Shown: one piece after another, positions 1 to 64,000 of the stretch
How the letters are laid out: every line of letters starts with the position of its first letter
How positions within the stretch are numbered: position 1 is the stretch's first letter
Position numbers and translations under genes: made by a program
Notes under the pieces: model-generated
Database searches by the model: none
What the model was told of the DNA's origin: nothing
The model's input: only the letters and a program-made list of their open reading frames with translations
Source of the DNA: Thermococcus celericrescens
GTDB lineage: Archaea > Methanobacteriota_B > Thermococci > Thermococcales > Thermococcaceae
Length of the DNA: 64,000 bases
Assembly: GCF_001484195.1 (NCBI RefSeq)
Contig: NZ_LLYW01000029.1
Location: forward strand, 1-64,000
Reading direction: 5' to 3'

Positions 1-295
1 GACACCGAGGTCATGGAGCAGGGCCTTGACAACGTCGACAGGCAACCTCATCCTCATCGGCGGTCCGGTCGTCAACAGCGTCACCGCTGCTCTCGCCGAG
101 AAGCTCGAGGTCCCGAGCGACTACGACGGCTGGAAGGAGGAGTACGGCACCGGTGCCGACAGCGGCGTTGTCAAGTACGTCGCCGAGTGCGGCGACATCA
201 ACGGCTACGGCGTCGTCCTTGTCGCCGGTACCGACAGGGAGGGCACCGCTGCCGCCGCCAAGGCCCTTATGGAGTACCTCGCTGGCCTCAGCTGA
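1..295 (+). pseudogene. S-layer protein, C-terminal end, with apparent frameshift
   Basis: This is the 3' end of a Thermococcus-type S-layer glycoprotein gene that runs off the left edge. The last ~85 codons carry the family's closing motifs NLILIGGPVVN and LVAGTDREGTAAAAKALMEY. The DTEV segment that normally precedes NLILIGGP by about a dozen residues is present, but in another frame (frame 1, from base 1), whereas NLILIGG is in frame 2. One extra base between about 37 and 46 (for example the C after GACAGG) explains this. The product is the main cell-surface lattice subunit. A T-rich stretch follows the stop. A real frameshift would scramble only the C-terminus; a sequencing error is at least as likely. 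The family call is by recognition of the C-terminal motifs. Confidence 0.8.
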
Positions 296-345
296 AGGCC
301 TTTTCTTCTTCCTTTACTTCCCAACACTTCTAGGAGGTTTCCAGA

Positions 346-1128
346 GTGTCAAGGAAGTTCTTGGTCGCGCTTGTTCTGGCAGTCCTGATTCTCTCGCCCA
401 TCGGCTACCTGCTGTACGGATACTCCAAATATGATGTCTCAGTAAACCCGGACAAACCCGCTCCGGAGCACACATACATAGTACTCAGGTTCCCAAGCGG
501 CCAGTACGCTGTTTTCACGCTTCCCCAGTACGTCAATCTAACAATGCGCGGATTCAGAATACCCGAGGGAACAAAGGGCTACGCCATCAACGTTACGGGG
601 TATATAACGGGCATACCCGAAGTCGATGTAAACATGACGATGAACGCGCCCTACCAGCGCTTCACAATCGTGCTTGGAGACCCCAGCGTCAAGGTCTGCT
701 CCTCCAATCCTGAGGAGTTTACGGGAAGTTGCTCAGACCGCACCGCGGCAGTGGCTGAGATGAGTGCTTTCACTGCCACACTGTTTAAACGGTACTACTA
801 CGTTGAGGCCCTGAAGAACAGGATGGACGAGGCCAGCGCGAGACAGTACGCATACGAAGAGACCATGAAGCGCCACGACACCAGGTACCTCTCCTTCATG
901 ACAAAGACCTCCCTCGGGCTGGGGAGGATAGGCAACAAAGACCACCTGGCGGTTGTGCTGCTGGGTCCGGCGGAAGGGGCCGAGGTGAACAGGGTCATCG
1001 TTCCCAGACCCGGGCTGATAGTCCTCGAGGGCAAATCCGACGGCGCGCTCCGTGCGGAAGTGGTGTTAATCGAAAAAATCATGCAGTTTAAGTGGCCCAC
1101 CGAGAACCAGACCACTACTTCAGGGTGA
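346..1128 (+). CDS. Membrane-anchored extracellular protein of unknown function
   Basis: I do not recognise a named family. The predicted 260-residue protein starts with GTG, preceded by an AGGAGG-like Shine-Dalgarno at about 331. Residues 5-24 form one hydrophobic segment (signal peptide or signal anchor), so the rest is likely outside the cell. The body has several N-x-S/T glycosylation sequons and two cysteines about a dozen residues apart (VCSSN and GSC, near residues 110-125) that could form a disulfide. A charged helical part follows and the tail is polar, Thr/Ser-rich. It lies 50 bp downstream of the S-layer gene in the same direction, which suggests a role at the cell envelope, but this is only context. 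It converges on the radical SAM gene, overlapping its 3' end by 14 bp. Confidence 0.7.
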   Translation: MSRKFLVALVLAVLILSPIGYLLYGYSKYDVSVNPDKPAPEHTYIVLRFPSGQYAVFTLPQYVNLTMRGFRIPEGTKGYAINVTGYITGIPEVDVNMTMNAPYQRFTIVLGDPSVKVCSSNPEEFTGSCSDRTAAVAEMSAFTATLFKRYYYVEALKNRMDEASARQYAYEETMKRHDTRYLSFMTKTSLGLGRIGNKDHLAVVLLGPAEGAEVNRVIVPRPGLIVLEGKSDGALRAEVVLIEKIMQFKWPTENQTTTSG

Positions 1129-2863
1129 TTACATCCCCAAGGGTTTTCCTTTTCTCTTCCCCCACCACCCGGAAGAATTCATCCTTGCTCCCAAAAGGCC
1201 TCTCCGCCAGTACTCTCACCACGGTTTTCTTCCCAATCCCCGGCAGGTACTGGAGAACCCTGGGGCTCTCGCGGTTGACGTTTATTGGGACGGGAACTCC
1301 CGTGATGCTCCGGTACCCATGTCCAACTATCAGGACGTCGTAGAACCTGTTCAGGGGCATCTCCTTGGGCATGCCCACGATCAGGGGATAGCTCCCTATC
1401 TGCCTGCCGTAGGTCAGGCCGTTCTCAAGGACCTCCGCGCGGACATCGCGGAGGATGGTTCCCACGGGAACAATGCGCCTGAGCATCGGGAGGTCTATCT
1501 CGTGCCTTATCTTGTATTTGTAGTGCTGGATGAGCTTCTTGTGCTTTTCGGTCTTGACCCTATCCCTCATGTGCCACAGTGGAGTTCCCGGAAAGACAAC
1601 CACCTGTCTGATGTTTATCCTGCGGACCATCAGCCCATCGTCCAGGAGCCTCTTGAAAAACTGGAACGTCAGCTCGTAGCTCTTCTTTGTTTCCCCTGGA
1701 AGGCCAAAAATCACGTTTATCCCGGGCAGGAGCCACGGCATGCCGTTGGGACCCCGCTTTGCCCCCACTTCGTTGAGTATCCTCACCGCCTCGTAGGTCT
1801 CCTCGGCGGTGGCGTTCAGGTTGTTGAGCTTCGCCACCTTCGGGTCAGCACTCTCGAGGCCGAAGGCAACGACGTTTCCGGGGGTTCCGTACTCTATTAG
1901 GGTCCTGGCTATTCTGACGCTCTCCTCGGGGTAGTTGGCTATGACTGCGGGGTTTGCGTTGTCCACGTGGAGGGTCTTAAGCCCAGGTGCGACGGAGCGA
2001 ATACCCCGGAAAAGCTTCTCCAGAGCCTCGGGATTAGGTACTGGGACTCTTCCGTCCGGTTTGGCCATGTACGAGAAGATGCAGCTCTGTCTGCCGACCC
2101 GGAAGTGCCTCACCCCCAGGGTGTAAAGGGCCTCGACCTCTGCAACAACGTCCTCAATAGGTCTGTCCTCAACGTTCCTGTAGCGCACGGGCTCGGTGCA
2201 GAAGGAGCAGCCGCCTATGCCCATCGCCTTAGGGCAGCCACGCTGGGTTTCTATCTCAGCTATCACGAAGTCGGGAAAGTCGGGAAACTGCCTGACCACC
2301 TCCGCCCCGAGCAGCGCGTAGTCTCTCAGCTCCCCGTAGGTCCTGAAGCGGAGGGGGTCGGCATCGGACGGATTCACGAGGTAGTCGTGCAGAAACGCCT
2401 CGAGGTCGCCGTAGACGATGTGATCAAAGACAGACTGGGCAAGGAGAAGCTCGCGGGAGGTTATCCTCGTCCCGCCCGCGTGGGCGGAGCCCATGAACGC
2501 CGGGCCGCCGAGGATTTTAACCCCCTGAAACGGCCGGAGGAACCTCGCCACCTCCTCAACCTGGGACGGGACGGCTGAGAGATACTTGCCGGGGGTGTGC
2601 AGGCCACCTATGTACACGAGAACGTCCGCCCTCTCGAGTATCTCACGGGTTCGGGGGAAGTTCAGAGTCTTGTTTTTAGTGGCCACCCCCCTTTCGCCCT
2701 CAAGTGCGGCCCTCAGGTCATCTATGGTCAGGTAGAAAACCCTGGCGTCTCTTCGAGCCTTTTTTACGGCGCCATACGCATAGCGCGGGTATATCCCCAG
2801 ATACGGGGGGACACCAAGTCCCGCGGGCTCGTCGGTGTAGCCGTCGATGATGGCAACTATCAT
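1115..2863 (-). CDS. Radical SAM protein with C-terminal helix-hairpin-helix
   Basis: A predicted 582-residue radical SAM enzyme of the archaeal type that ends in an HhH motif (COG1031-like). The iron-sulfur cluster motif is C210-x8-C219-x2-C222 (in GCPKAMGIGGCSFC), an expanded spacing compared with canonical CX3CX2C but typical of this group. Residues 1-190 form an alpha/beta domain, the barrel follows, and near the C-terminus LQYLPGIGKKTVVRVL is a helix-hairpin-helix that may bind nucleic acid. The substrate is unknown. An open frame continues upstream to 2923, but ATG at 2863 is preferred: a TATA-like box (TTTTAAAAATC) lies about 25 bp upstream, which would make the mRNA nearly leaderless. 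It is divergent from the ferritin-like gene and shares the 2864-2941 intergenic region. Confidence 0.85.
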   Translation of the reverse strand: MIVAIIDGYTDEPAGLGVPPYLGIYPRYAYGAVKKARRDARVFYLTIDDLRAALEGERGVATKNKTLNFPRTREILERADVLVYIGGLHTPGKYLSAVPSQVEEVARFLRPFQGVKILGGPAFMGSAHAGGTRITSRELLLAQSVFDHIVYGDLEAFLHDYLVNPSDADPLRFRTYGELRDYALLGAEVVRQFPDFPDFVIAEIETQRGCPKAMGIGGCSFCTEPVRYRNVEDRPIEDVVAEVEALYTLGVRHFRVGRQSCIFSYMAKPDGRVPVPNPEALEKLFRGIRSVAPGLKTLHVDNANPAVIANYPEESVRIARTLIEYGTPGNVVAFGLESADPKVAKLNNLNATAEETYEAVRILNEVGAKRGPNGMPWLLPGINVIFGLPGETKKSYELTFQFFKRLLDDGLMVRRINIRQVVVFPGTPLWHMRDRVKTEKHKKLIQHYKYKIRHEIDLPMLRRIVPVGTILRDVRAEVLENGLTYGRQIGSYPLIVGMPKEMPLNRFYDVLIVGHGYRSITGVPVPINVNRESPRVLQYLPGIGKKTVVRVLAERPFGSKDEFFRVVGEEKRKTLGDVITLK

Positions 2864-2881
2864 GGTCTGGAGTTCGCGGGC

Positions 2882-2894
2882 CCTTTTAAAAATC
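2882..2894 (-). promoter_or_regulatory. TATA box for radical SAM gene
   Basis: On the minus strand this reads GATTTTTAAAAGG, about 25 bp before the ATG at 2863, which fits leaderless transcription and supports that start over the longer frame. Confidence 0.6.
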
Positions 2895-2905
2895 AATCGC
2901 CGGCG

Positions 2906-2920
2906 AAAAGTATAAACACC
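2906..2920 (+). promoter_or_regulatory. TATA box for ferritin-like gene
   Basis: AAAAGTATAAACACC lies about 28 bp upstream of the ATG at 2942, the normal spacing for a short-leader archaeal mRNA. It is back to back with the radical SAM promoter. Confidence 0.6.
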
Positions 2921-2941
2921 CAAACTCGTAACATACCGGGG

Positions 2942-3490
2942 ATGGATATGGCGGAGCTTTCACCCAGGACGGAAGGAGAGAAGGCCAGGTTTAGGGAGAT
3001 ACTAACGGCAATCTCAAACCTGAACCACAGGGAACTGCTGGCGTACTGGATGGATCAGGAAGTGAAGAAAGCTGAAATGTACCACAAGCTGTACCAGCTC
3101 AGCCACGACGTCAACTGGGACAAACTGCTGTCGGAGCTTTTCTTCCAGCTCTATAAGGACAGCCTCAGGCATGCTGAGGCCCTGCTGGGGGTATTCAAGG
3201 GGATGTTCCCCACGGAAAGCCCGCCGAAGGTCAACCTGCCCGCCCTTGAGGTTGAGCTCTCGGAAGAGCGGTTGAGGGATATGATCTACCACAGTGATCT
3301 CAGGGACATCCTGGAGTACCTGATGGAGACGGAAAAACTGGCCCACGACGTTTACCGGTACCTGGCGGAGAAGACGGAGGATGAAAACTCCAAAGCAACC
3401 CTCATATGGCTCTCGAACATAGAGAACGATCACTACCAGAAACTCAGAAACCTGTACGTAACACTGTTCGGAACCGAACCTGGAGAGTAA
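2942..3490 (+). CDS. Ferritin-like (rubrerythrin/erythrin-type) protein
   Basis: A predicted 182-residue all-helical protein with a rubrerythrin-like pattern: E..E..Y in DQEVKKAEMYHKLY, DSLRHAE in the second helix, then METEKLAHDVY and IENDHYQKL in a second helix pair. These acidic and histidine residues are where a di-iron site sits in the family. No rubredoxin domain is present, so it is the short erythrin form (COG1633-like). Such proteins usually act in peroxide or iron handling in anaerobes; the exact role is inferred. The frame is open far upstream, antisense to the radical SAM gene, but ATG at 2942 fits the TATA box. An in-frame ATG two codons on is an alternative start. Confidence 0.75.
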   Translation: MDMAELSPRTEGEKARFREILTAISNLNHRELLAYWMDQEVKKAEMYHKLYQLSHDVNWDKLLSELFFQLYKDSLRHAEALLGVFKGMFPTESPPKVNLPALEVELSEERLRDMIYHSDLRDILEYLMETEKLAHDVYRYLAEKTEDENSKATLIWLSNIENDHYQKLRNLYVTLFGTEPGE

Positions 3491-4929
<1,439 letters not shown>

Positions 4930-4959
4930 TGTCTCTCCCCCAGAAATTATACCCGTCCG

Positions 4960-4975
4960 GAGTTTTTATACTTTG
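4960..4975 (-). promoter_or_regulatory. TATA box for DUF655-rsmA operon
   Basis: On the minus strand CAAAGTATAAAAACTC, about 35 bp upstream of the DUF655 start at 4929, leaves a leader of roughly 10 nt. Confidence 0.6.
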
Positions 4976-4998
4976 TCTAAGAGAAAAGGAAAGGAGGG

Positions 4999-5373
4999 TC
5001 ACTCCTCGGGACGGTAGTCGTCAAGGAGCCTTATTATTTCCTCGGCCTCCTCCCTGGTGGGCATGTAGTCCTCCTTGGCGAAGAGAACGCGGATGTCGAA
5101 GTAGTCCTCGGGCATGAAGTCCACGAGCTTCACGGCTATCCTCTCGTCTATCCACTCAAAGAGGCCGAGGAGCTTCTCCTTCAGCTCGGCGACCTGTTCG
5201 GGCTTGAGCTTGGCAAAGCGCTCGGCGTGCTCGAGGCTAACCCTGGCCTCGTAAAACATGGGCTCCTCCGGGTTCTCCACCATGCCCTCAGCCTTGCGCC
5301 TCTCGAGGAGCTCCTTGGTCTCGGATATCGTGAGGTAGCGCTCCTCGAGCTTCTTCCTCCCTATCATGCTCAT
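4999..5373 (-). CDS. rpoF: RNA polymerase subunit F (Rpo4/Rpb4 homolog)
   Basis: A 124-residue archaeal Rpo4. Its helical core resembles eukaryotic Rpb4: an N-terminal strand region ([17 protein letters not shown]), a Y/F-E-A-R segment ([17 protein letters not shown]), and the closing HRDC-like helix bundle ([18 protein letters not shown]). With RpoE it forms the stalk that guides nascent RNA and aids promoter opening. Its ATG overlaps the rpl21e stop by 4 bp, and the pairing L21e-RpoF is widespread in euryarchaea. Both are expressed from the promoter upstream of rpl21e. Confidence 0.93.
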
Positions 5374-5666
5374 CCCTTCTGAGCCCTGAGGTGAACCGGG
5401 TGGATGAAGAAGGTCTTGACCTTGCCACCGTCCCTGACCTGGACGACGTAGGCATCGCCGCGCTTACCGACAACGGTTCCCGTCCTTCCGTGGAACCTTG
5501 GGTCCGGCATGCCCCTGTGGTAGCTCGGCTCTATGACGATGTGAACCCTCTGTCCAGCCTCAAACTCCTGGAGGAACCTGGTGAGGGGCGGGAGGCCTCT
5601 CCTCCTCGGCTTCTTGCTGAGCTTGCCGCGGGTCTTCCTTCTGAAGCTGTGTGCTTTCTTAACCAT
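5370..5666 (-). CDS. rpl21e: 50S ribosomal protein L21e
   Basis: A 98-residue basic protein matching L21e end to end: [16 protein letters not shown] at the N-terminus, an SH3-like core containing [17 protein letters not shown], and [12 protein letters not shown] near the end. It is a component of the large subunit. The frame opens at a GTG three codons earlier, but the conserved MVKKAHS start and the GAGGTGAT Shine-Dalgarno just before it favour ATG at 5666. It is followed by rpoF with a 4-bp overlap. An unusually long leader of about 100 nt separates it from its TATA box. Confidence 0.93.
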
Positions 5667-5786
5667 TCCAATCACCTCGCAGGGTTTTACTCATCGCGCA
5701 ACAGACGCAAAGGCATTTTTCAGAGTTTCACGCCTCTTCGGCGTATGGACTAAGCCGGTTATGGCTCCGCTATCCAATCGGCGGGA

Positions 5787-5802
5787 ACCGTTTATAAAGT
5801 TT
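5787..5802 (-). promoter_or_regulatory. TATA box for rpl21e-rpoF
   Basis: On the minus strand AAACTTTATAAACGGT. It begins right after the pus10 stop and is the best promoter before rpl21e. The implied leader (~100 nt) contains a short hairpin, ACGCC-GAAGA-GGCGT. Confidence 0.6.
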
Positions 5803-6963
5803 TCAGTCATCAAGAATGTTCATGACGTCAAGCCTCTCGCACCAGGCAGGTTTTCCGAGCAGGTCGCTCACCGAGGGCTTCGTGCGCCCCTTATCGCCGG
5901 ATATGAGCTCCTTAATGTACAGGCCCCCGTCGGTGACGAGGCGAAGTTCGAAGTGCTTCCCATCGAGCCACCTTGCTTCCGCCTCGTGAACCCTCCGGAC
6001 GCGAACTTTATCGGCCCTCGCCTTCCTCACGCGCCAGGGGGTTCTCTGGTGAATTTCAAGTCCTTTGAGTTTTCTGGCAACATCCTCGGCCTCCTCGGGG
6101 GTTACCCCCTCCTCAACCAGAACCAGCGCGAGGTATTCTTTGCGGTGATTCCGTGTGAGGACCTCTTCGGCCTCTTTCGGTGAAACGAAGCGCAGGTTCA
6201 GAACCTCGACCTTTCCGCTTGCGTTTATCTCCCCCTTTACCGCATCTAGGTCGAGCTTCCGTTTTTTCGGCCGCTTTACCTCGACGATAAATGGCCTGCC
6301 GTTTCCAAGCATGCGGACGTCAACGTCCTCCCTTCCTGCCCCCTTGAAAACGCACTTCCCCCCGCTCGCCCTGGAGAACGCCCCGCAGATGATCGAGGCA
6401 ACGCTCTCATCAAAGTCCGGAAGGGGCGTCTGGGGAATGCCCCGCACGAGCTTTCTGTAGCGGCCGTAGACGTAAATTGGGTTTATCTGAAGCTCGATTC
6501 TACCGGAATACGGCTCGACGATGAAAACCACGTCGGGGTTCTTGGCGGTGTCCTTTCCCGTCACCCTCCCAAAGGCCTTACCAAGCTCACGGTTGAACTC
6601 ACGGTTTATGGGCTCTGCGGTCCCTATGTCAAACTCCTCCCAGAGGGCTTTCTCGTTCTCCCGAACCTCCTCGGGGAAGCGGGAGCCGACGAGGAAAGTC
6701 TCAAACTCGACGCCAGCCGCGGCCTCCTCCATCCTTCCTGCGAGTTCGGGAATCCTTTCGAAAACGTTACCGCACAGCTCGCATGTTTCGGGTGATTCAA
6801 CCGGGGGCAGGCCCTCGGCGGAGCGCTCCAAGTTGAGGACGAACCTTACCGCCTTTCCGCGCTCCTCGTTGGTGCCCTTCCCAAGCCCCGCGAACAGTCT
6901 GCCCAGACAGTGGTCGCAGAGTTTGTGAGATTCAAGAACCTTCGCAGCCTTTTTGGTTATCAT
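5803..6963 (-). CDS. pus10: tRNA pseudouridine synthase Pus10
   Basis: Archaeal Pus10, which makes pseudouridine 54 and 55 in the TPsiC arm of tRNA. The 386-residue protein has an N-terminal zinc-binding part with CDHCLGRLF (C17, C20) and a second pair CELCG near residue 62. A THUMP-like region follows, then the catalytic domain, with DVDVRMLGNGRPF supplying the likely catalytic aspartate. The C-terminus (LRLVTDGGLYIKELISGDKGRTKPSVSDLL) is typical of the family's tail; only its overall pattern is used here. It is divergent from the small HTH regulator at 7009 and shares a short intergenic region with it. Confidence 0.92.
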   Translation of the reverse strand: MITKKAAKVLESHKLCDHCLGRLFAGLGKGTNEERGKAVRFVLNLERSAEGLPPVESPETCELCGNVFERIPELAGRMEEAAAGVEFETFLVGSRFPEEVRENEKALWEEFDIGTAEPINREFNRELGKAFGRVTGKDTAKNPDVVFIVEPYSGRIELQINPIYVYGRYRKLVRGIPQTPLPDFDESVASIICGAFSRASGGKCVFKGAGREDVDVRMLGNGRPFIVEVKRPKKRKLDLDAVKGEINASGKVEVLNLRFVSPKEAEEVLTRNHRKEYLALVLVEEGVTPEEAEDVARKLKGLEIHQRTPWRVRKARADKVRVRRVHEAEARWLDGKHFELRLVTDGGLYIKELISGDKGRTKPSVSDLLGKPAWCERLDVMNILDD

Positions 6964-6975
6964 GCTCTCACCCTA

Positions 6976-6990
6976 AGATTTATATCCCAC
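6976..6990 (+). promoter_or_regulatory. TATA box for HTH/zinc-ribbon gene
   Basis: AGATTTATATCCCAC lies about 25 bp before the ATG at 7009, consistent with a leaderless transcript. Confidence 0.6.
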
Positions 6991-7008
6991 GGCTCAAAGC
7001 TTCTCGCG

Positions 7009-7302
7009 ATGATGACTCGCAGGCAGAGAATAATAAAGCTTTTGGAGGAGAGGGACTACTCACCGAGCGAGCTGGCACTGGCCCTTGAGCTCCCCGGCAG
7101 GGGTGCAAAGAAAACTGTGCTGGAGGACCTGAAGGCCATCCAGAAGACCCTCAAGCGCGAGGGGAAGGTGCTCCTCATAAAGCCCGCGGAGTGCAGGAAG
7201 TGCGGCTTCGTCTTCCGGCCGGAGATAAACGTCCCCTCCCGCTGCCCGAAGTGCCGGTCGGAGTGGATAGAGGAACCCAGGTTTAAGATTGAGGCCAGAT
7301 AG
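7009..7302 (+). CDS. HTH transcriptional regulator with C-terminal zinc ribbon
   Basis: A 97-residue protein (COG3357-like). Residues 5-60 form a winged-helix-type domain (QRIIKLLEERDYSPSELALALE, with a basic second half). The C-terminal 35 residues hold a zinc ribbon, CRKCGF and CPKCRS, i.e. two CxxC pairs. This HTH plus Zn-ribbon layout is found in archaeal predicted regulators; targets are unknown. Two ATGs are adjacent (7009 and 7012); either could start translation. The upstream open frame, antisense to pus10, is not used because the TATA box at 6976-6990 sits just before the start. Confidence 0.75.
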   Translation: MMTRRQRIIKLLEERDYSPSELALALELPGRGAKKTVLEDLKAIQKTLKREGKVLLIKPAECRKCGFVFRPEINVPSRCPKCRSEWIEEPRFKIEAR

Positions 7303-7362
7303 TTGTCATTTCGACGAAGCTTGCCGATAATTGTGGCCGGTTTTTGTCACTTGTCCAGCCCG

Positions 7363-7376
7363 AAGGTTTATATTGG
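7363..7376 (+). promoter_or_regulatory. TATA box for gatDE
   Basis: AAGGTTTATATTGG, about 40 bp before the gatD start, followed by GGCGGAGGGAGAG as a Shine-Dalgarno. Confidence 0.6.
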
Positions 7377-7407
7377 GTTTGTATCAGCTTAGGGCGGAGG
7401 GAGAGTT

Positions 7408-8727
7408 ATGCGGAAAGTTGAGAGGTTTATGAAGGAGAAAGGCCTCGAAGTCGGAGATCACGTCCGGATAATCGAAAAGGAGAATGGAAACACGAGCGTC
7501 TATGAGGGCGTTGTCATGAACCCCTACGAGCTGTCCAGCGGCGAAACCCTCACGCTGAAGCTCGACAACGGGTACAACGTCGGAATTCTAGTGGATCAAA
7601 TCCTGGAGGTCGAGGTGATCGAGAAGGCCGCCCCCAGGGAGGAGCTGAAGTTCGAGGAGGTCTTCCCCAAGAAGCCTGGCCTTCCAAGCGTCGCGATAAT
7701 AGGAACCGGCGGAACCATAGCGAGCAGGATTGACTACAAGACGGGCGCTGTTCACGCGGCCTTCACCGCCGAGGAGCTCGCCAAGGCCGTCCCCGAGATA
7801 TTCGACATAGCGAACATAACGCCGAAGCTGCTCTTCAACATAATGAGTGAGGACATGCGCCCGGAGTACTGGGTTAAGATAGCCCACGAGGTAGCCGGAA
7901 TGCTGAACAACGGCGAGGATGGAGTTGTCATCGCCCACGGAACGGACACGATGGCCTACACCGCCTCGGCGCTCAGCTTCATGCTCCGCGATCTCGGAAA
8001 GCCGGTCATCCTCGTAGGTTCCCAGAGGAGCTCCGACAGGCCGAGCAGCGACGCGGCGATGAACCTCATCTGCTCCGTCCGGATGGCGACTTCAGACTTT
8101 GGTGAGGTCGCCATCGTCATGCACGGCGAGACGGGCGACACCTACTGCCTCGCCCACCGCGGAACCAAGGCCAGGAAGATGCACACGAGCAGGAGGGACG
8201 CGTTCAGGAGCATAAACGACGTCCCAATCGCCAGGATATGGGGCGACGGAAAGGTCGAATTCATGAGGAACGACTACCGCAGGAGAACCGAGAGCGAGGT
8301 ATGGGTGGACGACGAGATGGAGGAGAAGGTGGCCATTCTTAAGGCCTTCCCGGGAATCCAGCCGGAGATAATAGATTTCTTCGTTGACAGGGGGTACAAG
8401 GGGCTGGTCATCGAAGGAACGGGTCTCGGCCACGTGCCCACCTACGTCATCGATTCGATAAAGCGCGCTACAGAGGAAGGCGTCGCCGTCTGCATGACGA
8501 GCCAGTGCCTCTACGGCAGGGTGAACCTCAACGTGTACTCCACCGGAAGGAGGCTCCTAAAGGCCGGCGTGGTTCCGTGCGAGGACATGCTCCCAGAGAC
8601 GGCCTACGTCAAGCTCATGTGGGTCCTCGGTCACACCGATGACCCGAAGGAAGTGCGCGAGATGATGCTCACGAACTACGCCGGAGAGATAACGCCGTAC
8701 ACGAGGTTTGACACGTTCCTGAGGTGA
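7408..8727 (+). CDS. gatD: Glutamyl-tRNA(Gln) amidotransferase subunit D
   Basis: Asparaginase-like subunit of the archaeal GatDE enzyme, which converts Glu-tRNA(Gln) to Gln-tRNA(Gln) using ammonia from asparagine or glutamine. Residues 1-85 are the family's small beta-barrel N-terminal domain. The type I asparaginase motifs follow: [10 protein letters not shown] (T100, T103) and [14 protein letters not shown] (T179, D180). Length 439 is normal. The stop overlaps the tandem start codons of gatE, so the two are translated from one mRNA, and the spacing keeps the subunits in step. Archaea of this group lack a glutaminyl-tRNA synthetase, so the pair is expected to be essential. Confidence 0.97.
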
Positions 8728-8732
8728 TGATG

Positions 8733-10619
8733 ATGGTTGAGAAGTTCAACTACGAGGAGCTTGGCCTCAAGGTGGGCCTTGAGATCCACAGGCAGCTCGA
8801 CACGAAGAGACTGTTCTCCCCGGTCCCCAGCGAGATGAGCGACGAGGTGGACTTCACGTTCCAGCGCAGGCTCAGGCCAACGATAAGCGAGCTGGGTGAA
8901 ATCGACCCGGCCGCCCTTGAGGAGTTCAAGAAGGGAAAAACCTACATCTACGAGGGCAACCACAGGCTGGCGGACCTCGTTTACATGGATGAGGAGCCTC
9001 CCCACATGCCGGACGAGGAGGCGCTCAGGGTCTCCCTCCAGATAAGCTACCTCCTCAACGCAACCCCCGTTGACGAGGTCCACTTCATGCGCAAAATCGT
9101 CATAGACGGCTCCAACGTCTCCGGCTTCCAGAGAACCGCGATAATCGCCATGAACGGAAAGGTGGACACCCCCTGGGGAAGCGTCGGGATTCCCACCATA
9201 TGCCTTGAGGAGGACGCGTGCCGTATCGTCGAGAGGGGAGAGAAGGAGGTCATCTACCGCCTCGACCGCCTCGGCATTCCGCTCGTCGAAATAAGCACCA
9301 CCCCAGATATACACCACCCGGAGCAGGCAAAGGTCGTCGCCAAGTACATCGGCGACGCGCTCAGGGCCACCCGGAAGGTCAAGCGCGGCCTCGGAACCAT
9401 CAGGCAGGACCTGAACGTCTCCATCAGGGGCGGGGCAAGGGTCGAGATCAAGGGTGTCCAGGAGCTGGACATGATTCCCGTCATCATTGAACGCGAGATA
9501 GAGAGACAGGTGAACCTGCTCAAAATACGCGAGGAGCTGAGGAAGCGCGGGGTCAGGCCCGAGGACATAACGGAGGAGTTCCACGACGTCACCGAGATAT
9601 TCCAGAACACCGGCTCGAAGATAATCGCCCGCACCGTAAAGAAGGGCGGAAAGGTTCTCGCCGTTAAACTCCCCAAGTTCCGCGGCCTGATCGGGAAGGA
9701 GATACAGCCCGGCAGGCGCCTGGGCACCGAGATGGCGGACAGGGCCAAGAAGTACGTGAAGGGAATCTTCCACATCGATGAACTGCCTAACTATGGAATT
9801 ACAGAATTAGAGGTTAATGGGGTTATCGAAAAACTTGGCCTGGGAGAGGAAGACGCCTTCGTTCTCGTCGCGGCCGAGGAGGAGACCGCAAAGAACGCCC
9901 TTCGCGAGGTCGTCCAGAGGGCCAGGGAAGCCATCGAGGGTGTTCCGGAGGAGACAAGAAGGGCTCTACCCGACGGCAACACCCAGTACATGCGTCCGCT
10001 CCCGGGGAAGGCCAGGATGTATCCGGAAACGGACATACCGCCGATACTTCTCACGGCGGAGATGAAGGACGACGTACTGGCGAACCTGCCCGAACTCCCA
10101 CAGGAGCGCGTCGAGCGCTACGTCAGGGAATACAAGATAGACAGAAGCCTGGCCGAAACCCTGGTGAACGACGAGCGCGACGAGCTCTTCGAGGAGCTGA
10201 TAGCCAGGGGCATCAAACCCTCCATGGCCGCCTCGATCCTCGTAGTGGTCCTCAAGGGACTCAAGAAGGAGGCACCCATCGAGAATATCACCGATGAGCA
10301 CATCAGAGAAGCCTTTGACCTGTACCTCGGTGGAAAGATAGCCAAGGAGGCCTTCGAGGAGATATTCAAGGAGCTGGCGAGGAACCCCAAGAAGAGCGCC
10401 GCCCAGGTGGCGGAGGAGAAGGGCCTCACCCTCCTCAGCGAGGAAGAGGTCGAGAGGATAATAGACGAGGTCGTTCAGGCGAACATCGAAGTCATCAAGG
10501 CCAAGGGAATGGGCGCGATGGGAATGGTCATGGGCAGGGCCATGGCGAAGCTCCGCGGAAGGGCCGACGGAAAGCTCGTCAGCTCGCTCGTGAGGAAGAA
10601 GATAGGGGAGCTGAGCTGA
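8733..10619 (+). CDS. gatE: Glutamyl-tRNA(Gln) amidotransferase subunit E
   Basis: tRNA-binding kinase subunit of archaeal GatDE; it phosphorylates the glutamyl group on Glu-tRNA(Gln). The N-terminus [19 protein letters not shown] is the GatB/GatE signature. An AspRS-type GAD insertion lies in the middle, and the C-terminal ~120 residues form the helical YqeY-like tail that grips tRNA ([15 protein letters not shown]). There are four tandem possible starts: GTG 8724 and ATG 8727, 8730, 8733. The last is chosen because GAGGTGAT (8721-8728) sits at Shine-Dalgarno distance and the known homologs begin M-x-E-K-F. A T-rich terminator follows. Confidence 0.96.
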
Positions 10620-10623
10620 GGCT

Positions 10624-10664
10624 GTTCTTTTAATGGTTTCTTTTGTTGTTTTTGCTTGTTTTTG
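10624..10664 (+). terminator. T-rich terminator after gatE
   Basis: Successive T4 and T5 runs (TTCTTTTAATGG through TTGTTTTTG) between the convergent gatE and hmgA genes, typical of archaeal intrinsic termination. Confidence 0.6.
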
Positions 10665-10689
10665 TCAAAAGGACTGAAAAGAAGGGAAG

Positions 10690-11919
10690 CTAACGCCCCA
10701 GTTCGGCGTGGGCCTTTGCCAGGTGCTTTGCAGCTATCGCGGCCAGGAGGGAGAGCTCCCCAGCGAGGACGGCGCCCGCTATTATCTCGGCGAACTTCCT
10801 GGCGTTTGTACCGGGCGGCTCTCCCCCGCCGGCAACGCCCATTATGCTCAGGGCCTCCCTCTGGGTCGGAACGCGCGTTCCTCCACCGACCGTTCCAATC
10901 TCAAGGCTCGGCATGGTAACGCTGATGTACAGGTCTCCCTCAGGGGTAACCTCCGCGAGGGTTATTCCGTGAGAGCCCTCGGTAATCTGGGCTTCATCCT
11001 GTCCGGTGGCAAGGAAAATAGCACCGACTATGTTGGCAAAGTGAGCGTTGAAGCCGTAGGAACCGGCCTGGGCCGAACCGACGAGGTTCTTCCTGTAGTT
11101 GACCTCGGCTATGAGCTCCGGGGTGGTTTTCAGCTTCTTCTCAACTATTTCGCGCGGAATTATGGCCTCGGCAATAACGGTCTTCCCGCGGCCGTTGATG
11201 AAGTTCATGGCGTTCGGCTTTTTATCCACACACAGGTTGCCCGAGAGGGCGAGGTACTTCACGTCCGGGAACTCCTCCTCGATGACCTTCATTATCTCCT
11301 CGCTTGAGATGGTGACCATGTTCATGCCCATGGCATCGCCGGTCTCGAACTCGAAGCGCAGGTAGAGGTTGTTGCCGACGATGTGGGGCTTAACGTCCCT
11401 CAGCTTCCCGTGTCTGGTGACCTTGCTCACGGCCTTCTCCTGGAGGTACTCGATGTTGGCCTTGACCCACTCGGCAACTTCTCTGGCGCGCCTTGCATCG
11501 GGGCACTTGAGGAGGGGCGCACGAGTCATCTTGTCGTCGATTATGGTGGTCTTAACGCCTCCAGCGGCGGTGAGGGCCGAACAGCCGCGGTTGACGCTCG
11601 CAACGAGCGCTCCCTCAGTGGTGGCGAGAGGGATGTAGAATTCGCCCTTCGCGTACTCGCCGTTGATCTTGAGCGGCCCGGCGACGCCCATCGGTATCTG
11701 GACGACACCTATCATGTTCTCGATGTTCTTTCCTATGACCCTCTCGGGATCTATTGAGTAGTGTCCGATATTTTCAAGGCTCACACCGAACTTCTTCTCC
11801 AGAGCGCGGCGCCTTATCTCCGTAGCGAGCCTCTTGTCGCCGTTCGTGTACCTCTCAACCTGATGGAGCTTTATCTCCCCCGTTATTACCTTCTCAACGA
11901 GTTCATCAAAATCTACCAT
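10690..11919 (-). CDS. hmgA: 3-hydroxy-3-methylglutaryl-CoA reductase
   Basis: Class I HMG-CoA reductase. It makes mevalonate with NADPH, the committed step toward archaeal isoprenoid membrane lipids. The 409-residue, soluble archaeal form shows the catalytic glutamate in ATTEGALVASVNRG (E102), the NADPH-binding DAMGMNMVT motif, the catalytic lysine in DKKPNAMNF, an aspartate in ATGQDEAQ, GTVGGGTRVPTQ, and a C-terminal histidine-containing helix (AKHLAKAHAEL). The start is backed by GGAGGGAGC. The MinD-like gene lies just upstream on the same strand with a 21-nt gap, so co-transcription is likely. Confidence 0.96.
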   Translation of the reverse strand: MVDFDELVEKVITGEIKLHQVERYTNGDKRLATEIRRRALEKKFGVSLENIGHYSIDPERVIGKNIENMIGVVQIPMGVAGPLKINGEYAKGEFYIPLATTEGALVASVNRGCSALTAAGGVKTTIIDDKMTRAPLLKCPDARRAREVAEWVKANIEYLQEKAVSKVTRHGKLRDVKPHIVGNNLYLRFEFETGDAMGMNMVTISSEEIMKVIEEEFPDVKYLALSGNLCVDKKPNAMNFINGRGKTVIAEAIIPREIVEKKLKTTPELIAEVNYRKNLVGSAQAGSYGFNAHFANIVGAIFLATGQDEAQITEGSHGITLAEVTPEGDLYISVTMPSLEIGTVGGGTRVPTQREALSIMGVAGGGEPPGTNARKFAEIIAGAVLAGELSLLAAIAAKHLAKAHAELGR

Positions 11920-11940
11920 CTGGCTCCCTCCAGCCCCTAT

Positions 11941-12684
11941 TCATCCGAACAGCCATTCCTCAAGCACCTTACCGGTCTCCATAAACGCAAGTGCCGCATC
12001 GCTTTTGGGGGCGTACCTCAGAACGGGAATACCCGCGTTTATCGACTCCGGAACCACATTATCAAAGGGAATCCATCCAAGAACGGGCACGTTGAGGTCG
12101 TCTTCAATTACCTCAATAATCTTGTCCATAACATCTTCCGACTCCCTGACCTTGTTCAGCACCACTCCGATGTTGAGGTTGTATCTCTCACCGAGGGCCT
12201 TCAGCTTCTCAATTTCGTTCTTGACCATTACTTCAAAGGAATATATCGGAGAGCGCTCTATCTCAACGACGATAATCTGATAATTGGCCAGCTCAAAGGT
12301 GGGAAGCGTATCGAAAGGTATGCCCGTGGGGGAATCAACAAAAACAACCCCAAACTTGTACTTAACCCTGTCAAGTATCTCGACCAGCCGCCTAGGGGAG
12401 ATGCCCAGAACGTCCTGAAGGCGGGTACTTCCGGGCATGACATGAACGCCCGTTTCGGGGTGCCTGTACACGGCCCATTCCGGGTCAATATCCGGGTTCT
12501 TCATGAGGGAATGAACTGTGTACTTGACGGTGTCCAGGGCGAAGTGAAACCCGAGGTTCGGGAGGTACAGGTCGCCATCGACCGCAAGAACGCGGTATTC
12601 ACTCATGGCTAGGTAAGCGCTTAGGTTGGCCGTGGTTGTTGTCTTTCCTGCACCGCCCCTCCCCGTGACAACAATGAGCGCCAT
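11941..12684 (-). CDS. MinD/ParA-family ATPase
   Basis: A 247-residue deviant-Walker P-loop ATPase. The motif VTGRGGAGKTTTTANLS at residues 5-21 has the extra lysine-type layout of the family with R in place of the usual signature K, and FVDSPTGIP is the switch/Walker A' region. The C-terminal region has no clear amphipathic membrane-targeting helix. MinD/ParA paralogs in Thermococcales are multiple and mostly unassigned; roles range from positioning to assembly of cellular structures. It is upstream of hmgA on the same strand with its own TATA-like element (AAACCTTATAACGG on the minus strand, 12733-12746). A functional link to HMG-CoA reductase is not established. Confidence 0.85.
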   Translation of the reverse strand: MALIVVTGRGGAGKTTTTANLSAYLAMSEYRVLAVDGDLYLPNLGFHFALDTVKYTVHSLMKNPDIDPEWAVYRHPETGVHVMPGSTRLQDVLGISPRRLVEILDRVKYKFGVVFVDSPTGIPFDTLPTFELANYQIIVVEIERSPIYSFEVMVKNEIEKLKALGERYNLNIGVVLNKVRESEDVMDKIIEVIEDDLNVPVLGWIPFDNVVPESINAGIPVLRYAPKSDAALAFMETGKVLEEWLFG

Positions 12685-12826
12685 TGCCCAGTCCCCCGAA
12701 ATACCACGAAAAGAATAGTTGGAGTCCGTTATAAGGTTTCCGCTTAGTAGAGGGCACTCCAGGGGCTCAGTGCACGGCTGTTAGAGAAATCCACCCATAA
12801 ACGGGCAAACGATTCAGAACAACCGC

Positions 12827-12840
12827 AAAAGGTTTATATC
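12827..12840 (+). promoter_or_regulatory. TATA box for tdh
   Basis: AAAAGGTTTATATC, about 50 bp upstream of the tdh start. The 12685-12826 stretch otherwise holds only the oppositely oriented MinD-like promoter. Confidence 0.6.
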
Positions 12841-12885
12841 GTCCCCCGTTCAGATATCCATGTAAATGCTAAGGAGATGATTGCC

Positions 12886-13938
12886 ATGGCTGACAAGATG
12901 CCGGCTATCATGAAAACTAAGCCCGCTTACGGTGCCGAGCTCGTTGAGGTTGATGTTCCCAAGCCAGGACCGGGTGAAGTCCTCATCAAGGTTCTCGCCA
13001 CCAGCATCTGTGGAACCGACCTCCACATCTACGAGTGGAACGAGTGGGCGCAGAGCAGGATAAAGACCCCCCAGATCATGGGGCATGAGGTCGCCGGAGA
13101 GGTCATCGAGGTCGGACCCGGCGTTGACACCCTCGAGGTCGGCGATTACATAAGCGCTGAGACCCACATCGTCTGCGGCAAGTGCTACGCCTGCAGGCAC
13201 AACCGCTACCACGTCTGCCAGAACACCAAGATATTCGGCGTGGACATGGACGGTGTTTTCGCCGAGTACGCGATAGTTCCCGCCCAGAACGCCTGGAAGA
13301 ACCCGAAGGACATGCCTCCCGAGTACGCGGCGCTCCAGGAGCCGCTTGGCAATGCGGTTGATACTGTTCTGGCAGGCCCGATAGCCGGAATGAGCACCCT
13401 CATAACCGGTGCCGGCCCGCTCGGACTTCTTGGCATTGCCGTCGCAAAGGCATCCGGAGCGTATCCGATTATCGTGAGCGAGCCGAGCGAGTTCAGGCGC
13501 GAGCTGGCCAAGAAGGTCGGTGCCGACTACGTCATCAACCCCTTCGAGGAGGATCCCGTCAAGGCGGTCATGGACATAACCGATGGCGCCGGCGTTGAGG
13601 TCTTCCTGGAGTTCAGCGGCGCCCCCAAGGCTCTGGAGCAGGGCCTCGCCGCCACCACCCCAGGAGGAAGGGTCTCGCTTCTCGGCCTCTTCCCGAGGGA
13701 CGTTACGGTGGACTTCAACAACCTGATTATCTTCAAGGCCCTCGAGATTCACGGCATCACCGGAAGGCACCTCTGGGAGACCTGGTACACGGTCTCAAGC
13801 CTCATCCAGAGCGGCAAGCTCAACCTCGACCCGGTCATTACCCACAAGTACAAGGGCTTCGAGAAGTTCGAGGAAGCTTTTGAGCTGATGAAGGCCGGCA
13901 AGACCGGTAAGGTCGTGTTCTTCCCGCACAAGGGTTGA
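12886..13938 (+). CDS. tdh: L-threonine 3-dehydrogenase
   Basis: Zinc-dependent medium-chain dehydrogenase that oxidises L-threonine to 2-amino-3-ketobutyrate with NAD+. The sequence is very close to the characterised Thermococcus/Pyrococcus enzymes. Visible: catalytic zinc ligands C42 and H67-E68 ([20 protein letters not shown]), structural zinc cysteines C97, C100, C103, C111 ([15 protein letters not shown]), and the Rossmann motif [13 protein letters not shown]. Length 350 matches the family. [11 protein letters not shown] is chosen as the N-terminus because homologs start this way; an ATG three codons earlier is weaker. A single-gene unit with its own TATA box. Confidence 0.97.
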
Positions 13939-13961
13939 ATTATTTTCCCTTTTCTTTCACC
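13938..13961 (+). terminator. T-rich terminator after tdh
   Basis: ATTATTTTCCCTTTTCTTTC directly after the stop codon. Confidence 0.45.
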
Positions 13962-14009
13962 GCAATTCTTAAGTAACTCCTCTCAAACTCACCCCAAGGA
14001 GGTGGCACT

Positions 14010-15515
14010 ATGGAGCTAAGCTACCAGGAGAAACTCACGCTCATAAAGCTCAGCGAAGTTGGCAGGACTAAATTCGAAGAGCTCGTCAAAAGGACCGGTC
14101 TGGATCAGGTTGCGGTTATGCGAGCGGTTCTCGGCCTTCAGAGCAAGGGGCTGGCGAAGCTCTACGAGAAAAGTGAGAGGGTTGTCAAGCTCACCGAGAC
14201 TGGAAGAAAGTACGCAGAGATAGGTCTCCCCGAGTGGAGGGCGCTGGCGGTTCTGAAGGAAAAGAAAAAGGCGACCCTGGATGACCTGGGAAACGTTCTC
14301 AGCGAGGATGAGCTGAAACCAATAGTCGGCCTCCTGAGGAAGGAGGGCTGGGCGAGCGTTAGGAAGGAGGACGGGAAGTTAGTCCTTGAAATCACCGAGA
14401 AGGGACTCAACGCGGAAGAGAGGCCCATCGATGCCGCCCTCAAGCTCCTCACGGAGAAGAAGACCGTACCTCTGGACGAGATTGAGGGACTCATTCCCGT
14501 TAAAGAGCTCAAGAGAAGGAAGATTGCGGAGGAAGATTCCGTTACCGAGAGGTTCGTTGAGATAGCCCCCGAGGGAGCGGAGCTCGTGAAGGGAGGCATC
14601 GAGCTGAAGGAAGAGGTCTCCAACCTGACCCCCGAGCTGATAAAGTCCGGAAAATGGCGCGAGGTCGAGTTCAAGCGCTTCAACATCTCGGCTCCGGTTC
14701 GGAGGATTTACCCGGGCAAGAAGCAGCCGTACAGGGCCTTCCTCGACAAGATACGGAAGAGACTTATCGAGATGGGATTCATCGAGATGGTCTCCGACAG
14801 TCTCATCGAGACCCAGTTCTGGAACTTTGACGCGCTCTTCCAGCCCCAGAACCACCCCGCCAGGGACTGGACCGATACCTACCAGCTCAAATACCCGAAG
14901 AGCGGCCACCTGCCCATGGAGGAACTCGTCGCCAGCGTCAAGGCCGCCCACGAGCACGGCGGCGATACTGGTTCCCGCGGCTGGGGCTACGTCTGGTCTC
15001 CGGAGAGGGCCATGCTCCTCATGCCGAGGGCACACGGTACCGCCCTGAGCGGCAGACAGCTCGCCAGGGGCGTTGAGATACCCGGAAAATACTTCACGAT
15101 TCAGCGCGTCTTCCGTCCGGACGTCCTCGACAGGACCCACCTCATAGAGTTCAACCAGGTCGATGGCTTCGTCGTCGGCGAGGATTTGAACTTCAGGAAC
15201 CTCCTCGGGATACTCAAGCGCTTCGCGGTGGAGATAGCCGGGGCAAAGAAGGTCAAGTTCCTGCCGGACTACTACCCGTTCACCGAGCCGAGCGTCCAGA
15301 TGAGCGCCTACCACCCCGAGCTCGGCTGGGTTGAGTTCGGCGGTGCCGGAATCTTCCGCGAGGAGATGACGAAGGCTCTCGGAGTTGATGTCCCAGTCAT
15401 AGCCTGGGGAATAGGAATCGACAGACTTGCTATGTTCAAACTCGGAATAGACGACATCCGCTACCTCTTCAGCTACGACCTGCGCTGGCTGAGGGAGGCG
15501 AGGCTGGTCTGGTGA
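14010..15515 (+). CDS. pheS: Phenylalanyl-tRNA synthetase alpha subunit
   Basis: Catalytic subunit of the (alpha-beta)2 class II enzyme that charges tRNA-Phe. Residues 1-200 are a set of winged-helix DNA/RNA-binding-like repeats as in archaeal and eukaryotic alpha subunits; the catalytic domain follows from about residue 225. Motif 2 lies in [20 protein letters not shown], and motif 3 in [20 protein letters not shown]. Length 501 is normal. A GGAGGTGG Shine-Dalgarno precedes the ATG. The pheT start lies 5-11 nt past the stop, so the two subunits form one operon. Confidence 0.96.
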
Positions 15516-15525
15516 GGTGATGCTC

Positions 15526-17232
15526 ATGCCGAAGTTCGATGTTTCCAAGGCTGACCTTGAGAGGCTGGTCGGAAAGGAATTCAGCGTTGAGGAGTGGGAA
15601 GACCTCTTCCTCTACGCGAAATGCGAGCTGGACGACGTCTGGGAGGAGGACGGTAGGATATACTTCAAGGCGGACTCAAAGGACACCAACAGGCCCGACC
15701 TCTGGAGCGCCGAAGGAATAGCGAGGCAGATCCGCTGGGCGCTCGGCTTCCAGAAGGGGCTTCCCGAGTACGGGGTCGAAGACAGCGGCGTAACGGTTTA
15801 CGTTGATGAGAAGCTGAAGGATATCCGCCCCTACGGCCTCTACGCCATCGTTGAGGGCCTCAGCCTCGACGAGGAGGCACTCAGGCAGATGATAAACCTC
15901 CAGGAAAAGGTCGCCCTAACGTTCGGAAGGAGGAGGCGGGAAGTCGCGATAGGCGTCTTCGACTTCGACAAGATAAAGCCGCCAATCTACTACCGCGCCG
16001 CTGAGAAGACGGAGCGGTTCGTGCCCCTCGGCTTCGAGGAGGAGATGACGCTCGAGGAGATACTTGAGAAGCACGAAAAGGGCAGGGAACACGGCCACCT
16101 GATCAGGGACAAACCCTATTACCCACTCCTCGTTGACAGCGAGGGCAAAGTCCTCTCGATGCCTCCGATTATAAACTCCGAGATAACCGGCAGGGTGACC
16201 CCAGAGACGAGAAACGTCTTCATCGACGTGACCGGCTGGGACCTGAACAAAGTCATGCTCGCCCTCAACGTCGTCGTAACGGCTTTAGCCGAACGCGGCG
16301 GGAAGATACGGAGCGTTAAGGTCGTCTATCCGGACTTCGAAATTAGGACCCCCGACCTCACCCCGAAGGAGTTCGAGGTCGGGCTCGACTACATCAAGAG
16401 GCTCACCGGTCTCGAGCTGAGTGACGGGGAGATCAAAGACCTCCTTGAGAGGATGATGTACAGCGTCGAACTCGTCGATGGCAGAGCAAGACTCCGCTAT
16501 CCGGCCTTCCGCGACGACATAATGCACGCCCGCGACGTCCTGGAGGACGTGCTCATAGCCTACGGGTACAACGAAATAGAACCGGAGGAGCCGGAGTTGG
16601 CCGTTCAGGGAAGGGGCGACAAGTTCATCGAGTTCGAGGACGCCATCAGGGAGCTCATGGTCGGCTACGGCCTCCAGGAGGTCATGACCTTCAATCTGAC
16701 GAACAGGGAATCCCAGTACGGGAAGATGCTGCTCGAACCCGGTGGGGACCTCTTCAGCCACCCGCCCGCAGAGCTCGTTGAGATAGAGAACCCCATAAGC
16801 CCCAAGTGGTCCGCCCTGAGGGTCTGGCTCATCCCGAGCCTCCTCGATTTCCTGAGCCAGAACACCCACGAGGAGTACCCGCAGAGAATCTTCGAGGTCG
16901 GGAAGGCCACCCTCATAGACGAGAGCAGGGAGACCAAAACGGTCAGTGAGAGCAAGGTCGCCGTTGCCCTCGCCCACCCGCGCGTTACCTTCACCGAGGC
17001 CAAGGAGATACTTGAGAGCGTGATGCACCACCTCGGCTTCACATACGAACTCGAGAGCATTGATCACCCGAGCTTCATCCCGGGAAGGGCAGGAAAAATA
17101 GTCGTCGAAGGAAAACCGATCGGCATCATCGGGGAAATCCACCCTGCAGTCCTGGAAAACTGGGGAATAGAAATGCCCGTGGCGGCGTTTGAAATGTTCC
17201 TGAGGCCGCTCTATCGGGCGCCGTACCTCTAA
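15526..17232 (+). CDS. pheT: Phenylalanyl-tRNA synthetase beta subunit
   Basis: Second subunit of archaeal PheRS; it carries the B3/B4 editing module and the B5 domain and a non-catalytic synthetase-like fold. The 568-residue length matches archaeal beta subunits, which lack the bacterial N-terminal tRNA-binding domain. Features include the DTNRPDLWSAEG segment near residue 50 and the DDIMHARDVLEDVLIAYGYN region of B5. ATG 15526 gives MPKFDVSK and stands about 5 nt after GAGGTGAT; ATG 15520 and GTG 15517 are alternatives. The last 4 bases overlap a tiny ORF on the other strand. Confidence 0.95.
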   Translation: MPKFDVSKADLERLVGKEFSVEEWEDLFLYAKCELDDVWEEDGRIYFKADSKDTNRPDLWSAEGIARQIRWALGFQKGLPEYGVEDSGVTVYVDEKLKDIRPYGLYAIVEGLSLDEEALRQMINLQEKVALTFGRRRREVAIGVFDFDKIKPPIYYRAAEKTERFVPLGFEEEMTLEEILEKHEKGREHGHLIRDKPYYPLLVDSEGKVLSMPPIINSEITGRVTPETRNVFIDVTGWDLNKVMLALNVVVTALAERGGKIRSVKVVYPDFEIRTPDLTPKEFEVGLDYIKRLTGLELSDGEIKDLLERMMYSVELVDGRARLRYPAFRDDIMHARDVLEDVLIAYGYNEIEPEEPELAVQGRGDKFIEFEDAIRELMVGYGLQEVMTFNLTNRESQYGKMLLEPGGDLFSHPPAELVEIENPISPKWSALRVWLIPSLLDFLSQNTHEEYPQRIFEVGKATLIDESRETKTVSESKVAVALAHPRVTFTEAKEILESVMHHLGFTYELESIDHPSFIPGRAGKIVVEGKPIGIIGEIHPAVLENWGIEMPVAAFEMFLRPLYRAPYL

Positions 17233-17324
17233 TCCTCCATTTTTATCCTCTTCTCCAGAAGGGCGCACATTATCTCGAAGTTCGTCACGTTCTCAAGCAC
17301 CTCAATCCCTATTATCGCATCCAT
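17229..17324 (-). CDS. Small 31-codon ORF downstream of pheT
   Basis: A short frame, ATG to TAG, that would encode MDAIIGIEVLENVTNFEIMC followed by a charged tail ending KRIKMED. It is supported by a strong Shine-Dalgarno, GGAGGTGGGAGG, ending right before the ATG, and by a weak TATA-like element (TTGATAAAC on the minus strand near 17360). It overlaps the pheT stop by 4 bp in the opposite direction. The protein is acidic and helical with no membrane segment. The function is unknown, and coding status rests only on the ribosome-binding site and clean frame. Confidence 0.4.
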   Translation of the reverse strand: MDAIIGIEVLENVTNFEIMCALLEKRIKMED

Positions 17325-17454
17325 CCTCCCACCTCCAGATACACTTGGGGGATGTGGTTTATCAATTTTTCTCGCTCCCGCTTGAACAGCATCCAAAATC
17401 GGGGTTTACATTTGCAAAATAATCCGTCGCAGTATCAACCGGCACCGTGGAAAA

Positions 17455-17469
17455 GACATTTATACCCGC
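17455..17469 (+). promoter_or_regulatory. TATA box for truA
   Basis: GACATTTATACCCGC, about 25 bp upstream of ATG 17487. This supports that start and a leaderless mRNA rather than the longer open frame from 17352. Confidence 0.6.
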
Positions 17470-17486
17470 CAGCCCATCCAACAACC

Positions 17487-18290
17487 ATGAGGTTCGCACT
17501 TAGAATAGCGTACGATGGCACCGCATTCTATGGCTTTCAGAGGCAGCCCGACGTTAGAACCGTCGAAGGAGAGCTGATACGGGCTCTATCAAAGCTCGGA
17601 ATAATAAGGGACGCCGAGAGCTCAAACTTTAAGGGGGCCTCAAGGACGGACAGAGGGGTTTCCGCCATATTCAACGTCGTGACCTTTGACGTCGCCTCGA
17701 GGCCGGACCTCGTTCGCGCGGAGGTTCTCAACCACCACCTCAGGGATGTCTGGGTTCTCGGGGTTGCCGAGGTTCCGGACGACTTCCACCCCCGGTTCCA
17801 GGCGAGGTCAAAGACCTACCGCTACTACCTGGTTGACGAGGGCTTCAATGAGCGTGACATGAAGGAGTGCGCGGCGCTCTTCGTTGGCGAACATGATTTT
17901 TCGGCATTCTCCCGGCTTGAACCCGGCAGGGATCCGATCAGAGAGCTCCTCAGGGTTGATGTCATCAGGCGTCAGGGCTACTACATCATCGAAATCGAGG
18001 GCAAAAGCTTCCTGTGGGAGATGGCAAGGCGGATAGTCAACGCCATCCGCCTCTGCGGCCTCGGACTGATGGAAAGCCGCGAGGTTGAGGGGATGCTCGA
18101 GGGTGAGTACGGCAAAAAGGTCCCCCCCGCGCCCCCCGAGGGACTCATCCTCTGGCACATGGAGTACCCGGACGTGGAGTTCCAGGTGGATGAAAGGGGG
18201 ATCAAAAAAGCAAAACGCGACCTGTTCGAGCGCTACTCAAGAGCGCTTACGAGGGCGGCCCTTTTTGGTGACGTTCTCCTCGAGCTTTGA
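17487..18290 (+). CDS. truA: tRNA pseudouridine(38-40) synthase
   Basis: TruA-family enzyme that converts uridines 38-40 of the tRNA anticodon stem to pseudouridine. The 267-residue protein has FALRIAYDGTAFYGFQRQP at the N-terminus and the catalytic aspartate motif in GASRTDRGVSA. SKTYRYYL and LWEMARRIVNAIRL are further family blocks. The open frame starts at 17352, but ATG 17487 is preferred because the TATA box lies about 25 bp before it and the conserved region begins at once. It converges on the helicase gene; the 3' ends overlap by 54 bp, which is long for convergent genes here. Confidence 0.93.
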   Translation: MRFALRIAYDGTAFYGFQRQPDVRTVEGELIRALSKLGIIRDAESSNFKGASRTDRGVSAIFNVVTFDVASRPDLVRAEVLNHHLRDVWVLGVAEVPDDFHPRFQARSKTYRYYLVDEGFNERDMKECAALFVGEHDFSAFSRLEPGRDPIRELLRVDVIRRQGYYIIEIEGKSFLWEMARRIVNAIRLCGLGLMESREVEGMLEGEYGKKVPPAPPEGLILWHMEYPDVEFQVDERGIKKAKRDLFERYSRALTRAALFGDVLLEL

Positions 18291-19637
18291 GTCCATCTCC
18301 CTGTCGTAGTATTTACCGTAGTACTGCTTGAGCGCCTTCTGCCGCTCGATGAAGTGGGTGAAAAGCAGGGGGTCGTCGTCCTGAACGTCAACTATAACGG
18401 CCTTCATTCCCTTCTTCGGCCTCAGGGCGCGTCCTATTGTCTGAATCGTCATGATGTCGCTCTTGCCGCCTCCCGCGAGTATTATCGCCGAAATCTCCGG
18501 TATGTCCACGCCCTCCTTGAGGAGTGTCGAGATAAGAACCGGAATCTCGCCGTTCTTGAACGCCTCAAGTATCTCCCAGCGGTTGGAGCTCTTTGAGCTC
18601 AGGAACTCCGCCTTCACGCCCATCTCGCCAAGCATCTTCCTGAGTATCCTGCCGTGCTCTATCCTTCTGACATCGATGAGGACGCGGTGCCCCTTTCGGG
18701 CGAGCTCGGCGGCCTTCCCGGCCACGGCCCGGTTCCTCTCGTCGTTGTTCATTATCATATCCTCGTACAGCTCCTTGTAGCGCTCGCTGAAGGAGGGCAT
18801 GCTCGACTCGTAGGTGATTATTTCAAAGCGCGGCTTCGCAAGGAACTTTTCCTTTATGAGGTCTTCCGCACGAACCTCGAAGATGGTGGGCCCAACGACG
18901 GCCTCTATCTTAATCTCCTCACCGCGTATGCGCCTCCAGGGCGTTGCGGAGAGGCCAAAGCGGTATATCTGGGGCAGCGAAAGGCCGAGCTGGTAGAACT
19001 TCTCGGCGGCGGAGGTTCTGTGGCACTCGTCGAACATGAGGATCGCGTATTCGTTCTGGAGCTTGTCAGCACCCCTGGACAGGAGGGTCTGTATCATGGC
19101 TATGGTGACGTCTTTCTCGTCCCACCTGTTGTCCCCGACGATGCCAGGTTCGACCCCCAGGACCTCACGAACCTTGTCCGCCCACTGATAGAGAAGCTCC
19201 TTGGTGTGGACCACTATAAGGGCCGAGAGGTCAAGCTCGTGTATTATCCTCAGCCCAACGACGGTCTTACCGCTTCCAACAGGAAGAGCCAGAACCCCCA
19301 TTTTCTCCCGGAGGGCCTTTTTAACCGCCCTCCCTTGATACCTGCGCATGCTGTAGTTCTCGTTCCACGTGGAGTTCAGCTTGGCACCCCTAACCTGCCG
19401 CTCGTCCTTCACGCGGACGCGGTATCCCTTGCAGTTGAGGAACTTCTTGACCCTCGGAAGAACCCCAACGGGAAAAGTCTTCTCGTAGGGGTCGTAGAGG
19501 CTCTCCGGCTTTTCCCATTTGCCAAAGTCCCTCTTGTAGCTCAGCAGCTCGTAGATTTTAAAATACACCTGTGGATCCGCCTTCTCAATCCGAACCAGTG
19601 CGGAGCCATCGGGAATGCGGAGGGTTACCGTAGGCAT
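18237..19637 (-). CDS. XPB-like superfamily 2 DNA helicase
   Basis: A 466-residue SF2 helicase of the XPB/Rad25 type (COG1061). An N-terminal ~90-residue damage-recognition-like domain comes first. Then motif I LPVGSGKTVVGLRI, motif II DECHR (DEAD-like box), motif III LSATPWR, and the C-terminal lobe with VLISTLLKEGVDIPE and QTIGRALRPK (motif VI). These enzymes act in DNA opening during repair or transcription. The ATG at 19637 is favoured over a TTG two codons earlier because a TATA box (CCTATAAAGCC on the minus strand) lies about 30 bp upstream. It is divergent from the UbiD gene and apparently shares an overlapping promoter with it. Confidence 0.9.
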   Translation of the reverse strand: MPTVTLRIPDGSALVRIEKADPQVYFKIYELLSYKRDFGKWEKPESLYDPYEKTFPVGVLPRVKKFLNCKGYRVRVKDERQVRGAKLNSTWNENYSMRRYQGRAVKKALREKMGVLALPVGSGKTVVGLRIIHELDLSALIVVHTKELLYQWADKVREVLGVEPGIVGDNRWDEKDVTIAMIQTLLSRGADKLQNEYAILMFDECHRTSAAEKFYQLGLSLPQIYRFGLSATPWRRIRGEEIKIEAVVGPTIFEVRAEDLIKEKFLAKPRFEIITYESSMPSFSERYKELYEDMIMNNDERNRAVAGKAAELARKGHRVLIDVRRIEHGRILRKMLGEMGVKAEFLSSKSSNRWEILEAFKNGEIPVLISTLLKEGVDIPEISAIILAGGGKSDIMTIQTIGRALRPKKGMKAVIVDVQDDDPLLFTHFIERQKALKQYYGKYYDREMDSKLEENVTKKGRPRKRS

Positions 19638-19660
19638 GGCCAATCGTCGAAAGTTTGGAA

Positions 19661-19674
19661 AAAGGCTTTATAGG
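19661..19674. promoter_or_regulatory. Overlapping divergent TATA element for helicase and UbiD genes
   Basis: AAAGGCTTTATAGG reads as a TATA box on the plus strand (GGCTTTATAGG) and on the minus strand (CCTATAAAGCC), at about 30-40 bp from both starts. Confidence 0.5.
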
Positions 19675-19704
19675 CCTTTTGGAACACCAAACTAAGGTGA
19701 TAGA

Positions 19705-20970
19705 ATGCTGAGGGAAATCATCGAACGGTTTGATGATGCCGTCGTTGTCAAGGAGCCGGTAAGCAAAGAGCTCGGGGTAACGCGTTATCTCCTGAAGTAC
19801 CGCGACAGACCCGTCCTCTTCAAAGACGTGGACGGATGGGAAGTCGCGGGCAACATCTGGAGCACCAGGGAAAGGATTGCATCGTACCTTGGTATCGAGA
19901 GGGAGGAGATACTTCACACAATGACGAAGGCCCTGGAAAATCCCGAACCCTACAGGATGGTTGATGATGCACCCTTCATGGCGAACTCAACTGAGGACTT
20001 CTCCCTAACCGAGCTTCCGATTCCAAAGTACTACCCCCAAGACGGCGGCCAGTACTTCACCTCCGCCATGGTCATAGCCAGGGACGAAAACGGCTTCGTC
20101 AACATGTCCTTCCACAGGATGATGGTCATCGACGAGAAAAGGGCCGCCATAAGGCTCGTCCCGAGGCACCTCTACGCCATGTGGAAGGAGAAGGCCGAAG
20201 CCGGGGAAGAGCTGGACGTCAGGATAGTCGTCGGAAACCCGATTCACGTCCTCCTCGCCGGAGCCACGAGCGTTGCGTACGGCGTAAGCGAGCTTGAGAT
20301 AGCCTCGGCGATGAGCCAGAGGGCCTTCGGAAAGCCCCTCGAGGTCTTCAACCTCGGAGGAATCCCCGTTCCCGTCGAGACTGACTTCGTCTTCGAGGCG
20401 AAGATACTTCCCGAACTGACGGACGAAGGGCCCTTTGTGGATATAACCGGAACCTACGACTACGTGAGGAAGCAGCCGGTGGTGGTCTTCGAGCGCATGC
20501 ACCACGTCGATGAACCGGTTTTCCATGCCCTTCTCCCCGGCGGCTACGAGCACTACATGCTGATGGGTCTGCCGAAGGAGCCGCAGATTTACGCGAGCGT
20601 TAAGAGGGTCGTCCCAAAGGTTCACGGCGTAAGGCTCACCGAGGGCGGTGCGATGTGGCTCCACGCGGTGGTGAGCATAACCAAACAGCACGACGGTGAC
20701 GGCAAGAACGCTATCCTGGCGGCATTCGCCGGGCACCCCAGTCTGAAGCACGTGGTAGTTGTCGATGAGGACGTGGACATATACGACGACAGGGACGTCG
20801 AGTGGGCGATAGCGACGCGCTTCCAGGCGGACAGGGACCTTGTGGTAATCCCCCACGCCCGCGGCAGTTCCCTGGACCCCTCGGCGGAGAAGAGCTTAAC
20901 CGCAAAGTGGGGAATCGACGCAACGAAGCCGCTGGAGAGAAAAGAGGAATTCGAGAGGGCTAGGCTCTAG
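19705..20970 (+). CDS. UbiD family decarboxylase
   Basis: A 421-residue member of the UbiD family of prenylated-FMN-dependent (de)carboxylases. Recognisable blocks are [20 protein letters not shown], the metal/phosphate region around the mid-protein, and the closing [18 protein letters not shown] with the adjacent [10 protein letters not shown] motif. In archaea one UbiD homolog (trans-anhydromevalonate 5-phosphate decarboxylase) works in the modified mevalonate pathway, and that is a plausible role since HMG-CoA reductase is also in the window, but the assignment is inference. No UbiX-like flavin prenyltransferase is in this window. Single-gene unit; the ABC ATPase gene converges from the other side with a 3-nt gap. 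Confidence 0.88.
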
Positions 20971-20973
20971 CCC

Positions 20974-21896
20974 TCATTCCACCATTTCAAGGAATATCTC
21001 CTCAAGGCTCGGCTCTTTGATCTGCATCGTGAGTATCTTGGCGCCGCGTGAAGCAACGAAATCGTGAACATCCTCCCTGATGTCGTCCGGTGCAACTATG
21101 CGGTACTTCTTCTCGCCCAGCGGCGTGACCTTCCACGCAGCCCCCGTGAAGTTCACCGGAACGTTGGTCTCCAGCACGATGGTGTAGCCCGCCTTCCTCA
21201 GGAACTCCCTCTTGATGTTGTCAAGGTTGTCCTCAACGCGGAGCCTGCCCTTGACTATTACCCCAACGGTATCGCATATCTCCTCAACGTGCGCCAGAAT
21301 GTGGCTTGAGAAGAAAACCGTCCTCCCGGCCTTCTTCTGCTCCCTGATGATGTCCTTGAACTCCGCTATTCCCGTCGGGTCGAGACCGGTCATGGGTTCA
21401 TCGAGGATGAGAAGCTCCGGGTCGTTGATGAGCGCCTGGGCAAGCAGGAGGCGCTGCCTCATTCCCTTCGAGAACTTACCGACCTTTCTGTCCCGTTCCT
21501 CCCACAGGTTGACCAGTTCAAGGAGCTCCCTGACCCGCTTCTCCCGCTCGGCCTTCGGGATTCCGAAGCGTCGGCGATTATCTCAAGGGTCTGGATGGGG
21601 GTCATGAAGTCCCACAGGGTGGCGTGCTCCGGCATGTAGCCTATGCGTTTTTTGGCCTCGACGAGCTGGTTCTCGTTGAATTTTCCATCGGCGAAAACCT
21701 CAAGGTCGAAGAGCTGAATCCTCCCCTCCTGCGGGAATATCAGGCCCAGGGTGCTGAGGATGGTGGTGCTCTTTCCGGCGCCGTTAGGGCCGAGAAAGCC
21801 GTATATCTGGCCGGGCCTAACCTCAAGGTTCAGGCCGTCGAGGGCGCGAACGTCTTTGTAAACCTTAACAAGATTCTCGATTCGTATCATCGGCAT
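20974..21896 (-). pseudogene. ABC transporter ATP-binding protein, frameshifted
   Basis: An ABC-2-type exporter ATPase split into two frames. The first piece carries Walker A (GPNGAGKST) and the Q-loop region, ending out of frame after PIQTLEIIADA. The second begins near GMRQRLLLAQ (the ABC signature region) and has Walker B LLILDEP and the H-loop SSHILAHVEE, then a C-terminal regulatory domain. Between them the minus strand reads GACGCTTCGGAATC; adding one base (GCNTTC) restores a continuous D-A-F-G-I-P-K-A-E-R and the frame stays open to the end. So one base is missing near 21566-21568. ATG at 21896 overlaps the permease stop by 1 nt (TGATG). This is either a recent mutation or a sequencing error; all motifs are otherwise intact. 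Confidence 0.85.
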
Positions 21897-22765
21897 CACC
21901 TCAGATCCATGCGGAGGAAGCGGTAGAAGGCCAGGGCGAGGTAGACGAGGGTGAGTCCAAAGAGTATGCCCAGGTTAACCAGGTTCTTCTGTATGGCCCC
22001 CCCTATTCCCACGTATTCTATCTGCGGGTTCTCTATGTCCCCCGTAACCTTTGTGGCATCGCTGACTATGACGTCTATCTGAGTCGTTGGAACGTAGAAG
22101 AGGTATCTGGTCTTGTACTCCTTGCTTTTCTCCTGATACGCCTCCCAGTCGGGGTGGTCGCTTATTATGGTATCCTTGGCGGCCATGAACTGAACTATGG
22201 CGGGCATTATCATGAAGACCACGAACATGATCACCAGGGCCACGCCGAGGGCGGTGCTGGAAGACTTCACGATGGTGGAGATTATGTAGCCCAGCGCTAT
22301 CAGCTGTATCATTGCCAGGAGCAGCAGACCGTTAAGCAGGAGAGAATCGGTGACGAGCTGGCTTCCCATTGGAGCACCCAGCCACGCCAAGCCGGCTATT
22401 CCAACGAGGGTCGTCAGAAGGAGCGCCATCAGCACAACCACCGTGTGGGCAATGAACTTGCCGCCGATGTAGCCCAGCCGCGTTATCGGCTTGCTCATGG
22501 CAACGCGCAGCGTTCCCTTCTCTACCTCGCTGTTTATCGCGGTGGCCCCCATCAGAAGGGCGAGTATGGCGATGAAAAAGCCGCCCAGTCCATTGATGTT
22601 GCCTATGAGAACCGAAACGGCCTGCTGAACGGTTTCTATTCCCTCCCCAGAGGCCTTCTGGAAGTAGAACCCCGGTATGTACAGAAGCATCATGACACCC
22701 AGGATAACCCACAACTTCTTAGTTCGAAGGCTCTGCTTGAACTCAAGCTGAAATCCCCAAAACAT
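21896..22765 (-). CDS. ABC-2 type transporter permease
   Basis: A predicted 289-residue integral membrane protein, the partner of the ATPase just downstream. It shows an N-terminal soluble segment (FQLEFKQSLRTKKLW, the typical coupling-helix start), a first membrane span, a long extracellular loop, then four or five more hydrophobic segments including SSSTALGVALVIMFVVFMIM and a final span near the end. After an INSEVEKGTLRVAMSKPITR motif common in Nos-type permeases the chain continues as expected. The open frame reaches 22930, but ATG 22765 follows a perfect AAGGAGGTAGGTG Shine-Dalgarno. The transported substrate is unknown. The 266-nt region upstream holds its TATA box and the right end of TnpB element A. 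Confidence 0.88.
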   Translation of the reverse strand: MFWGFQLEFKQSLRTKKLWVILGVMMLLYIPGFYFQKASGEGIETVQQAVSVLIGNINGLGGFFIAILALLMGATAINSEVEKGTLRVAMSKPITRLGYIGGKFIAHTVVVLMALLLTTLVGIAGLAWLGAPMGSQLVTDSLLLNGLLLLAMIQLIALGYIISTIVKSSSTALGVALVIMFVVFMIMPAIVQFMAAKDTIISDHPDWEAYQEKSKEYKTRYLFYVPTTQIDVIVSDATKVTGDIENPQIEYVGIGGAIQKNLVNLGILFGLTLVYLALAFYRFLRMDLR

Positions 22766-22828
22766 AACACCTACCTCCTTATTTCGGTACCGGAGTGAAG
22801 CCGTCCACCCGACTACAACTAATCGGAG

Positions 22829-22843
22829 GAGTATAAAAATTTT
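22829..22843 (-). promoter_or_regulatory. TATA box for ABC exporter operon
   Basis: On the minus strand AAAATTTTTATACTC, about 70 bp before the permease start, leaving a leader of about 40 nt. Confidence 0.55.
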
Positions 22844-22994
22844 GTCTATGGGGTTGAAGTGACGGCGCCCCCTGCGGTTGCTGGCCGAAGCTCCACCGAC
22901 AGTTATAAGAACCTCGGACATACCTTTCACTCCGATGCCTCGAACTTCGATGTGTTATTGACGGCGGAATATTTAAACCTTTGGGTCGACCCAA

Positions 22995-24458
22995 CTGACC
23001 TCCTCCCCGTCCTGAAGGGCGAGGGTTCGGCTTAACCCCTCGCTAAGGGCGGGGAGGTTTGAGGGGTAATCCTCACCACCCTCTTTGAAGAGGGTTCGGA
23101 GAACCCCTCCGGGAGGGTCTTCCCCCAATTACCCCCACCGCCCGACAAAGCCGAGAGGCTCGGGGTTATGGTTTCCACCACCTTCCTCAAAATGTTGAAA
23201 GCACCAACTAAATCCGCATTCATGACAACGTCCTCTCTACGGCACTTAAATAAACCCCTAACAAAACGAGCGTTCTCATGACGCTGGCCGCAGAGAGGGC
23301 AAAGCTGGGAAGTGAAAGCCTCATCAACAACCACAACCAGAATACCATACTCCTCAGCCACTTCCTTCAAGCGTTTAATGACAGTATTAAACCTCCACAC
23401 GTGGGAGAGGAGAAAATTCTGTCTCCCGCCTTTCTCAGAGTTTCTGGCAATTCCTTTGGGGTAACCAACGAGGATTCTCGAAACCCCGAGGTGATAAAGC
23501 CTCTCGACGGTCTGTCTCACAACAGTGTTAATGTAATGCTTTGCCTGAAGTTTAGCCTTCTCGTGCATTCTTTTGAGTTTTCTACTCTTCTTTGCACCAC
23601 TCCTGTTGAGTTTGGACTGATACTCGGCTATCCTCCTCCGCCAGTAGAAGGCTATTGACTTTAAGGGCCTGCCGTTCACGAGGAAGCTTTCACCGTTCTC
23701 AACGTAGACCGCCATTAAATTGTTCACTCCCAAGTCAATTCCCGCTGAAAGGTCGCCCAAGGGTTTTCTTGGGATTTCTACCCACTCGTCCCCAATTATC
23801 TTCTCCTCGACGGTAAAGCTAACGTGGGCATACCACTTGCGTTTAACATCATCATAGATTATCTCTAACCTTCCTTGCTTGCCTTTGAGGTGTATTCTCC
23901 CCTTGAATTGAATCCTCAGCCTTCCGAACTTTCCAAGTCTTCGCAGTTCAATAACGTTCCCGTCAATCTTATATTGGTCATTTCGGAGAGGGATAATGAA
24001 GATTTTCCTGCCGTTTTCTTCCCTAACAAAGCCGGGCGGTTTCGGCCCGAACCATTCCGGCAGTCCCCCATTCTTTCTCTTCTTGTTGAGCGTAAAGAAA
24101 CTCCTCCAGCTTTCCGCGTTCTTTCTGGCCAATTGCTGGACTGTCGAGCCGCCAATCCAGTTTTTGAACTCGTGGTAAGCTTCCTTTTCCGTCCCGCTAA
24201 AATCAATCCTGCCGAATTCTTTGAATTGTTTTAAACGCTGGTAGTTCAGCTTGTTCCAGATTACTGCCGAAGCGTGAGCTAACTGGAAGAGGGTTTTTTC
24301 CTGCTCTTTTGAGGGCTGGAGTTTGACCGTTACCGAGCGCTTCATCTCAAAGTATGGTATGGGTTTTGAAGTTTAAAATAGCAACGCTTTCCTGCCAGAT
24401 AGCTCGTTGGGTGGCGTTTGTCCCCGCCCTAAAAGGCGAGGCTTGGAGAAGAAAAATG
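22995..24458 (-). mobile_element. IS200/IS605-type TnpB-only element, copy A
   Basis: A transposon-like unit with one gene, tnpB, and no tnpA. Its right end on the plus strand starts CTGACCTCCTCCCCGTCCTG, a hairpin-forming GC-rich block shared with copies B and C. Its left end finishes in CCCCGCCCTAAAAGGCGAGG then GCTTGGAGAAGAAAAATG. The same outer segments occur fused in the solo remnant at 56767-56813, which supports these limits. It sits 9 bp past the stop codon of the AGOG gene. Without tnpA it must depend on transposase from elsewhere. Boundaries are estimated by comparing copies, to about +/-5 bp. Confidence 0.75.
23032..24345 (-). CDS. tnpB: TnpB RNA-guided nuclease homolog (copy A)
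   Basis: A 437-residue TnpB (IS605 OrfB). N-terminal helical/beta-barrel domain, then a RuvC-like nuclease: RuvC-I LSAGIDLGVNNL (D204) and RuvC-III MNADLVGAFNIL (D378). Where RuvC-II normally carries glutamate in a V-E-D-L block the sequence reads ILVGYPKGI; an acidic pair D341-E342 in VVDEAFTS may stand in. The zinc motif is C349-x2-C352-x3-H356-x11-C368, a CCHC rather than CCCC form. The C-terminal ~45 residues are low-complexity and overlap the right-end hairpins, where omega RNA would be encoded. A TATA-like element (ATTTTAAACTTC, minus strand) lies about 30 bp upstream. Intact frame. Confidence 0.85.
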   Translation of the reverse strand: MKRSVTVKLQPSKEQEKTLFQLAHASAVIWNKLNYQRLKQFKEFGRIDFSGTEKEAYHEFKNWIGGSTVQQLARKNAESWRSFFTLNKKRKNGGLPEWFGPKPPGFVREENGRKIFIIPLRNDQYKIDGNVIELRRLGKFGRLRIQFKGRIHLKGKQGRLEIIYDDVKRKWYAHVSFTVEEKIIGDEWVEIPRKPLGDLSAGIDLGVNNLMAVYVENGESFLVNGRPLKSIAFYWRRRIAEYQSKLNRSGAKKSRKLKRMHEKAKLQAKHYINTVVRQTVERLYHLGVSRILVGYPKGIARNSEKGGRQNFLLSHVWRFNTVIKRLKEVAEEYGILVVVVDEAFTSQLCPLCGQRHENARFVRGLFKCRREDVVMNADLVGAFNILRKVVETITPSLSALSGGGGNWGKTLPEGFSEPSSKRVVRITPQTSPPLARG

Positions 24459-24466
24459 TCAAAAAT

Positions 24467-25267
24467 TCAAAGGGCAGTCAGCCGCAAGACGTCCTCCCAC
24501 TTCGTGCAGTGCTCCCTCAGCCGCCTGAGAACTTCGTCATTTCCTCCCAGAACGGGCCAGAGTATCGAATCTATGTGGAGCGGCGGAATTCCCGTTTCCT
24601 CCGCAATTCTACCCCAGAAGCTCACCGGCGGCTCGTTCGTGAATCTCTTCGTGTAGGCGTTTATCCTCACGTCGTCGGGTATCTCGATGGCCATTGGATA
24701 CGGCACGAACTCGCCAAAGGCTATCCTACCAGCGTAGCCGAACATCTTAACCGCGAAGACTATCGTCTTGGCGCTTTTCTTTGAGCCAAGGGCCTTCGCA
24801 AGCTCGTCGCGCAGGCGTTCCATGCCATTGAAGTAGTAGTCCCTCAGGTCACCCAGCGACAGGGAATCGAAAAACGGCTCGATCCTCTCCAGTCTTTTGA
24901 CCTTCCCCGTAACAAGTCGCCGGTTGGTCCTGGAGTTCGGCAGAAATCGGGAGTATGCTTCCGATATGCTCCTTCCCGGCGGATTTTCCGAAAAGTGCTT
25001 AGAGAACTCCCACCACCACCGCTCGCCCTTCGCCGTCAGCTGGTAGCTCACGAGGGAGTTCGCCATGACCAGCTTGATGAAGAGTTCATTATTTTTCAGA
25101 TTTTCGTGGAGGTTTTTGAGGGCGTCGAACTGAAGGTCCACCCTCTCCTCGATGGTTCTGGCGCAGTCGATGCCGAGCTCGCTTAGAATCTCCCGGAGAA
25201 CTCCCACCTTTTCCTCATCCGCACGGTACTTTACCTTGATGAACTTGTCGAGCGTCAAGCTAACCAC
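24467..25267 (-). CDS. 8-oxoguanine DNA glycosylase/AP lyase, AGOG family
   Basis: Archaeal GO glycosylase, a base-excision-repair enzyme that removes 8-oxoguanine and nicks the abasic site. The 266-residue helical protein contains an HhH-GPD-like segment: AKTIVFAVKMFGYAGRIAF supplies the catalytic lysine and IEIPDDVRINAY the catalytic aspartate, as in the characterised Pyrobaculum and Pyrococcus enzymes. The start is GTG at 25267, overlapping the end of the upstream beta-RFAP synthase gene by 8 nt, so both are probably on one mRNA; a TTG three codons later is an alternative. TnpB element A lies immediately downstream and leaves the gene intact. Confidence 0.88.
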   Translation of the reverse strand: MVSLTLDKFIKVKYRADEEKVGVLREILSELGIDCARTIEERVDLQFDALKNLHENLKNNELFIKLVMANSLVSYQLTAKGERWWWEFSKHFSENPPGRSISEAYSRFLPNSRTNRRLVTGKVKRLERIEPFFDSLSLGDLRDYYFNGMERLRDELAKALGSKKSAKTIVFAVKMFGYAGRIAFGEFVPYPMAIEIPDDVRINAYTKRFTNEPPVSFWGRIAEETGIPPLHIDSILWPVLGGNDEVLRRLREHCTKWEDVLRLTAL

Positions 25268-26228
25268 CCACGGATTTTATCAGCCTCTCAAGGAACGCGC
25301 TCTCCTCGATTACCTCCGCCCCGGTGTTGTTCGGGACGCCGAGCTCGACCTTCGCCCTTATCCCGTGCTCCCTCAGGTAGTCGTGGGCCTCGGCGCTGAG
25401 CCTTGGGAACTCGTCCCTCATTATCAGCCCATAAACAGTCGGGCCCCATGAGCTTTGGCCATGGCCGTAGGTTTTTTCGGCGAGAAAGTCGAGTATCAGC
25501 TTAACGTCCTCCCTGAACTCCCCTCCCTGATACGGCTCGAAGTGCTTTCCAACGAGCCTCTGTATCGCGGAGAGGTGTTCACCGAAGGTCTTCACGTCAC
25601 CCTCCTTCAGAGCGGGTAGGAGGCCGAGCAGTATTCTGTGGCTTATCTCCATGGCGACGTCTGCCCTTCCAACGACTCCCGCCATCACGGGCTTTTCTTC
25701 CTCCTCGTCGAGGCCGGGCTTGAGTTCCGGAATCACTAGGAGGAAGCCCCACTCGGGTGGAAAGTCCTCGCGGAATATCAGAGGGGGGATGCCGTTCCTA
25801 ACGCCGCCGTCTATGATGAACCCGCCGTAGGCGAAGGAGTAGATGCCGGCGCCGCCGTTCCTCCCCCTTCCGAGAACCCTCGCCAGCTCCTCAACCGAGA
25901 CGTTCAGGTTGTTAAGCCGGGCTATCCCTGTCGCAACGGCCAGACTGAGTTGAGTGGTGGAACCGAGGCCAACGTGCCGGGGGATGGCCTGTCTAACCTC
26001 AACGACGTAGTTAACCCCCGTTTCGTAGGCGGAGTTCATCCTCTTTATGGCGAACTCGATGGTTTTCCTGTCTTCTCCATCTGCAATCACTTCCATGGCC
26101 TCGCCCTCGACGATTCTGACCTCGTAGCCACCCCCAAGGGCAACGCCGAGGCTCCCAAAGCGCCTTCCAAAGGTAGCCGATGGATCGATGAGACCCAGAT
26201 GAAGCCTCCTTGGAGTACGGATTAGCAT
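25260..26228 (-). CDS. Beta-ribofuranosylaminobenzene 5'-phosphate synthase
   Basis: GHMP-kinase-fold enzyme that joins p-hydroxybenzoate or p-aminobenzoate with PRPP to give beta-RFA-P, an early step of methanopterin-type pterin coenzymes. The 322-residue protein begins MLIRTPRRLHLGLIDPS, contains the GHMP glycine/serine loop in PRHVGLGSTTQLSLA, and GHGQSSWGPTVYGL in the C-terminal half. An open frame reaches 26405 through a hairpin-rich non-coding stretch, so ATG 26228 is chosen by family N-terminus. A dihydropteroate-synthase-like gene is divergently placed 0.5 kb away, which suggests a shared pterin pathway. Confidence 0.88.
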   Translation of the reverse strand: MLIRTPRRLHLGLIDPSATFGRRFGSLGVALGGGYEVRIVEGEAMEVIADGEDRKTIEFAIKRMNSAYETGVNYVVEVRQAIPRHVGLGSTTQLSLAVATGIARLNNLNVSVEELARVLGRGRNGGAGIYSFAYGGFIIDGGVRNGIPPLIFREDFPPEWGFLLVIPELKPGLDEEEEKPVMAGVVGRADVAMEISHRILLGLLPALKEGDVKTFGEHLSAIQRLVGKHFEPYQGGEFREDVKLILDFLAEKTYGHGQSSWGPTVYGLIMRDEFPRLSAEAHDYLREHGIRAKVELGVPNNTGAEVIEESAFLERLIKSVGG

Positions 26229-26264
26229 GAACGTCACCGGGGAAAGTTGGGGGTATCGATTTTT

Positions 26265-26396
26265 AACCCTTCGGGCGGGAAGTTCCCTTCTGAGAGGAGA
26301 GAATGAAGCCCGCTCGTGCCCTATCGGGCGGTCATCACGAGGCAAGTCTTCCCGATGAAGCAGAAAGCCCCGCCCGAAAGGACGGGACAGTTCACC
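26265..26396 (+). repeat. Hairpin-rich solo transposon end / possible omega-RNA-like remnant
   Basis: About 130 bp of non-coding sequence between two divergent genes with consecutive hairpins. GCCCG at 26309 pairs with CGGGC around 26325. Another palindromic block, AAAGCCCCGCCCGAAAGGAC followed by GGGACAG (26365-26390), closely resembles the fused end remnant at 56767-56813 and the left ends of the three TnpB elements. No tnpB coding remains. It may be a solo end of an IS200/IS605-type element, or a structured RNA. I infer the origin from the resemblance of the second hairpin; the first hairpin could come from a different element. Confidence 0.45.
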
Positions 26397-26403
26397 TGTT
26401 GGC

Positions 26404-26418
26404 AAAACTTTTAAGCAT
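26404..26418 (+). promoter_or_regulatory. TATA box for 105-aa membrane protein/pterin gene pair
   Basis: AAAACTTTTAAGCAT, about 35 bp before ATG 26447, right after the hairpin-rich remnant. Confidence 0.5.
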
Positions 26419-26446
26419 TTCCAATATTACACTCAATGGTGATAAT

Positions 26447-26764
26447 ATGGGGGAAGGTGATGACGCACTTGGGATTGCCCTGTACATCCTCACGATATTC
26501 ACAGGACTGATAGGGATAATAACCATAGCGCCCCTCGTGGCCGAGCTGTATCTCTTCCACGTCCTCGGCAGGCTCAAGGCGAAGGTAACCGACGAGGCGG
26601 TCCTGGCCGGCTTCAGCGCGGTCAACGGCCTCCTCGCGGTCGCTGTGTATTCCAACGACCCGAATGTCGACCCGTTTCTGCCCGTCCTAATAGCCACGCT
26701 AACCTTTTTATTCATGGCCATCAAGCTCGAGCTGGGTGTGAACCATGAAGTTCGCGGGGATTGA
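26447..26764 (+). CDS. Small membrane protein of unknown function
   Basis: A 105-residue protein with three predicted membrane segments: about residues 9-32 (IALYILTIFTGLIGIITIAP), 50-65 (AVLAGFSAVNGLLAVAVY), and 76-95 (FLPVLIATLTFLFMAIKL). ATG 26447 is chosen after the TATA box; the frame is open further upstream through non-coding DNA. Its last 20 bases overlap the start of the pteroate-synthase-like gene, implying translational coupling. No named family is recognised. Its role could relate to the pterin pathway or be unrelated. Confidence 0.65.
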   Translation: MGEGDDALGIALYILTIFTGLIGIITIAPLVAELYLFHVLGRLKAKVTDEAVLAGFSAVNGLLAVAVYSNDPNVDPFLPVLIATLTFLFMAIKLELGVNHEVRGD

Positions 26765-27563
26765 TCTGAGTGAGCCCAGGATAATGGGCGTCATCAACGT
26801 TTCGCCTGAGAGCTTCTACAAGGGGAGCGTCAGGGACGATGAGGACAGGCTCATCGAGACCGCGGTGAGGATGGTTGAGGATGGAGCAACATTCATCGAC
26901 ATCGGTGCCAAATCGACCGCCCCCTACCTCGAGACCCAGATTCCCGTTGAGGAGGAGGTAAGGCGGGCAGTATGGGCGGTTAAGGCCATTCGCGACCACG
27001 TGGACGTGCCAATAAGCATAGACACAACGAGTGCCAGGGTCGCGGAGGAGGCCCTGAAGGCGGGGGCGGATGTGATAAACGACGTCACCGGTCTGAAGGG
27101 CGACCCGAGGATGGCGGAAGTGGCCGGTGAGCACGGTGCCCCTGTGATAGTCTGCGCCCATGGGAAGGTGAGGAACCTCAGCGACCCGATTCACACCGTG
27201 ATAGACCTTCTCAGAGAGAGCCTCGTTGTAGCCCAGAGACACGGTATAGAGGACGTGGCGGTGGATCCGGCCATAGGCTTTCTCCGCCCGGAGTGGCCCC
27301 CCTGGTACGAGTGGGACTCAAAGGTTCTGGCGAACCTCAACATGCTCAAAATCTTCGGGCGGCCCATCCTTATAGGGGTCTCCAGAAAGTCGTTCATCGG
27401 GGCAATAACTGACAGAAAAGACCCCTCGGAGAGGCTCCCGGGGAGTCTTGCCGCCACGGCAGTGGCCGTCTTCAACGGAGCGAACGTAATCCGGACACAC
27501 GACGTCAGGGAAACACTCGATGCCGTTCGGACGGCAGCGTTCATGAGGAAGTTCCGGATGTAG
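26745..27563 (+). CDS. Dihydropteroate synthase-like protein
   Basis: A 272-residue TIM-barrel protein of the pterin-binding (DHPS) family. MGVINVSPESFYKG is the first conserved pterin/phosphate motif; ATFIDIGAKSTAP and PISIDTTSARVAEEALKAGADVIND follow, and GVSRKSFIGAI is the lysine/serine loop. In archaea such proteins probably act in methanopterin-type rather than true folate synthesis. The beta-RFAP synthase gene nearby fits this. It overlaps the preceding small membrane protein gene and, convergently, the AI-2E-type gene by 23 bp. Confidence 0.85.
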   Translation: MKFAGIDLSEPRIMGVINVSPESFYKGSVRDDEDRLIETAVRMVEDGATFIDIGAKSTAPYLETQIPVEEEVRRAVWAVKAIRDHVDVPISIDTTSARVAEEALKAGADVINDVTGLKGDPRMAEVAGEHGAPVIVCAHGKVRNLSDPIHTVIDLLRESLVVAQRHGIEDVAVDPAIGFLRPEWPPWYEWDSKVLANLNMLKIFGRPILIGVSRKSFIGAITDRKDPSERLPGSLAATAVAVFNGANVIRTHDVRETLDAVRTAAFMRKFRM

Positions 27564-28551
27564 AAGCCGCTTCTTTCGTCTTCTTCCATTCCTCAACCAG
27601 GGTTCCGAGGAGGGACAGGGCAACGGGGCCGATTATCAGGCCAACGAAGCCGAAGGCTATGTAACCCCCGAAGATTCCAACGAGGCTTATCAGCGCGTTT
27701 ACCCCGGTTTCCCTCTCGCCCAGGCGAGACCTGAGGATGTAGTCCGGCATCGGGGAGACGAAAACCGCCCCGTAGAGGGCAAAGACGACCGCCGCGGCAG
27801 TCTCTCCGGTGCCGAACAGATAGGCCGCCCCGGCCAGCCAGACTATCCATCCCCCGAGGACGGGGAGAAGCTCAAAGAGTATCGTGAAGATGCCGGCCGC
27901 TATCGCACCGCCGGCGTCGGCTATAGCGAAAAGATAGAAGCCTGCCGCTATAGCCGCGCCCTTGAGTATGCTCAGAGCGAGCCATCCGCGAAGGAGGCTG
28001 TGGAGGGTCCTTCCAGCGCTGTTCAGGAGTTTAAGGGCCAGCTCCCTGTTGTCCTGTGGAAGGAGGGCATGAACTTCCTCCAGTATTGTCTCAGTGTTCA
28101 CGAGGATTCCATAAAACGCGAAGACCATCACGATAGCCTGAAGAGAGAGCTTGGGAAGGGAGTAGGTGTAGCCTAGAACGTACTCCTCAAAGCGCTTGGG
28201 AATATCCTCCGCGAGGCGCTGGATGAGCTCGTAGATTGCGGGGGGAAGGTGGAAGCCAAGCAGCCACCGGAAAAAAGCATCGATATAGTACGCCAGAGAC
28301 TGCTTGACGTCGTTTATCCAGAGGGCAAAGCCGATCATGAAGAGAAACGTCAGGATCGTGAGGATACCGGTCATAGTGAAGGCCGAAACACGCTTTCCGG
28401 TTTTCCGGGAGAGGCGCTCATGGAACGGATAGAGGATGTAAGCCAGGGTTATCGCGAGTATAAGGGGAGAAAGGATAGGGCTAACTGTCTCCCAGACGAG
28501 GTAGAGGACGACGAGTGATATCGCGATCCAGACTGCGGCTTCAAGCTCCAT
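27541..28551 (-). CDS. AI-2E family (TqsA/PerM-type) membrane protein
   Basis: A 336-residue polytopic membrane protein of the AI-2E transporter family. It has the typical layout: two N-terminal spans, a third span, a large soluble loop (residues ~90-150), then paired spans and a C-terminal set with the conserved PMPDYILRSRLG block and GGYIAFGFVGLIIGPVAL. The family includes transporters and ion exporters; the substrate in archaea is unknown. The start overlaps the stop of the hypothetical gene just upstream by 11 nt, and sppA is the first gene, so these three minus-strand genes form a likely operon. Confidence 0.88.
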   Translation of the reverse strand: MELEAAVWIAISLVVLYLVWETVSPILSPLILAITLAYILYPFHERLSRKTGKRVSAFTMTGILTILTFLFMIGFALWINDVKQSLAYYIDAFFRWLLGFHLPPAIYELIQRLAEDIPKRFEEYVLGYTYSLPKLSLQAIVMVFAFYGILVNTETILEEVHALLPQDNRELALKLLNSAGRTLHSLLRGWLALSILKGAAIAAGFYLFAIADAGGAIAAGIFTILFELLPVLGGWIVWLAGAAYLFGTGETAAAVVFALYGAVFVSPMPDYILRSRLGERETGVNALISLVGIFGGYIAFGFVGLIIGPVALSLLGTLVEEWKKTKEAASTSGTSS

Positions 28552-29020
28552 CCAGCATCCCCAGGTATTTCAGTATGAGCTCCCTCGCACCGGGTTTGTT
28601 GAAGACTATGAGGTACGCCCCCTCGCCGAGTATAAAGTTCTTCCCCATGGCTAATAAACCTTTCTTGAGCTTGTGAACCTCGGCCTTTTCGAAGTCTATG
28701 GCACCCTTAACCTCCTGGGGCGCATCGATCTCCTCGAGGGCCTTTTCGAGGCGATTGAGAACGCTGCGGTTGAGGAACTTGATGGGACTCGGCCGGAACT
28801 CCTCGGTGACTATCTCGGAAGGATCCATGTGGATGTCCCAGAACTCCTTGGCGCACTCAAAGGGATAGACGTAGTCCTCCCCATAATCGGGGAGGTAAAG
28901 CTCCCTTATCACTGCAAGGAGAAGCTTTCTGGCGTCCTTTCCGTAGAACTCCACCTCGAGGTTGAACTTCTCATCCCGGAATCCATTTTCAAATACCTCG
29001 AGCTTCTCCTCACAGAGCAT
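28541..29020 (-). CDS. Conserved hypothetical protein
   Basis: I do not recognise a named function. The predicted 159-residue soluble protein is acidic and mixed alpha/beta, with no signal or membrane segment. It includes a LEVEFYGKDARKLLLAVIRELYLPDYGEDYVYPF block near the N-terminus (only its general pattern matters) and a tail with AYLIVFNKPGARELILKYLG. ATG 29020 is chosen since GGTG stands 7 nt upstream; a GTG three codons earlier is possible. It lies between sppA (11-nt gap) and an AI-2E-type membrane protein (11-nt overlap) and is presumably co-expressed with them. Confidence 0.65.
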   Translation of the reverse strand: MLCEEKLEVFENGFRDEKFNLEVEFYGKDARKLLLAVIRELYLPDYGEDYVYPFECAKEFWDIHMDPSEIVTEEFRPSPIKFLNRSVLNRLEKALEEIDAPQEVKGAIDFEKAEVHKLKKGLLAMGKNFILGEGAYLIVFNKPGARELILKYLGMLDGA

Positions 29021-29030
29021 TTCAGCCACC

Positions 29031-30035
29031 TCAGCCGGTCTTCAGGTAAGCGCTCACGTAGCGCGGATCAAGCAGGAGGGCCGTGCTCCCGAAGATACCA
29101 AAATCCGAAGGAGAGTCCCCACTGTATATGACGACGCGCGGGTTGGTGACGTTGAGCTCCTCCGAAAGGATTCTCAGGGCACGGTCGATGTCCCCGGTTT
29201 CATCCACAAGGGAGCCGGTCACGTTCATGGCGAACCAGGTCTGACCGGTTGCATACTTCCTGGTCTCGTTGAGTGGCATGTTTCTCCCGCTGCTCACCGC
29301 CTGGAGGAATGCCTGGAAATAGGTGTCAATGCTCTCCGCTATCCTCTCACGCTCCTCCTCGCTCAGGTCGCGCCACTCCGCGCCGGTGTCCTTGTAGGGG
29401 CCGGTCTTGAAGACATCGACCTTGATGCCGTTCATCTCGTAGTTCTTCTGGAGATTGTAGTGGACGTAGATGACGCCGATACTGCCCACCTCTGCGAGGG
29501 GGTCCGCTATTATCTTCTCGGCGCCTGCGGCGATGTAGTACCCACCCGATGCCGCCATGCCTCCGGTGTAGGCGACCACGGGCTTAATAAGGTTGAGCTT
29601 CCGAACCGTGGCGTAGATATCCCTCACCGGCCCCACGTATCCACCCGGACTCTCTATCCAGAGAACAACGCCGTTGATTGAGTCGTTCCTGGCAATTTCC
29701 CTCAGAAGGGGCACGATTCTTAGGGCGGTGTACTCGTCAATCAGACCGAATATCGGGACGACGGCTATCGTCGTGTTGTCTTCGGGCAGGTTCCGCTCCC
29801 TGAGCTGGGCCCGCATGAAGTCCAGCTGCCTCTGGAGTTCCTCTATCTGGAGCTTGTACGCCGTTTCGTTGCACGTCGCGTTCAGTGAGGTCTCCACAAC
29901 TATCGGGGAGACGTTCGAAGGGGTGTAAGATTTCAGCTCAGAGTTCTGCATGTAGAGCAGCACCACCGCCACGCTTGAGGCGGCGAGCAGGAGTATAAGA
30001 ACCGCGGATATGTACTTCCAGATGTCTTCCCTCAT
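29031..30035 (-). CDS. sppA: Signal peptide peptidase SppA
   Basis: Membrane-bound serine protease of family S49 that degrades cleaved signal peptides. The 334-residue archaeal half-size form has one N-terminal membrane span (residues 9-29) and an external catalytic domain. The Ser/Lys dyad is visible: S163 in GGMAASGGYYIAAGA and K215 in KTGPYKDTGAEWR; these match by one position the experimentally defined S162/K214 of the Thermococcus kodakarensis enzyme. A short coiled-coil (residues 59-80) links membrane and catalytic parts. A TATA box (GGTTTAAAAGTTCC on the minus strand) precedes it, divergent from the TIM-barrel gene. Confidence 0.94.
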   Translation of the reverse strand: MREDIWKYISAVLILLLAASSVAVVLLYMQNSELKSYTPSNVSPIVVETSLNATCNETAYKLQIEELQRQLDFMRAQLRERNLPEDNTTIAVVPIFGLIDEYTALRIVPLLREIARNDSINGVVLWIESPGGYVGPVRDIYATVRKLNLIKPVVAYTGGMAASGGYYIAAGAEKIIADPLAEVGSIGVIYVHYNLQKNYEMNGIKVDVFKTGPYKDTGAEWRDLSEEERERIAESIDTYFQAFLQAVSSGRNMPLNETRKYATGQTWFAMNVTGSLVDETGDIDRALRILSEELNVTNPRVVIYSGDSPSDFGIFGSTALLLDPRYVSAYLKTG

Positions 30036-30061
30036 CCACTCACCCGAAAGATGTTCCGCCC

Positions 30062-30075
30062 GGAACTTTTAAACC
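30062..30075 (-). promoter_or_regulatory. TATA box for sppA operon
   Basis: On the minus strand GGTTTAAAAGTTCC, about 27-40 bp upstream of the sppA start; leaderless or near-leaderless. Confidence 0.55.
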
Positions 30076-30086
30076 CTGTCCTCGGT

Positions 30087-30100
30087 AAGCTTTTATATCC
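30087..30100 (+). promoter_or_regulatory. TATA box for TIM-barrel gene
   Basis: AAGCTTTTATATCC, about 30 bp before ATG 30129. This supports that start over the upstream open frame. Confidence 0.6.
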
Positions 30101-30128
30101 AGCGGTACACTCTCTTGTAGGTGGTAGC

Positions 30129-30935
30129 ATGGAGATAGGAATTACGGTCTATCCGCATTTTGTCACGAAGGACAAGACCCTCGCGTCGGTGCTCGCGGAT
30201 GTCAAGATAAAGAACTACGACTTCGTCTCAATATTCCCCCACACGCTCGGCCTCATAAAGAACGGCGTCGTTGTTGAGAAAAAGCTCAGAAACATTGAAA
30301 CGACCCTGAGGGGCGTCGGAATCGACTACATCGTCAGGATGCCCACCTCCGTCAACCTCCGCGATCACATCTACTACACCCGCCACTTCCGCGTTGCAAG
30401 GGCAGTCGCCGACGTCGCGATAAAGCTGGGCGCCAAGGTCATCGTCATGCAGAGCGGGAGGACTGGGAGGCTCGACCTCGAAATAGAGGCCCTCCAGCAG
30501 CTTGCGGACATGGTGGGCCCGTTCGGGATAAAGATAGCCCTCGAGAACACGTTCAGCGTCAAGGACACGCTCTACGTCGTCGAGAACGTGGACAGGAAAA
30601 ACGTCGGCTTCGCCCTCGACGTCGCCCACGCCTTCCTCAGCGCCCAGGGTGACGCGGACAAGCTGCTTGAGGACGTAAAGCTGGGGACCGACAAGACCGT
30701 AATCCTCATGATACACGACAACTTCGGAAAGCTCTTCCCGCAGGTTGAGCCCGAGGATGCCCTCGCCTACGGTGTCGGCGACCTCCACCTGCTCCCCGGC
30801 GAGGGAAGCATACCATTCGGAAAGGTTCTCAAGCTGTTTGGCGACGTCCCCCTGCTCCTCAAGGTCAAGGATCCCGAGAAGTTCATGAAGGTCCCGACGA
30901 AGCAGGGGTTGATAGAGCTGCTGACGAGTTTGTGA
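30129..30935 (+). CDS. Sugar phosphate isomerase/epimerase-like TIM-barrel protein
   Basis: A 268-residue protein of the AP-endonuclease-2/xylose-isomerase-like TIM barrel family. It shows the recurring metal-ligand pattern: a glutamate in KIALENTFS, D and H in FALDVAHAF, and H in ILMIHDNFGK with a further acidic ligand near GEGSIPFGKVL. It could be a sugar isomerase or an endonuclease IV-type enzyme; the ligand set fits either and I do not assign a substrate. Single-gene unit. T-rich sequence follows, then the AT-richer surface-protein locus begins. Confidence 0.75.
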   Translation: MEIGITVYPHFVTKDKTLASVLADVKIKNYDFVSIFPHTLGLIKNGVVVEKKLRNIETTLRGVGIDYIVRMPTSVNLRDHIYYTRHFRVARAVADVAIKLGAKVIVMQSGRTGRLDLEIEALQQLADMVGPFGIKIALENTFSVKDTLYVVENVDRKNVGFALDVAHAFLSAQGDADKLLEDVKLGTDKTVILMIHDNFGKLFPQVEPEDALAYGVGDLHLLPGEGSIPFGKVLKLFGDVPLLLKVKDPEKFMKVPTKQGLIELLTSL

Positions 30936-30962
30936 TTTTCCATTTTTTGCGTACTATTTTTG
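30935..30962 (+). terminator. T-rich terminator
   Basis: GATTTTCCATTTTTTGCG followed by ATTTTTGG, just after the TIM-barrel gene stop. Confidence 0.5.
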
Positions 30963-30985
30963 GTGGTGTGCGAAAGATGGATAGA

Positions 30986-31001
30986 AAAATCTTTTAATTT
31001 C
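30986..31001 (+). promoter_or_regulatory. TATA box for surface-protein locus
   Basis: AAAATCTTTTAATTTC, about 38 bp upstream of the start of the large surface protein. Confidence 0.5.
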
Positions 31002-31032
31002 TAACTTTGATTAGTGCCATGGTGAAATTTCA

Positions 31033-34000
31033 ATGAGAAAGGCGGTAGGAGTGTTCTTGATAATCCTCCTGCTTGGGTCGATAGTAGCAGCGGCAGGGAG
31101 TACAGCCTACGCCACTAGCGTTGACGCCCAGAACGACCCGTACGAGAAATTCTGGGAGATTCTCAACAGGGAATCCGAACTTGTGGTTCGTCTCAACGCC
31201 ACTGGAAACACGACTCTTGTCAATGAGTTAATCCAAAACTCTCGCCTCGGTGCCGAGAATGCCGCCAACATTTCAGCATTAATCTGGCAGGCTCTGGAGG
31301 AACTGAAGACTTCCGGCGTGAAGACGTTCTACACTGCGGAAGAGCTGAGGGAAATGGCTCAGAACATTAGCCAGAACGGTCTCCCCCAAGAGACGGTAGA
31401 GGCTTTGAAAGCCCAAGGCTGGACTGATGAGCAGATTCAAGCATTGGAAGAGTACATTGTTAAGAACGCTGACGAAATTAACGAAGACTTCAATATGACG
31501 GCTTTCCTCGAGGATTTCTCTATGGCATTCATTGACGTGGCATTCAAATACAACGAGTACGGAGCATGGGCCTTGAAAACAGGTTATTGGAAAAATATCG
31601 AAGAGGCCCCTTCAACGGCAGGCTTGTCCCTTCAGGTCAACCCAATTCTGAAAAGATCGTGGATCGAAACATATGCAAGCTACTACAATTACTCGGGAGA
31701 TTCGATGGACATAGAAACTTTTTACAGCAACGTCCGCGGACTAAATAAGCTAATAAACGCACTGATTCTTGACAGGATAAAACCAAAGGAGAAGGAGTAC
31801 GAATATACAAAATTCATGCCTCCCCATCCAATACCAAGACCGCCTCGGAACATAACTCTCAACGGATCGATCTCAAAATACCTCCACCCACCATCCAAAG
31901 AAACTGAGGTAACAAAGGTTGAGAAGAGAGCCCCCAACGGAGGTCTTGTATTCACAATCGAAAGAACAAAAATAGTCAAGGTCTATAGTGATTTTCTCAT
32001 AAAAGACATCGGTAGGAGTGGTGACGCTGACGTAAAATCAACTCCAGAAGTCTGGTGTCCGGAGACCTGGATAACAATAAACCGCACAGTATATTACTGG
32101 CCATCTGCCCTCGAAGCATATGAACTGTCAAGCAACATCATGGCCCTGTTGGAGGCAAAGAAAAGGGGCAACAACAATCCCGAGATTGACAAAATCATAA
32201 ATCAAAAAATGGCGGAGTTAAAACAGTCCCTTGGGGTCTACATGATATACAGCACTAGCGAGATCAAAAGGGTATCGTGTTATGACAATATTAAACCCGG
32301 TCAGCCCAGACCCATGAACGGTGCGGACATCGAAGAGACTGTCCCGGTGGGGAATACATCTAATGACTTCCAAGAACCCCTGAACCTGCCCGAATGGCTG
32401 ATCAAAGAAGCGCTGGATATGGAAAATACCCCCGGAGTTCTCTCAATAAACGGGATCCATGTCGTGGTGGACAGGAACGATGCGAGTGAGATAAAGTACC
32501 ACGTCGAAATTTCGATGGTAGCCAAGTATAACTCGGTAAGCAAAATCCGGGTCAATGTTTCAGACAAAACCTCCGGGGGAACTGACACAGGAACCATAAG
32601 TTACCTGGGCCCGGACGAGGAGGAAACATGGAGGAGCGGGAAGTTCTCAGCCAGGGTATCCGGAAGCAGTATACGGATAACCGGGAACGTAAAAATCACC
32701 TATCGGCCAGTATGCAGCAGCCCACCAACATCATTTAAAGACGGCCAGACCCTCTCCAGGGAATGTCAGGACAGAACTATAACAAGGAGCTACTCAGAAA
32801 CCATCGATCTCGGGTTCTCACTTGACTGGAGCAAGGTCGATGTCATCGTTACTGCATCAAGGCACAACATTGTTGAGGGGGAGAGCGTCACGTATACGGT
32901 GAAGGTTAAAAACGGCAATAGTCTGCCGGTGGACGGTGTCAAGTACAGGGTAACAGTATCTCTCCCCCAATTTGACCCCAAAAACTATTCAGGTACCGTC
33001 ACGATCCCTGCAAATGGCGAGAAGACGATACTCACCAAAACCGTGGCATATCCAGATTCTGGCACATATCTGGCACGGGCGACCATTTCGTGGAACGGAC
33101 ACACGAAGAGCGCAAGCGATAAGGTCATAGTAACCACGGGGACCCTGGTCATATCGGACGTTGATGTATCACCCCGGAATCCGGATGATGGGGACAGAGT
33201 GAGATTCGACGTGAGTATCAGAAACCCCTCCTCCAGGTCCAGATCCCTGAATGTGAAGCTGTTTATTGATGGGGTCAAGGAGTCCAGCAGAACCGTCTCA
33301 ATTGGGGGCAACGACGAGAGCACCACAACCCTAACGTGGACCGCAACTGCCGGGAATCATAACTGGCGGGTGGAAGTGTGGGAAGGAGGAAAACTGGAGG
33401 ATTCGAGGAGCGGGAGCATTGAGGTTAATTCCGATGAGAGCGATCCAAGTGCCCCATGTTCCAATGGGGAATATTGGACTGCATGGCTGGAAGTTAGTCC
33501 AACTAAGATGGTGGGGGAGGGAAAAGTGCATGTAAAGATAATGGCATCATACTGTAATGCTCTCCCAGATGTCGGTGGGGGCAAAATAAACTTGCTGTAC
33601 CTCGAAGGAAGTGTGTACTTAGATGGGAAGGAAATACACACATTTGACACGAATACTAACGGGAATTACTTACTAGTTGATGAGACTAAGGTTATAGAGG
33701 AGTTTGATTGGCCTGTGAGCGTGGGAAACCACAATATTAAATTAAAAATCAAGAACACCAATGGTCTCTTAGACTACATTAAAACCAAAACTGACAGCGT
33801 TAGCGTTAGAGTTCTACCCTCGGAATATTCCTTAGAACTCACCGAAATTTCATGCAGTAATCTGAACTTTAACTTCGAAGCCAGCAATTACTATACTCAA
33901 GGAAGCTATGTCTCACCAATAGAGTGCACCCTTAAATTCAGAAATGCTGGAGACACGCAAGTATATGTCAAGGAGCTAAGTGCCGATATCTCAGTTAGCC

Positions 34001-34452
34001 CACCGGATTTAGAAAAAACGATCCCTGACCATATAGCGGTCTCGGTGAACGAGAATGTCAATCCAGGAGAGGCCATCCCAGTACAAATACAGAGCAAAGC
34101 CACCACAACAGACCGACAAATGCTCCTCAGAGTTGATGGAACAATGGCAACGCTGTACATTGGCTACATGATAGAGGGCATAATTAACGGAGCCAACAAA
34201 ATAGTAGGAAAAGGAGTGACAGAGATTACAATAGGAATTAATGTGGACACAAGGACAGCATGGGCAGATTACGGGTACGACACAGCAACTATTTTTATCA
34301 GTTTTGTCAAGATAACAAAGGCGACTAAGATTGCAAAAATAATGAAGACTGCAGGGAAGTTAACGGGTGTGTTGACTTTCCTAGACAAATTTGTAAATGG
34401 TATCCCAAACATACCCAAAAATATTGTACTCGAGATTATAAGTAATACCTGA
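31033..34452 (+). CDS. Large secreted modular surface protein with Ig-like domains
   Basis: A predicted 1139-residue secreted protein. Residues 1-27 are a signal peptide (VGVFLIILLLGSIVAAA core). Residues ~30-590 form a long helical then mixed domain with several N-x-S/T sequons and few recognisable motifs. Then come Ig-like/CARDB-type beta repeats at about 600-700, 702-800 and 805-925 (for example VDVSPRNPDDGDRVRFDVSI and the Trp-containing strand ATAGNHNWRVEVWEGG). The last ~110 residues start with RQMLLRVDGTMATLYIGYMI, and end in a Lys-rich amphipathic stretch (KITKATKIAKIMKTAGKL) with no membrane anchor. Base composition is AT-richer than neighbours, suggesting foreign or fast-evolving DNA. 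The function is unknown; adhesion, defence against neighbours and polymorphic secretion are all possible. Confidence 0.75.
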   Translation: MRKAVGVFLIILLLGSIVAAAGSTAYATSVDAQNDPYEKFWEILNRESELVVRLNATGNTTLVNELIQNSRLGAENAANISALIWQALEELKTSGVKTFYTAEELREMAQNISQNGLPQETVEALKAQGWTDEQIQALEEYIVKNADEINEDFNMTAFLEDFSMAFIDVAFKYNEYGAWALKTGYWKNIEEAPSTAGLSLQVNPILKRSWIETYASYYNYSGDSMDIETFYSNVRGLNKLINALILDRIKPKEKEYEYTKFMPPHPIPRPPRNITLNGSISKYLHPPSKETEVTKVEKRAPNGGLVFTIERTKIVKVYSDFLIKDIGRSGDADVKSTPEVWCPETWITINRTVYYWPSALEAYELSSNIMALLEAKKRGNNNPEIDKIINQKMAELKQSLGVYMIYSTSEIKRVSCYDNIKPGQPRPMNGADIEETVPVGNTSNDFQEPLNLPEWLIKEALDMENTPGVLSINGIHVVVDRNDASEIKYHVEISMVAKYNSVSKIRVNVSDKTSGGTDTGTISYLGPDEEETWRSGKFSARVSGSSIRITGNVKITYRPVCSSPPTSFKDGQTLSRECQDRTITRSYSETIDLGFSLDWSKVDVIVTASRHNIVEGESVTYTVKVKNGNSLPVDGVKYRVTVSLPQFDPKNYSGTVTIPANGEKTILTKTVAYPDSGTYLARATISWNGHTKSASDKVIVTTGTLVISDVDVSPRNPDDGDRVRFDVSIRNPSSRSRSLNVKLFIDGVKESSRTVSIGGNDESTTTLTWTATAGNHNWRVEVWEGGKLEDSRSGSIEVNSDESDPSAPCSNGEYWTAWLEVSPTKMVGEGKVHVKIMASYCNALPDVGGGKINLLYLEGSVYLDGKEIHTFDTNTNGNYLLVDETKVIEEFDWPVSVGNHNIKLKIKNTNGLLDYIKTKTDSVSVRVLPSEYSLELTEISCSNLNFNFEASNYYTQGSYVSPIECTLKFRNAGDTQVYVKELSADISVSPPDLEKTIPDHIAVSVNENVNPGEAIPVQIQSKATTTDRQMLLRVDGTMATLYIGYMIEGIINGANKIVGKGVTEITIGINVDTRTAWADYGYDTATIFISFVKITKATKIAKIMKTAGKLTGVLTFLDKFVNGIPNIPKNIVLEIISNT
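34113..34228 (+). repeat. Duplicated segment, copy 1 (inside surface protein gene)
   Basis: Pairs with 34880-34995, offset 767 bp, in direct orientation; about 90% identical over ~108 bp, then the two diverge. Confidence 0.8.
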
Positions 34453-34462
34453 GGTTGATACT

Positions 34463-34882
34463 ATGACGATCCAAGTTCGGAGGATAAGTAGGAAGATAAC
34501 CGAAATTATAGATAGCCTCTCCTTTCCAAAATTTTTATTTTTAAACATCTTGACCACAGGACTTTTACTAGTTCCACTATCAAAATTCACACTGTTTGGG
34601 TATATTGAAGAGACAATAAAACTAGGAGTAGCCTATGGATGGTTTGTATTCTTAATGGCTCTGCTATACTCAATCATAGATGTCCCAGAAAAATGGGAGG
34701 TATCCATACATGACTGGATCGCTTCATTTGGAGCTTTCAGCATTATCACGTCCCTAATCTTGTGGAAACGGCAATGGCCAGTAGCCCTCAAAGTGCTTAT
34801 TGTAATACTACTTGCATATCTTTGGACCCATTTAACTATCAAAGTACTACAACATATCCAAACGCAGGAGGATATTGAGTAG
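34463..34882 (+). CDS. Small four-span membrane protein downstream of surface protein
   Basis: A 139-residue protein with four hydrophobic segments at about residues 25-43, 52-70, 84-102 and 107-127, and short charged ends. It starts 10 nt after the large surface protein gene, with GAGGTTGAT as a Shine-Dalgarno, so the two are co-transcribed. No family is recognised. A small polytopic protein right after a secreted protein with a variable C-terminus is the arrangement of membrane-type immunity proteins, or it could be an anchor or assembly partner; both are inference. Confidence 0.6.
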   Translation: MTIQVRRISRKITEIIDSLSFPKFLFLNILTTGLLLVPLSKFTLFGYIEETIKLGVAYGWFVFLMALLYSIIDVPEKWEVSIHDWIASFGAFSIITSLILWKRQWPVALKVLIVILLAYLWTHLTIKVLQHIQTQEDIE

Positions 34883-35168
34883 GCAAATGCTCCTCAGAGC
34901 TGATGGAACAACGGCGACGCTGTACATTGACTACACGATAGAAGGCATGATTAACGGAGCCAACAAAATAGTAGGGAAAGGAGTGGCGAAGATGGATATA
35001 AGCGTCAGCGTGTACCAAGGAACAGTGTATGCGGACGTAAATCAAGTCTACAAAGTAGACTATCTCGTGCTCAGCATGGGATTCTTCTTTGGATTTGCTG
35101 TGTTCGTGATGATTCACTATGCCAGCAGGATGACTAAGGTGCTAGAAAATGAATTAGGGGGTAGTTAA
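34875..35168 (+). CDS. Orphan C-terminal module of the surface protein with alternative tail
   Basis: A 97-residue frame whose first ~40 residues (SRQMLLRADGTTATLYIDYT and onward to GANKIVGKGV) duplicate the module at residues ~1026-1066 of the large surface protein. At DNA level about 108 bases match with roughly 11 substitutions. The rest differs: residues ~65-84 (YLVLSMGFFFGFAVFVMIHY) are a membrane anchor instead of the Lys-rich tail. There is no signal peptide. The only start is a TTG inside the end of the previous ORF, with an AGGAGG only 3 nt ahead, so independent translation is doubtful. It looks like a silent cassette or truncated paralog end. Confidence 0.5.
   Translation: MSRQMLLRADGTTATLYIDYTIEGMINGANKIVGKGVAKMDISVSVYQGTVYADVNQVYKVDYLVLSMGFFFGFAVFVMIHYASRMTKVLENELGGS
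34880..34995 (+). repeat. Duplicated segment, copy 2 (start of orphan module)
   Basis: Direct repeat of 34113-34228. The differences I count are all transitions, and both copies keep the same reading frame. Confidence 0.8.
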
Positions 35169-35169
35169 A

Positions 35170-35292
35170 ATGCGTAAAGTGCCTACATCTACAATCCCGG
35201 CCATGGACGCTACTGTCAACGAGAAGACAGGAGCCGTTGGGGAAGCTCTATCCAAAGAGTACGGCATGAGGGAAGGGCATAGTTGGGGTTGA
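35170..35292 (+). CDS. Small 40-codon ORF
   Basis: A frame from ATG 35170 to TGA encoding a 40-residue polar peptide (MRKVPTSTIPAMDATVNEKT and onward). A GGGGGT stretch stands 5-9 nt upstream as a possible Shine-Dalgarno, and it begins right after the orphan module's stop. No family recognised; it could equally be the remnant of a longer gene. The 130 nt that follow hold nothing evident except a promoter. Confidence 0.3.
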   Translation: MRKVPTSTIPAMDATVNEKTGAVGEALSKEYGMREGHSWG

Positions 35293-35385
35293 TGGATATC
35301 AGCTCACCTGATGGGAACAATATTGTGGGGGGTAAGAGAAAATGTGGGTCCTCAAAGCCCTTAGAGCTTTTGCCACCTTTTTTCT

Positions 35386-35399
35386 TTATACATCCTTTA
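35386..35399 (+). promoter_or_regulatory. TATA box for 145-aa membrane protein
   Basis: TTTCTTTATACATC, about 28 bp upstream of ATG 35422, giving a nearly leaderless transcript. Confidence 0.5.
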
Positions 35400-35421
35400 T
35401 TATGGGATTCAATTGGGCAGT

Positions 35422-35859
35422 ATGAAAGTAGCACTACCGTATCTGCTCCCAGGAGTGTTTTGGTGTGCTTACTATTACTATTTCGTTCGGGAAATTCTCA
35501 ATAAACAGAGGGTACCGCTGGAGGAGCGGATCTGGTACGTCCTGTTTCTGATGATTGGAATCACCGGCATCTTTACAGGAGCTGCGCTTTCAAGCACAGG
35601 GACGCAGTTTTTGATTAGTGTCGTCATTTGGGTTTTCATCCTTATAATCCTCGGCAGGGCAGAGGAGAGAATCAAAAATGCTGTAAATACCTTAAGAACC
35701 CACAGTGGTATACTTTTGCCTGCGATTTTTGTTGCAACTGGAACACTCGTCTATATAGGAGTTCCTGCCCCACTACATATCACATATCTCCTGACTTTTA
35801 TCGCAATAGGAGGGACGATTTATGAATGGGAACTTGAAGAGAAAACACAACGATGCTAA
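35422..35859 (+). CDS. Small multi-span membrane protein
   Basis: A 145-residue hydrophobic protein with about five membrane segments: LLPGVFWCAYYYYFV, VLFLMIGITGIFTGAA, FLISVVIWVFILIIL, ILLPAIFVATGTLVYIG, and ITYLLTFIAIGGTIY. The start is ATG 35422; a TTG three codons earlier is possible. It has its own TATA box. No family recognised. It belongs to the AT-richer accessory block and, like the protein at 34463, may be a membrane partner of the secreted protein or of a lost relative. Confidence 0.55.
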   Translation: MKVALPYLLPGVFWCAYYYYFVREILNKQRVPLEERIWYVLFLMIGITGIFTGAALSSTGTQFLISVVIWVFILIILGRAEERIKNAVNTLRTHSGILLPAIFVATGTLVYIGVPAPLHITYLLTFIAIGGTIYEWELEEKTQRC

Positions 35860-35986
35860 ATCCTGGATAATCGGAATACTTGATACAGTAACGGTTAAAG
35901 GAGGTAAAGAACCGGCATGGATATTACACTACCACACATTGCTTGAGGATCGAGAAACGCCTAACAATGATATTATTGGGAGTTGA
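35822..35986 (+). CDS. Small 54-codon ORF
   Basis: ATG 35822 to TGA, overlapping the end of the preceding membrane protein gene by 38 bp in another frame. It predicts a soluble peptide containing KSWIIGILDTVTVKGGKEPA. No clear Shine-Dalgarno is seen. Coding status is uncertain; it is listed because it fills an otherwise empty 130-nt gap and continues directly into the next small ORF. Confidence 0.25.
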   Translation: MNGNLKRKHNDAKSWIIGILDTVTVKGGKEPAWILHYHTLLEDRETPNNDIIGS

Positions 35987-35990
35987 ACGT

Positions 35991-36098
35991 ATGAACCGTG
36001 GAGACTGGGGTGTACTGGTGCTTGAAATCCTCTGGTTTTTTACCCTCTTTTTAGTAGTCATTAACGGGTTAAATTATCGGTCGGGTGTTCCATCATAA
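35991..36098 (+). CDS. Single-span micro-protein ORF
   Basis: ATG 35991 to TAA encodes 35 residues with one strong membrane segment ([17 protein letters not shown]) flanked by polar ends, the look of a small membrane protein. It starts 4 nt after the previous ORF and overlaps the convergent RNase III-like gene by 6 bp. No strong Shine-Dalgarno. The clear hydrophobic segment is the main support. Confidence 0.35.
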
Positions 36099-36491
36099 CC
36101 TCAACCTCTCCCCTATTACCTTAAAAACCTCCGCGAAGGCCCTCCCTATCGCTTCCTTTCTTCTTGAGAAGTGCGTAACGTCCTCGGTGAAGTTCTCCCT
36201 CAAAATCTCGACGGCTTCCTCCACCGTTATCTTCCCCTCAAGCCACGCGTAGGCGAAGATGGCCTCCGCTATGTCGCCCTTTCCGTGCTTGTCGGTCCTC
36301 GGCGGAACCACGTGCCTAAGTCCCGCCAGCTCAAGGGCTATCGTGAGCGACGCGTTCGGAACCCTCTCACCGGTGGGTCTGTCCAGATACTCGCTTAAAG
36401 CGAGCGAGAAGACGAAGTTTACCAGGGAGTCCCCGAACTTTGAAAGTCCCTTGTCCGTGAAGTTTCTCTCGTACCTCAAGCTCTCACCCAA
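36093..36491 (-). CDS. RNase III-like domain protein
   Basis: A 132-residue helical protein resembling the catalytic domain of ribonuclease [29 protein letters not shown] fits the family's signature helix (normally with ERLEFLGDAVL), and [16 protein letters not shown] the second metal-site helix with D and E. No double-stranded RNA-binding domain is present. Thermococcales carry such a compact protein; the RNA target is unknown. The start overlaps the 3' end of the upstream membrane glycosyltransferase-like gene by 16 nt, so they are probably co-transcribed. Confidence 0.7.
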
Positions 36492-37792
36492 ACCCTCTCC
36501 GAGAACCAGGCTTTAAGGTTTTTGAGGTACGGCAGGGTGCTCCCCAGGAGGAGGGCATACAGCAGGATACTCAAAACCAGAGAATAGGCGACGTAGGGGA
36601 CATCGCCCCAAACCCCAATCGTGAAGTGGCCCACAAACCTGACAACGGTCCAGTTGGGGTTCCGCAGGTGGACGTGAAACCAGAACTCGCTCGGCTGGAG
36701 GATCGGCCATATCCCGATGTAAAAGGCCGTGAAGAGTGAGATTGGCCTGACCTTCCCCCGTGTGTTGAAGGCGACGAGGGTCAAAAACGCGACCAGGGGG
36801 AGGAGGTACTGGGGATTAACGCGCCAGTAGGACGCGGTAAAGGCGGCGTAGGCAAGCGAGGCGGAAACCACCAGGTTTCTTTCAAAGGAATGCCTCACAA
36901 GGATGAGGAAGAGAAGGAGAACGGCCGGGACGTACCAGTGCTCGATAAAAATCAGCGTCTCAACCCCGTGAGCCTCGTGAAAGTACGTGAGCAGGCTGAC
37001 GAAGCCGTTCATGCTGTACGATAACGGAAGGGGATACCCGACTTCAATCCCCTGCATCAGCTCGGGAAGCGTGCGCAGGCTCGACGGGCAGAGGAGCAGC
37101 ATGGGAAGAAACGGCACGGCGGCCCCCGCAAAGAGAAGTGTGGTTTTTTTGAGGCCCCTCACCCCTTCCAGAAGGTATTCCCACAGAGAAACGACGGCGG
37201 GGAACAGGAGGGTGTGTTTAATCGCCAGGGAAAGGCCCTGGAAAGCGGGCGAGATGTTTTTCCTGTTCCGCAGATGAAGTCCGAGGAGGAAAACGGCCAG
37301 GGGAATGGCATCGAACATGCCGTAAACCGCAGAGACGTGGATCACCATGGGGTTTAGATAGTAGAGGGCGCTTCCAACGACGCTCTCCCACGTTCCCCTC
37401 CCCCGGAGGAGGGCGTATATGAGAAGAGCGACTGCCGTATCGGCGGCTATGAATACCAGCTTAACGGAGAATGCCCAGGTGGGGTCCACGTAGACGTGGT
37501 AAACGCCGCCGCTCCAGAAGAACTCGACCGAACCGCCCACCATCAACCTGATCACTGCAAGGAGACACGCCAGGACGGGCCCGTAAACGTAGGGCCATGG
37601 GTACGGCCAGCCCTTGCCGGAGTAGCCAATCCAATCGGCGTAGGCGTAGAAGCAGGCCTTCTTTTCGAGCATAGTCCCGGCAAAGCCGTAGAACTGGGCA
37701 AGGTCGCTTCCCGCCGAATAGGGCGCAAGGGCAAGCCGGACTGTGAGACCGGCCAGTACGATGAGGGCAAGAGCTCGTTCAGGGTGCCTCAA
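36476..37792 (-). CDS. GT-C-type membrane glycosyltransferase-like protein
   Basis: A 438-residue protein with about ten to eleven membrane segments. The first external loop holds an acidic motif ([13 protein letters not shown]), the place where GT-C glycosyltransferases such as mannosyltransferases keep the catalytic aspartate. Later features are [15 protein letters not shown] and [21 protein letters not shown], again typical of dolichol-phosphate-sugar-dependent transferases. The acceptor is unknown; lipid or surface glycoprotein glycan is likely. TATA box at about 37841-37853 on the minus strand (CCCTTAAATTTGG). Confidence 0.7.
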
Positions 37793-37840
37793 GATTCCAT
37801 CCCTCGAAATGTATCCATTTCAACTGGAAGTTAGAAGAGT

Positions 37841-37853
37841 TCCAAATTTAAGG
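37841..37853 (-). promoter_or_regulatory. TATA box for GT-C gene
   Basis: CCCTTAAATTTGG on the minus strand, about 50 bp before the start at 37792. Confidence 0.45.
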
Positions 37854-37899
37854 GTTTCGAAAATCGCCGCGTGGAACACATCAAAGGAGAAAAGGAAGG

Positions 37900-38187
37900 T
37901 CACTCGCTTATAGCGGCCTTCCAGGCATCCAGAACCGCCCTGGCCCTGTCGAACACCTTCTGTGCGGCCTCCTCAAGGACCTTCTCGGGGGTAACCTTGC
38001 CGTCGGTAACGATGCGGAACTTGGGCTTCCTCGCCATGAGAACCGGGTGCTCGATGGTGTAGCCCGCGAAGGTCACGTGCTTGTTCTCGTGGAGCACCTC
38101 GTTGAGCAGGTTGGCGAAGGTGTGATCCTCCCCCTCAAGGTAGAACTCAAGGACGTTTTCCTCACGCTTGATGACCTCAATCTTCAT
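37900..38187 (-). CDS. rpoL: RNA polymerase subunit L (Rpo11)
   Basis: A 95-residue subunit that dimerises with RpoD to form the archaeal counterpart of the bacterial alpha dimer, the assembly platform of RNA polymerase. The motif [19 protein letters not shown] is the RpoL/Rpb11 signature, followed by [20 protein letters not shown] 38187 begins [11 protein letters not shown] as in homologs; an in-frame start three codons earlier is less likely. It overlaps the DUF2067 gene by 11 nt in an operon csl4-DUF2067-rpoL. Confidence 0.95.
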
Positions 38188-38809
38188 TTTCCTCACCCTT
38201 CAAGTGGTTAATCAGCATCTCCAGCGCCTGCTCCTTGTTCTTCACCAGTTCGTATTTAAACTTATCTTCCTTCCACTCGGCGAGACCGAGTTCCACCAGG
38301 AGGTCGATGACGTCCTCCGGTCCGAGGTCGTAGGCAACGGCGGCGGGCAGGACGACCTCCCTTATCTGCCGCGTTGTTTGGAGGGAGATGTCGGACAGGT
38401 ATCCGCCAAGGGTTCCCGTCAGGGAGACCAGCTCCTCCCATGGCATGGACGTTACCAGCTCCCCCTCCCGCACTTCAACGGTTTCGCCGAGGAGCTCGAG
38501 GGTCTTTACGAGGATAGGGGTTGAAACGCTGGCCCCCGCCTCTCTGAAGAGGTCGTCTATGGTGTACCTGTAGAGGCCGCGCCTGTCGGGGTAGAGCTTG
38601 GCCCTGACGCGGTTGTGTATTTCCCGTATCCTGCGGATGGCCTCGCGGATGTCCTCCTTCGTCCCCTGGACGTTTATCTTCAGGTCGTTCAGCTTGCCGT
38701 GGACGTATATGAACGCCGGAAGGCGGAGGCGCTGAAGCTCCCGCATGAACTCCTCTTTCTCCCTGTCGTCGCGGACGTGGATGGTTATTACCTTCTTAGC
38801 CCTCGCCAT
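38177..38809 (-). CDS. DUF2067 family protein
   Basis: A 210-residue archaeal protein of the DUF2067 type (COG4031). The N-terminal ~90 residues look like a ferredoxin-fold RNA-binding module ([40 protein letters not shown]). The rest is helical. It is consistently found between the exosome subunit Csl4 and RpoL, as here, so a link to RNA processing is likely, though no activity is known to me. ATG 38809 is favoured; a start two codons earlier would overlap csl4 by 4 nt. Confidence 0.85.
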
Positions 38810-38811
38810 GC

Positions 38812-39402
38812 TCACACCCTCATCTTCCTGTAAAGGGTGGAGAGCTTCCTCGTCTCAACGCTTCCGCAGCGCGGACAGATAAGCCTGTCGCCGCGCCTCA
38901 CCAGGGGAGTCCTGCAGCGGGAGCAGAGGGCATAGACCACACCGAGGTCCGGCCCTTTGGTGGAGAGCTGTATGGGACTCTTCTCCGTGGCCACGACCCT
39001 GGCCCTCACAACGTCGCCGACCTTGAACTCCGTGGACATGCCCTCAACGTAACCGTCCCGGACCTGGGATATATGGATTCCGGCGAGCTTCGAGGTGGCT
39101 ATCTCTCTGTCATCCTCTCTTCCTTCGATTTTAATGAGCTGGACTATCGCCGCCTGCGGCTTGACCTCTATGACGTTCGCTATGACCACGTCACCCACCT
39201 GCGGCAGGGGCGGGGTGTCGGTGACGGGTTCAACGCTGATTTCCATCTTGTCCTGGTCGATTACAACCTTCCCCGCTCTCACGGCGTAGAGCTCACCGTT
39301 CTCTTCTTTAACACCTTCCCCTGGGAAGTACTCCTCGATGACGCCGAGGTAGTCACCGGGAAGAACGATATCACCGCTTTTTGCGCCATTCTTTTCGTCC
39401 AT
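38812..39402 (-). CDS. csl4: Exosome complex RNA-binding protein Csl4
   Basis: Cap subunit of the archaeal RNA exosome, which recruits substrates and DnaG to the RNase PH-like ring. The 196-residue protein has an N-terminal domain (IVLPGDYLGVIEEYFPGEG), a central S1 RNA-binding domain (VGDVVIANVIEVKPQAAIVQL), and a C-terminal zinc ribbon with CSRCRTP and CPRCG. An open frame continues to 39513, but ATG 39402 follows GGAGGTGGGAGA and a TATA box, so it is preferred. It heads the csl4-DUF2067-rpoL operon. TnpB element B is inserted 85 bp upstream without touching its promoter. Confidence 0.93.
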   Translation of the reverse strand: MDEKNGAKSGDIVLPGDYLGVIEEYFPGEGVKEENGELYAVRAGKVVIDQDKMEISVEPVTDTPPLPQVGDVVIANVIEVKPQAAIVQLIKIEGREDDREIATSKLAGIHISQVRDGYVEGMSTEFKVGDVVRARVVATEKSPIQLSTKGPDLGVVYALCSRCRTPLVRRGDRLICPRCGSVETRKLSTLYRKMRV

Positions 39403-39430
39403 TCTCCCACCTCCATGAAAGTTGCGGTCC

Positions 39431-39443
39431 GGATTTTTAAGCC
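39431..39443 (-). promoter_or_regulatory. TATA box for csl4 operon
   Basis: GGCTTAAAAATCC on the minus strand, about 30-40 bp upstream of csl4. Confidence 0.55.
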
Positions 39444-39520
39444 TTTGCCATGCGGGAGGATTTATAAGGGCGAGGGGAAAAGTTTTACTGGCCCCCTCCC
39501 CGCTGTGGGGCATACAACCC

Positions 39521-40852
39521 CTACCCCACAGGCGGAAAGGTTTGAGGGGTTTTCATCAGGGAACCCGTTAAAGCAGTTCTTTCGAACCCCCCTGGCCGGG
39601 CCTTCGGCCAGTTACCCCTCCCATGGGCGTATAAACCGCCCAAGTTTGGGGTTATGGTTTCAACCCTCTTTTTCAAAATATTGAAAGCCCCAACTAAATC
39701 AGCGTTAAAAACGAACCCCGTCTCGGGACACTTAAATAATCCTCGAACAAAGCGAGCCCCCTCGTGAGGCCTCCCGCAAACGGGGCAGATTTTCGAGGTG
39801 TAAGCCTCATCAACAAGCTCAACCTGGATACCATATTCTTCAGCAACTTCAGTCAGGCGTTTGATAACGTAATTGTACCTCCAGACTTTCGAGAGAAGGA
39901 AGTTCTGCTTCTTACTTCGCTTCCCTGACCTCTCCTCACCTTTTAGATTCTGGGCAATACCTTTAGGATAACCGACAACGATCCTCGAAACTCCAAGCTC
40001 GTAGAGTTTTCTCACCGTTCCCCTCACGACAGCGTTAATGTAGTGCCTCGCTTGAAGTTTGGCGGTTGGGTGGAGTTTTTTGAGCATTCTACTCCTCGTC
40101 CCTCCCGACTTGTTGAGTTTTGACTGGTATTCAGCAGTCCGCTTTTGGAAGTAGAAGTCAATCGCCTTAACCGGCCGCCCGCTGACCAGAAAACTCTCAC
40201 CATTCTCGACATAGATTGCCATCAGGTTGTTAATTCCCAAGTCTATCCCAGCTGAAAGGCTTCCCTTCGGTTGCCTCGGAAGTTTGACCCATTCGTTCTT
40301 TTCCAGTCTCTCCTTGACTTTGGAGAAGCTAACGTGAGCGTACCACTTCCGCTTGACATCATCATAAGTTATTTCCAGCCTGCCTATTTTGCCTCTGAGG
40401 TGAATCCTGCCTTTAAATTGGATTTCGAGTTTTCCGAATTTTCCAAGGCCCTTGAGGATTAGTTTATTCCCTTCAATCCGGTACTGGTCGTTGCGGAGAA
40501 CAATTAATGGTCTTCTTTTCTCCCCCTTCTTGCGGTACTTTGGTGGTTTTGGATTCTGTTTTTCGGGGAGTTCACCGTTTCGCTTCTTCCTCAGCAGAGC
40601 AAAGAAGCTTCTCCATGCTTCTGCGTTTTTCCGACAGATTTGCTGAACGGTTGCCGAGCCGATTTCATGCTTATACTTCTCGTAAACGGTTTTCTCGGTT
40701 TTGTTAAAGTCCACGATTTTGCCTTGAAAGTATTGTTGTCGCCTGAGGTAGTTTACGTGGTTCCAAATTTTGGCCCCAACGCTGGCTAACTCAAAAAGAG
40801 TTGTTTCCTGCCCCTTTGAGGGCTGGAGTTTTACTGTAACTGAGCGCTTCAT
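39521..40852 (-). CDS. tnpB: TnpB RNA-guided nuclease homolog (copy B)
   Basis: A 443-residue intact TnpB, clearly related to copy A but distinct in sequence. RuvC-I is SAGIDLGINNLMAIY, RuvC-III is NADLVGAFNIL. As in copy A, the RuvC-II position has VGYPKGIA with no glutamate, and a D-E pair occurs in LVDEAYTSKICPVCG. Zinc motif C-x2-C-x3-H-x11-C, ending LFKCPETG. The insert between the helices is longer (NLKGEERSGKRSKKQN). C-terminal tail low-complexity and overlapping the element's right end. TATA-like TTTTTAAAGC on the minus strand near 40880. Confidence 0.85.
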   Translation of the reverse strand: MKRSVTVKLQPSKGQETTLFELASVGAKIWNHVNYLRRQQYFQGKIVDFNKTEKTVYEKYKHEIGSATVQQICRKNAEAWRSFFALLRKKRNGELPEKQNPKPPKYRKKGEKRRPLIVLRNDQYRIEGNKLILKGLGKFGKLEIQFKGRIHLRGKIGRLEITYDDVKRKWYAHVSFSKVKERLEKNEWVKLPRQPKGSLSAGIDLGINNLMAIYVENGESFLVSGRPVKAIDFYFQKRTAEYQSKLNKSGGTRSRMLKKLHPTAKLQARHYINAVVRGTVRKLYELGVSRIVVGYPKGIAQNLKGEERSGKRSKKQNFLLSKVWRYNYVIKRLTEVAEEYGIQVELVDEAYTSKICPVCGRPHEGARFVRGLFKCPETGFVFNADLVGAFNILKKRVETITPNLGGLYAHGRGNWPKARPGGFERTALTGSLMKTPQTFPPVG

Positions 40853-40947
40853 TTCAGGAGATGGTATGAGGTTTAAGCTTTAAAAATAGTTTTGCTTTTC
40901 TGTTCACTGAGTCTACCAGTTCCCCATACTCGCCCCAAAGGGCGAGG

Positions 40948-40958
40948 CTTTAAAAAGA
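40948..40958 (+). promoter_or_regulatory. TATA-like box for thrS within transposon end
   Basis: GCTTTAAAAAG in the terminal left end of TnpB element B, about 25 bp before a plausible transcription start near 40980. A GGTGGTGG Shine-Dalgarno (40984-40991) and the thrS ATG follow. Confidence 0.45.
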
Positions 40959-40997
40959 GAAATGCAATTCCCATTAAGGCTATGGTGGTGGTTAAAG

Positions 40998-42878
40998 ATG
41001 AGAATGCTTCTGATACACTCGGACTACCTCGAGTATGAGGTCAAAGACAAGGCCCTTAAGAACCCGGAGCCGATAAGTGAAGAACAGAAGAAGGGAAGGC
41101 TCGACGAGGTTCTGGCGGTTTTCATGAGCGTTGAGAAGGTCGACGAGACCAACCCCGATGAGATCGTCGAGAAGGCCATTGTCGAGATTAAGGACGTTGC
41201 TTCACAGGTAAAGGCTGACAGGATATTCGTTTATCCCTTCGCCCACCTGAGCAGCGAGCTGGCGAAGCCCGACGTCGCCCTCAGAGTGCTCCAGAAGATC
41301 GAGGAGCGCCTGAAGGAGGAGGGCTTCGAGGTCAAGCGCGCGCCCTTCGGCTACTACAAGGCGTTCAGGCTGAGCTGCAAGGGCCACCCGCTGGCGGAGC
41401 TCAGCAGGACGATAGTCCCGAGCGGCGAGGCGGTCAGCAGGGAGGAGCGCAACATCGCCCTCGAAAAGGAGGAGGAGCTGAAGAGCTACTGGTACGTGCT
41501 CACGCCGGAGGGTGAGCTGGTCGAGGTCGAGAAGTTCGACTTCACCGGCCACGAGAACCTCAGGAAGTTCGCCAACTACGAGATAAGCAAGAACAGGATA
41601 GCCGACAGAGAGCCGCCGCACGTCAGGCTCATGCTGGAGCACGAGCTTGTGGACTACGAACCGGGAAGCGACGGCGGAAACCTCCGCTACTATCCGAAGG
41701 GAAGGCTCATCAAGGGTCTCCTCGAGCAGTACGTCACCGAGAAGGTCATAGAGTACGGCGCCATGGAGGTCGAGACCCCGATTATGTACGACTTCGAGCA
41801 CCCTGCGCTCGAGAAGTACCTCAACCGCTTCCCGGCGAGGCAGTACGTCGTCAAGAGCGGCGACAAGAAGTTCTTCCTCCGCTTTGCGGCCTGCTTCGGC
41901 CAGTTCCTCATCAAGAAGGACGCCACGATAAGCTACCGCAACCTGCCGCTCAGGATGTACGAGCTCACCCGCTACTCCTTCAGGCGCGAGAAGAGCGGTG
42001 AGCTTTCGGGCCTTAGGAGGCTCCGGGCCTTCACGATGCCCGATATGCACACCGTTGCGAGGGACCTCAAGCAGGCTATGGACGAGTTCAAGAAGCAGTA
42101 CAAGCTCAGCATGGAGGTTCTCAGGGGAGTTGGTCTCACCCCGGACGACTACGAGGTTGCCATAAGGTTCACTGAGGACTTCTGGAAGGAGAACAGGGAC
42201 TTCATAGTCGAACTCGCGAAGATCATCGGAAAGCCCGTCCTCATCGAGATGTGGAAGCAGAGGTTCTTCTACTTCATACTCAAGTTCGAGTTCAACTTCG
42301 TGGACAACCTCGACAAGGCTGCAGCTCTGAGCACCGTCCAGATCGACGTCGAGAACGCCGAGCGCTTCGGCATAACCTACTACAACGAGGAAGGCAAGGA
42401 GGAGCACCCGCTCATACTCCACTGCTCGCCCAGCGGCGCCATTGAGCGCGTTATGTACGCCATCCTTGAGAAGCAGGCGAAGCTTCAGGCTAAGGGCACC
42501 AAGCCGGCCTTCCCGCTCTGGCTCAGCCCGATACAGGCCCGCGTTGTCCCGGTCAGTGAGGAGGTCATGGACTACGCACTCTACGTGGCCGGAAAGCTTG
42601 AGGGAGCCAGGATCCGCGTTGATGTCGATGACACCGGCGACAGGCTCAACAAGAAGATAAGGAAGGCCGAGAAGGAGTGGATTCCCTACGTCATCGTCGT
42701 CGGCAGGAACGAGAAGGAGCAGGGCACCGTAACCGTCAGGAGGAGGAGCGACGGAAGGCAGGTCGAGATGCAGCTCGAGGACCTCATCAAGGAGATAAGG
42801 AGCCAGGTCGAGGGCTTCCCGTACAGGCCGAGGCCCCTGCCGCTGCTCCTCAGCCGGAGGCCCAAGTTCAGGGGTTGA
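40998..42878 (+). CDS. thrS: Threonyl-tRNA synthetase, archaeal type
   Basis: Class II synthetase that charges tRNA-Thr. The 626-residue protein begins with the archaea-specific editing domain ([15 protein letters not shown], residues 1-~145), related to D-aminoacyl-tRNA deacylases. Then comes the catalytic core with motif 2 in [21 protein letters not shown], the zinc-binding CFG (AACFGQF), motif 3 near [14 protein letters not shown], and an anticodon-binding domain ([18 protein letters not shown]). ATG 40998 matches family N-termini and follows GGTGGTGG; an upstream in-frame ATG at 40962 lies within the transposon end and is rejected. The gene's natural promoter appears displaced by TnpB element B. 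Confidence 0.95.
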
Positions 42879-43614
42879 GGTTCTCTTTCAGCACTTTTTT
42901 CAGGTATATCTTTTCCTTATCCCCCGTCACCCTCAGGGAGTACGTGACTGGCTCAAAATCCGCACAGGGGGATTTTATTATGTACAGCAGCTCCTTAATG
43001 TAATCCTTCTCGATCCACGACCTCGCCAGAACGACGTAATCACTGATGGTAGAAGTCCACGCGACGAACCTCTTTGAAACTATATCCGAGTTCACGGGGA
43101 GCAGAAGAATCGAATCGGGGAATCTAACGCTCTTTGTGGCCACAGTCTGGTTGAGCAGCTTGAGTGTGTTCTCCTCCCCGAGCATCATAGCCGCACCGTC
43201 GAGGGTGTATACCAACCGGATAATTTTCCCGGAGCTCACCTTCATCCTAAGGGGGCCCCAGTAGATACGGTCTATCTTGGGGTTTATTGTTTCGGGCTCA
43301 ACCTTGTCGAGATAGAACACACCTGGGAGGTTTTCTGTACTTGCGTAGCGGGAGCCAAACACATCTATCACTGCAAGGTTGCCGTTTTGGAGCGCTTCCA
43401 TGAAGTCCAGTCCAACACTGCGGCCCCGTCGAAACAGTCCCCGGAGGGGGACGCTGTAATTTGACATAACCCCAAAATAGCCCTCTTCAAGGGCTTTCTT
43501 AAGAAAAAGAAGAGAGACCTGCCACGCCGAGGAGTACGCATCATATATAACCGCGACGGTGGAACCGGAAATGCATTTATCCTGAAACAAATCAAAAATA
43601 TTAAAATCACTCAT
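42868..43614 (-). CDS. DUF257 family protein (RecA/KaiC-like fold, inferred)
   Basis: A 248-residue protein of the Thermococcales-specific DUF257 type. The N-terminus ([25 protein letters not shown]) resembles the start of KaiC/RecA-like ATPases, but the Walker A lysine-threonine is absent ([12 protein letters not shown]), so ATP hydrolysis is doubtful. [14 protein letters not shown] segment sits where Walker B would be, and the DUF835 family shares such a degenerate core. Role unknown; possibly regulatory. ATG 43614 overlaps the upstream gene's stop by 8 nt. The 3' end overlaps thrS convergently by 11 bp. Confidence 0.65.
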
Positions 43615-44293
43615 TTGGGCCACCCTGTGAGGCCCCTGCGAGGATCTCACTCAGGAAGTCCCTGGCATCCTCGCTGAATTCCTTCATAGGGACTTCCTTA
43701 CCGTACTTGTCGTAGACCTTGCCGTCCCTGAAGTTTATCTCAAAGACCTCGTAGCGCTCCTCGCTCTTCTCGTGGTGCTTGATGCCGTGCCCCTTCAGGT
43801 GCCTCTCGAGGCTCTCGACATCGACGTACTTTCCGCACTCTTCACACCTGTAGAACTGCCAGAAGACGTAATCCTGGCCGGCGAGCATGTTGTTCTTGAT
43901 GTGGTTGATGAGGGCGCCTCCGAGGTACTCATAGAGGTCCTCCTGGATCAGGTTCCCCCCATCCTCGACGACCTTGAAGCCGCTCCATACGATGTGGTCG
44001 TTGATATCGGCGAGGGTCGCCTTTATGTAGCGGTAGGTAAGGATGAACGCCCCGTTGTGGACGTAGAACACGTTCTTGTCCGGAACCGCTATTATCCGTA
44101 TTCCGGCCCCATCACTCTTGGCCAGCTTCTCCGCGTGCTCCTTGTTGTCCGCGACGTCTATTGTGACCCGGACGTTGCTCTTCTTGTGGATCCCCACTAT
44201 CTTGTCGCCGGATATTTCCCAGTGATAATCATCCAGGTATCTCACCTGAGCGTAGACCCTCTTTATTCTTGGGCTCAGTTCACCGTACTGCAT
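43607..44293 (-). CDS. Putative TBP-interacting protein (TIP26-like)
   Basis: A 228-residue protein whose length, N-terminus ([22 protein letters not shown]) and zinc-finger-like centre resemble the Thermococcus kodakarensis TATA-box-binding-protein-interacting protein TIP26, which inhibits TBP binding to DNA. The putative zinc site is [20 protein letters not shown], a C2H2-like arrangement at residues ~150-170. The identification is from memory of the family and should be confirmed by alignment. Its stop overlaps the DUF257 gene start by 8 nt, so both are in one transcript. Confidence 0.6.
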
Positions 44294-44393
44294 CAGTCAC
44301 CACCGTGGGGAACTCGAAGCCAACGTTAATAAGCTTTAGCGGAAAATTTTAAAAAGGGTCGTTCAGGGAGGAAAAGGTTCCGATGGAGAAAAG

Positions 44394-45188
44394 CTACCTC
44401 CCAAAGCGCCTCTGGCGCTTTTGATACTCGCGTATTATTCTGAGGAAGTCAATCTTTCTAAACTCTGGGAAATACACATCAACGAAGAACAGTTCGCTGT
44501 ATGCAATTTGGTACAGGAGAAAGTTGCTTATTCTCTCCTCTCCGCCGGTCCTTATGACGATGTCGGGGTCGGGCATGTTCGGGTAATAGAGGTACTCCTT
44601 TATGAGCTCCTCATCAACGTCCTCCGGTTTTATCTTTCCCGCCAGGGCGTCCCTCACGATGTCCTTAACCGCATCGGCTATCTCACTCCTCCCCCCGTAG
44701 GCGAGGGCTATGTTCAGCGTGTAGTTGGAGTACTTTCTAGTGGCCCTCTCTGCCTCCTCCGCGGCTTTCCTGACGTTCTCAGGGAGAAGCTCCTTCCTGC
44801 CCAGGACGTTAACGCGGATGCCGTACTTGTGCACCCTCTCGTCGGTGAGGAGCTCCTTGAACTTCTCTTCAAAGAGCCCCATGAGAGCGTTCACTTCCTC
44901 AGGCGTTCTCTTGAAGTTCTCGGTGGAGAAGGCGTAAACTGTGAGCGTCCTTATACCCAGCTCACGGCACCACTCGAGTATCTCCTCGAGCTTCTGGGAG
45001 CCGAAGAGATGGCCGTACCAAGGCGGCTTCTCGAGCTTTCTGGCCCAGCGCCTGTTTCCGTCCATTATTATGGCCACATGGTTGGGTATGCGGCCTCCCT
45101 TGACCCTATCAAGAAGGTACCCCTCATAGACGTCGTAAACGGGCCTGAACAAAATGTGGGGAACGTGAGAAAGAAGACGGGAAAGCAT
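44394..45188 (-). CDS. uppS: Cis-prenyltransferase (polyprenyl diphosphate synthase)
   Basis: Makes long-chain cis-polyprenyl diphosphate, the precursor of the dolichol-type glycan carrier lipid. 264 residues. Motif I HVAIIMDGNRRWARK holds the catalytic D43. TVYAFSTENFKRTPEEVNALM and the closing DIVIRTGGEERISNFLLYQ and LFFVDVYFPEF are further signature blocks. The gamma-carbonic anhydrase gene lies 6 nt upstream on the same strand, so they share a promoter. Undecaprenyl-diphosphatase and a GT-C glycosyltransferase elsewhere in the window belong to the same lipid-carrier glycan theme. Confidence 0.95.
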   Translation of the reverse strand: MLSRLLSHVPHILFRPVYDVYEGYLLDRVKGGRIPNHVAIIMDGNRRWARKLEKPPWYGHLFGSQKLEEILEWCRELGIRTLTVYAFSTENFKRTPEEVNALMGLFEEKFKELLTDERVHKYGIRVNVLGRKELLPENVRKAAEEAERATRKYSNYTLNIALAYGGRSEIADAVKDIVRDALAGKIKPEDVDEELIKEYLYYPNMPDPDIVIRTGGEERISNFLLYQIAYSELFFVDVYFPEFRKIDFLRIIREYQKRQRRFGR

Positions 45189-45194
45189 CCGGCA

Positions 45195-45719
45195 TCACTC
45201 GATCCTCTTCCTTGACCCGAGGTGCTTCTCCGCCAGCTCCATGTATATCTCGGCGTTCTTCTTCGTCCACTCGATTTCTTCCTCGCTGAGCTGCCTGACG
45301 ACCTTGCCGGGAACGCCAACGACGAGGCTGTAGTCGGGTATCTCCTTTCCGGGCGGAACGAGGGCACCGGCACCTATAACGACGTGCTTGCCTATCTTGG
45401 CACCGTCGAGCACCACGGCACCCATGCCTATGATGGTGTAATCACCTATCTCGGCACCGTGCACGACGGCGTTGTGGCCGATGGTGACGTACTTTCCGAT
45501 TATCGTCGGCTGGCCGTGGGAGGTGTGTATGCTGACGTTGTCCTGAACGTTGGAGCAGGGGCCAATGTAAATCTGCTCTATGTCTCCCCTCAAAACGGCG
45601 CTCGGCCAGACGCTGCTCTTCTCCTCAAGGACGACGTCTCCTATGACGGAGGCACTCTCATCGACGAAGGCGGTCTCATGAATTTTAGGCCTCTTTCCAT
45701 CGAGTTCGTAAATCGCCAT
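45195..45719 (-). CDS. Gamma-class carbonic anhydrase-like protein
   Basis: A left-handed beta-helix (hexapeptide repeat) protein of 174 residues. Repeats such as VIGDVVLEEKSSVWPSAVLR and the histidine-bearing HTSHGQPTIIGKYVTIGHNA provide the three metal-ligand histidines of gamma-carbonic anhydrases (HTSHG, IGHNAVVHG). Family members are carbonic anhydrases or acyltransferase relatives; the conserved ligands favour metal binding, but activity is not certain. ATG 45719 is chosen (MAIYELDGKRPKI); ATG 45725 is an alternative. Shared operon with uppS; TATA box at 45748-45760. Confidence 0.85.
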   Translation of the reverse strand: MAIYELDGKRPKIHETAFVDESASVIGDVVLEEKSSVWPSAVLRGDIEQIYIGPCSNVQDNVSIHTSHGQPTIIGKYVTIGHNAVVHGAEIGDYTIIGMGAVVLDGAKIGKHVVIGAGALVPPGKEIPDYSLVVGVPGKVVRQLSEEEIEWTKKNAEIYMELAEKHLGSRKRIE

Positions 45720-45747
45720 AAGCATCACCAGGTTTACTCCTCGACAT

Positions 45748-45760
45748 AACTTATAAACCT
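45748..45760 (-). promoter_or_regulatory. TATA box for carbonic anhydrase-uppS operon
   Basis: AGGTTTATAAGTT on the minus strand, about 30-40 bp upstream of the 45719 start. Confidence 0.6.
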
Positions 45761-45789
45761 AACCGGGCAAGATGGTTCGAGGGAGTGCA

Positions 45790-46191
45790 ATGAGGTACAG
45801 AAGGGGAGCGAGCGCGGAGAGAGAACTCATAAAGATGCTCGAAAAAGCCGGCTTCGCAGTCGTCCGCTCTGCCGGAAGCAAGAAGGTTGATATAATAGCC
45901 GGAAACGGGAAACTCTACCTCTGCATAGAGGTCAAAAGCACCCACGATGATCGGCTCTACTTCAGCGAGGAGGACTACAGAAAGCTGACATCCTTTGCCG
46001 AGCGGTTCGGGGGAAGGCCCGTGGTGGCGGTTAAGTTCATCAACAACGGCTGGAGGTTCTTCTACCCAGCAAACCTGGAGAAAGGGGGCAAGAACTATAA
46101 GGTGAGCCTTCAAACAAAGAATTACCTTACCTTCGATGAAGTCATCGGGCGACAGAGATCCCTCGAAGGGGTGATAAAACGTGAAACTTAG
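45790..46191 (+). CDS. hjc: Holliday junction resolvase Hjc
   Basis: Archaeal structure-specific endonuclease that cuts four-way DNA junctions in recombination. 133 residues. The nuclease-fold residues are visible: E in GASAERELIKMLEKAGF, D and ExK in KKVDIIAGNGKLYLCIEVKS, matching the characterised Pyrococcus Hjc closely. ATG 45790 (MRYRRGASAE) is preferred to an in-frame ATG six codons earlier because homologs start there. It overlaps the next gene, a surface protein, by 11 nt. Confidence 0.93.
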   Translation: MRYRRGASAERELIKMLEKAGFAVVRSAGSKKVDIIAGNGKLYLCIEVKSTHDDRLYFSEEDYRKLTSFAERFGGRPVVAVKFINNGWRFFYPANLEKGGKNYKVSLQTKNYLTFDEVIGRQRSLEGVIKRET

Positions 46192-47728
46192 GGGCATCAT
46201 GATTATACTCCTGCTCACTGCGGTGCTTCCGTTTCTGCCCCCCACAAGCGCCCAGTCGCCTCTCGTAATCGTGCCGCTGAACAACGACTTCTCCGGGGTT
46301 CCCGGGGACACCATAATAATCCCGTTCAGGCTGGAGAACCTCGGAAACCAGACCCTCGAAAACGTCAGCGTTTACATCACCGGGCCTGCCGAAGGATTCC
46401 TCTACCAGAGCAAGGTCATCAGAGAGCCTATAGAACCGAACCAAACTTACCAGGACACGCTCTCCGTGAAAATACTGAACGCAGACACCGGGAGGTACAC
46501 CCTGAAACTGGTAGCGAGGATGGGAAACACGTATAGTGAAGCTCCAATCGATGTTAAAGTCAGACTCGTGGTGGACTATTCCCTGTACGTCATCTCTGAG
46601 GAGAAGTACATATACGGTCATGAGGTTTCGCTGAAACTTAAGGCCGTTACCGGGGCGAACGGCGTGCTGACCGGAAGGATCGGATATTATATGAACCACA
46701 ACGGACACATCGTTAAGAACGTCAGCCTGGTGACATACATTAAACCCGGAGACTCGTGGGAACAGGATGTGTTCCTCCAGAAGCCTGAAATCGGGGAATA
46801 CACCCTGACTCTGTGGGCAAACTTTAGCGGAGTTTTCAAAGAGGTTTCCAAGACGTTCATTGTATACCAGAGGAACCTCACCTACCGGGCGTTTTACAGG
46901 GACGGTTCAATAAACGTAGAGGTTTATGGAGAGGACGGAAGGGGTGTGGAGGGAATCCCCGTCAGCATCAACGGTACGGTGCTCACGACCGATGAAAGCG
47001 GCAGGGTGATTTACGCGGTATCCACCCCCGGAACTTATCAGATAACCCTGAATCTGGACGGAAGAATAGCCCACACTACTGTCAATGTGGACTCCCTACA
47101 GATGACACTCTTCCAGAATAAAACCAGGATTGTTGTCACAGTCACCAACACAAAAGGCGACCCCCTGGCCAATGTAACTGTTGTGGCCGTTGGGCCGAAG
47201 GGGACGGATTACAGGATAACCGACACATCCGGGACCGCGGTAGTTAACCTTGAAATCACCGGGTATGGAACGGTCATGATTCGGGCCACGAGCAGCAGGT
47301 ATCTGGGCACGTCCGCCAATCTCAAAGTTGCCGAACCGGAAAAGCCTTCCGCGCCGACCACAACGTCCAGCCCGAGCCCAACGACCACGCCCCAACCAAC
47401 CACAACCATCATTCCCTCAAAGCCTCCGAGGAGTTACGGTCCGCTGGCGGCTATACTTCTGATTGCTGGTGTAATCCTGGCTGGAACCTCATATGTGGCA
47501 TTCTTCAGGCCAACGATTCTGGAGGAAACCCTCGATAGATACTACTTCGTCAAGGTAAAGGCGCCCCGGCTGAAGGGCGTCGATAACTTCAGGTTCGAGA
47601 AGGGTGTCAACGCGATAGAGGTCAGGGCGACGAAGGGCAAGGCCACAATAAGTGATGGAACCGTTGTGTGGGAGATAGACCACATGGAGCCTGAGGAGGA
47701 GGCCTACCTGCAGGTCATCCTCGGCTGA
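46181..47728 (+). CDS. Surface protein with CARDB-like domains and C-terminal anchor
   Basis: A 515-residue protein with a signal peptide (IMIILLLTAVLPFLPPTSAQ, residues ~5-25), then several CARDB/Ig-like beta domains (residues ~28-125, 130-225, 230-360; for example IPFRLENLGNQTLENVSVYI), a Thr/Ser/Pro stalk (about 367-400, TTTSSPSPTTTPQP) that is probably O-glycosylated, a membrane span (GPLAAILLIAGVILAGTSYVA), and a ~65-residue cytoplasmic domain. It is therefore a surface-exposed, stalked, membrane-anchored protein. Start is GTG, preceded by GGGGTGAT. Translation overlaps hjc, but a functional tie is not evident. TnpB element C begins 15 bp after its stop. Confidence 0.8.
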   Translation: MKLRGIMIILLLTAVLPFLPPTSAQSPLVIVPLNNDFSGVPGDTIIIPFRLENLGNQTLENVSVYITGPAEGFLYQSKVIREPIEPNQTYQDTLSVKILNADTGRYTLKLVARMGNTYSEAPIDVKVRLVVDYSLYVISEEKYIYGHEVSLKLKAVTGANGVLTGRIGYYMNHNGHIVKNVSLVTYIKPGDSWEQDVFLQKPEIGEYTLTLWANFSGVFKEVSKTFIVYQRNLTYRAFYRDGSINVEVYGEDGRGVEGIPVSINGTVLTTDESGRVIYAVSTPGTYQITLNLDGRIAHTTVNVDSLQMTLFQNKTRIVVTVTNTKGDPLANVTVVAVGPKGTDYRITDTSGTAVVNLEITGYGTVMIRATSSRYLGTSANLKVAEPEKPSAPTTTSSPSPTTTPQPTTTIIPSKPPRSYGPLAAILLIAGVILAGTSYVAFFRPTILEETLDRYYFVKVKAPRLKGVDNFRFEKGVNAIEVRATKGKATISDGTVVWEIDHMEPEEEAYLQVILG

Positions 47729-47742
47729 ATCCCTTTTCTTTC

Positions 47743-49207
47743 CTGACCTCCTTCCCGCCGTGAGGGGCGGGGGTTTGCCTAACCCCTCGCTAAGGGCGGA
47801 GAGGTTTGAGGGGTCTCATTCAAACCCACTAAAAAGCGGGTCTTCGACCCCTCCGGGACGGTCTTCCCCCAATTACCCCTCCTCTGAGCGTAAAGCCCGC
47901 TCAGACTCGGAGTTATGGTTTCCACAGCCTTCTTCAAGATATTGAAGGCACCAACTAAATCCGCATTGAAGACAAGCCCCGTCGCGGGACACTTAAATAA
48001 CCCACGAACAAACCTCGCTCCCTCGTGAGGCTTCCCGCAGACGGGACAAGTCTTCGAAGTGAAAGCCTCATTAACGACAATAACGCTAATACCATACTCC
48101 TCAGTCACTTCTTTGAGACGCTGAATCACCGTGTTGAAACGCCACACGTGGGAGAGAATGAAATTCTGCCTCTTGCCTTTTTCAGAATTCCTACTAATGC
48201 CCTTAGGATAGCCAACGACGATTCTGCTAACACCCAACTGATACAGCCTTTCGAGGGTCTGTCTTACAGCAGTGTTAATGTAGTGCCTCGCTTGGAGTTT
48301 AGCCTTCTCGTGCATTCTTCTAAGCTTCCTGCTCCTTTTACAACCAGATTTGTTGAGTTTTGACTGGTATTCAGCGATGACCTTCCTAAAGTAGAAGTCT
48401 ATGGCTTTCAATGGTTTCCCATTGACGAGAAAGCTTTCTCCATTCTCGACATAGACGGCCATTAAATTATTTACCCCCAAGTCTATTCCGGCTGAAAGGT
48501 TTCCTAAGGGTTGTCGTGGGACTTTGACCCACTCGTCGTTGATTAACTTCTCCTCCACCGTGTATGAGATGTGGGCATACCACTTCCGCTTAGCGGGGGG
48601 TCATAAGTTATTTCTAATCTTCCTTGCTTGCTTTTTAAGTGTATTCTCCCCCTGAATTGAATTTCAAGGCGTTTAAACTTTCCAAGACCCTTGAGGACTA
48701 ACTTATTGCATTCAATATCGTATTGGTCGTTTCTGAGAACGATTAAGAGTTTTCTCTTCCTATCGTCCTTCAAGTAGTTCGGTGGTTTGGGCTTGAGCCA
48801 TTCTGGTAGTTCTCCATTCCGCTTTTTTTGAAGGAGTGAGAAGAATGAACGCCAGCTTTCAGCGTTTTTTCTAGCTATTTGTTGAACGGTTGCCGAGCCG
48901 ATTTCTCGCTTGAATTCTTCATAAACGGTTTTTTCCGTTGAATTAAAGTCCACGATTTGCTCTTTGAAGAATTCTTGTCGTCTTAGATAGTGTACTCGAT
49001 TCCAGACTTTGGCTCCGGTATCGGCTAATTCGAAGAGTGTTTTCTCTTGTTCTTTGCTCGGCTGGAGTTTTATGGTTACTGTTCTCCTCATCTCAAAGTA
49101 TGGTATTGTTCTTAGGCTTTAAAATGGTTTGCTTTCTCGCTTAATGGCTCGTTGGGTGGTTTACTGTATCCCCGCCCTAAAGGGCGAGGCTTTCAGAAGA
49201 AAAAAGT
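47743..49207 (-). mobile_element. IS200/IS605-type TnpB-only element, copy C (inactivated)
   Basis: Third copy of the family, also on the minus strand. Right end on the plus strand starts CTGACCTCCTTCCCGCCGTG, nearly identical in layout to copy A. Left end is CCCCGCCCTAAAGGGCGAGG then CTTTCAGAAGAAAAAAG. Located between the CARDB surface protein and the M42 aminopeptidase gene, 15 bp after one stop codon. Left-flanking bases (element sense) read TTTAC, the type of short target used by IS605 relatives. Its tnpB is frameshifted. Confidence 0.75.
47779..49091 (-). pseudogene. tnpB: TnpB homolog (copy C), frameshifted
   Basis: Two frames make up one tnpB. The N-terminal part (ATG 49091, MRRTVTIKLQPSKEQ) runs through RLEITYD, where copies A and B continue with DVKRKWYAH. 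Here the minus strand reads GACCCCCCGCTAAGCGG in place of the GATGATGTCAAGCGG of copy B: seven bases replaced by nine, which shifts the frame. The downstream frame carries all the rest: SAGIDLGVNNLMAVY, VGYPKGISR, VVNEAFTSKTCPVCG, and NADLVGAFNIL. Note VVNEAF instead of VVDEAF. Likely non-functional unless the C-run is a sequencing artefact. Confidence 0.8.
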
Positions 49208-49264
49208 AAACCTTATTAAGCTGACTAAACACATTCAGATGGAAATCTAAAGGAGGCGAAAGCC

Positions 49265-50302
49265 ATGGTGGACATTGAACTGCTCAGGAAAGTTGTAGAG
49301 GCGCCAGGCGTTTCCGGCCACGAGTTTCTTGGAATAAGGGACGTCGTTTTCGAGGCCCTGAAGGACCACGTGGACGAGATATACGTTGACAAGCTCGGAA
49401 ACGTTATCGCCCACAAGAAGGGTAACGGGCCGAGGATAATGATCGCGGCCCACATGGACAAGATAGGCGTCATGGTTAACCACATAGACAAGGAGGGCTA
49501 CCTCCACGTCGTTCCCGTTGGAGGCGTTGACCCCAGAACCCTCGTCGCCCAGAGGATAAGGTTCTTCACCGAGAAGGGCGAGCGCTTTGGAGTCGTCGGC
49601 CACATACCGCCCCACCTCCAGAAGCCGGAGGACAGGAAAAAAGCGGCGGACTGGGATACCATAGTCGTTGACGTCGGCGCGGACAGTAAGGAGGAAGCCG
49701 AAGAGATGGGCTTCCGCGTTGGAACCGTCGGTGAGTTCGCCCCCGCCTTCGTTCAGCTCAACGAGAACAGGATTGCGACGCCCTACCTCGACGACAGGGT
49801 TTGCCTCTACGCCATGATAGAGGCCGCCAGGAGGGTTGAGAGCCACGAGGCGGACATCTACTTCGTCGCCTCCGTACAGGAGGAGGTCGGCCTCCGCGGT
49901 GCCAGGGTCGCGAGCTACGCCATAGACCCCGAGATAGGCATAGCCATGGACGTCACCTTCGCCAAGCAGGTCGGCGACAAGGGCAAGATAGTTCCGAAGC
50001 TCGGCGGCGGCCCGGTCATGGACGTCGGCCCGAACATCAACCCCAAGGTTCGCGCCTTTGCCGACGAGGTTGCCAAGAAGTACGGCATAGAGCTCCAGGT
50101 CGAGGCCAGTCCGAGACCGACGGGAACCGACGCCAACATAATGCAGATCAACCGCGAGGGCGTTGCAACGGCAGTCCTCAGCATACCGATACGCTACATG
50201 CACAGCCAGGTCGAGACCGCTGACCTTAGGGACATAGACAAGACCATCGAGTTTGCCAGGCGCTTCCTCGAGGAGCTTCGCGAGATGGACCTCACTCCGT
50301 GA
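49265..50302 (+). CDS. M42 family TET-type aminopeptidase
   Basis: Dinuclear-metal aminopeptidase of family M42 (TET/deblocking aminopeptidase; often labelled endoglucanase in old annotation). 345 residues form large tetrahedral dodecamers in relatives and trim peptides in the cytosol. Metal and catalytic sites are visible: IAAHMDKIG (H and D), [11 protein letters not shown] (D), [12 protein letters not shown] (E-E), IAMDVTFAK (D), and [13 protein letters not shown] (H). The start ATG 49265 follows AGGAGGCGAAAG. It sits just past the left end of TnpB element C. Confidence 0.92.
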
Positions 50303-50419
50303 GGTACTACTCAATAGCGATCCACTCAACACACACCAAAACAAACGCTGAGGGCATGATAACCGCTTCCCGCGTGATCAGGGGCCTTTTCTAATTTTTC
50401 CTGTACTTCTAACTCTTTG

Positions 50420-50434
50420 GAATTTATACAATGT
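50420..50434 (+). promoter_or_regulatory. TATA-like element upstream of CYTH gene
   Basis: GGAATTTATACAATG in the 233-nt gap 50303-50535, about 105 bp upstream of the CYTH start. A second candidate, AAAAAGTTTATTTTG at 50454-50468, is at better distance. The rest of the gap holds only the GTTA-n13-TAAC inverted repeat. Confidence 0.35.
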
Positions 50435-50453
50435 TCCCAAAGCGTTCCAAGGA

Positions 50454-50494
50454 AAAAGTTTATTTTGTCCGGGGTTAACTTTGATATTGATAAC
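50454..50494 (+). promoter_or_regulatory. TATA box and inverted-repeat operator candidate for CYTH gene
   Basis: AAAAAGTTTATTTTG is a TATA element; immediately downstream GTTA-n13-TAAC (50474-50494) forms an imperfect palindrome positioned over the expected start of transcription. Confidence 0.4.
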
Positions 50495-50535
50495 GCAACA
50501 ACGATTCAGAAACATCCGGCAACGGAGGCACCGCG

Positions 50536-51072
50536 ATGATAGAAGTTGAGCTGAAGGGGTACGCCAACGATGACATTTTCGACCATGTCCGGGAGAAGTT
50601 CAAGCTCATGAGGCGGGAGTATCAGGAGGACACGTATTTCTCGCATCCCTGCAGGGACTTCAGCGAGACGGATGAGGCACTGAGGATACGGGTGAAAAAA
50701 TTTAATGGACATTTTGAGGCGTTCTTGACGTACAAAGGACCCAAACTTGACCAAGAATCAAAAACCCGCCGGGAGATAGAGGTGCCAATAACCGACCCCG
50801 ACGAGCATGAACAGATACTGAACTCCCTGGGTTTCCACGAGGTCATGACCGTTGTAAAAGTGCGGGAGAAGTACTACTACGACAAGGGGATAGTAATCAC
50901 CCTGGACAATGTGGAAGGACTCGGCAAGTTCGTGGAAGTGGAGACCCTTGTGGAGAGCGAGGAGGAGATAGAACCCGCCGTAAAGAGACTTCGGGGTATA
51001 CTCAATTCGATAGGGGTAACCAAACTCGAGAGAAGATCCTACCTGGAATTGTTGCTCGGGGGGAAAGGATGA
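50536..51072 (+). CDS. CYTH domain (class IV adenylate cyclase/thiamine triphosphatase-like) protein
   Basis: A 178-residue CYTH-fold protein. The defining E-x-E-x-K motif is at the N-terminus (IEVELKGY), followed by the tunnel residues R/K/E in FETDEALRIRVKK-like blocks (SETDEALRIRV, AFLTYKGPKLD, RREIEVPI) and a tail motif VEVETLVESEEEIE. CyaB-type members hydrolyse or cyclise nucleotide triphosphates or act on inorganic triphosphate; in archaea the substrate is unclear. Its stop overlaps the helical-repeat gene start by 4 nt, so the two are coupled. Confidence 0.88.
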   Translation: MIEVELKGYANDDIFDHVREKFKLMRREYQEDTYFSHPCRDFSETDEALRIRVKKFNGHFEAFLTYKGPKLDQESKTRREIEVPITDPDEHEQILNSLGFHEVMTVVKVREKYYYDKGIVITLDNVEGLGKFVEVETLVESEEEIEPAVKRLRGILNSIGVTKLERRSYLELLLGGKG

Positions 51073-51905
51073 GTAGAAGCAAACTCGACGAGTTCTTCAA
51101 GTCCCTTGGGGGTAAGGAGAATAAAAAATCAGACCTGGAGATACTTGATGAAATCGAGGATTCTTTAAAGGAGGGCAATATAGACCACGCCATACTCCTT
51201 CTCCGTGATATAAGCAAGGAGCACAATCTTTTCCTGGCCCTGAGAATGGTGCTCAGAGAAATCCTCTCAACAGGCAATCTCACTGGAAATAAGTCAGGAG
51301 CTATCTCCCCGAACGAGGCCGAGGTCAGATCCAGGATTAAGGAGATGACCCTCCTGGTGAACACTATACTTAACCCCCTGCACCGTGCGGTTTTAATGGC
51401 GGACATTGCCATCGCGTTTTACAAAATCAACGATGATTTCAGCGGGGACATGACACTCAAAGCTGCCATAGACCTCGCAATAAACAGCACGAACATACTA
51501 AAGGAGATAATACTCGGGCTCGTGAATCATGGCCTCCTTGACAAAGCGGGCTACGCGATGAATCTCGTCAAGGATCCAGAAAAGCTCGACGTTGTTCTGG
51601 TCCAGCTGGCAGAAAAGCTGTACCGAGAAGGGGACTTGGAAAAGGCAACGCGGGTTCTAAAGCACATAACACACCCATTCCACAAAGCCATGGCGCTTTA
51701 CTCCATAGCCATGATAGAGGCAGATAGAAACAGGGAAGACGCCAAGAAGATACTGGAGGTAGCGTTTAAGGTGGCGGAGAAGATAAACGACCCTCACGCG
51801 AGGTTTGAAGTGAACATGAAGCTCTACGACTTAAAGCACACGCTCGAAGGCACCTCCGTCAGTCTGATGAGCGTCCTATCAGGCGAAGAAAAGCCTCAGG
51901 AGTGA
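51069..51905 (+). CDS. Alpha-helical repeat protein of unknown function
   Basis: A 278-residue soluble protein made of repeated helical pairs resembling TPR/HEAT-like units; for example LKEGNIDHAILLLRDISKEH, LVNHGLLDKAGYAMNLVKD, and YREGDLEKATRVLKHITHPF each hold the spacing A-x-x-L-L-x-x-I. No catalytic motif is seen. Likely a protein-protein interaction module. It is translationally coupled to the CYTH phosphohydrolase-like gene (ATGA overlap), which may be its partner. Convergent 47-bp overlap with the ECF-type ATPase. Confidence 0.6.
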   Translation: MSRSKLDEFFKSLGGKENKKSDLEILDEIEDSLKEGNIDHAILLLRDISKEHNLFLALRMVLREILSTGNLTGNKSGAISPNEAEVRSRIKEMTLLVNTILNPLHRAVLMADIAIAFYKINDDFSGDMTLKAAIDLAINSTNILKEIILGLVNHGLLDKAGYAMNLVKDPEKLDVVLVQLAEKLYREGDLEKATRVLKHITHPFHKAMALYSIAMIEADRNREDAKKILEVAFKVAEKINDPHARFEVNMKLYDLKHTLEGTSVSLMSVLSGEEKPQE

Positions 51906-52719
51906 GAACCGCCTCACCGAGCACGCCCCTTTTCCTCAGCTCGTGGGAAACCTCAAGGGCCGGCGGAAGCTTCACCCCGAGCTTTCTGAGGGTATCCGCC
52001 TCCTCCGCGACCTCCTCGGGGGTCCCCTGAAGGACTATCTCACCACGATCCATGACTATAACCCTGTCGGCGTAGCGGAGAATGTAGTCAGTATGATGCT
52101 CCACGAGGACGACGGTTATACCGTGCTCCCTGTTGAGAAGCGACACAAGGCCCAGAACCTCCCTCCTTCCCACGGGGTCAAGCTGGCTCGTCGGCTCGTC
52201 GAGGACTATTATTGACGGATCCATCGCAAGAACCGCCGCTATAGCGAGCCTCTGCTGCTGACCGCCGCTCAGGTTCGGCGGGAACTCCCCCTCAAGACCC
52301 CTCAGGCCAGTGACCTCGAGAGCCCACCGCAGCCTTCTGAGTATCTCATTCCGCTCAAGCCCCAGGTTTTCCAGACCGAAGGCTATCTCCTCCTCCACGG
52401 TCATGTTGAAGAGCTGGCTCTCGGGGTTCTGGAGGACGAGACCGACGACCGCGGAAAGCGTTGGGACGGGAGTTTCCTTCGTGTTGTACTCCTCCCCCGT
52501 CCTTGGGTCGGTAATAACCACATCGCCCTCGAACTCCCCCTTTATCGAGTTTGGGATTATTCCGTTGAGGGTGAGGCAGAGGGTGGACTTTCCGCCCCCA
52601 CTCGGGCCGATTATCCCGAGGAGCTCCCCCCGCTTTACCGTGAAGCTGACGTCCTTCAGGGAATACCTCTCCGCCCGACGGTACCTGAAGCGAAGGTCCT
52701 CAACACTGATTACGTTCAT
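51859..52719 (-). CDS. ECF-type ABC transporter ATP-binding protein
   Basis: A 286-residue ATPase of the energy-coupling-factor/cobalt type. Walker A GIIGPSGGGKST, Q-loop LVLQNPESQLFNMTVEEEIAFGLE (the ECF-type Q-helix), signature NLSGGQQQRLAIAAVLA, Walker B IIVLDEPTSQLD and H-loop VEHHTDYI are all visible. It would power uptake of a vitamin or metal with a T and an S component, neither of which is adjacent, so the substrate is unknown. ATG 52719 overlaps the TrkH gene stop by 4 nt; the longer upstream frame antisense to TrkH is rejected. Confidence 0.9.
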   Translation of the reverse strand: MNVISVEDLRFRYRRAERYSLKDVSFTVKRGELLGIIGPSGGGKSTLCLTLNGIIPNSIKGEFEGDVVITDPRTGEEYNTKETPVPTLSAVVGLVLQNPESQLFNMTVEEEIAFGLENLGLERNEILRRLRWALEVTGLRGLEGEFPPNLSGGQQQRLAIAAVLAMDPSIIVLDEPTSQLDPVGRREVLGLVSLLNREHGITVVLVEHHTDYILRYADRVIVMDRGEIVLQGTPEEVAEEADTLRKLGVKLPPALEVSHELRKRGVLGEAVLTPEAFLRLIGRSSD

Positions 52720-54197
52720 CTGCCCCTCACCACCCTCGGAACGAGGAAGAACGTGCTTATAATGAAGACCAAGGTGGAGAATATCTCGAGCCTCCCTATC
52801 CACATGTGGAGGATGAGGAGCACCTTCATATCAACGGGCATGTAGGTTGAGGTTATCCCCACGCTCAGCCCAACATTGCCCTGGGCGGAGGCCACCTCGA
52901 AGAAGGAATCCACGAGGCTGGTTCCCATGCGAAGCATCGTGTAAACGGTTCCGAAAAGGAGCAGGGCGATGTAGGTTATCGTGAAGCTCATGACCTCCTG
53001 AATATCCTCCTCGGTGAACAGATAGCTGCCGACCTTGCGCTTTATAATGGCTCCCCTGGGGAGTATGGCCTGTTGAATCGTCCATTTGAGACTCTCGTAC
53101 ATCAGCGTGACGCGGATGAGCTTTATACCTCCGGCGGTACTTCCAGCTCCGCCGCCTATGACCATGAGGATTCCGATTATGAACTTGCCGAGCTCGGGGT
53201 ACCTGCTGAGATCCGCTATGCCAAAGCCTGTGCATGTTATTGCAGAGACGGAGTGAAAAACCGCTTGGCGGAGGGAATCGCCCACGTTATCGCCCACCTG
53301 GATGAGGCTGTAAGCAGTTATCGCCACCGCGGGGATGAGGAAAATGAACATGTACCTGACCTGGATGTCCTCAAAGAAGGGCTTCAGGTGCTTGCTGACG
53401 AACATCCTGTAATGAACCGTGAAGTTGACGGCACCCATTATCATCAGGAATATCGTGACCGCCTCGATGGACGTGCTGTTGAAGTAGCCGATGCTGAGGT
53501 CGTGGGTGCTCATACCACCCGTCCCCAGGCCGGTCATGGAGTGGGTAACCGCATCGAAGAGGGGCATGCCGTTGATGTGGTACAGGTAAACGCCCACAAC
53601 GGTCAGGACGGAATATATCTGGAAGATGACCTTGGATGTGTTAACTAGGTTGGGAAGGATTCTCTCGCTCCTGGCTTCGGCCCGGTAAAGCCTCGCAGCA
53701 GCCACCCCCGGACGTATGAGGACGGTAAGGGCAACGAGAACTATACCGATTCCACCGAGCCACTGCATCCAGGCACGCCAGAAGAGGAGGATATGGGGAT
53801 AGCTCTCCAGATTGGTCATCATGGTGAGACCCGTACCTGTCCACGCGCTCATGCTTTCGAAGTAGGAGTCGATGAACGACATCTTGGCTATGGCCATGAA
53901 GGGTACGACGCTTATGGCGGAGGCAAAAAGCCAGGTGAACGCGGCCGAAACCATTGCCTGCCGGAGGTTGACGTCCTCAATTTTACCCATGTGCCTTGCC
54001 AGCCAGGCACCGAAGAGCACACAGAAAGTGCCCGGGAGGGCAAAGTAGATGACGTAGTTAATCTCCTCTGGATAGAACCATGCCAGCAGCACCGGGATGA
54101 GGTAGGCAATACCCACGCCCTGAAGGATTGAGCCGATGAGGTTCTTCACCACGAACAGATCGTCCGAGATGTTGATGTGCTTGCCGAGTTCCAGCAT
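52716..54197 (-). CDS. TrkH-type potassium uptake transporter
   Basis: A 493-residue integral membrane protein of the TrkH/KtrB family with about ten spans arranged as repeated membrane-pore-membrane units. Selectivity-filter regions are visible: SMSAWTGTGLTMM (first), HSMTGLGTGGMSTHDLSIG (second), SVSAITCTGFGIADLS (third), and SAQGNVGLSVGIT (fourth). GGIGIVLVALTVLI is typical. Regulatory TrkA-type partner not in this window. The next gene downstream, an ECF ATPase, overlaps by 4 nt but is functionally unrelated by known knowledge. Confidence 0.9.
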   Translation of the reverse strand: MLELGKHINISDDLFVVKNLIGSILQGVGIAYLIPVLLAWFYPEEINYVIYFALPGTFCVLFGAWLARHMGKIEDVNLRQAMVSAAFTWLFASAISVVPFMAIAKMSFIDSYFESMSAWTGTGLTMMTNLESYPHILLFWRAWMQWLGGIGIVLVALTVLIRPGVAAARLYRAEARSERILPNLVNTSKVIFQIYSVLTVVGVYLYHINGMPLFDAVTHSMTGLGTGGMSTHDLSIGYFNSTSIEAVTIFLMIMGAVNFTVHYRMFVSKHLKPFFEDIQVRYMFIFLIPAVAITAYSLIQVGDNVGDSLRQAVFHSVSAITCTGFGIADLSRYPELGKFIIGILMVIGGGAGSTAGGIKLIRVTLMYESLKWTIQQAILPRGAIIKRKVGSYLFTEEDIQEVMSFTITYIALLLFGTVYTMLRMGTSLVDSFFEVASAQGNVGLSVGITSTYMPVDMKVLLILHMWIGRLEIFSTLVFIISTFFLVPRVVRGR

Positions 54198-54245
54198 AGG
54201 CCCACCGTAGGGTTAGGGTTCGCACCAAATAAAAGGTTTTCCCGT

Positions 54246-54260
54246 GGAAAGGTTTAAGGG
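54246..54260 (+). promoter_or_regulatory. TATA box for methionine aminopeptidase
   Basis: GGAAAGGTTTAAGGG, about 35-45 bp upstream of the GTG start at 54293. Confidence 0.5.
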
Positions 54261-54289
54261 GCACGGTGCTCCCCCATTTATGGTGATAA

Positions 54290-55180
<891 letters not shown>

Positions 55181-55324
55181 CTTCTCTTCTTTTCCATTCG
55201 GTACAGAGCCGTCGGGCATCTCTTTTCACGGTTGGGGCTGGAAAATACAGGAAAGTTCACATCACCACAACTCCTGAACTAGAATGGGAAATGAGGGGAA
55301 ACCCTCGCGGGCTCGGCAGTTTGA

Positions 55325-55410
55325 TGGCGCCGGGGCAGGGATTTGAACCCTGGTGGGCAGAGCCCACTGGATCTCGAGTCCAGCGCCTTCCCAGGCTAGG
55401 CTACCCCGGC
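55325..55410 (-). tRNA. tRNA-Ser (anticodon CGA)
   Basis: Folds on the minus strand as a class II tRNA. The acceptor arm is GCCGGGG with CCCCGGC, the D-arm GCC-TAGCCTGGGAA-GGC, and the anticodon stem CTGGA/TCCAG enclosing CTCGAGA (anticodon CGA, reading UCG). The long variable arm TGGGCTCTGCCCA is typical of Ser; the TPsiC arm CAGGG-TTCAAAT-CCCTG follows. The discriminator is G73, as expected for serine, and CCA is encoded. No intron. A TATA box stands upstream. Confidence 0.95.
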
Positions 55411-55432
55411 GCGGTTGAGAGTTCATGATGGA

Positions 55433-55444
55433 GTTTTATAAATC
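55433..55444 (-). promoter_or_regulatory. TATA box for tRNA-Ser
   Basis: GATTTATAAAAC on the minus strand, 23-34 bp upstream of the mature 5' end at 55410. Confidence 0.65.
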
Positions 55445-55488
55445 TTTCCGCGAAAAATTTATTAATTTAAAGTTACTAAAATCCCGTT

Positions 55489-55503
55489 GAAAAGGTTTAA
55501 ATT
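55489..55503 (+). promoter_or_regulatory. TATA box for CBS-domain gene
   Basis: GAAAAGGTTTAAATT, about 40-50 bp before ATG 55541. It lies inside the longer open frame, arguing against a start at 55487. Confidence 0.55.
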
Positions 55504-55540
55504 GAACGGCGCCCTAGTATATTATGAAGGAGGTGACAGC

Positions 55541-56716
55541 ATGGTCGGTATTCTTGTGCAGGAAGTTATGACCGACAGGTTCCAGAAAATCGACATCGCC
55601 GCCCCGCTTTCTGAGGCGATCGGAATTTTTGAGAAGGAAGACCCCGACCTTATTCTGGTCTTCGACGAAAACCTGTACAAGGGAGTCCTGACACAGGACC
55701 TTATTATACGCTCCCACCTCAAGTGGGACCCAACCAAGGCCAAGGTTAGGGACGTGTACAAAACCGCCCCGGTTATAAAACCCGATGAGGACCTGAGCAG
55801 GGCCGCAAAGCTAATGATGGAGGTTGACCTGCGCTCCCTTCCCGTTGGGGAGAGCAAGGCTGAAATCATAGGTGTTATAAGCGACATAGAGCTTCTGAAT
55901 AAGGTAGCGGAGGGCGATTTTGGAAAGAGGAAGATTGAGGAATTCATGACCAGGGACGTCATAACCCTCAAGCCCGACGACACTGTCGCGAAAGCCTTCG
56001 CCACGATGCGCGACCACGCGATATCAAGGATACCCATAGTGAACGAGGAGGGCAAGCTTGAAGGCCTGGTGACCCTCCACGACCTCATCATAAGGTTCAT
56101 CAAGCCGCGCTTCAAATCCCAGTACGGAGAAGTCGCTGGGGAGAAGATACCCCCCTTCAGCATGCAGCTCCGCGACGTCATGATAAGGGGTGTTATCACA
56201 ATATCGCCCAACGCAACGGTCAAAGAGGCCGTTGCCACAATGCTCGACAACGACATCGACGGACTGGTTGTCGTCAACGAGGACAACCGGGTAGTTGGCA
56301 TCCTGACGGTCAAAGACCTCCTCCTGCCGATATCGAGGATGGTCGAGAAGGAGGCGAGGTTCTACCTCCAGCTGGGCGGAGACGCCGAGATACTCAGCGA
56401 CTTCACCAGGGAAAGGATAATCGAGGACGTCAGGCGCTTCGTTGACGGCTACGAGGACCTCCTCGGCCAGGAGGGCATCATCTACCTCTACATAAGGCGC
56501 TTCAACGAGAAGTTCAGGGGGGTGCACCTCTACCAGGCCAGGATGAGGGTTGTGACCGACAGGGGCGTCTTCATAGCCACCGGCGAGACCTGGGGAGCGA
56601 TACAGGCCGCCCACGATGCCCTGAGAGCCATAGAGAGGCAGCTACTCCAGAAGGCGGAGCTTGAGAAGGACACGCACTACTACAAGAGGTTTATAGAGAA
56701 GATGGGGCTGGGGTGA
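55541..56716 (+). CDS. CBS-domain protein with HPF/RaiA-like C-terminal domain
   Basis: A 391-residue soluble protein with four CBS repeats (about residues 5-60, 70-120, 135-190, 215-275), the usual sensor of adenosyl ligands such as AMP, ATP or SAM. Each has the G-(V/L)-(V/I) turn motif, e.g. LEGLVTLHDLI and VVGILTVKDLL. The C-terminal ~90 residues (IIYLYIRRFNEKFRGVHLY, RMRVVTDRGVFIATGETWGA, AHDALRAIERQL) resemble the ribosome-hibernation/RaiA fold: beta-strand pairs followed by a helix with A-x-D-A-L-x-x-I-E-x-Q-L. Ligand and partner are unknown; regulation of ribosomes by energy state is a hypothesis. GGAGGTGACAGC precedes the start. Confidence 0.8.
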   Translation: MVGILVQEVMTDRFQKIDIAAPLSEAIGIFEKEDPDLILVFDENLYKGVLTQDLIIRSHLKWDPTKAKVRDVYKTAPVIKPDEDLSRAAKLMMEVDLRSLPVGESKAEIIGVISDIELLNKVAEGDFGKRKIEEFMTRDVITLKPDDTVAKAFATMRDHAISRIPIVNEEGKLEGLVTLHDLIIRFIKPRFKSQYGEVAGEKIPPFSMQLRDVMIRGVITISPNATVKEAVATMLDNDIDGLVVVNEDNRVVGILTVKDLLLPISRMVEKEARFYLQLGGDAEILSDFTRERIIEDVRRFVDGYEDLLGQEGIIYLYIRRFNEKFRGVHLYQARMRVVTDRGVFIATGETWGAIQAAHDALRAIERQLLQKAELEKDTHYYKRFIEKMGLG

Positions 56717-56748
56717 TTTTACTCCAGTTTTTCATTTGTCTTTTTGGA
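56715..56748 (+). terminator. T-rich terminator after CBS-domain gene
   Basis: GATTTTACTCCAGTTTTTCA then TTTGTCTTTTTGG right after the stop codon. Confidence 0.5.
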
Positions 56749-56766
56749 AGCCGTTAACTGGAGTTA

Positions 56767-56813
56767 CATTTTTCTTTTGAAAGCCTCGCCCTTCAGGACG
56801 GGGAGGAGGTCAG
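56767..56813 (-). repeat. Solo fused-end remnant of TnpB-type element
   Basis: On the minus strand CTGACCTCCTCCCCGTCCTG then AAGGGCGAGGCTTTCAAAAG and AAAAATG. The first part matches the outermost right end of element A and the second the outermost left ends of elements A and C, joined through the shared hairpin. About 47 bp, no internal gene. It ends inside the stop codon of the DUF835 gene and could be a MITE-like or excision product. Confidence 0.7.
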
Positions 56814-57913
56814 TGGCTGAATTCCCTCTCCAGTATCCTTCTCTGGCGCGGCTCCAGGGTCCTGAGGTTGGCCACCAGTATGATCGTGCCCCCAGCGCTG
56901 ACTACCCGATCCTTGACGTTGAGCAGAAATTTAACGGCGTTCTCGAATCCGTTCTCGAGCATCAGGTACTCAAGGGCATCGATATAGATCAAACCGTACC
57001 CCTGGCCAATGGCACGGGTTATAAGATCGGTCAGGATATCTATCTTCGTCGGACCCATGGCGTAGATTGTCGGTGATTCCTCCAGCTTGCCTTCCTTCGC
57101 GCGGGTTATCCAGAACACCAGCGTGTTGGGGTGGATGTTCTCTTTCAGCATCCCCACGTCCTCACGGGTTATGAGTATGACGCCCGGTTTATCCCACACG
57201 TTTCCAAACCTGTGAACCACTTCCTCCCGTGTCGGGAACAGGTACGCCCCGGGAGGTATTTTCACGTCGGTAGGGGGCATCACTGGAGTCAGCGGGTAGA
57301 ACACAAATTTCGTTGCGCCGGTAGCGGTCATTAATCTGAACACCGCCCCCATAAAAAAGCCAATCGGTGCGAACCACTCGATGAACCTGGTCACCGGGTA
57401 GGTCAAGTTGAGTGCCCCGAGAAGTATCAATCCCCATGGGAACATCATCTCGACCCAGTGGTGGGATACAACGTATTTTCTCAGGACGTTGCCAACGTAG
57501 ATGAGCCCCCCACCGAAGGCAAGCGACGGTAGGATGGCCCGCGTTGTTGGATTGTTGAAAACATCCGTGGCCAGCAGGAGGAGCCATATGTAAGAGATCA
57601 CTGAGAACAGGGAGATGTAAACCACGTGCTTAAGCCGGCTTTCCCCGTATTTCAAATGAACCGCTCCCCACATCAACAGAAACGCAATGATGAAGTTCGG
57701 AATCTTGGAGGCGATTGCGTAGGCATCCGGGTGCAGTATAATTCCCAAAGGTTCAAGGATGTAACTCTCAACGTCGAGGGCATCTATGAAAAACGCTGTC
57801 GTTAAGATGGCCCATCCCTTTTCCCGGGTCCTGTATGCCTTATAAAAAACGGCCACGAAAAGAACCCACCTCGAAATAAAGTTGAGGTAGGGAACGAAAG
57901 ACTCACCGTTCAT
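56810..57913 (-). CDS. Membrane protein with C-terminal DUF835 domain
   Basis: A 367-residue protein with about seven membrane spans in residues 1-205 and a soluble DUF835 domain at about 225-367. The domain has the archaeal pattern: PGAYLFPTREEVVHRF, GVILITRE, TLVFWIT, GYGLIYIDALEYLMLENGFENAVKFL, and the closing GGTIILVANLRTLEPRQRRILERE. DUF835 is a degenerate RecA/KaiC-like module in Thermococcales; the seven-span part may be a sensor. Its ATG overlaps the nucleotidylyltransferase gene stop by 4 nt, so it is third in an operon uppP - GlmU-like - DUF835. The stop lies within a transposon-end remnant. Confidence 0.75.
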   Translation of the reverse strand: MNGESFVPYLNFISRWVLFVAVFYKAYRTREKGWAILTTAFFIDALDVESYILEPLGIILHPDAYAIASKIPNFIIAFLLMWGAVHLKYGESRLKHVVYISLFSVISYIWLLLLATDVFNNPTTRAILPSLAFGGGLIYVGNVLRKYVVSHHWVEMMFPWGLILLGALNLTYPVTRFIEWFAPIGFFMGAVFRLMTATGATKFVFYPLTPVMPPTDVKIPPGAYLFPTREEVVHRFGNVWDKPGVILITREDVGMLKENIHPNTLVFWITRAKEGKLEESPTIYAMGPTKIDILTDLITRAIGQGYGLIYIDALEYLMLENGFENAVKFLLNVKDRVVSAGGTIILVANLRTLEPRQRRILEREFSH

Positions 57914-59169
57914 CTCGTCATCACCGTTTTCTCCTGCTTCACGGTGACAATGTGCCCCTGTGGCACATTTCTATCAACTATAACACCCGGCCCGATAAAA
58001 GAGTTACTTCCTATCTTTCTACCGGGGTAGATGCTGACGTTTATGCCCACCTTGACGTTGTGACCGATTATCGCACCGAGCTTGTGCCTGCCGCTGTCCT
58101 CGAGCTTGCCCTTAACCTCAACCTTCACGTTGCCCCTGTCGTGTCTGAGGTTAGCTGTTATCGTCCCCGCGCCCAGGTTGGTGTTCTCCCCGATTATTGA
58201 GTCGCCGACGTAGTTGAGGTGGGGTGCATTGCTGCCGTCCATTATTATGGAGTTCTTGACCTCCACCGCGTTGCCCACGTGACAGCCGTCTCCTATGCTG
58301 GTGGCAGGCCGTATGAAGCAGTTGGGGCCAATTCTGGAGTTCCTTCCTATCTTAACCGGACCCACGATATACGCGCCGCTCCGGACAACTGTGCCTTCTC
58401 CAATCTCAACCGGCGGGACTATCGTGGTCCCCGCCTCGACTATACCCCGTATTTCGTGCCTCAGCCTGTTCTTCAGGAGGTATTCGTTGAGCTCAAGGAG
58501 GTTCCAGGGCCTGCCTATGTCGTTCCAGTAGCCGGAGTAAACCGCGTATGCCACCCTTCTGCCCGCCCATATCATGAGGTTGAGGGTGTCCGTTATCTCG
58601 TACTCGCCGCGCTTGCTCACGGGGGTCTTCCCGATGAACTCGAAGACCTCGGGCTTGAATATGTAAACACCGAGGTTGGCGTAGCCGGAAACCTTCCCGG
58701 GTTTCTCCTTCACCCCGGAAACGAGGCTCCCCTCGACCTCGATCTTACCAAAGTGGCTGAGGTCATCGAACTCTTTAACTAGAAGGGCCGCGTCGGCCTT
58801 TTCCCTCCTGAAGACCCCTATCAAATCCTTTACACCCTCGATCTCAAAGTAAATGTCACCGTTGGCCACTATGAACTCCTCTTCCCCGATGTGCTTCCGG
58901 GCAGACTCTATTGCCTTGGCAGTCCCCTCACCGGGCAGTTGCTCGACGTAGGTTATCGGTTTGCCGTTGAACTCATCGCCTAGGGCCTTAATCAGCTTCT
59001 CCTTCTCGTAGCGAACAACGATGATGAACTCATCCACGAAAGGGTCGAGGTTCTCAAGAACGTACCCGATTATAGGTCTGTTGGCCACCTTGAGTATGAC
59101 CTTCGGCCTATCATCCGTCAGCGGCCGGAGCCGTTCACCCTTTCCCGCGGCAAGAACAACAGCCTTCAC
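57910..59169 (-). CDS. Sugar-1-phosphate nucleotidylyltransferase/acetyltransferase (GlmU-like)
   Basis: A 419-residue bifunctional enzyme. The N-terminal half is a nucleotidylyltransferase (VKAVVLAAGKGERLRPLTDDRPK, with GYANLGVYIF and a conserved GYWNDIGRPWNLLE). The C-terminal half is a left-handed beta-helix of hexapeptide repeats ending in an acyltransferase loop, as in archaeal GlmU-type enzymes that make UDP-GlcNAc or dTDP-sugars. GTG 59169 is the start: the longer frame is antisense to uppP, and GTGA gives a 4-nt overlap with the uppP stop. The operon links sugar-nucleotide formation with polyprenyl carrier recycling. Confidence 0.9.
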   Translation of the reverse strand: MKAVVLAAGKGERLRPLTDDRPKVILKVANRPIIGYVLENLDPFVDEFIIVVRYEKEKLIKALGDEFNGKPITYVEQLPGEGTAKAIESARKHIGEEEFIVANGDIYFEIEGVKDLIGVFRREKADAALLVKEFDDLSHFGKIEVEGSLVSGVKEKPGKVSGYANLGVYIFKPEVFEFIGKTPVSKRGEYEITDTLNLMIWAGRRVAYAVYSGYWNDIGRPWNLLELNEYLLKNRLRHEIRGIVEAGTTIVPPVEIGEGTVVRSGAYIVGPVKIGRNSRIGPNCFIRPATSIGDGCHVGNAVEVKNSIIMDGSNAPHLNYVGDSIIGENTNLGAGTITANLRHDRGNVKVEVKGKLEDSGRHKLGAIIGHNVKVGINVSIYPGRKIGSNSFIGPGVIVDRNVPQGHIVTVKQEKTVMTR

Positions 59170-59981
59170 ATGACCACCCCCATCAGGTAAACCGCGATTG
59201 CGATTAAACCGAAGGACACGAGGAACGCCCGCCTGCCCACCGCGCCGGCAAGTTTGAGGAGAAGCTTCATCGTTACAAAGCTCACTACGAACGCCGCCAG
59301 GAACGCGGCGAAGAGCAGCGCGACGGGAAGCTCCGGATCCCATCCTCCCATGAAAGCGAGCTTCAGGACCAGGTACACGGGTGCCACCAGGAAGCTCAGC
59401 TCAAGGGCCCGCTTTACGTCCATACCGGTGCTCACAAGGCCGAGGAGAACAAAGCCACTCCTTGAGAGTCCTCCGATTAGGGCGATGCCCTGGGCCAGCC
59501 CGGAGATCACTGCATCCACCAGGGTGGCCTCGTCCTTTTTCTCCCGGATGCTGCTTTCGATCCCTTCAAGGGGTGCCCGAACGCGCGTACCAGCCAGGAG
59601 ACCCACCAGAATCATCCCAAGGCCGGCGATCGCGTTTATCAGGTCGGAGGTACCGGGATTCACTGCGTCGGAAACCGTCTTCAGGACGGGGTACCCCACC
59701 AGCAGGGTGAACACGGAGGCGTAGATGAAGTACATCGTGTCCGAATCAAGACGTCTTTTAATCGCATTGTGGGAGCCGAGCGCTATCAGCTCCCTGAAAT
59801 AGAAGAGGACAGCAAACGTCACACCTAGATAGGAGGGAACGAGATAATCTCCATACGATGGTGCAATAGCCCCTAGAAGGGCCGTGACGGAGTGACCCTC
59901 CGGACCGACCGGGAGCCAAGAGCCAAGCGCGATTATCATTCCGGAAATCAGCGGTGCAACGTAGTCCACAGGCGATATCAT
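59166..59981 (-). CDS. uppP: Undecaprenyl-diphosphatase (UppP/BacA family)
   Basis: Integral membrane phosphatase that recycles the polyprenyl diphosphate carrier. 271 residues with about eight spans. The two family motifs are visible: GSWLPVGPEGHSVTA (an E-x-S-like first motif, in which the usual LPVSSSGH appears as LPVGPEGH) and GLAQGIALIGGLSRSGFV (second, PGxSRSG-like as IGGLSRSG). The first-motif change (GPEGH) departs from the bacterial consensus but is seen in archaeal relatives. ATG 59981 preferred over GTG three codons earlier. First gene of the operon; TATA box CCGTTTAAATTC on the minus strand near 59998-60009. Confidence 0.88.
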   Translation of the reverse strand: MISPVDYVAPLISGMIIALGSWLPVGPEGHSVTALLGAIAPSYGDYLVPSYLGVTFAVLFYFRELIALGSHNAIKRRLDSDTMYFIYASVFTLLVGYPVLKTVSDAVNPGTSDLINAIAGLGMILVGLLAGTRVRAPLEGIESSIREKKDEATLVDAVISGLAQGIALIGGLSRSGFVLLGLVSTGMDVKRALELSFLVAPVYLVLKLAFMGGWDPELPVALLFAAFLAAFVVSFVTMKLLLKLAGAVGRRAFLVSFGLIAIAVYLMGVVM

Positions 59982-59997
59982 GGCAACCACAGAAGAA

Positions 59998-60009
59998 TTT
60001 AAACGGCCT
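59998..60009 (-). promoter_or_regulatory. TATA box for uppP operon
   Basis: CCGTTTAAATTC on the minus strand, about 20-28 bp upstream of the 59981 start; near-leaderless. Confidence 0.45.
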
Positions 60010-60036
60010 AAAACATAAACTTTTCGAGGGATTCGG

Positions 60037-60843
60037 ATGAGGCTGACCGTGATCTACGAGAACCATGCGGGGTTCGTGAAGGGCCTCCTGGGCGGGCACG
60101 GATTCTCCGCCCTTGTGGAGCACAGGGGCAGAAGGGTGCTCATCGACACAGGAACCGACGGGGAGGTGCTTCTCAGCAACATGACCAAGCTTGGAATTGA
60201 TCCGGGGGAAATAGACTTCGTCTTTATAACCCACGGGCACTACGACCATACTGGCGGACTGAAGGCGTTTTTAAATGCGCGGGAGGAGCCAGTGACGGTC
60301 ATCGCCCACCCAGGAATCTTCCGGCGCAGGGTGGCACTGAAACCCCACAGGAGGGATATAGGAATCCCCTTTGACAGGGGGGAGCTTGAGGGGCTCGGGG
60401 CCGAGTTCATCCTGAAAGAAGAGCCCTTCGAGTTTGCGCCGGGACTCTGGAGTTCCGGGGAAATACCGCGGCGCACATGGGACAGGGCCGTTGGCTACGT
60501 TGAGGAGAACGGCCGCCTCATCAGAGACCCGGTCCCCGACGATATCGCCCTGATCATCGACCTGGGAGACGGGGTCGCCGTCGTCACCGGTTGCGGTCAC
60601 TCTGGAGTTCTGAACATAGCGTGGCACGCGGAGGACGTTCTTGGAAAGCCGGTCAGGGCGTTGATAGGGGGACTTCACATAAGGGGTGCCAAAAAAGAGC
60701 TTCTCAATGAAGTCGTTGAGAGAATCGACGCCGAAAGGCTCTACGCCGGCCACTGCACGGGGCTGGATGAGTACGCATTCCTGAAGGCGGGGCTGGGCGA
60801 GAGGATTGAACCCCTCCACATCGGCAGGGTCATCGAGCTTTAG
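60037..60843 (+). CDS. Metallo-beta-lactamase fold hydrolase
   Basis: A 268-residue MBL-fold protein of the COG1237 type. The metal-binding motif is ITHGHYDHTGGLK (H-x-H-x-D-H), followed by a later H in GCGHSGVLN and the DTG strand (LIDTGTDGEVL). Members of this subgroup are annotated as 7,8-dihydropterin-6-methyl-4-(beta-D-ribofuranosyl)aminobenzene-5'-phosphate synthase, a step of methanopterin-type cofactor synthesis, so it may work with beta-RFAP synthase at 25.3 kb; this is inference. Divergent from uppP. Confidence 0.85.
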   Translation: MRLTVIYENHAGFVKGLLGGHGFSALVEHRGRRVLIDTGTDGEVLLSNMTKLGIDPGEIDFVFITHGHYDHTGGLKAFLNAREEPVTVIAHPGIFRRRVALKPHRRDIGIPFDRGELEGLGAEFILKEEPFEFAPGLWSSGEIPRRTWDRAVGYVEENGRLIRDPVPDDIALIIDLGDGVAVVTGCGHSGVLNIAWHAEDVLGKPVRALIGGLHIRGAKKELLNEVVERIDAERLYAGHCTGLDEYAFLKAGLGERIEPLHIGRVIEL

Positions 60844-60847
60844 CGAA

Positions 60848-60860
60848 CCTTTAAATACCC
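60848..60860 (+). promoter_or_regulatory. TATA box for NOG1
   Basis: CCTTTAAATACCC, about 55 bp before ATG 60913, overlapping the end of the MBL gene. Confidence 0.5.
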
Positions 60861-60912
60861 GGCCGAAAAGCTAAGCACCGCGAGAGAAAAGAGAAAATGA
60901 GAGGTGAGAGAG

Positions 60913-61992
60913 ATGAAGAACCCCTTTGAAAAGATGCCGACGGTGCTTACCGCTGACGAGATTATCGATAAGGCCTTCAGGAGAGCGGAGAAGGCGGCCT
61001 CGGCCCTCACCCCCAAGGGCGGCCCCAGGGCCAAGGCCAGGCAGAGGGAAGAGCTGAGAATCAGAACGATCTCCAACGTCATCCGCGACAACCTGAAGAA
61101 ACTGCTGGACAGGACGCCTGGAGTCTCGGAACTTCCTCCGTTCTACCGGGAGCTGGTTGATACGCTCGTTGACCGCGACCAGTTCCACCGCTCTCTGGCC
61201 CACGTCAACTGGGCAATAAAGACGATACGGAACCTTGAGCAGCGCTACGTCGAGAAGATACGATACTCGCGCGACCCGGATGAGATGTCAAGGCTCCGCA
61301 GGCAGTTCTACGGCCGCGTCGCCGACGTCATCAGGGACATCGCCGACGACCTTGAGTACCTCAACCAGGCCAGAAACGTCCTCAAAGACCTCCCGGTCGT
61401 TGATCTCAACCTTCCGACGGTCGTGATAGCAGGTCATCCCAACGTCGGCAAGAGCACGCTCCTCAGGGTGCTGACGAACGCCAGACCCGAGGTTGCCAGC
61501 TACCCCTTCACGACGAGGGGCATAAACGTCGGCCAGTTCGAGGAGCACTACCTGAAATACCAAGTCATAGACACGCCCGGGCTGCTCGACAGACCTCTGA
61601 GCGAGAGGAACGAGGTGGAGAGACAGGCCATCCTGGCGCTCAAGCACCTCGGAAAGGTCATCGTCTACATCTTCGACCCCAGCGAGTACTGCGGTTATCC
61701 GATAGAGGAGCAGACCCACCTGTTCGAGGAAATCTACGCCGAGTTCGGCGAGTTCCCCTTCATCGTCGTCCTCAACAAGGTGGACATAGCGAACGAGGAG
61801 AAGATAAGGAAGGTAGAGGAGTTCATCCGGGCCAAGGGCCTCGAACCCCTCAGAATCTCGGCGCTCAACGGTGAAGGCCTGGAAGAACTCAAAAAGCGCG
61901 TTATAGAGCTCGTTAAACCTATGGTCGAGGAGCAGGCGAAGAGGATAATGGAGAAGGAGCTGAGAAAATACCGGGAAGAGCTTGAGCTCTGA
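60913..61992 (+). CDS. NOG1-type GTPase (ribosome biogenesis)
   Basis: A 359-residue Obg-family GTPase homologous to eukaryotic Nog1, which acts in large-subunit assembly. The N-terminal ~165 residues are the helical NOG1 domain (FHRSLAHVNWAIKTIRNLEQ). Then the G domain: G1 GHPNVGKSTL at about 174, G2 TTRGINVGQF, G3 DTPGLLD, G4 NKVD near 287, G5 SALNGEG. It lacks the long eukaryotic C-terminal extension, as usual in archaea. ATG 60913 is preferred over the GTG three codons earlier because GAGGTGAG is then at Shine-Dalgarno distance. Confidence 0.93.
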   Translation: MKNPFEKMPTVLTADEIIDKAFRRAEKAASALTPKGGPRAKARQREELRIRTISNVIRDNLKKLLDRTPGVSELPPFYRELVDTLVDRDQFHRSLAHVNWAIKTIRNLEQRYVEKIRYSRDPDEMSRLRRQFYGRVADVIRDIADDLEYLNQARNVLKDLPVVDLNLPTVVIAGHPNVGKSTLLRVLTNARPEVASYPFTTRGINVGQFEEHYLKYQVIDTPGLLDRPLSERNEVERQAILALKHLGKVIVYIFDPSEYCGYPIEEQTHLFEEIYAEFGEFPFIVVLNKVDIANEEKIRKVEEFIRAKGLEPLRISALNGEGLEELKKRVIELVKPMVEEQAKRIMEKELRKYREELEL

Positions 61993-62000
61993 CCCGCGCT

Positions 62001-62010
62001 TCTTTTATAT
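62001..62010 (+). promoter_or_regulatory. TATA box for AlbA/HATPase cassette gene
   Basis: TCTTTTATAT directly in front of the left direct repeat; a transcript starting about 25 bp on would begin inside the repeat. Confidence 0.55.
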
Positions 62011-62079
62011 CGTTAACCACCGTAAAGCCAGAGAAGTTAACGGTAGCGTAAAGTTTTTAGGGTTAACGGTACTTAACGG
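62009..62079 (+). repeat. 71-bp flanking direct repeat, left copy (operator-like)
   Basis: Matches 63373-63443 at about 70 of 71 positions. It contains three tandem units that each start with GTTAAC (62012, 62036, 62062; spacing 24 and 26 bp): GTTAACCACCGTAAAG, GTTAACGGTAGCGTAAAG, GTTAACGGTACTTAACGG. It ends 5 bp before the ATG. Confidence 0.9.
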
Positions 62080-62084
62080 TAATC

Positions 62085-63380
62085 ATGGATGTGAATGAAC
62101 TTCTGACACTCATTCGTCAGGGGGAAAACGAGAGGATAGAGTTCAAGCGCAGGGCAACACCTGAAATCGCCAGAGAGATATGTGCCATGGCCAACGCCGA
62201 CGGTGGCTACATTCTGATAGGTGTAAGCGACGAGGGCAATGTTTTGGGATGTGACATCAAAAAGGCCAGGGAAACGATATCCTCCTCACTTCAGAACGTC
62301 ACCCCTCCTCTGCAGGTAAAAACCCACGCGCTTGAGATTGGTGGCAGAAACGTTCTTGTCGTAGAGGTTCCAAAGTCCCGGAACCTCTGCTCCATCGGTG
62401 GAGTTGCCTACATCAGGATAGGCTCTGGGATAAGGCCCCTTTCAATCCAGGAGATTCTCATGCTCTCCTCCGAGCTGGGGGCGGTTACCTGGGACGAGTT
62501 TCCAGCGGCCGAACTCCCGAAGATGAAGGAAGAATACGTTGAGTGGTTTTTCTCGGCGGTGGAGAAGGCAAGGGGCAGGCGTATCCCGAGGGAAGACTGG
62601 AGCCGCTACCTGAGGAGTGCAAAGGCGATTAAAGGGGACAAGCTGACGAATGCAGGAGCCCTGTTTTTCACCGATGTCGACGAGTTCATACCGCACGCAG
62701 GGGGCAGAATCGTCAAAATGGACGGAGAGAGACCCGTGTGGAGCAGGGAGTTCCAGGGGCCGGTATGGAAGGTTATAGATGGGATGTACGCGGAGCTCCT
62801 TTCCCAGTTCAGCACGATAGAAGTGGTGGTGGGAACAAAGAGAACCAAACTGCCTGAGTATCCCACAAGGGCCGTTAGGGAGGCTATAATAAACGCCTTC
62901 GCCCACAGAAACTACGCAATCCCCGCGGACGTCAGGATTTTCATTCATCCCGATAGGCTCGTAATAAGAAATCCCGGGGGCCTGATGCCGGGAGTGGACC
63001 TCGAAGACCCTGAACACGTGCCGAGGAACCCTAACCTGTGCGGACTTATGTACGATGCAGGCTACATCGAAAAGTACGGCTACGGCCTAAGACTGATCCG
63101 CGAGGAATGCAGGAAACACGGCCTCGTGGAGGTAGAGTTTAAGAGCAGTGCAAACCGCTTTGAAGTGGTCTTCAAGAAGAAAACTGACGAGCTTCTGGAT
63201 GATACTGACAGAAAAATCCTTGAGTTTCTGACCGTTCCGAGGAGGAGCGGGGAGATAGCAGAATACGTTGGCCTCTCAAAGCCTGCCGTGTTAAAGAGGC
63301 TTGAAAAGCTCGAAGCCCTGGGCCTTGCAAGAGCCATAGGCAGAGGTGCCCAGAGAAGGTACGAGATGGTTCATCGTTAA
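62085..63380 (+). CDS. Schlafen/AlbA-2 + HATPase + HTH predicted regulator
   Basis: A 431-residue protein of the COG2865 kind. Residues 1-115 form an AlbA_2 (Schlafen-type) domain with ERIEFKRRA, REICAMANADGGYILIGVSD and GVAYIRIGSG. Residues ~245-355 resemble a GHKL/HATPase_c_4 domain: AVREAIINAFAHRNY (N-box-like), FIHPDRLVIRNPGGL, and YIEKYGYGLRLI. The last ~60 residues are a winged HTH (RRSGEIAEYVGLSKPAVLKRLEKLEALG). It is enclosed by 71-bp direct repeats made of GTTAAC units that look like operators, so self-regulation is likely. The stop codon is inside the right repeat. Biological role unknown; relatives occur as phage-defence or mobile-element regulators. Confidence 0.85.
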   Translation: MDVNELLTLIRQGENERIEFKRRATPEIAREICAMANADGGYILIGVSDEGNVLGCDIKKARETISSSLQNVTPPLQVKTHALEIGGRNVLVVEVPKSRNLCSIGGVAYIRIGSGIRPLSIQEILMLSSELGAVTWDEFPAAELPKMKEEYVEWFFSAVEKARGRRIPREDWSRYLRSAKAIKGDKLTNAGALFFTDVDEFIPHAGGRIVKMDGERPVWSREFQGPVWKVIDGMYAELLSQFSTIEVVVGTKRTKLPEYPTRAVREAIINAFAHRNYAIPADVRIFIHPDRLVIRNPGGLMPGVDLEDPEHVPRNPNLCGLMYDAGYIEKYGYGLRLIREECRKHGLVEVEFKSSANRFEVVFKKKTDELLDDTDRKILEFLTVPRRSGEIAEYVGLSKPAVLKRLEKLEALGLARAIGRGAQRRYEMVHR

Positions 63381-63443
63381 CCACCGTAAAGCCAGAGAAG
63401 TTAACGGTAGCGTAAAGTTTTCAGGGTTAACGGTACTTAACGG
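63373..63443 (+). repeat. 71-bp flanking direct repeat, right copy
   Basis: Same three GTTAAC units as the left copy (one T-to-C difference that I can see). It contains the last codons and TAA stop of the AlbA/HATPase gene and lies between two convergent genes, where an operator has no obvious promoter to control. Confidence 0.9.
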
Positions 63444-63467
63444 CAGCACTTAAAAGGAGAAAAGAAT

Positions 63468-63860
63468 TCAGGCGCTCTCCTCCTTGATGAGAACGGCGTT
63501 GACGACACCGTCCTGGCCGGGCCTGCTGGTAACTATGGCCCTGCCGGCCTCGGTCTCGACGATGGCGCCCTTGGTGATTATGTTTCTCCTGACGTACTGC
63601 CTGTTGGCCGGGTTCTCAACGACGTTGAGTATCTTAACCTTCTTGCCCTTTCCGCCGTCGAAGACGTTGGCGTAGAGGGCCTCGATGAGCCTAACCTTCC
63701 TGTTTCCGCCGTAGGTCCTGATTATCTTCTTCTTCTCCCTGTCCTCGCCGACCTTGGTGAAAGCGGGCTCCCTTCCGAGCTCCCTCTTCCTCTTCTTCCT
63801 AGCGAGGATAATCCTTCCGCCCGAAGGCTTCTTGAGTGATCTTCCCTGCCAGATAGCCAT
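63468..63860 (-). CDS. rps8e: 30S ribosomal protein S8e
   Basis: A 130-residue basic ribosomal protein matching archaeal S8e throughout: [17 protein letters not shown] at the N-terminus, [37 protein letters not shown], and [23 protein letters not shown] 63860 is chosen because homologs begin MAIWQGRS; the frame extends three codons further upstream. GAGGTGAGA serves as Shine-Dalgarno. The right direct repeat of the AlbA cassette ends 24 bp after its stop. Confidence 0.95.
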
Positions 63861-63920
63861 TCTTCTCACCTCATGAGATTGATATTCACCGTTTACAACC
63901 TATCGCCACTTTCGGGGGTT

Positions 63921-63935
63921 CGTTTATAAGCTTTT
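63921..63935 (-). promoter_or_regulatory. TATA box for rps8e
   Basis: AAAAGCTTATAAACG on the minus strand, about 60-75 bp upstream of the start, implying a leader of about 40 nt. Confidence 0.55.
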
Positions 63936-63950
63936 CTGGCTCGCAGACTC

Positions 63951-63967
63951 AAAAAATTTAAAAGGCC
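63951..63967 (+). promoter_or_regulatory. TATA box for gene entering at right edge
   Basis: AAAAAATTTAAAAGGCC, followed by GGTGG and an ATG at 63997. Confidence 0.5.
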
Positions 63968-63996
63968 CCTCCCCCATTACTCCAGCGGGTGGTGGA

Positions 63997-64000
63997 ATGG
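63997..64000 (+). CDS. Start codon of a truncated gene
   Basis: ATG with a GGGTGGTGG Shine-Dalgarno and a TATA box about 35 bp upstream; only one codon is inside the window, so the product cannot be named. Confidence 0.4.

Follow-up and report, generated by a model that had tools for sequence, protein, structure and literature searches.

A gene for a probable DNA-binding regulator, set between two near-identical arrays of short half-sites in the interval from nog1 to rps8e, is by genome comparison a recurring cassette of Thermococcus rather than a chance duplication, since the unit has been swapped between species or cleanly lost so that one array is left. We found it near the end of the window, by which we mean the whole stretch of DNA that was analysed (64,000 nucleotides of Thermococcus celericrescens contig NZ_LLYW01000029.1). 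The account that we favour, and consider fairly probable, is a Schlafen-AlbA_2/GHKL/winged-helix regulator that controls its own expression, has a duplicated operator, and is gained and lost through recombination.

The gene and its two half-site arrays

The features of the locus, in coordinates of the window, are as follows.

60904-61992, plus strand: nog1 (NOG1 GTPase; Pfam NOG1_N and NOG1), left neighbour
62009-62079, plus strand: left array, putative promoter/operator, kept by orthologues at every site examined
62011-62016 CGTTAA, 62021-62026 CGTAAA, 62037-62042 TTAACG: half-sites 1-3 of the left array
62047-62052 CGTAAA, 62063-62068 TTAACG, 62073-62078 TTAACG: half-sites 4-6 of the left array
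62054-62059, plus strand: T-rich TATA-like element TTTTTA, putative promoter, in the 10-nt spacer of the second, gene-proximal palindrome
62085-63380, plus strand: gene for a 431-aa SLFN_AlbA_2 / GHKL-type HATPase_c_4 / winged-helix protein (Pfam, AlphaFold model, fold matches)
63373-63443, plus strand: right array, with half-site constraint in right copies
63375, 63385, 63401, 63411, 63427 and 63437: starts of the six half-sites of the right array
63468-63857, minus strand: rps8e (ribosomal protein S8e; Pfam Ribosomal_S8e), convergent right neighbour

The initial annotation had described near-perfect 71-bp direct repeats bracketing one gene, and we found that the two 71-nt copies are identical at 70 of 71 positions (the single mismatch is T at 62058 and C at 63422), lie 1364 bp apart, and are the sole two copies in the genome. 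The best further match in the 2.34-Mb genome is 18 nt long (E = 0.27); a repeat family with many genomic copies is thereby ruled out. Six TTWACG half-sites make up each copy as an array; their orientations run reverse, reverse, forward, reverse, forward, forward, and their starts are spaced by 10, 16, 10, 16 and 10 bp. Within this array, two CGTWAA-N10-TTWACG palindromes are flanked by one further half-site at either end, and the whole array is itself nearly a palindrome. The six-box pattern, allowing up to three mismatches, was matched in 10 of 61 genomes of the genus, and the reversed control pattern in 0 of 61. Hence, the array pattern is not due to chance. As first described, the right copy holds the stop codon of the gene (TAA, 63378-63380, within half-site 1) and lies between convergent genes, rps8e being on the minus strand.

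The left copy had been placed between a TATA box and the ATG. It does lie ahead of the ATG, but TTTTATAT, 5' of this copy at about 62001-62008, is present in close relatives only; unlike it, the TTTTTA element within the repeat (62054-62059), 31 nt 5' of the ATG of a gene that has no Shine-Dalgarno sequence, is kept across lineages. Left copies carry it as TTTTTA or TTTTTGA, and in the form TTTTT(A/GA)GG it occurs in 11 of 12 left copies vs 2 of 12 right copies; in the right array of the window it is changed to TTTTCA (63418-63423). Hence, the repeat probably contains the promoter rather than merely lying 3' of one, and if the T-rich element is the promoter, transcription would start close to the ATG.

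All three domains of the protein score above their Pfam cut-offs: SLFN_AlbA_2 (82.1 bits, cut-off 25.3), HATPase_c_4 (69.5 bits, cut-off 26) and a C-terminal winged helix (AsnC-type HTH PF13404, 31.8 bits, cut-off 27), which agrees with the earlier assignment to the COG2865 type. The AlphaFold model (mean pLDDT 86.6, pTM 0.65) matches DIP2311 (3lmm) over its length (profile E = 1.4e-26, fold E = 1.6e-23). Its middle part has the GHKL fold by matches to histidine-kinase CA/PDK ATP-binding domains, and its C-terminus matches SmtB/CzrA, that is, ArsR-type repressors. The protein is a probable DNA-binding regulator, and given its domains, its fold matches and the constraint on the half-sites, the repeat is plausibly its target, as had been suggested.

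In an alignment with SLFN14, residues E14, E19 and D49 of the window protein fall on its E-E-D positions, which we take to be the catalytic positions of Schlafen nucleases. K, A or N takes the place of the third acid in four orthologues (G004, G104, G123, G133). Hence, it is doubtful that the orthologues have nuclease activity in common. A link to defense, also raised by the initial annotation, found no support, since PADLOC returned partial-domain matches only, with no specific full-length match to a known defense protein.

Left and right arrays across genomes

Between nog1 and rps8e, both arrays accompany the gene in every genome that carries it (12 of 12). G101, of another genus, has a broken copy of the gene beside nog1; both arrays are present there and are 87.7% identical to each other, and the rps8e of G101 lies about 44 kb away. 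These occurrences exclude an accidental local duplication, which had been the counter-proposal to the cassette from the outset. Moreover, G101 ties the two-array state to the nog1 end, and the 3' end of nog1 is the landmark of the two-array site.

Within a genome, left and right arrays are 71-100% identical (the two copies of G001 do not differ at all), on average well above the mean identities of 65-72% found when left arrays are compared between lineages. In one lineage, the same insertion of about 10 nt is present in the left and right copies. Hence, the two arrays evolve in concert.

In the right copies of three lineages, we counted 0.037, 0.074 and 0.044 differences per compared site in the half-sites vs 0.109, 0.297 and 0.252 in the spacers; since the pairs are non-independent and the boxes were chosen by the motif seen in the window copy, these counts support, without proving, that the right array is bound. 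In single arrays, too, boxes have fewer changes than spacers, and some single arrays may be used otherwise or may simply be recent. The right arrays thus keep their half-sites and mostly lose the promoter element, which suggests that they have a binding function. We do not favour a barrier function of the right array between its convergent neighbours, because most orthologues with only a left array also face convergent genes.

The left array is present wherever the gene occurs, at all sites examined. Orthologues of 64-76% identity in sister genera (G104, G105, G107, G110, G111, G123, G124, G133) lie at other sites and have the left array only. Hence, the second array is not a necessary end of the unit, and these eight orthologues, if functional, work without a right array, which counts against the account that we favour.

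The presence of 3' arrays seems to be a feature of this protein group more widely. In Thermococcales paralogues (30-34% identity), short repeats with a 10-11 bp period span the stop codons (L019, L020, L021, L023, L162, L203-L207); these repeats are specific to each paralogue and far exceed those of shuffled sequence (0 of 1000 in most cases); no 5' repeats were seen in the five paralogues tested. By analogy, these 3' arrays raise the likelihood that the right array of the window has a role. Paralogue genes at L023, L202, L203, L206, L207 and L209 lie just before a gene (MSEASQALQRIARGTG...) that, from reading its sequence, we take to be flippase-like. A second copy of the 5' end of that gene is found upstream of the paralogues, at times with an array, and the direct repeats formed from these 5' ends are 36-73 bp long and 78-87% identical.

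The right array might also be a passive, functionless relic of a tandem duplication that gene conversion alone keeps similar to the left one, and the evident left-right conversion, with its extreme in G001, fits this, as do the orthologues that live without a right array at other sites. We regard it as possible but doubtful, because right copies retain their half-sites despite loss of the promoter element and drift in the spacers, and because the right array is present in all 12 genomes and in G101.

Occupancy and exchange at the nog1-rps8e site

Close orthologues (62-97% identity) occur in 12 other genomes of the genus, and the region adjacent to rps8e was taken from 58 more genomes for comparison of the site. 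Our census covers the 53 Thermococcus genomes, including that of the window, in which nog1 and rps8e are adjacent or separated by inserted genes only. We found the gene with both arrays in 12 of the 53, one array without the gene in 12 (G004, G006, G012, G014, G015, G017, G022, G028, G031, G035, G052, G060), and neither array nor gene in 28; G016 has a weak partial array. In G004, G012, G022 and G031, both outer flanks of the single array run on as in the window, and a gene remnant was found beside the single array in none of the 12 one-array genomes. Gene-free arrays have decayed to partial forms in G014, G016, G028 and G060 and are nearly gone in G046 and G049. Hence the empty site with a single repeat, which the initial annotation had expected if the unit is inserted or excised, exists in 12 genomes.

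Two of the single arrays have other genes next to them in the interval, namely a PIN-domain gene in G035 (L088) and an AAA_14/DUF4143 ATPase gene in G006 (L066). Hence, the nog1-rps8e interval is an insertion hot spot. Stray single arrays often lie beside ATPase_2/DUF234 or AAA_14/DUF4143 ATPase genes (L066, L150, L151, L167, L169, L170, L162), against a background of 9-37 ATPase_2 matches per complete genome examined.

In a tree of nog1 and rps8e, filled, single-array and empty states are interleaved, with differences between close neighbours: G004, which is nearest to the filled window genome, has one array, and the single-array G031 falls within a filled group. This tree is short, and nog1 and rps8e may themselves recombine; Fitch parsimony gives 8 changes for the gene and 16 for the three states, with no direction.

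In several species pairs, nog1 and the cassette gene disagree in third-position identity. For nog1 vs the cassette gene, we found 62.8 vs 86.1% between G000 and G040, 73.1 vs 94.4% between G013 and G032, 65.0 vs 88.7% between G010 and G009, and 85.4 vs 66.9% between G041 and G027. Hence, on the evidence of these sequences, the cassette is shown to have been exchanged between species at the same chromosomal site, and together with the one-array empty sites this agrees with the earlier proposal that the unit is gained and lost there.

In G041/G027, the exchanged tracts end about 90-100 bp outside both arrays; in G000/G040, an edge lies about 40 bp 5' of the left array. Identity profiles shift near the arrays, yet the recombination edges lie beyond them, in flanking sequence. 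Hence, homologous recombination in the flanking genes is enough for exchange, and ordinary homologous recombination would be enough for excision and horizontal exchange alike.

Copies outside the nog1-rps8e site show further states. G004 has, besides its empty one-array nog1 site, a divergent second copy of the gene (62% identity; L110, G004:C1:160000-178000) with a left array and a partial right array, and insertion-edge comparison placed this copy in a variable region full of repeated sequence. In the same kind of comparison at the G105 locus, gene-free relatives do not align across the junction. A locus common to G104 and G108 has the gene in G104 and the array alone in G108. At L169 (G115; 3842-4063), an array and only the first 50 codons of the gene (frame break) lie beside an ATPase_2 gene, and this remnant is a partly deleted cassette. 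At L164 (G133), the cassette is preceded by a second copy, 79.6% identical, of a 103-bp piece from the region of its downstream neighbour; the two copies lie 150-250 bp ahead of the gene and 46-148 bp beyond it.

The naked array between nog1 and rps8e could instead be an ancestral host element into which the gene was inserted several times, so that genomes with a single array never had the gene. Such genomes are widespread and match the filled ones in number, and the Fitch counts give no direction, both of which suit this proposal. We find it unlikely, since the array decays in genomes that lack the gene, many Thermococcus have none, and array types track cassette lineages, with right-type centres in some single arrays.

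We searched viral contigs and found no copy of the cassette, and plasmids hold remote relatives only; a plasmid or viral origin was rejected, as no close match was found. Quite improbable, too, is the independently mobile minimal element of the initial annotation, in which the encoded protein would recombine the arrays as attachment sites and a circle of gene plus one array would insert into a one-array site: clean one-array empty sites, horizontal movement at one site, the retained half-sites of right arrays and paralogues that also lie between arrays or short direct repeats would fit it, but Pfam and fold searches found no recombinase, transposase or integrase domain in the single cassette gene, the exchange tracts run 40-100 bp past the arrays, the eight orthologues elsewhere lack the right array, viral copies are absent and plasmid relatives remote, and within the genus the unit is nearly always at one site. 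We give equally little credence to the broader idea that the AlbA_2/GHKL/winged-helix genes of Thermococcales form a class of minimal mobile cassettes that lack a classical recombinase, are bounded at the 3' end, or at both, by protein-specific half-site arrays, and owe their insertion and precise loss at these arrays to the protein that they encode.

Proposed account and comparison with known systems

In the autoregulator account, the protein, with its AlbA_2 domain, GHKL ATP-binding domain and C-terminal ArsR/AsnC-like winged helix, most likely binds the TTWACG half-sites, as its domains and the symmetry of the sites suggest. The left array would carry the promoter, its TATA-like element lying between the half-sites of a CGTWAA-N10-TTWACG palindrome, and protein bound there would repress transcription of its own gene. 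The right array, over the stop codon, would probably be a second binding platform, e.g. for looping or cooperative repression. Recombination between the two near-identical arrays is the process that we propose for deleting the gene and leaving one array, an outcome that is seen in the genomes. The cassette would be regained or replaced by gene transfer, to which the sequences testify, with homologous recombination through the flanking genes as the presumed mechanism.

The filled site, the one-array scar, the decayed scar and the site with no trace form a natural series for a one-gene cassette in genetically tractable archaea. Hence, its gain, loss and exchange between species are directly testable. 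The arrays are also candidate binding sites for the widespread and largely unstudied Schlafen AlbA_2/GHKL/winged-helix group, and the paralogues with their different stop-codon arrays would let the recognition code of the protein be worked out.

Our literature search returned no functional study of such an archaeal protein and nothing relevant on this gene type in Thermococcus. COG2865-type regulators such as DIP2311 (3lmm) have the same domain order as the window protein (SLFN_AlbA_2, HATPase_c_4, winged helix), but we found no described member with its own multi-box array at both ends, unlike the window gene. With the Schlafen nucleases SLFN14 and SLFN11, the window protein has the aligned E-E-D in common, and its orthologues do not have it uniformly.

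Integrative elements with direct-repeat attachment sites are known, and archaeal examples are given in PMC4158269. As in integrative elements of this kind, direct repeats flank the unit, the empty site has one repeat, and the chromosomal site is fixed. Unlike them, the window cassette is a single gene without an integrase, its tract edges lie off the repeats, and many orthologues lack one repeat.

GalR and lambda CI are examples of autoregulators that have two separated operators and use DNA looping. The window gene resembles them in that a single regulator gene is flanked by two arrays whose half-sites are ordered and helically spaced, with looping as a candidate mechanism only. It differs in the place of its second array, 1.36 kb away and over the stop codon, and in that the arrays are at the same time the direct repeats through which the gene would be deleted.
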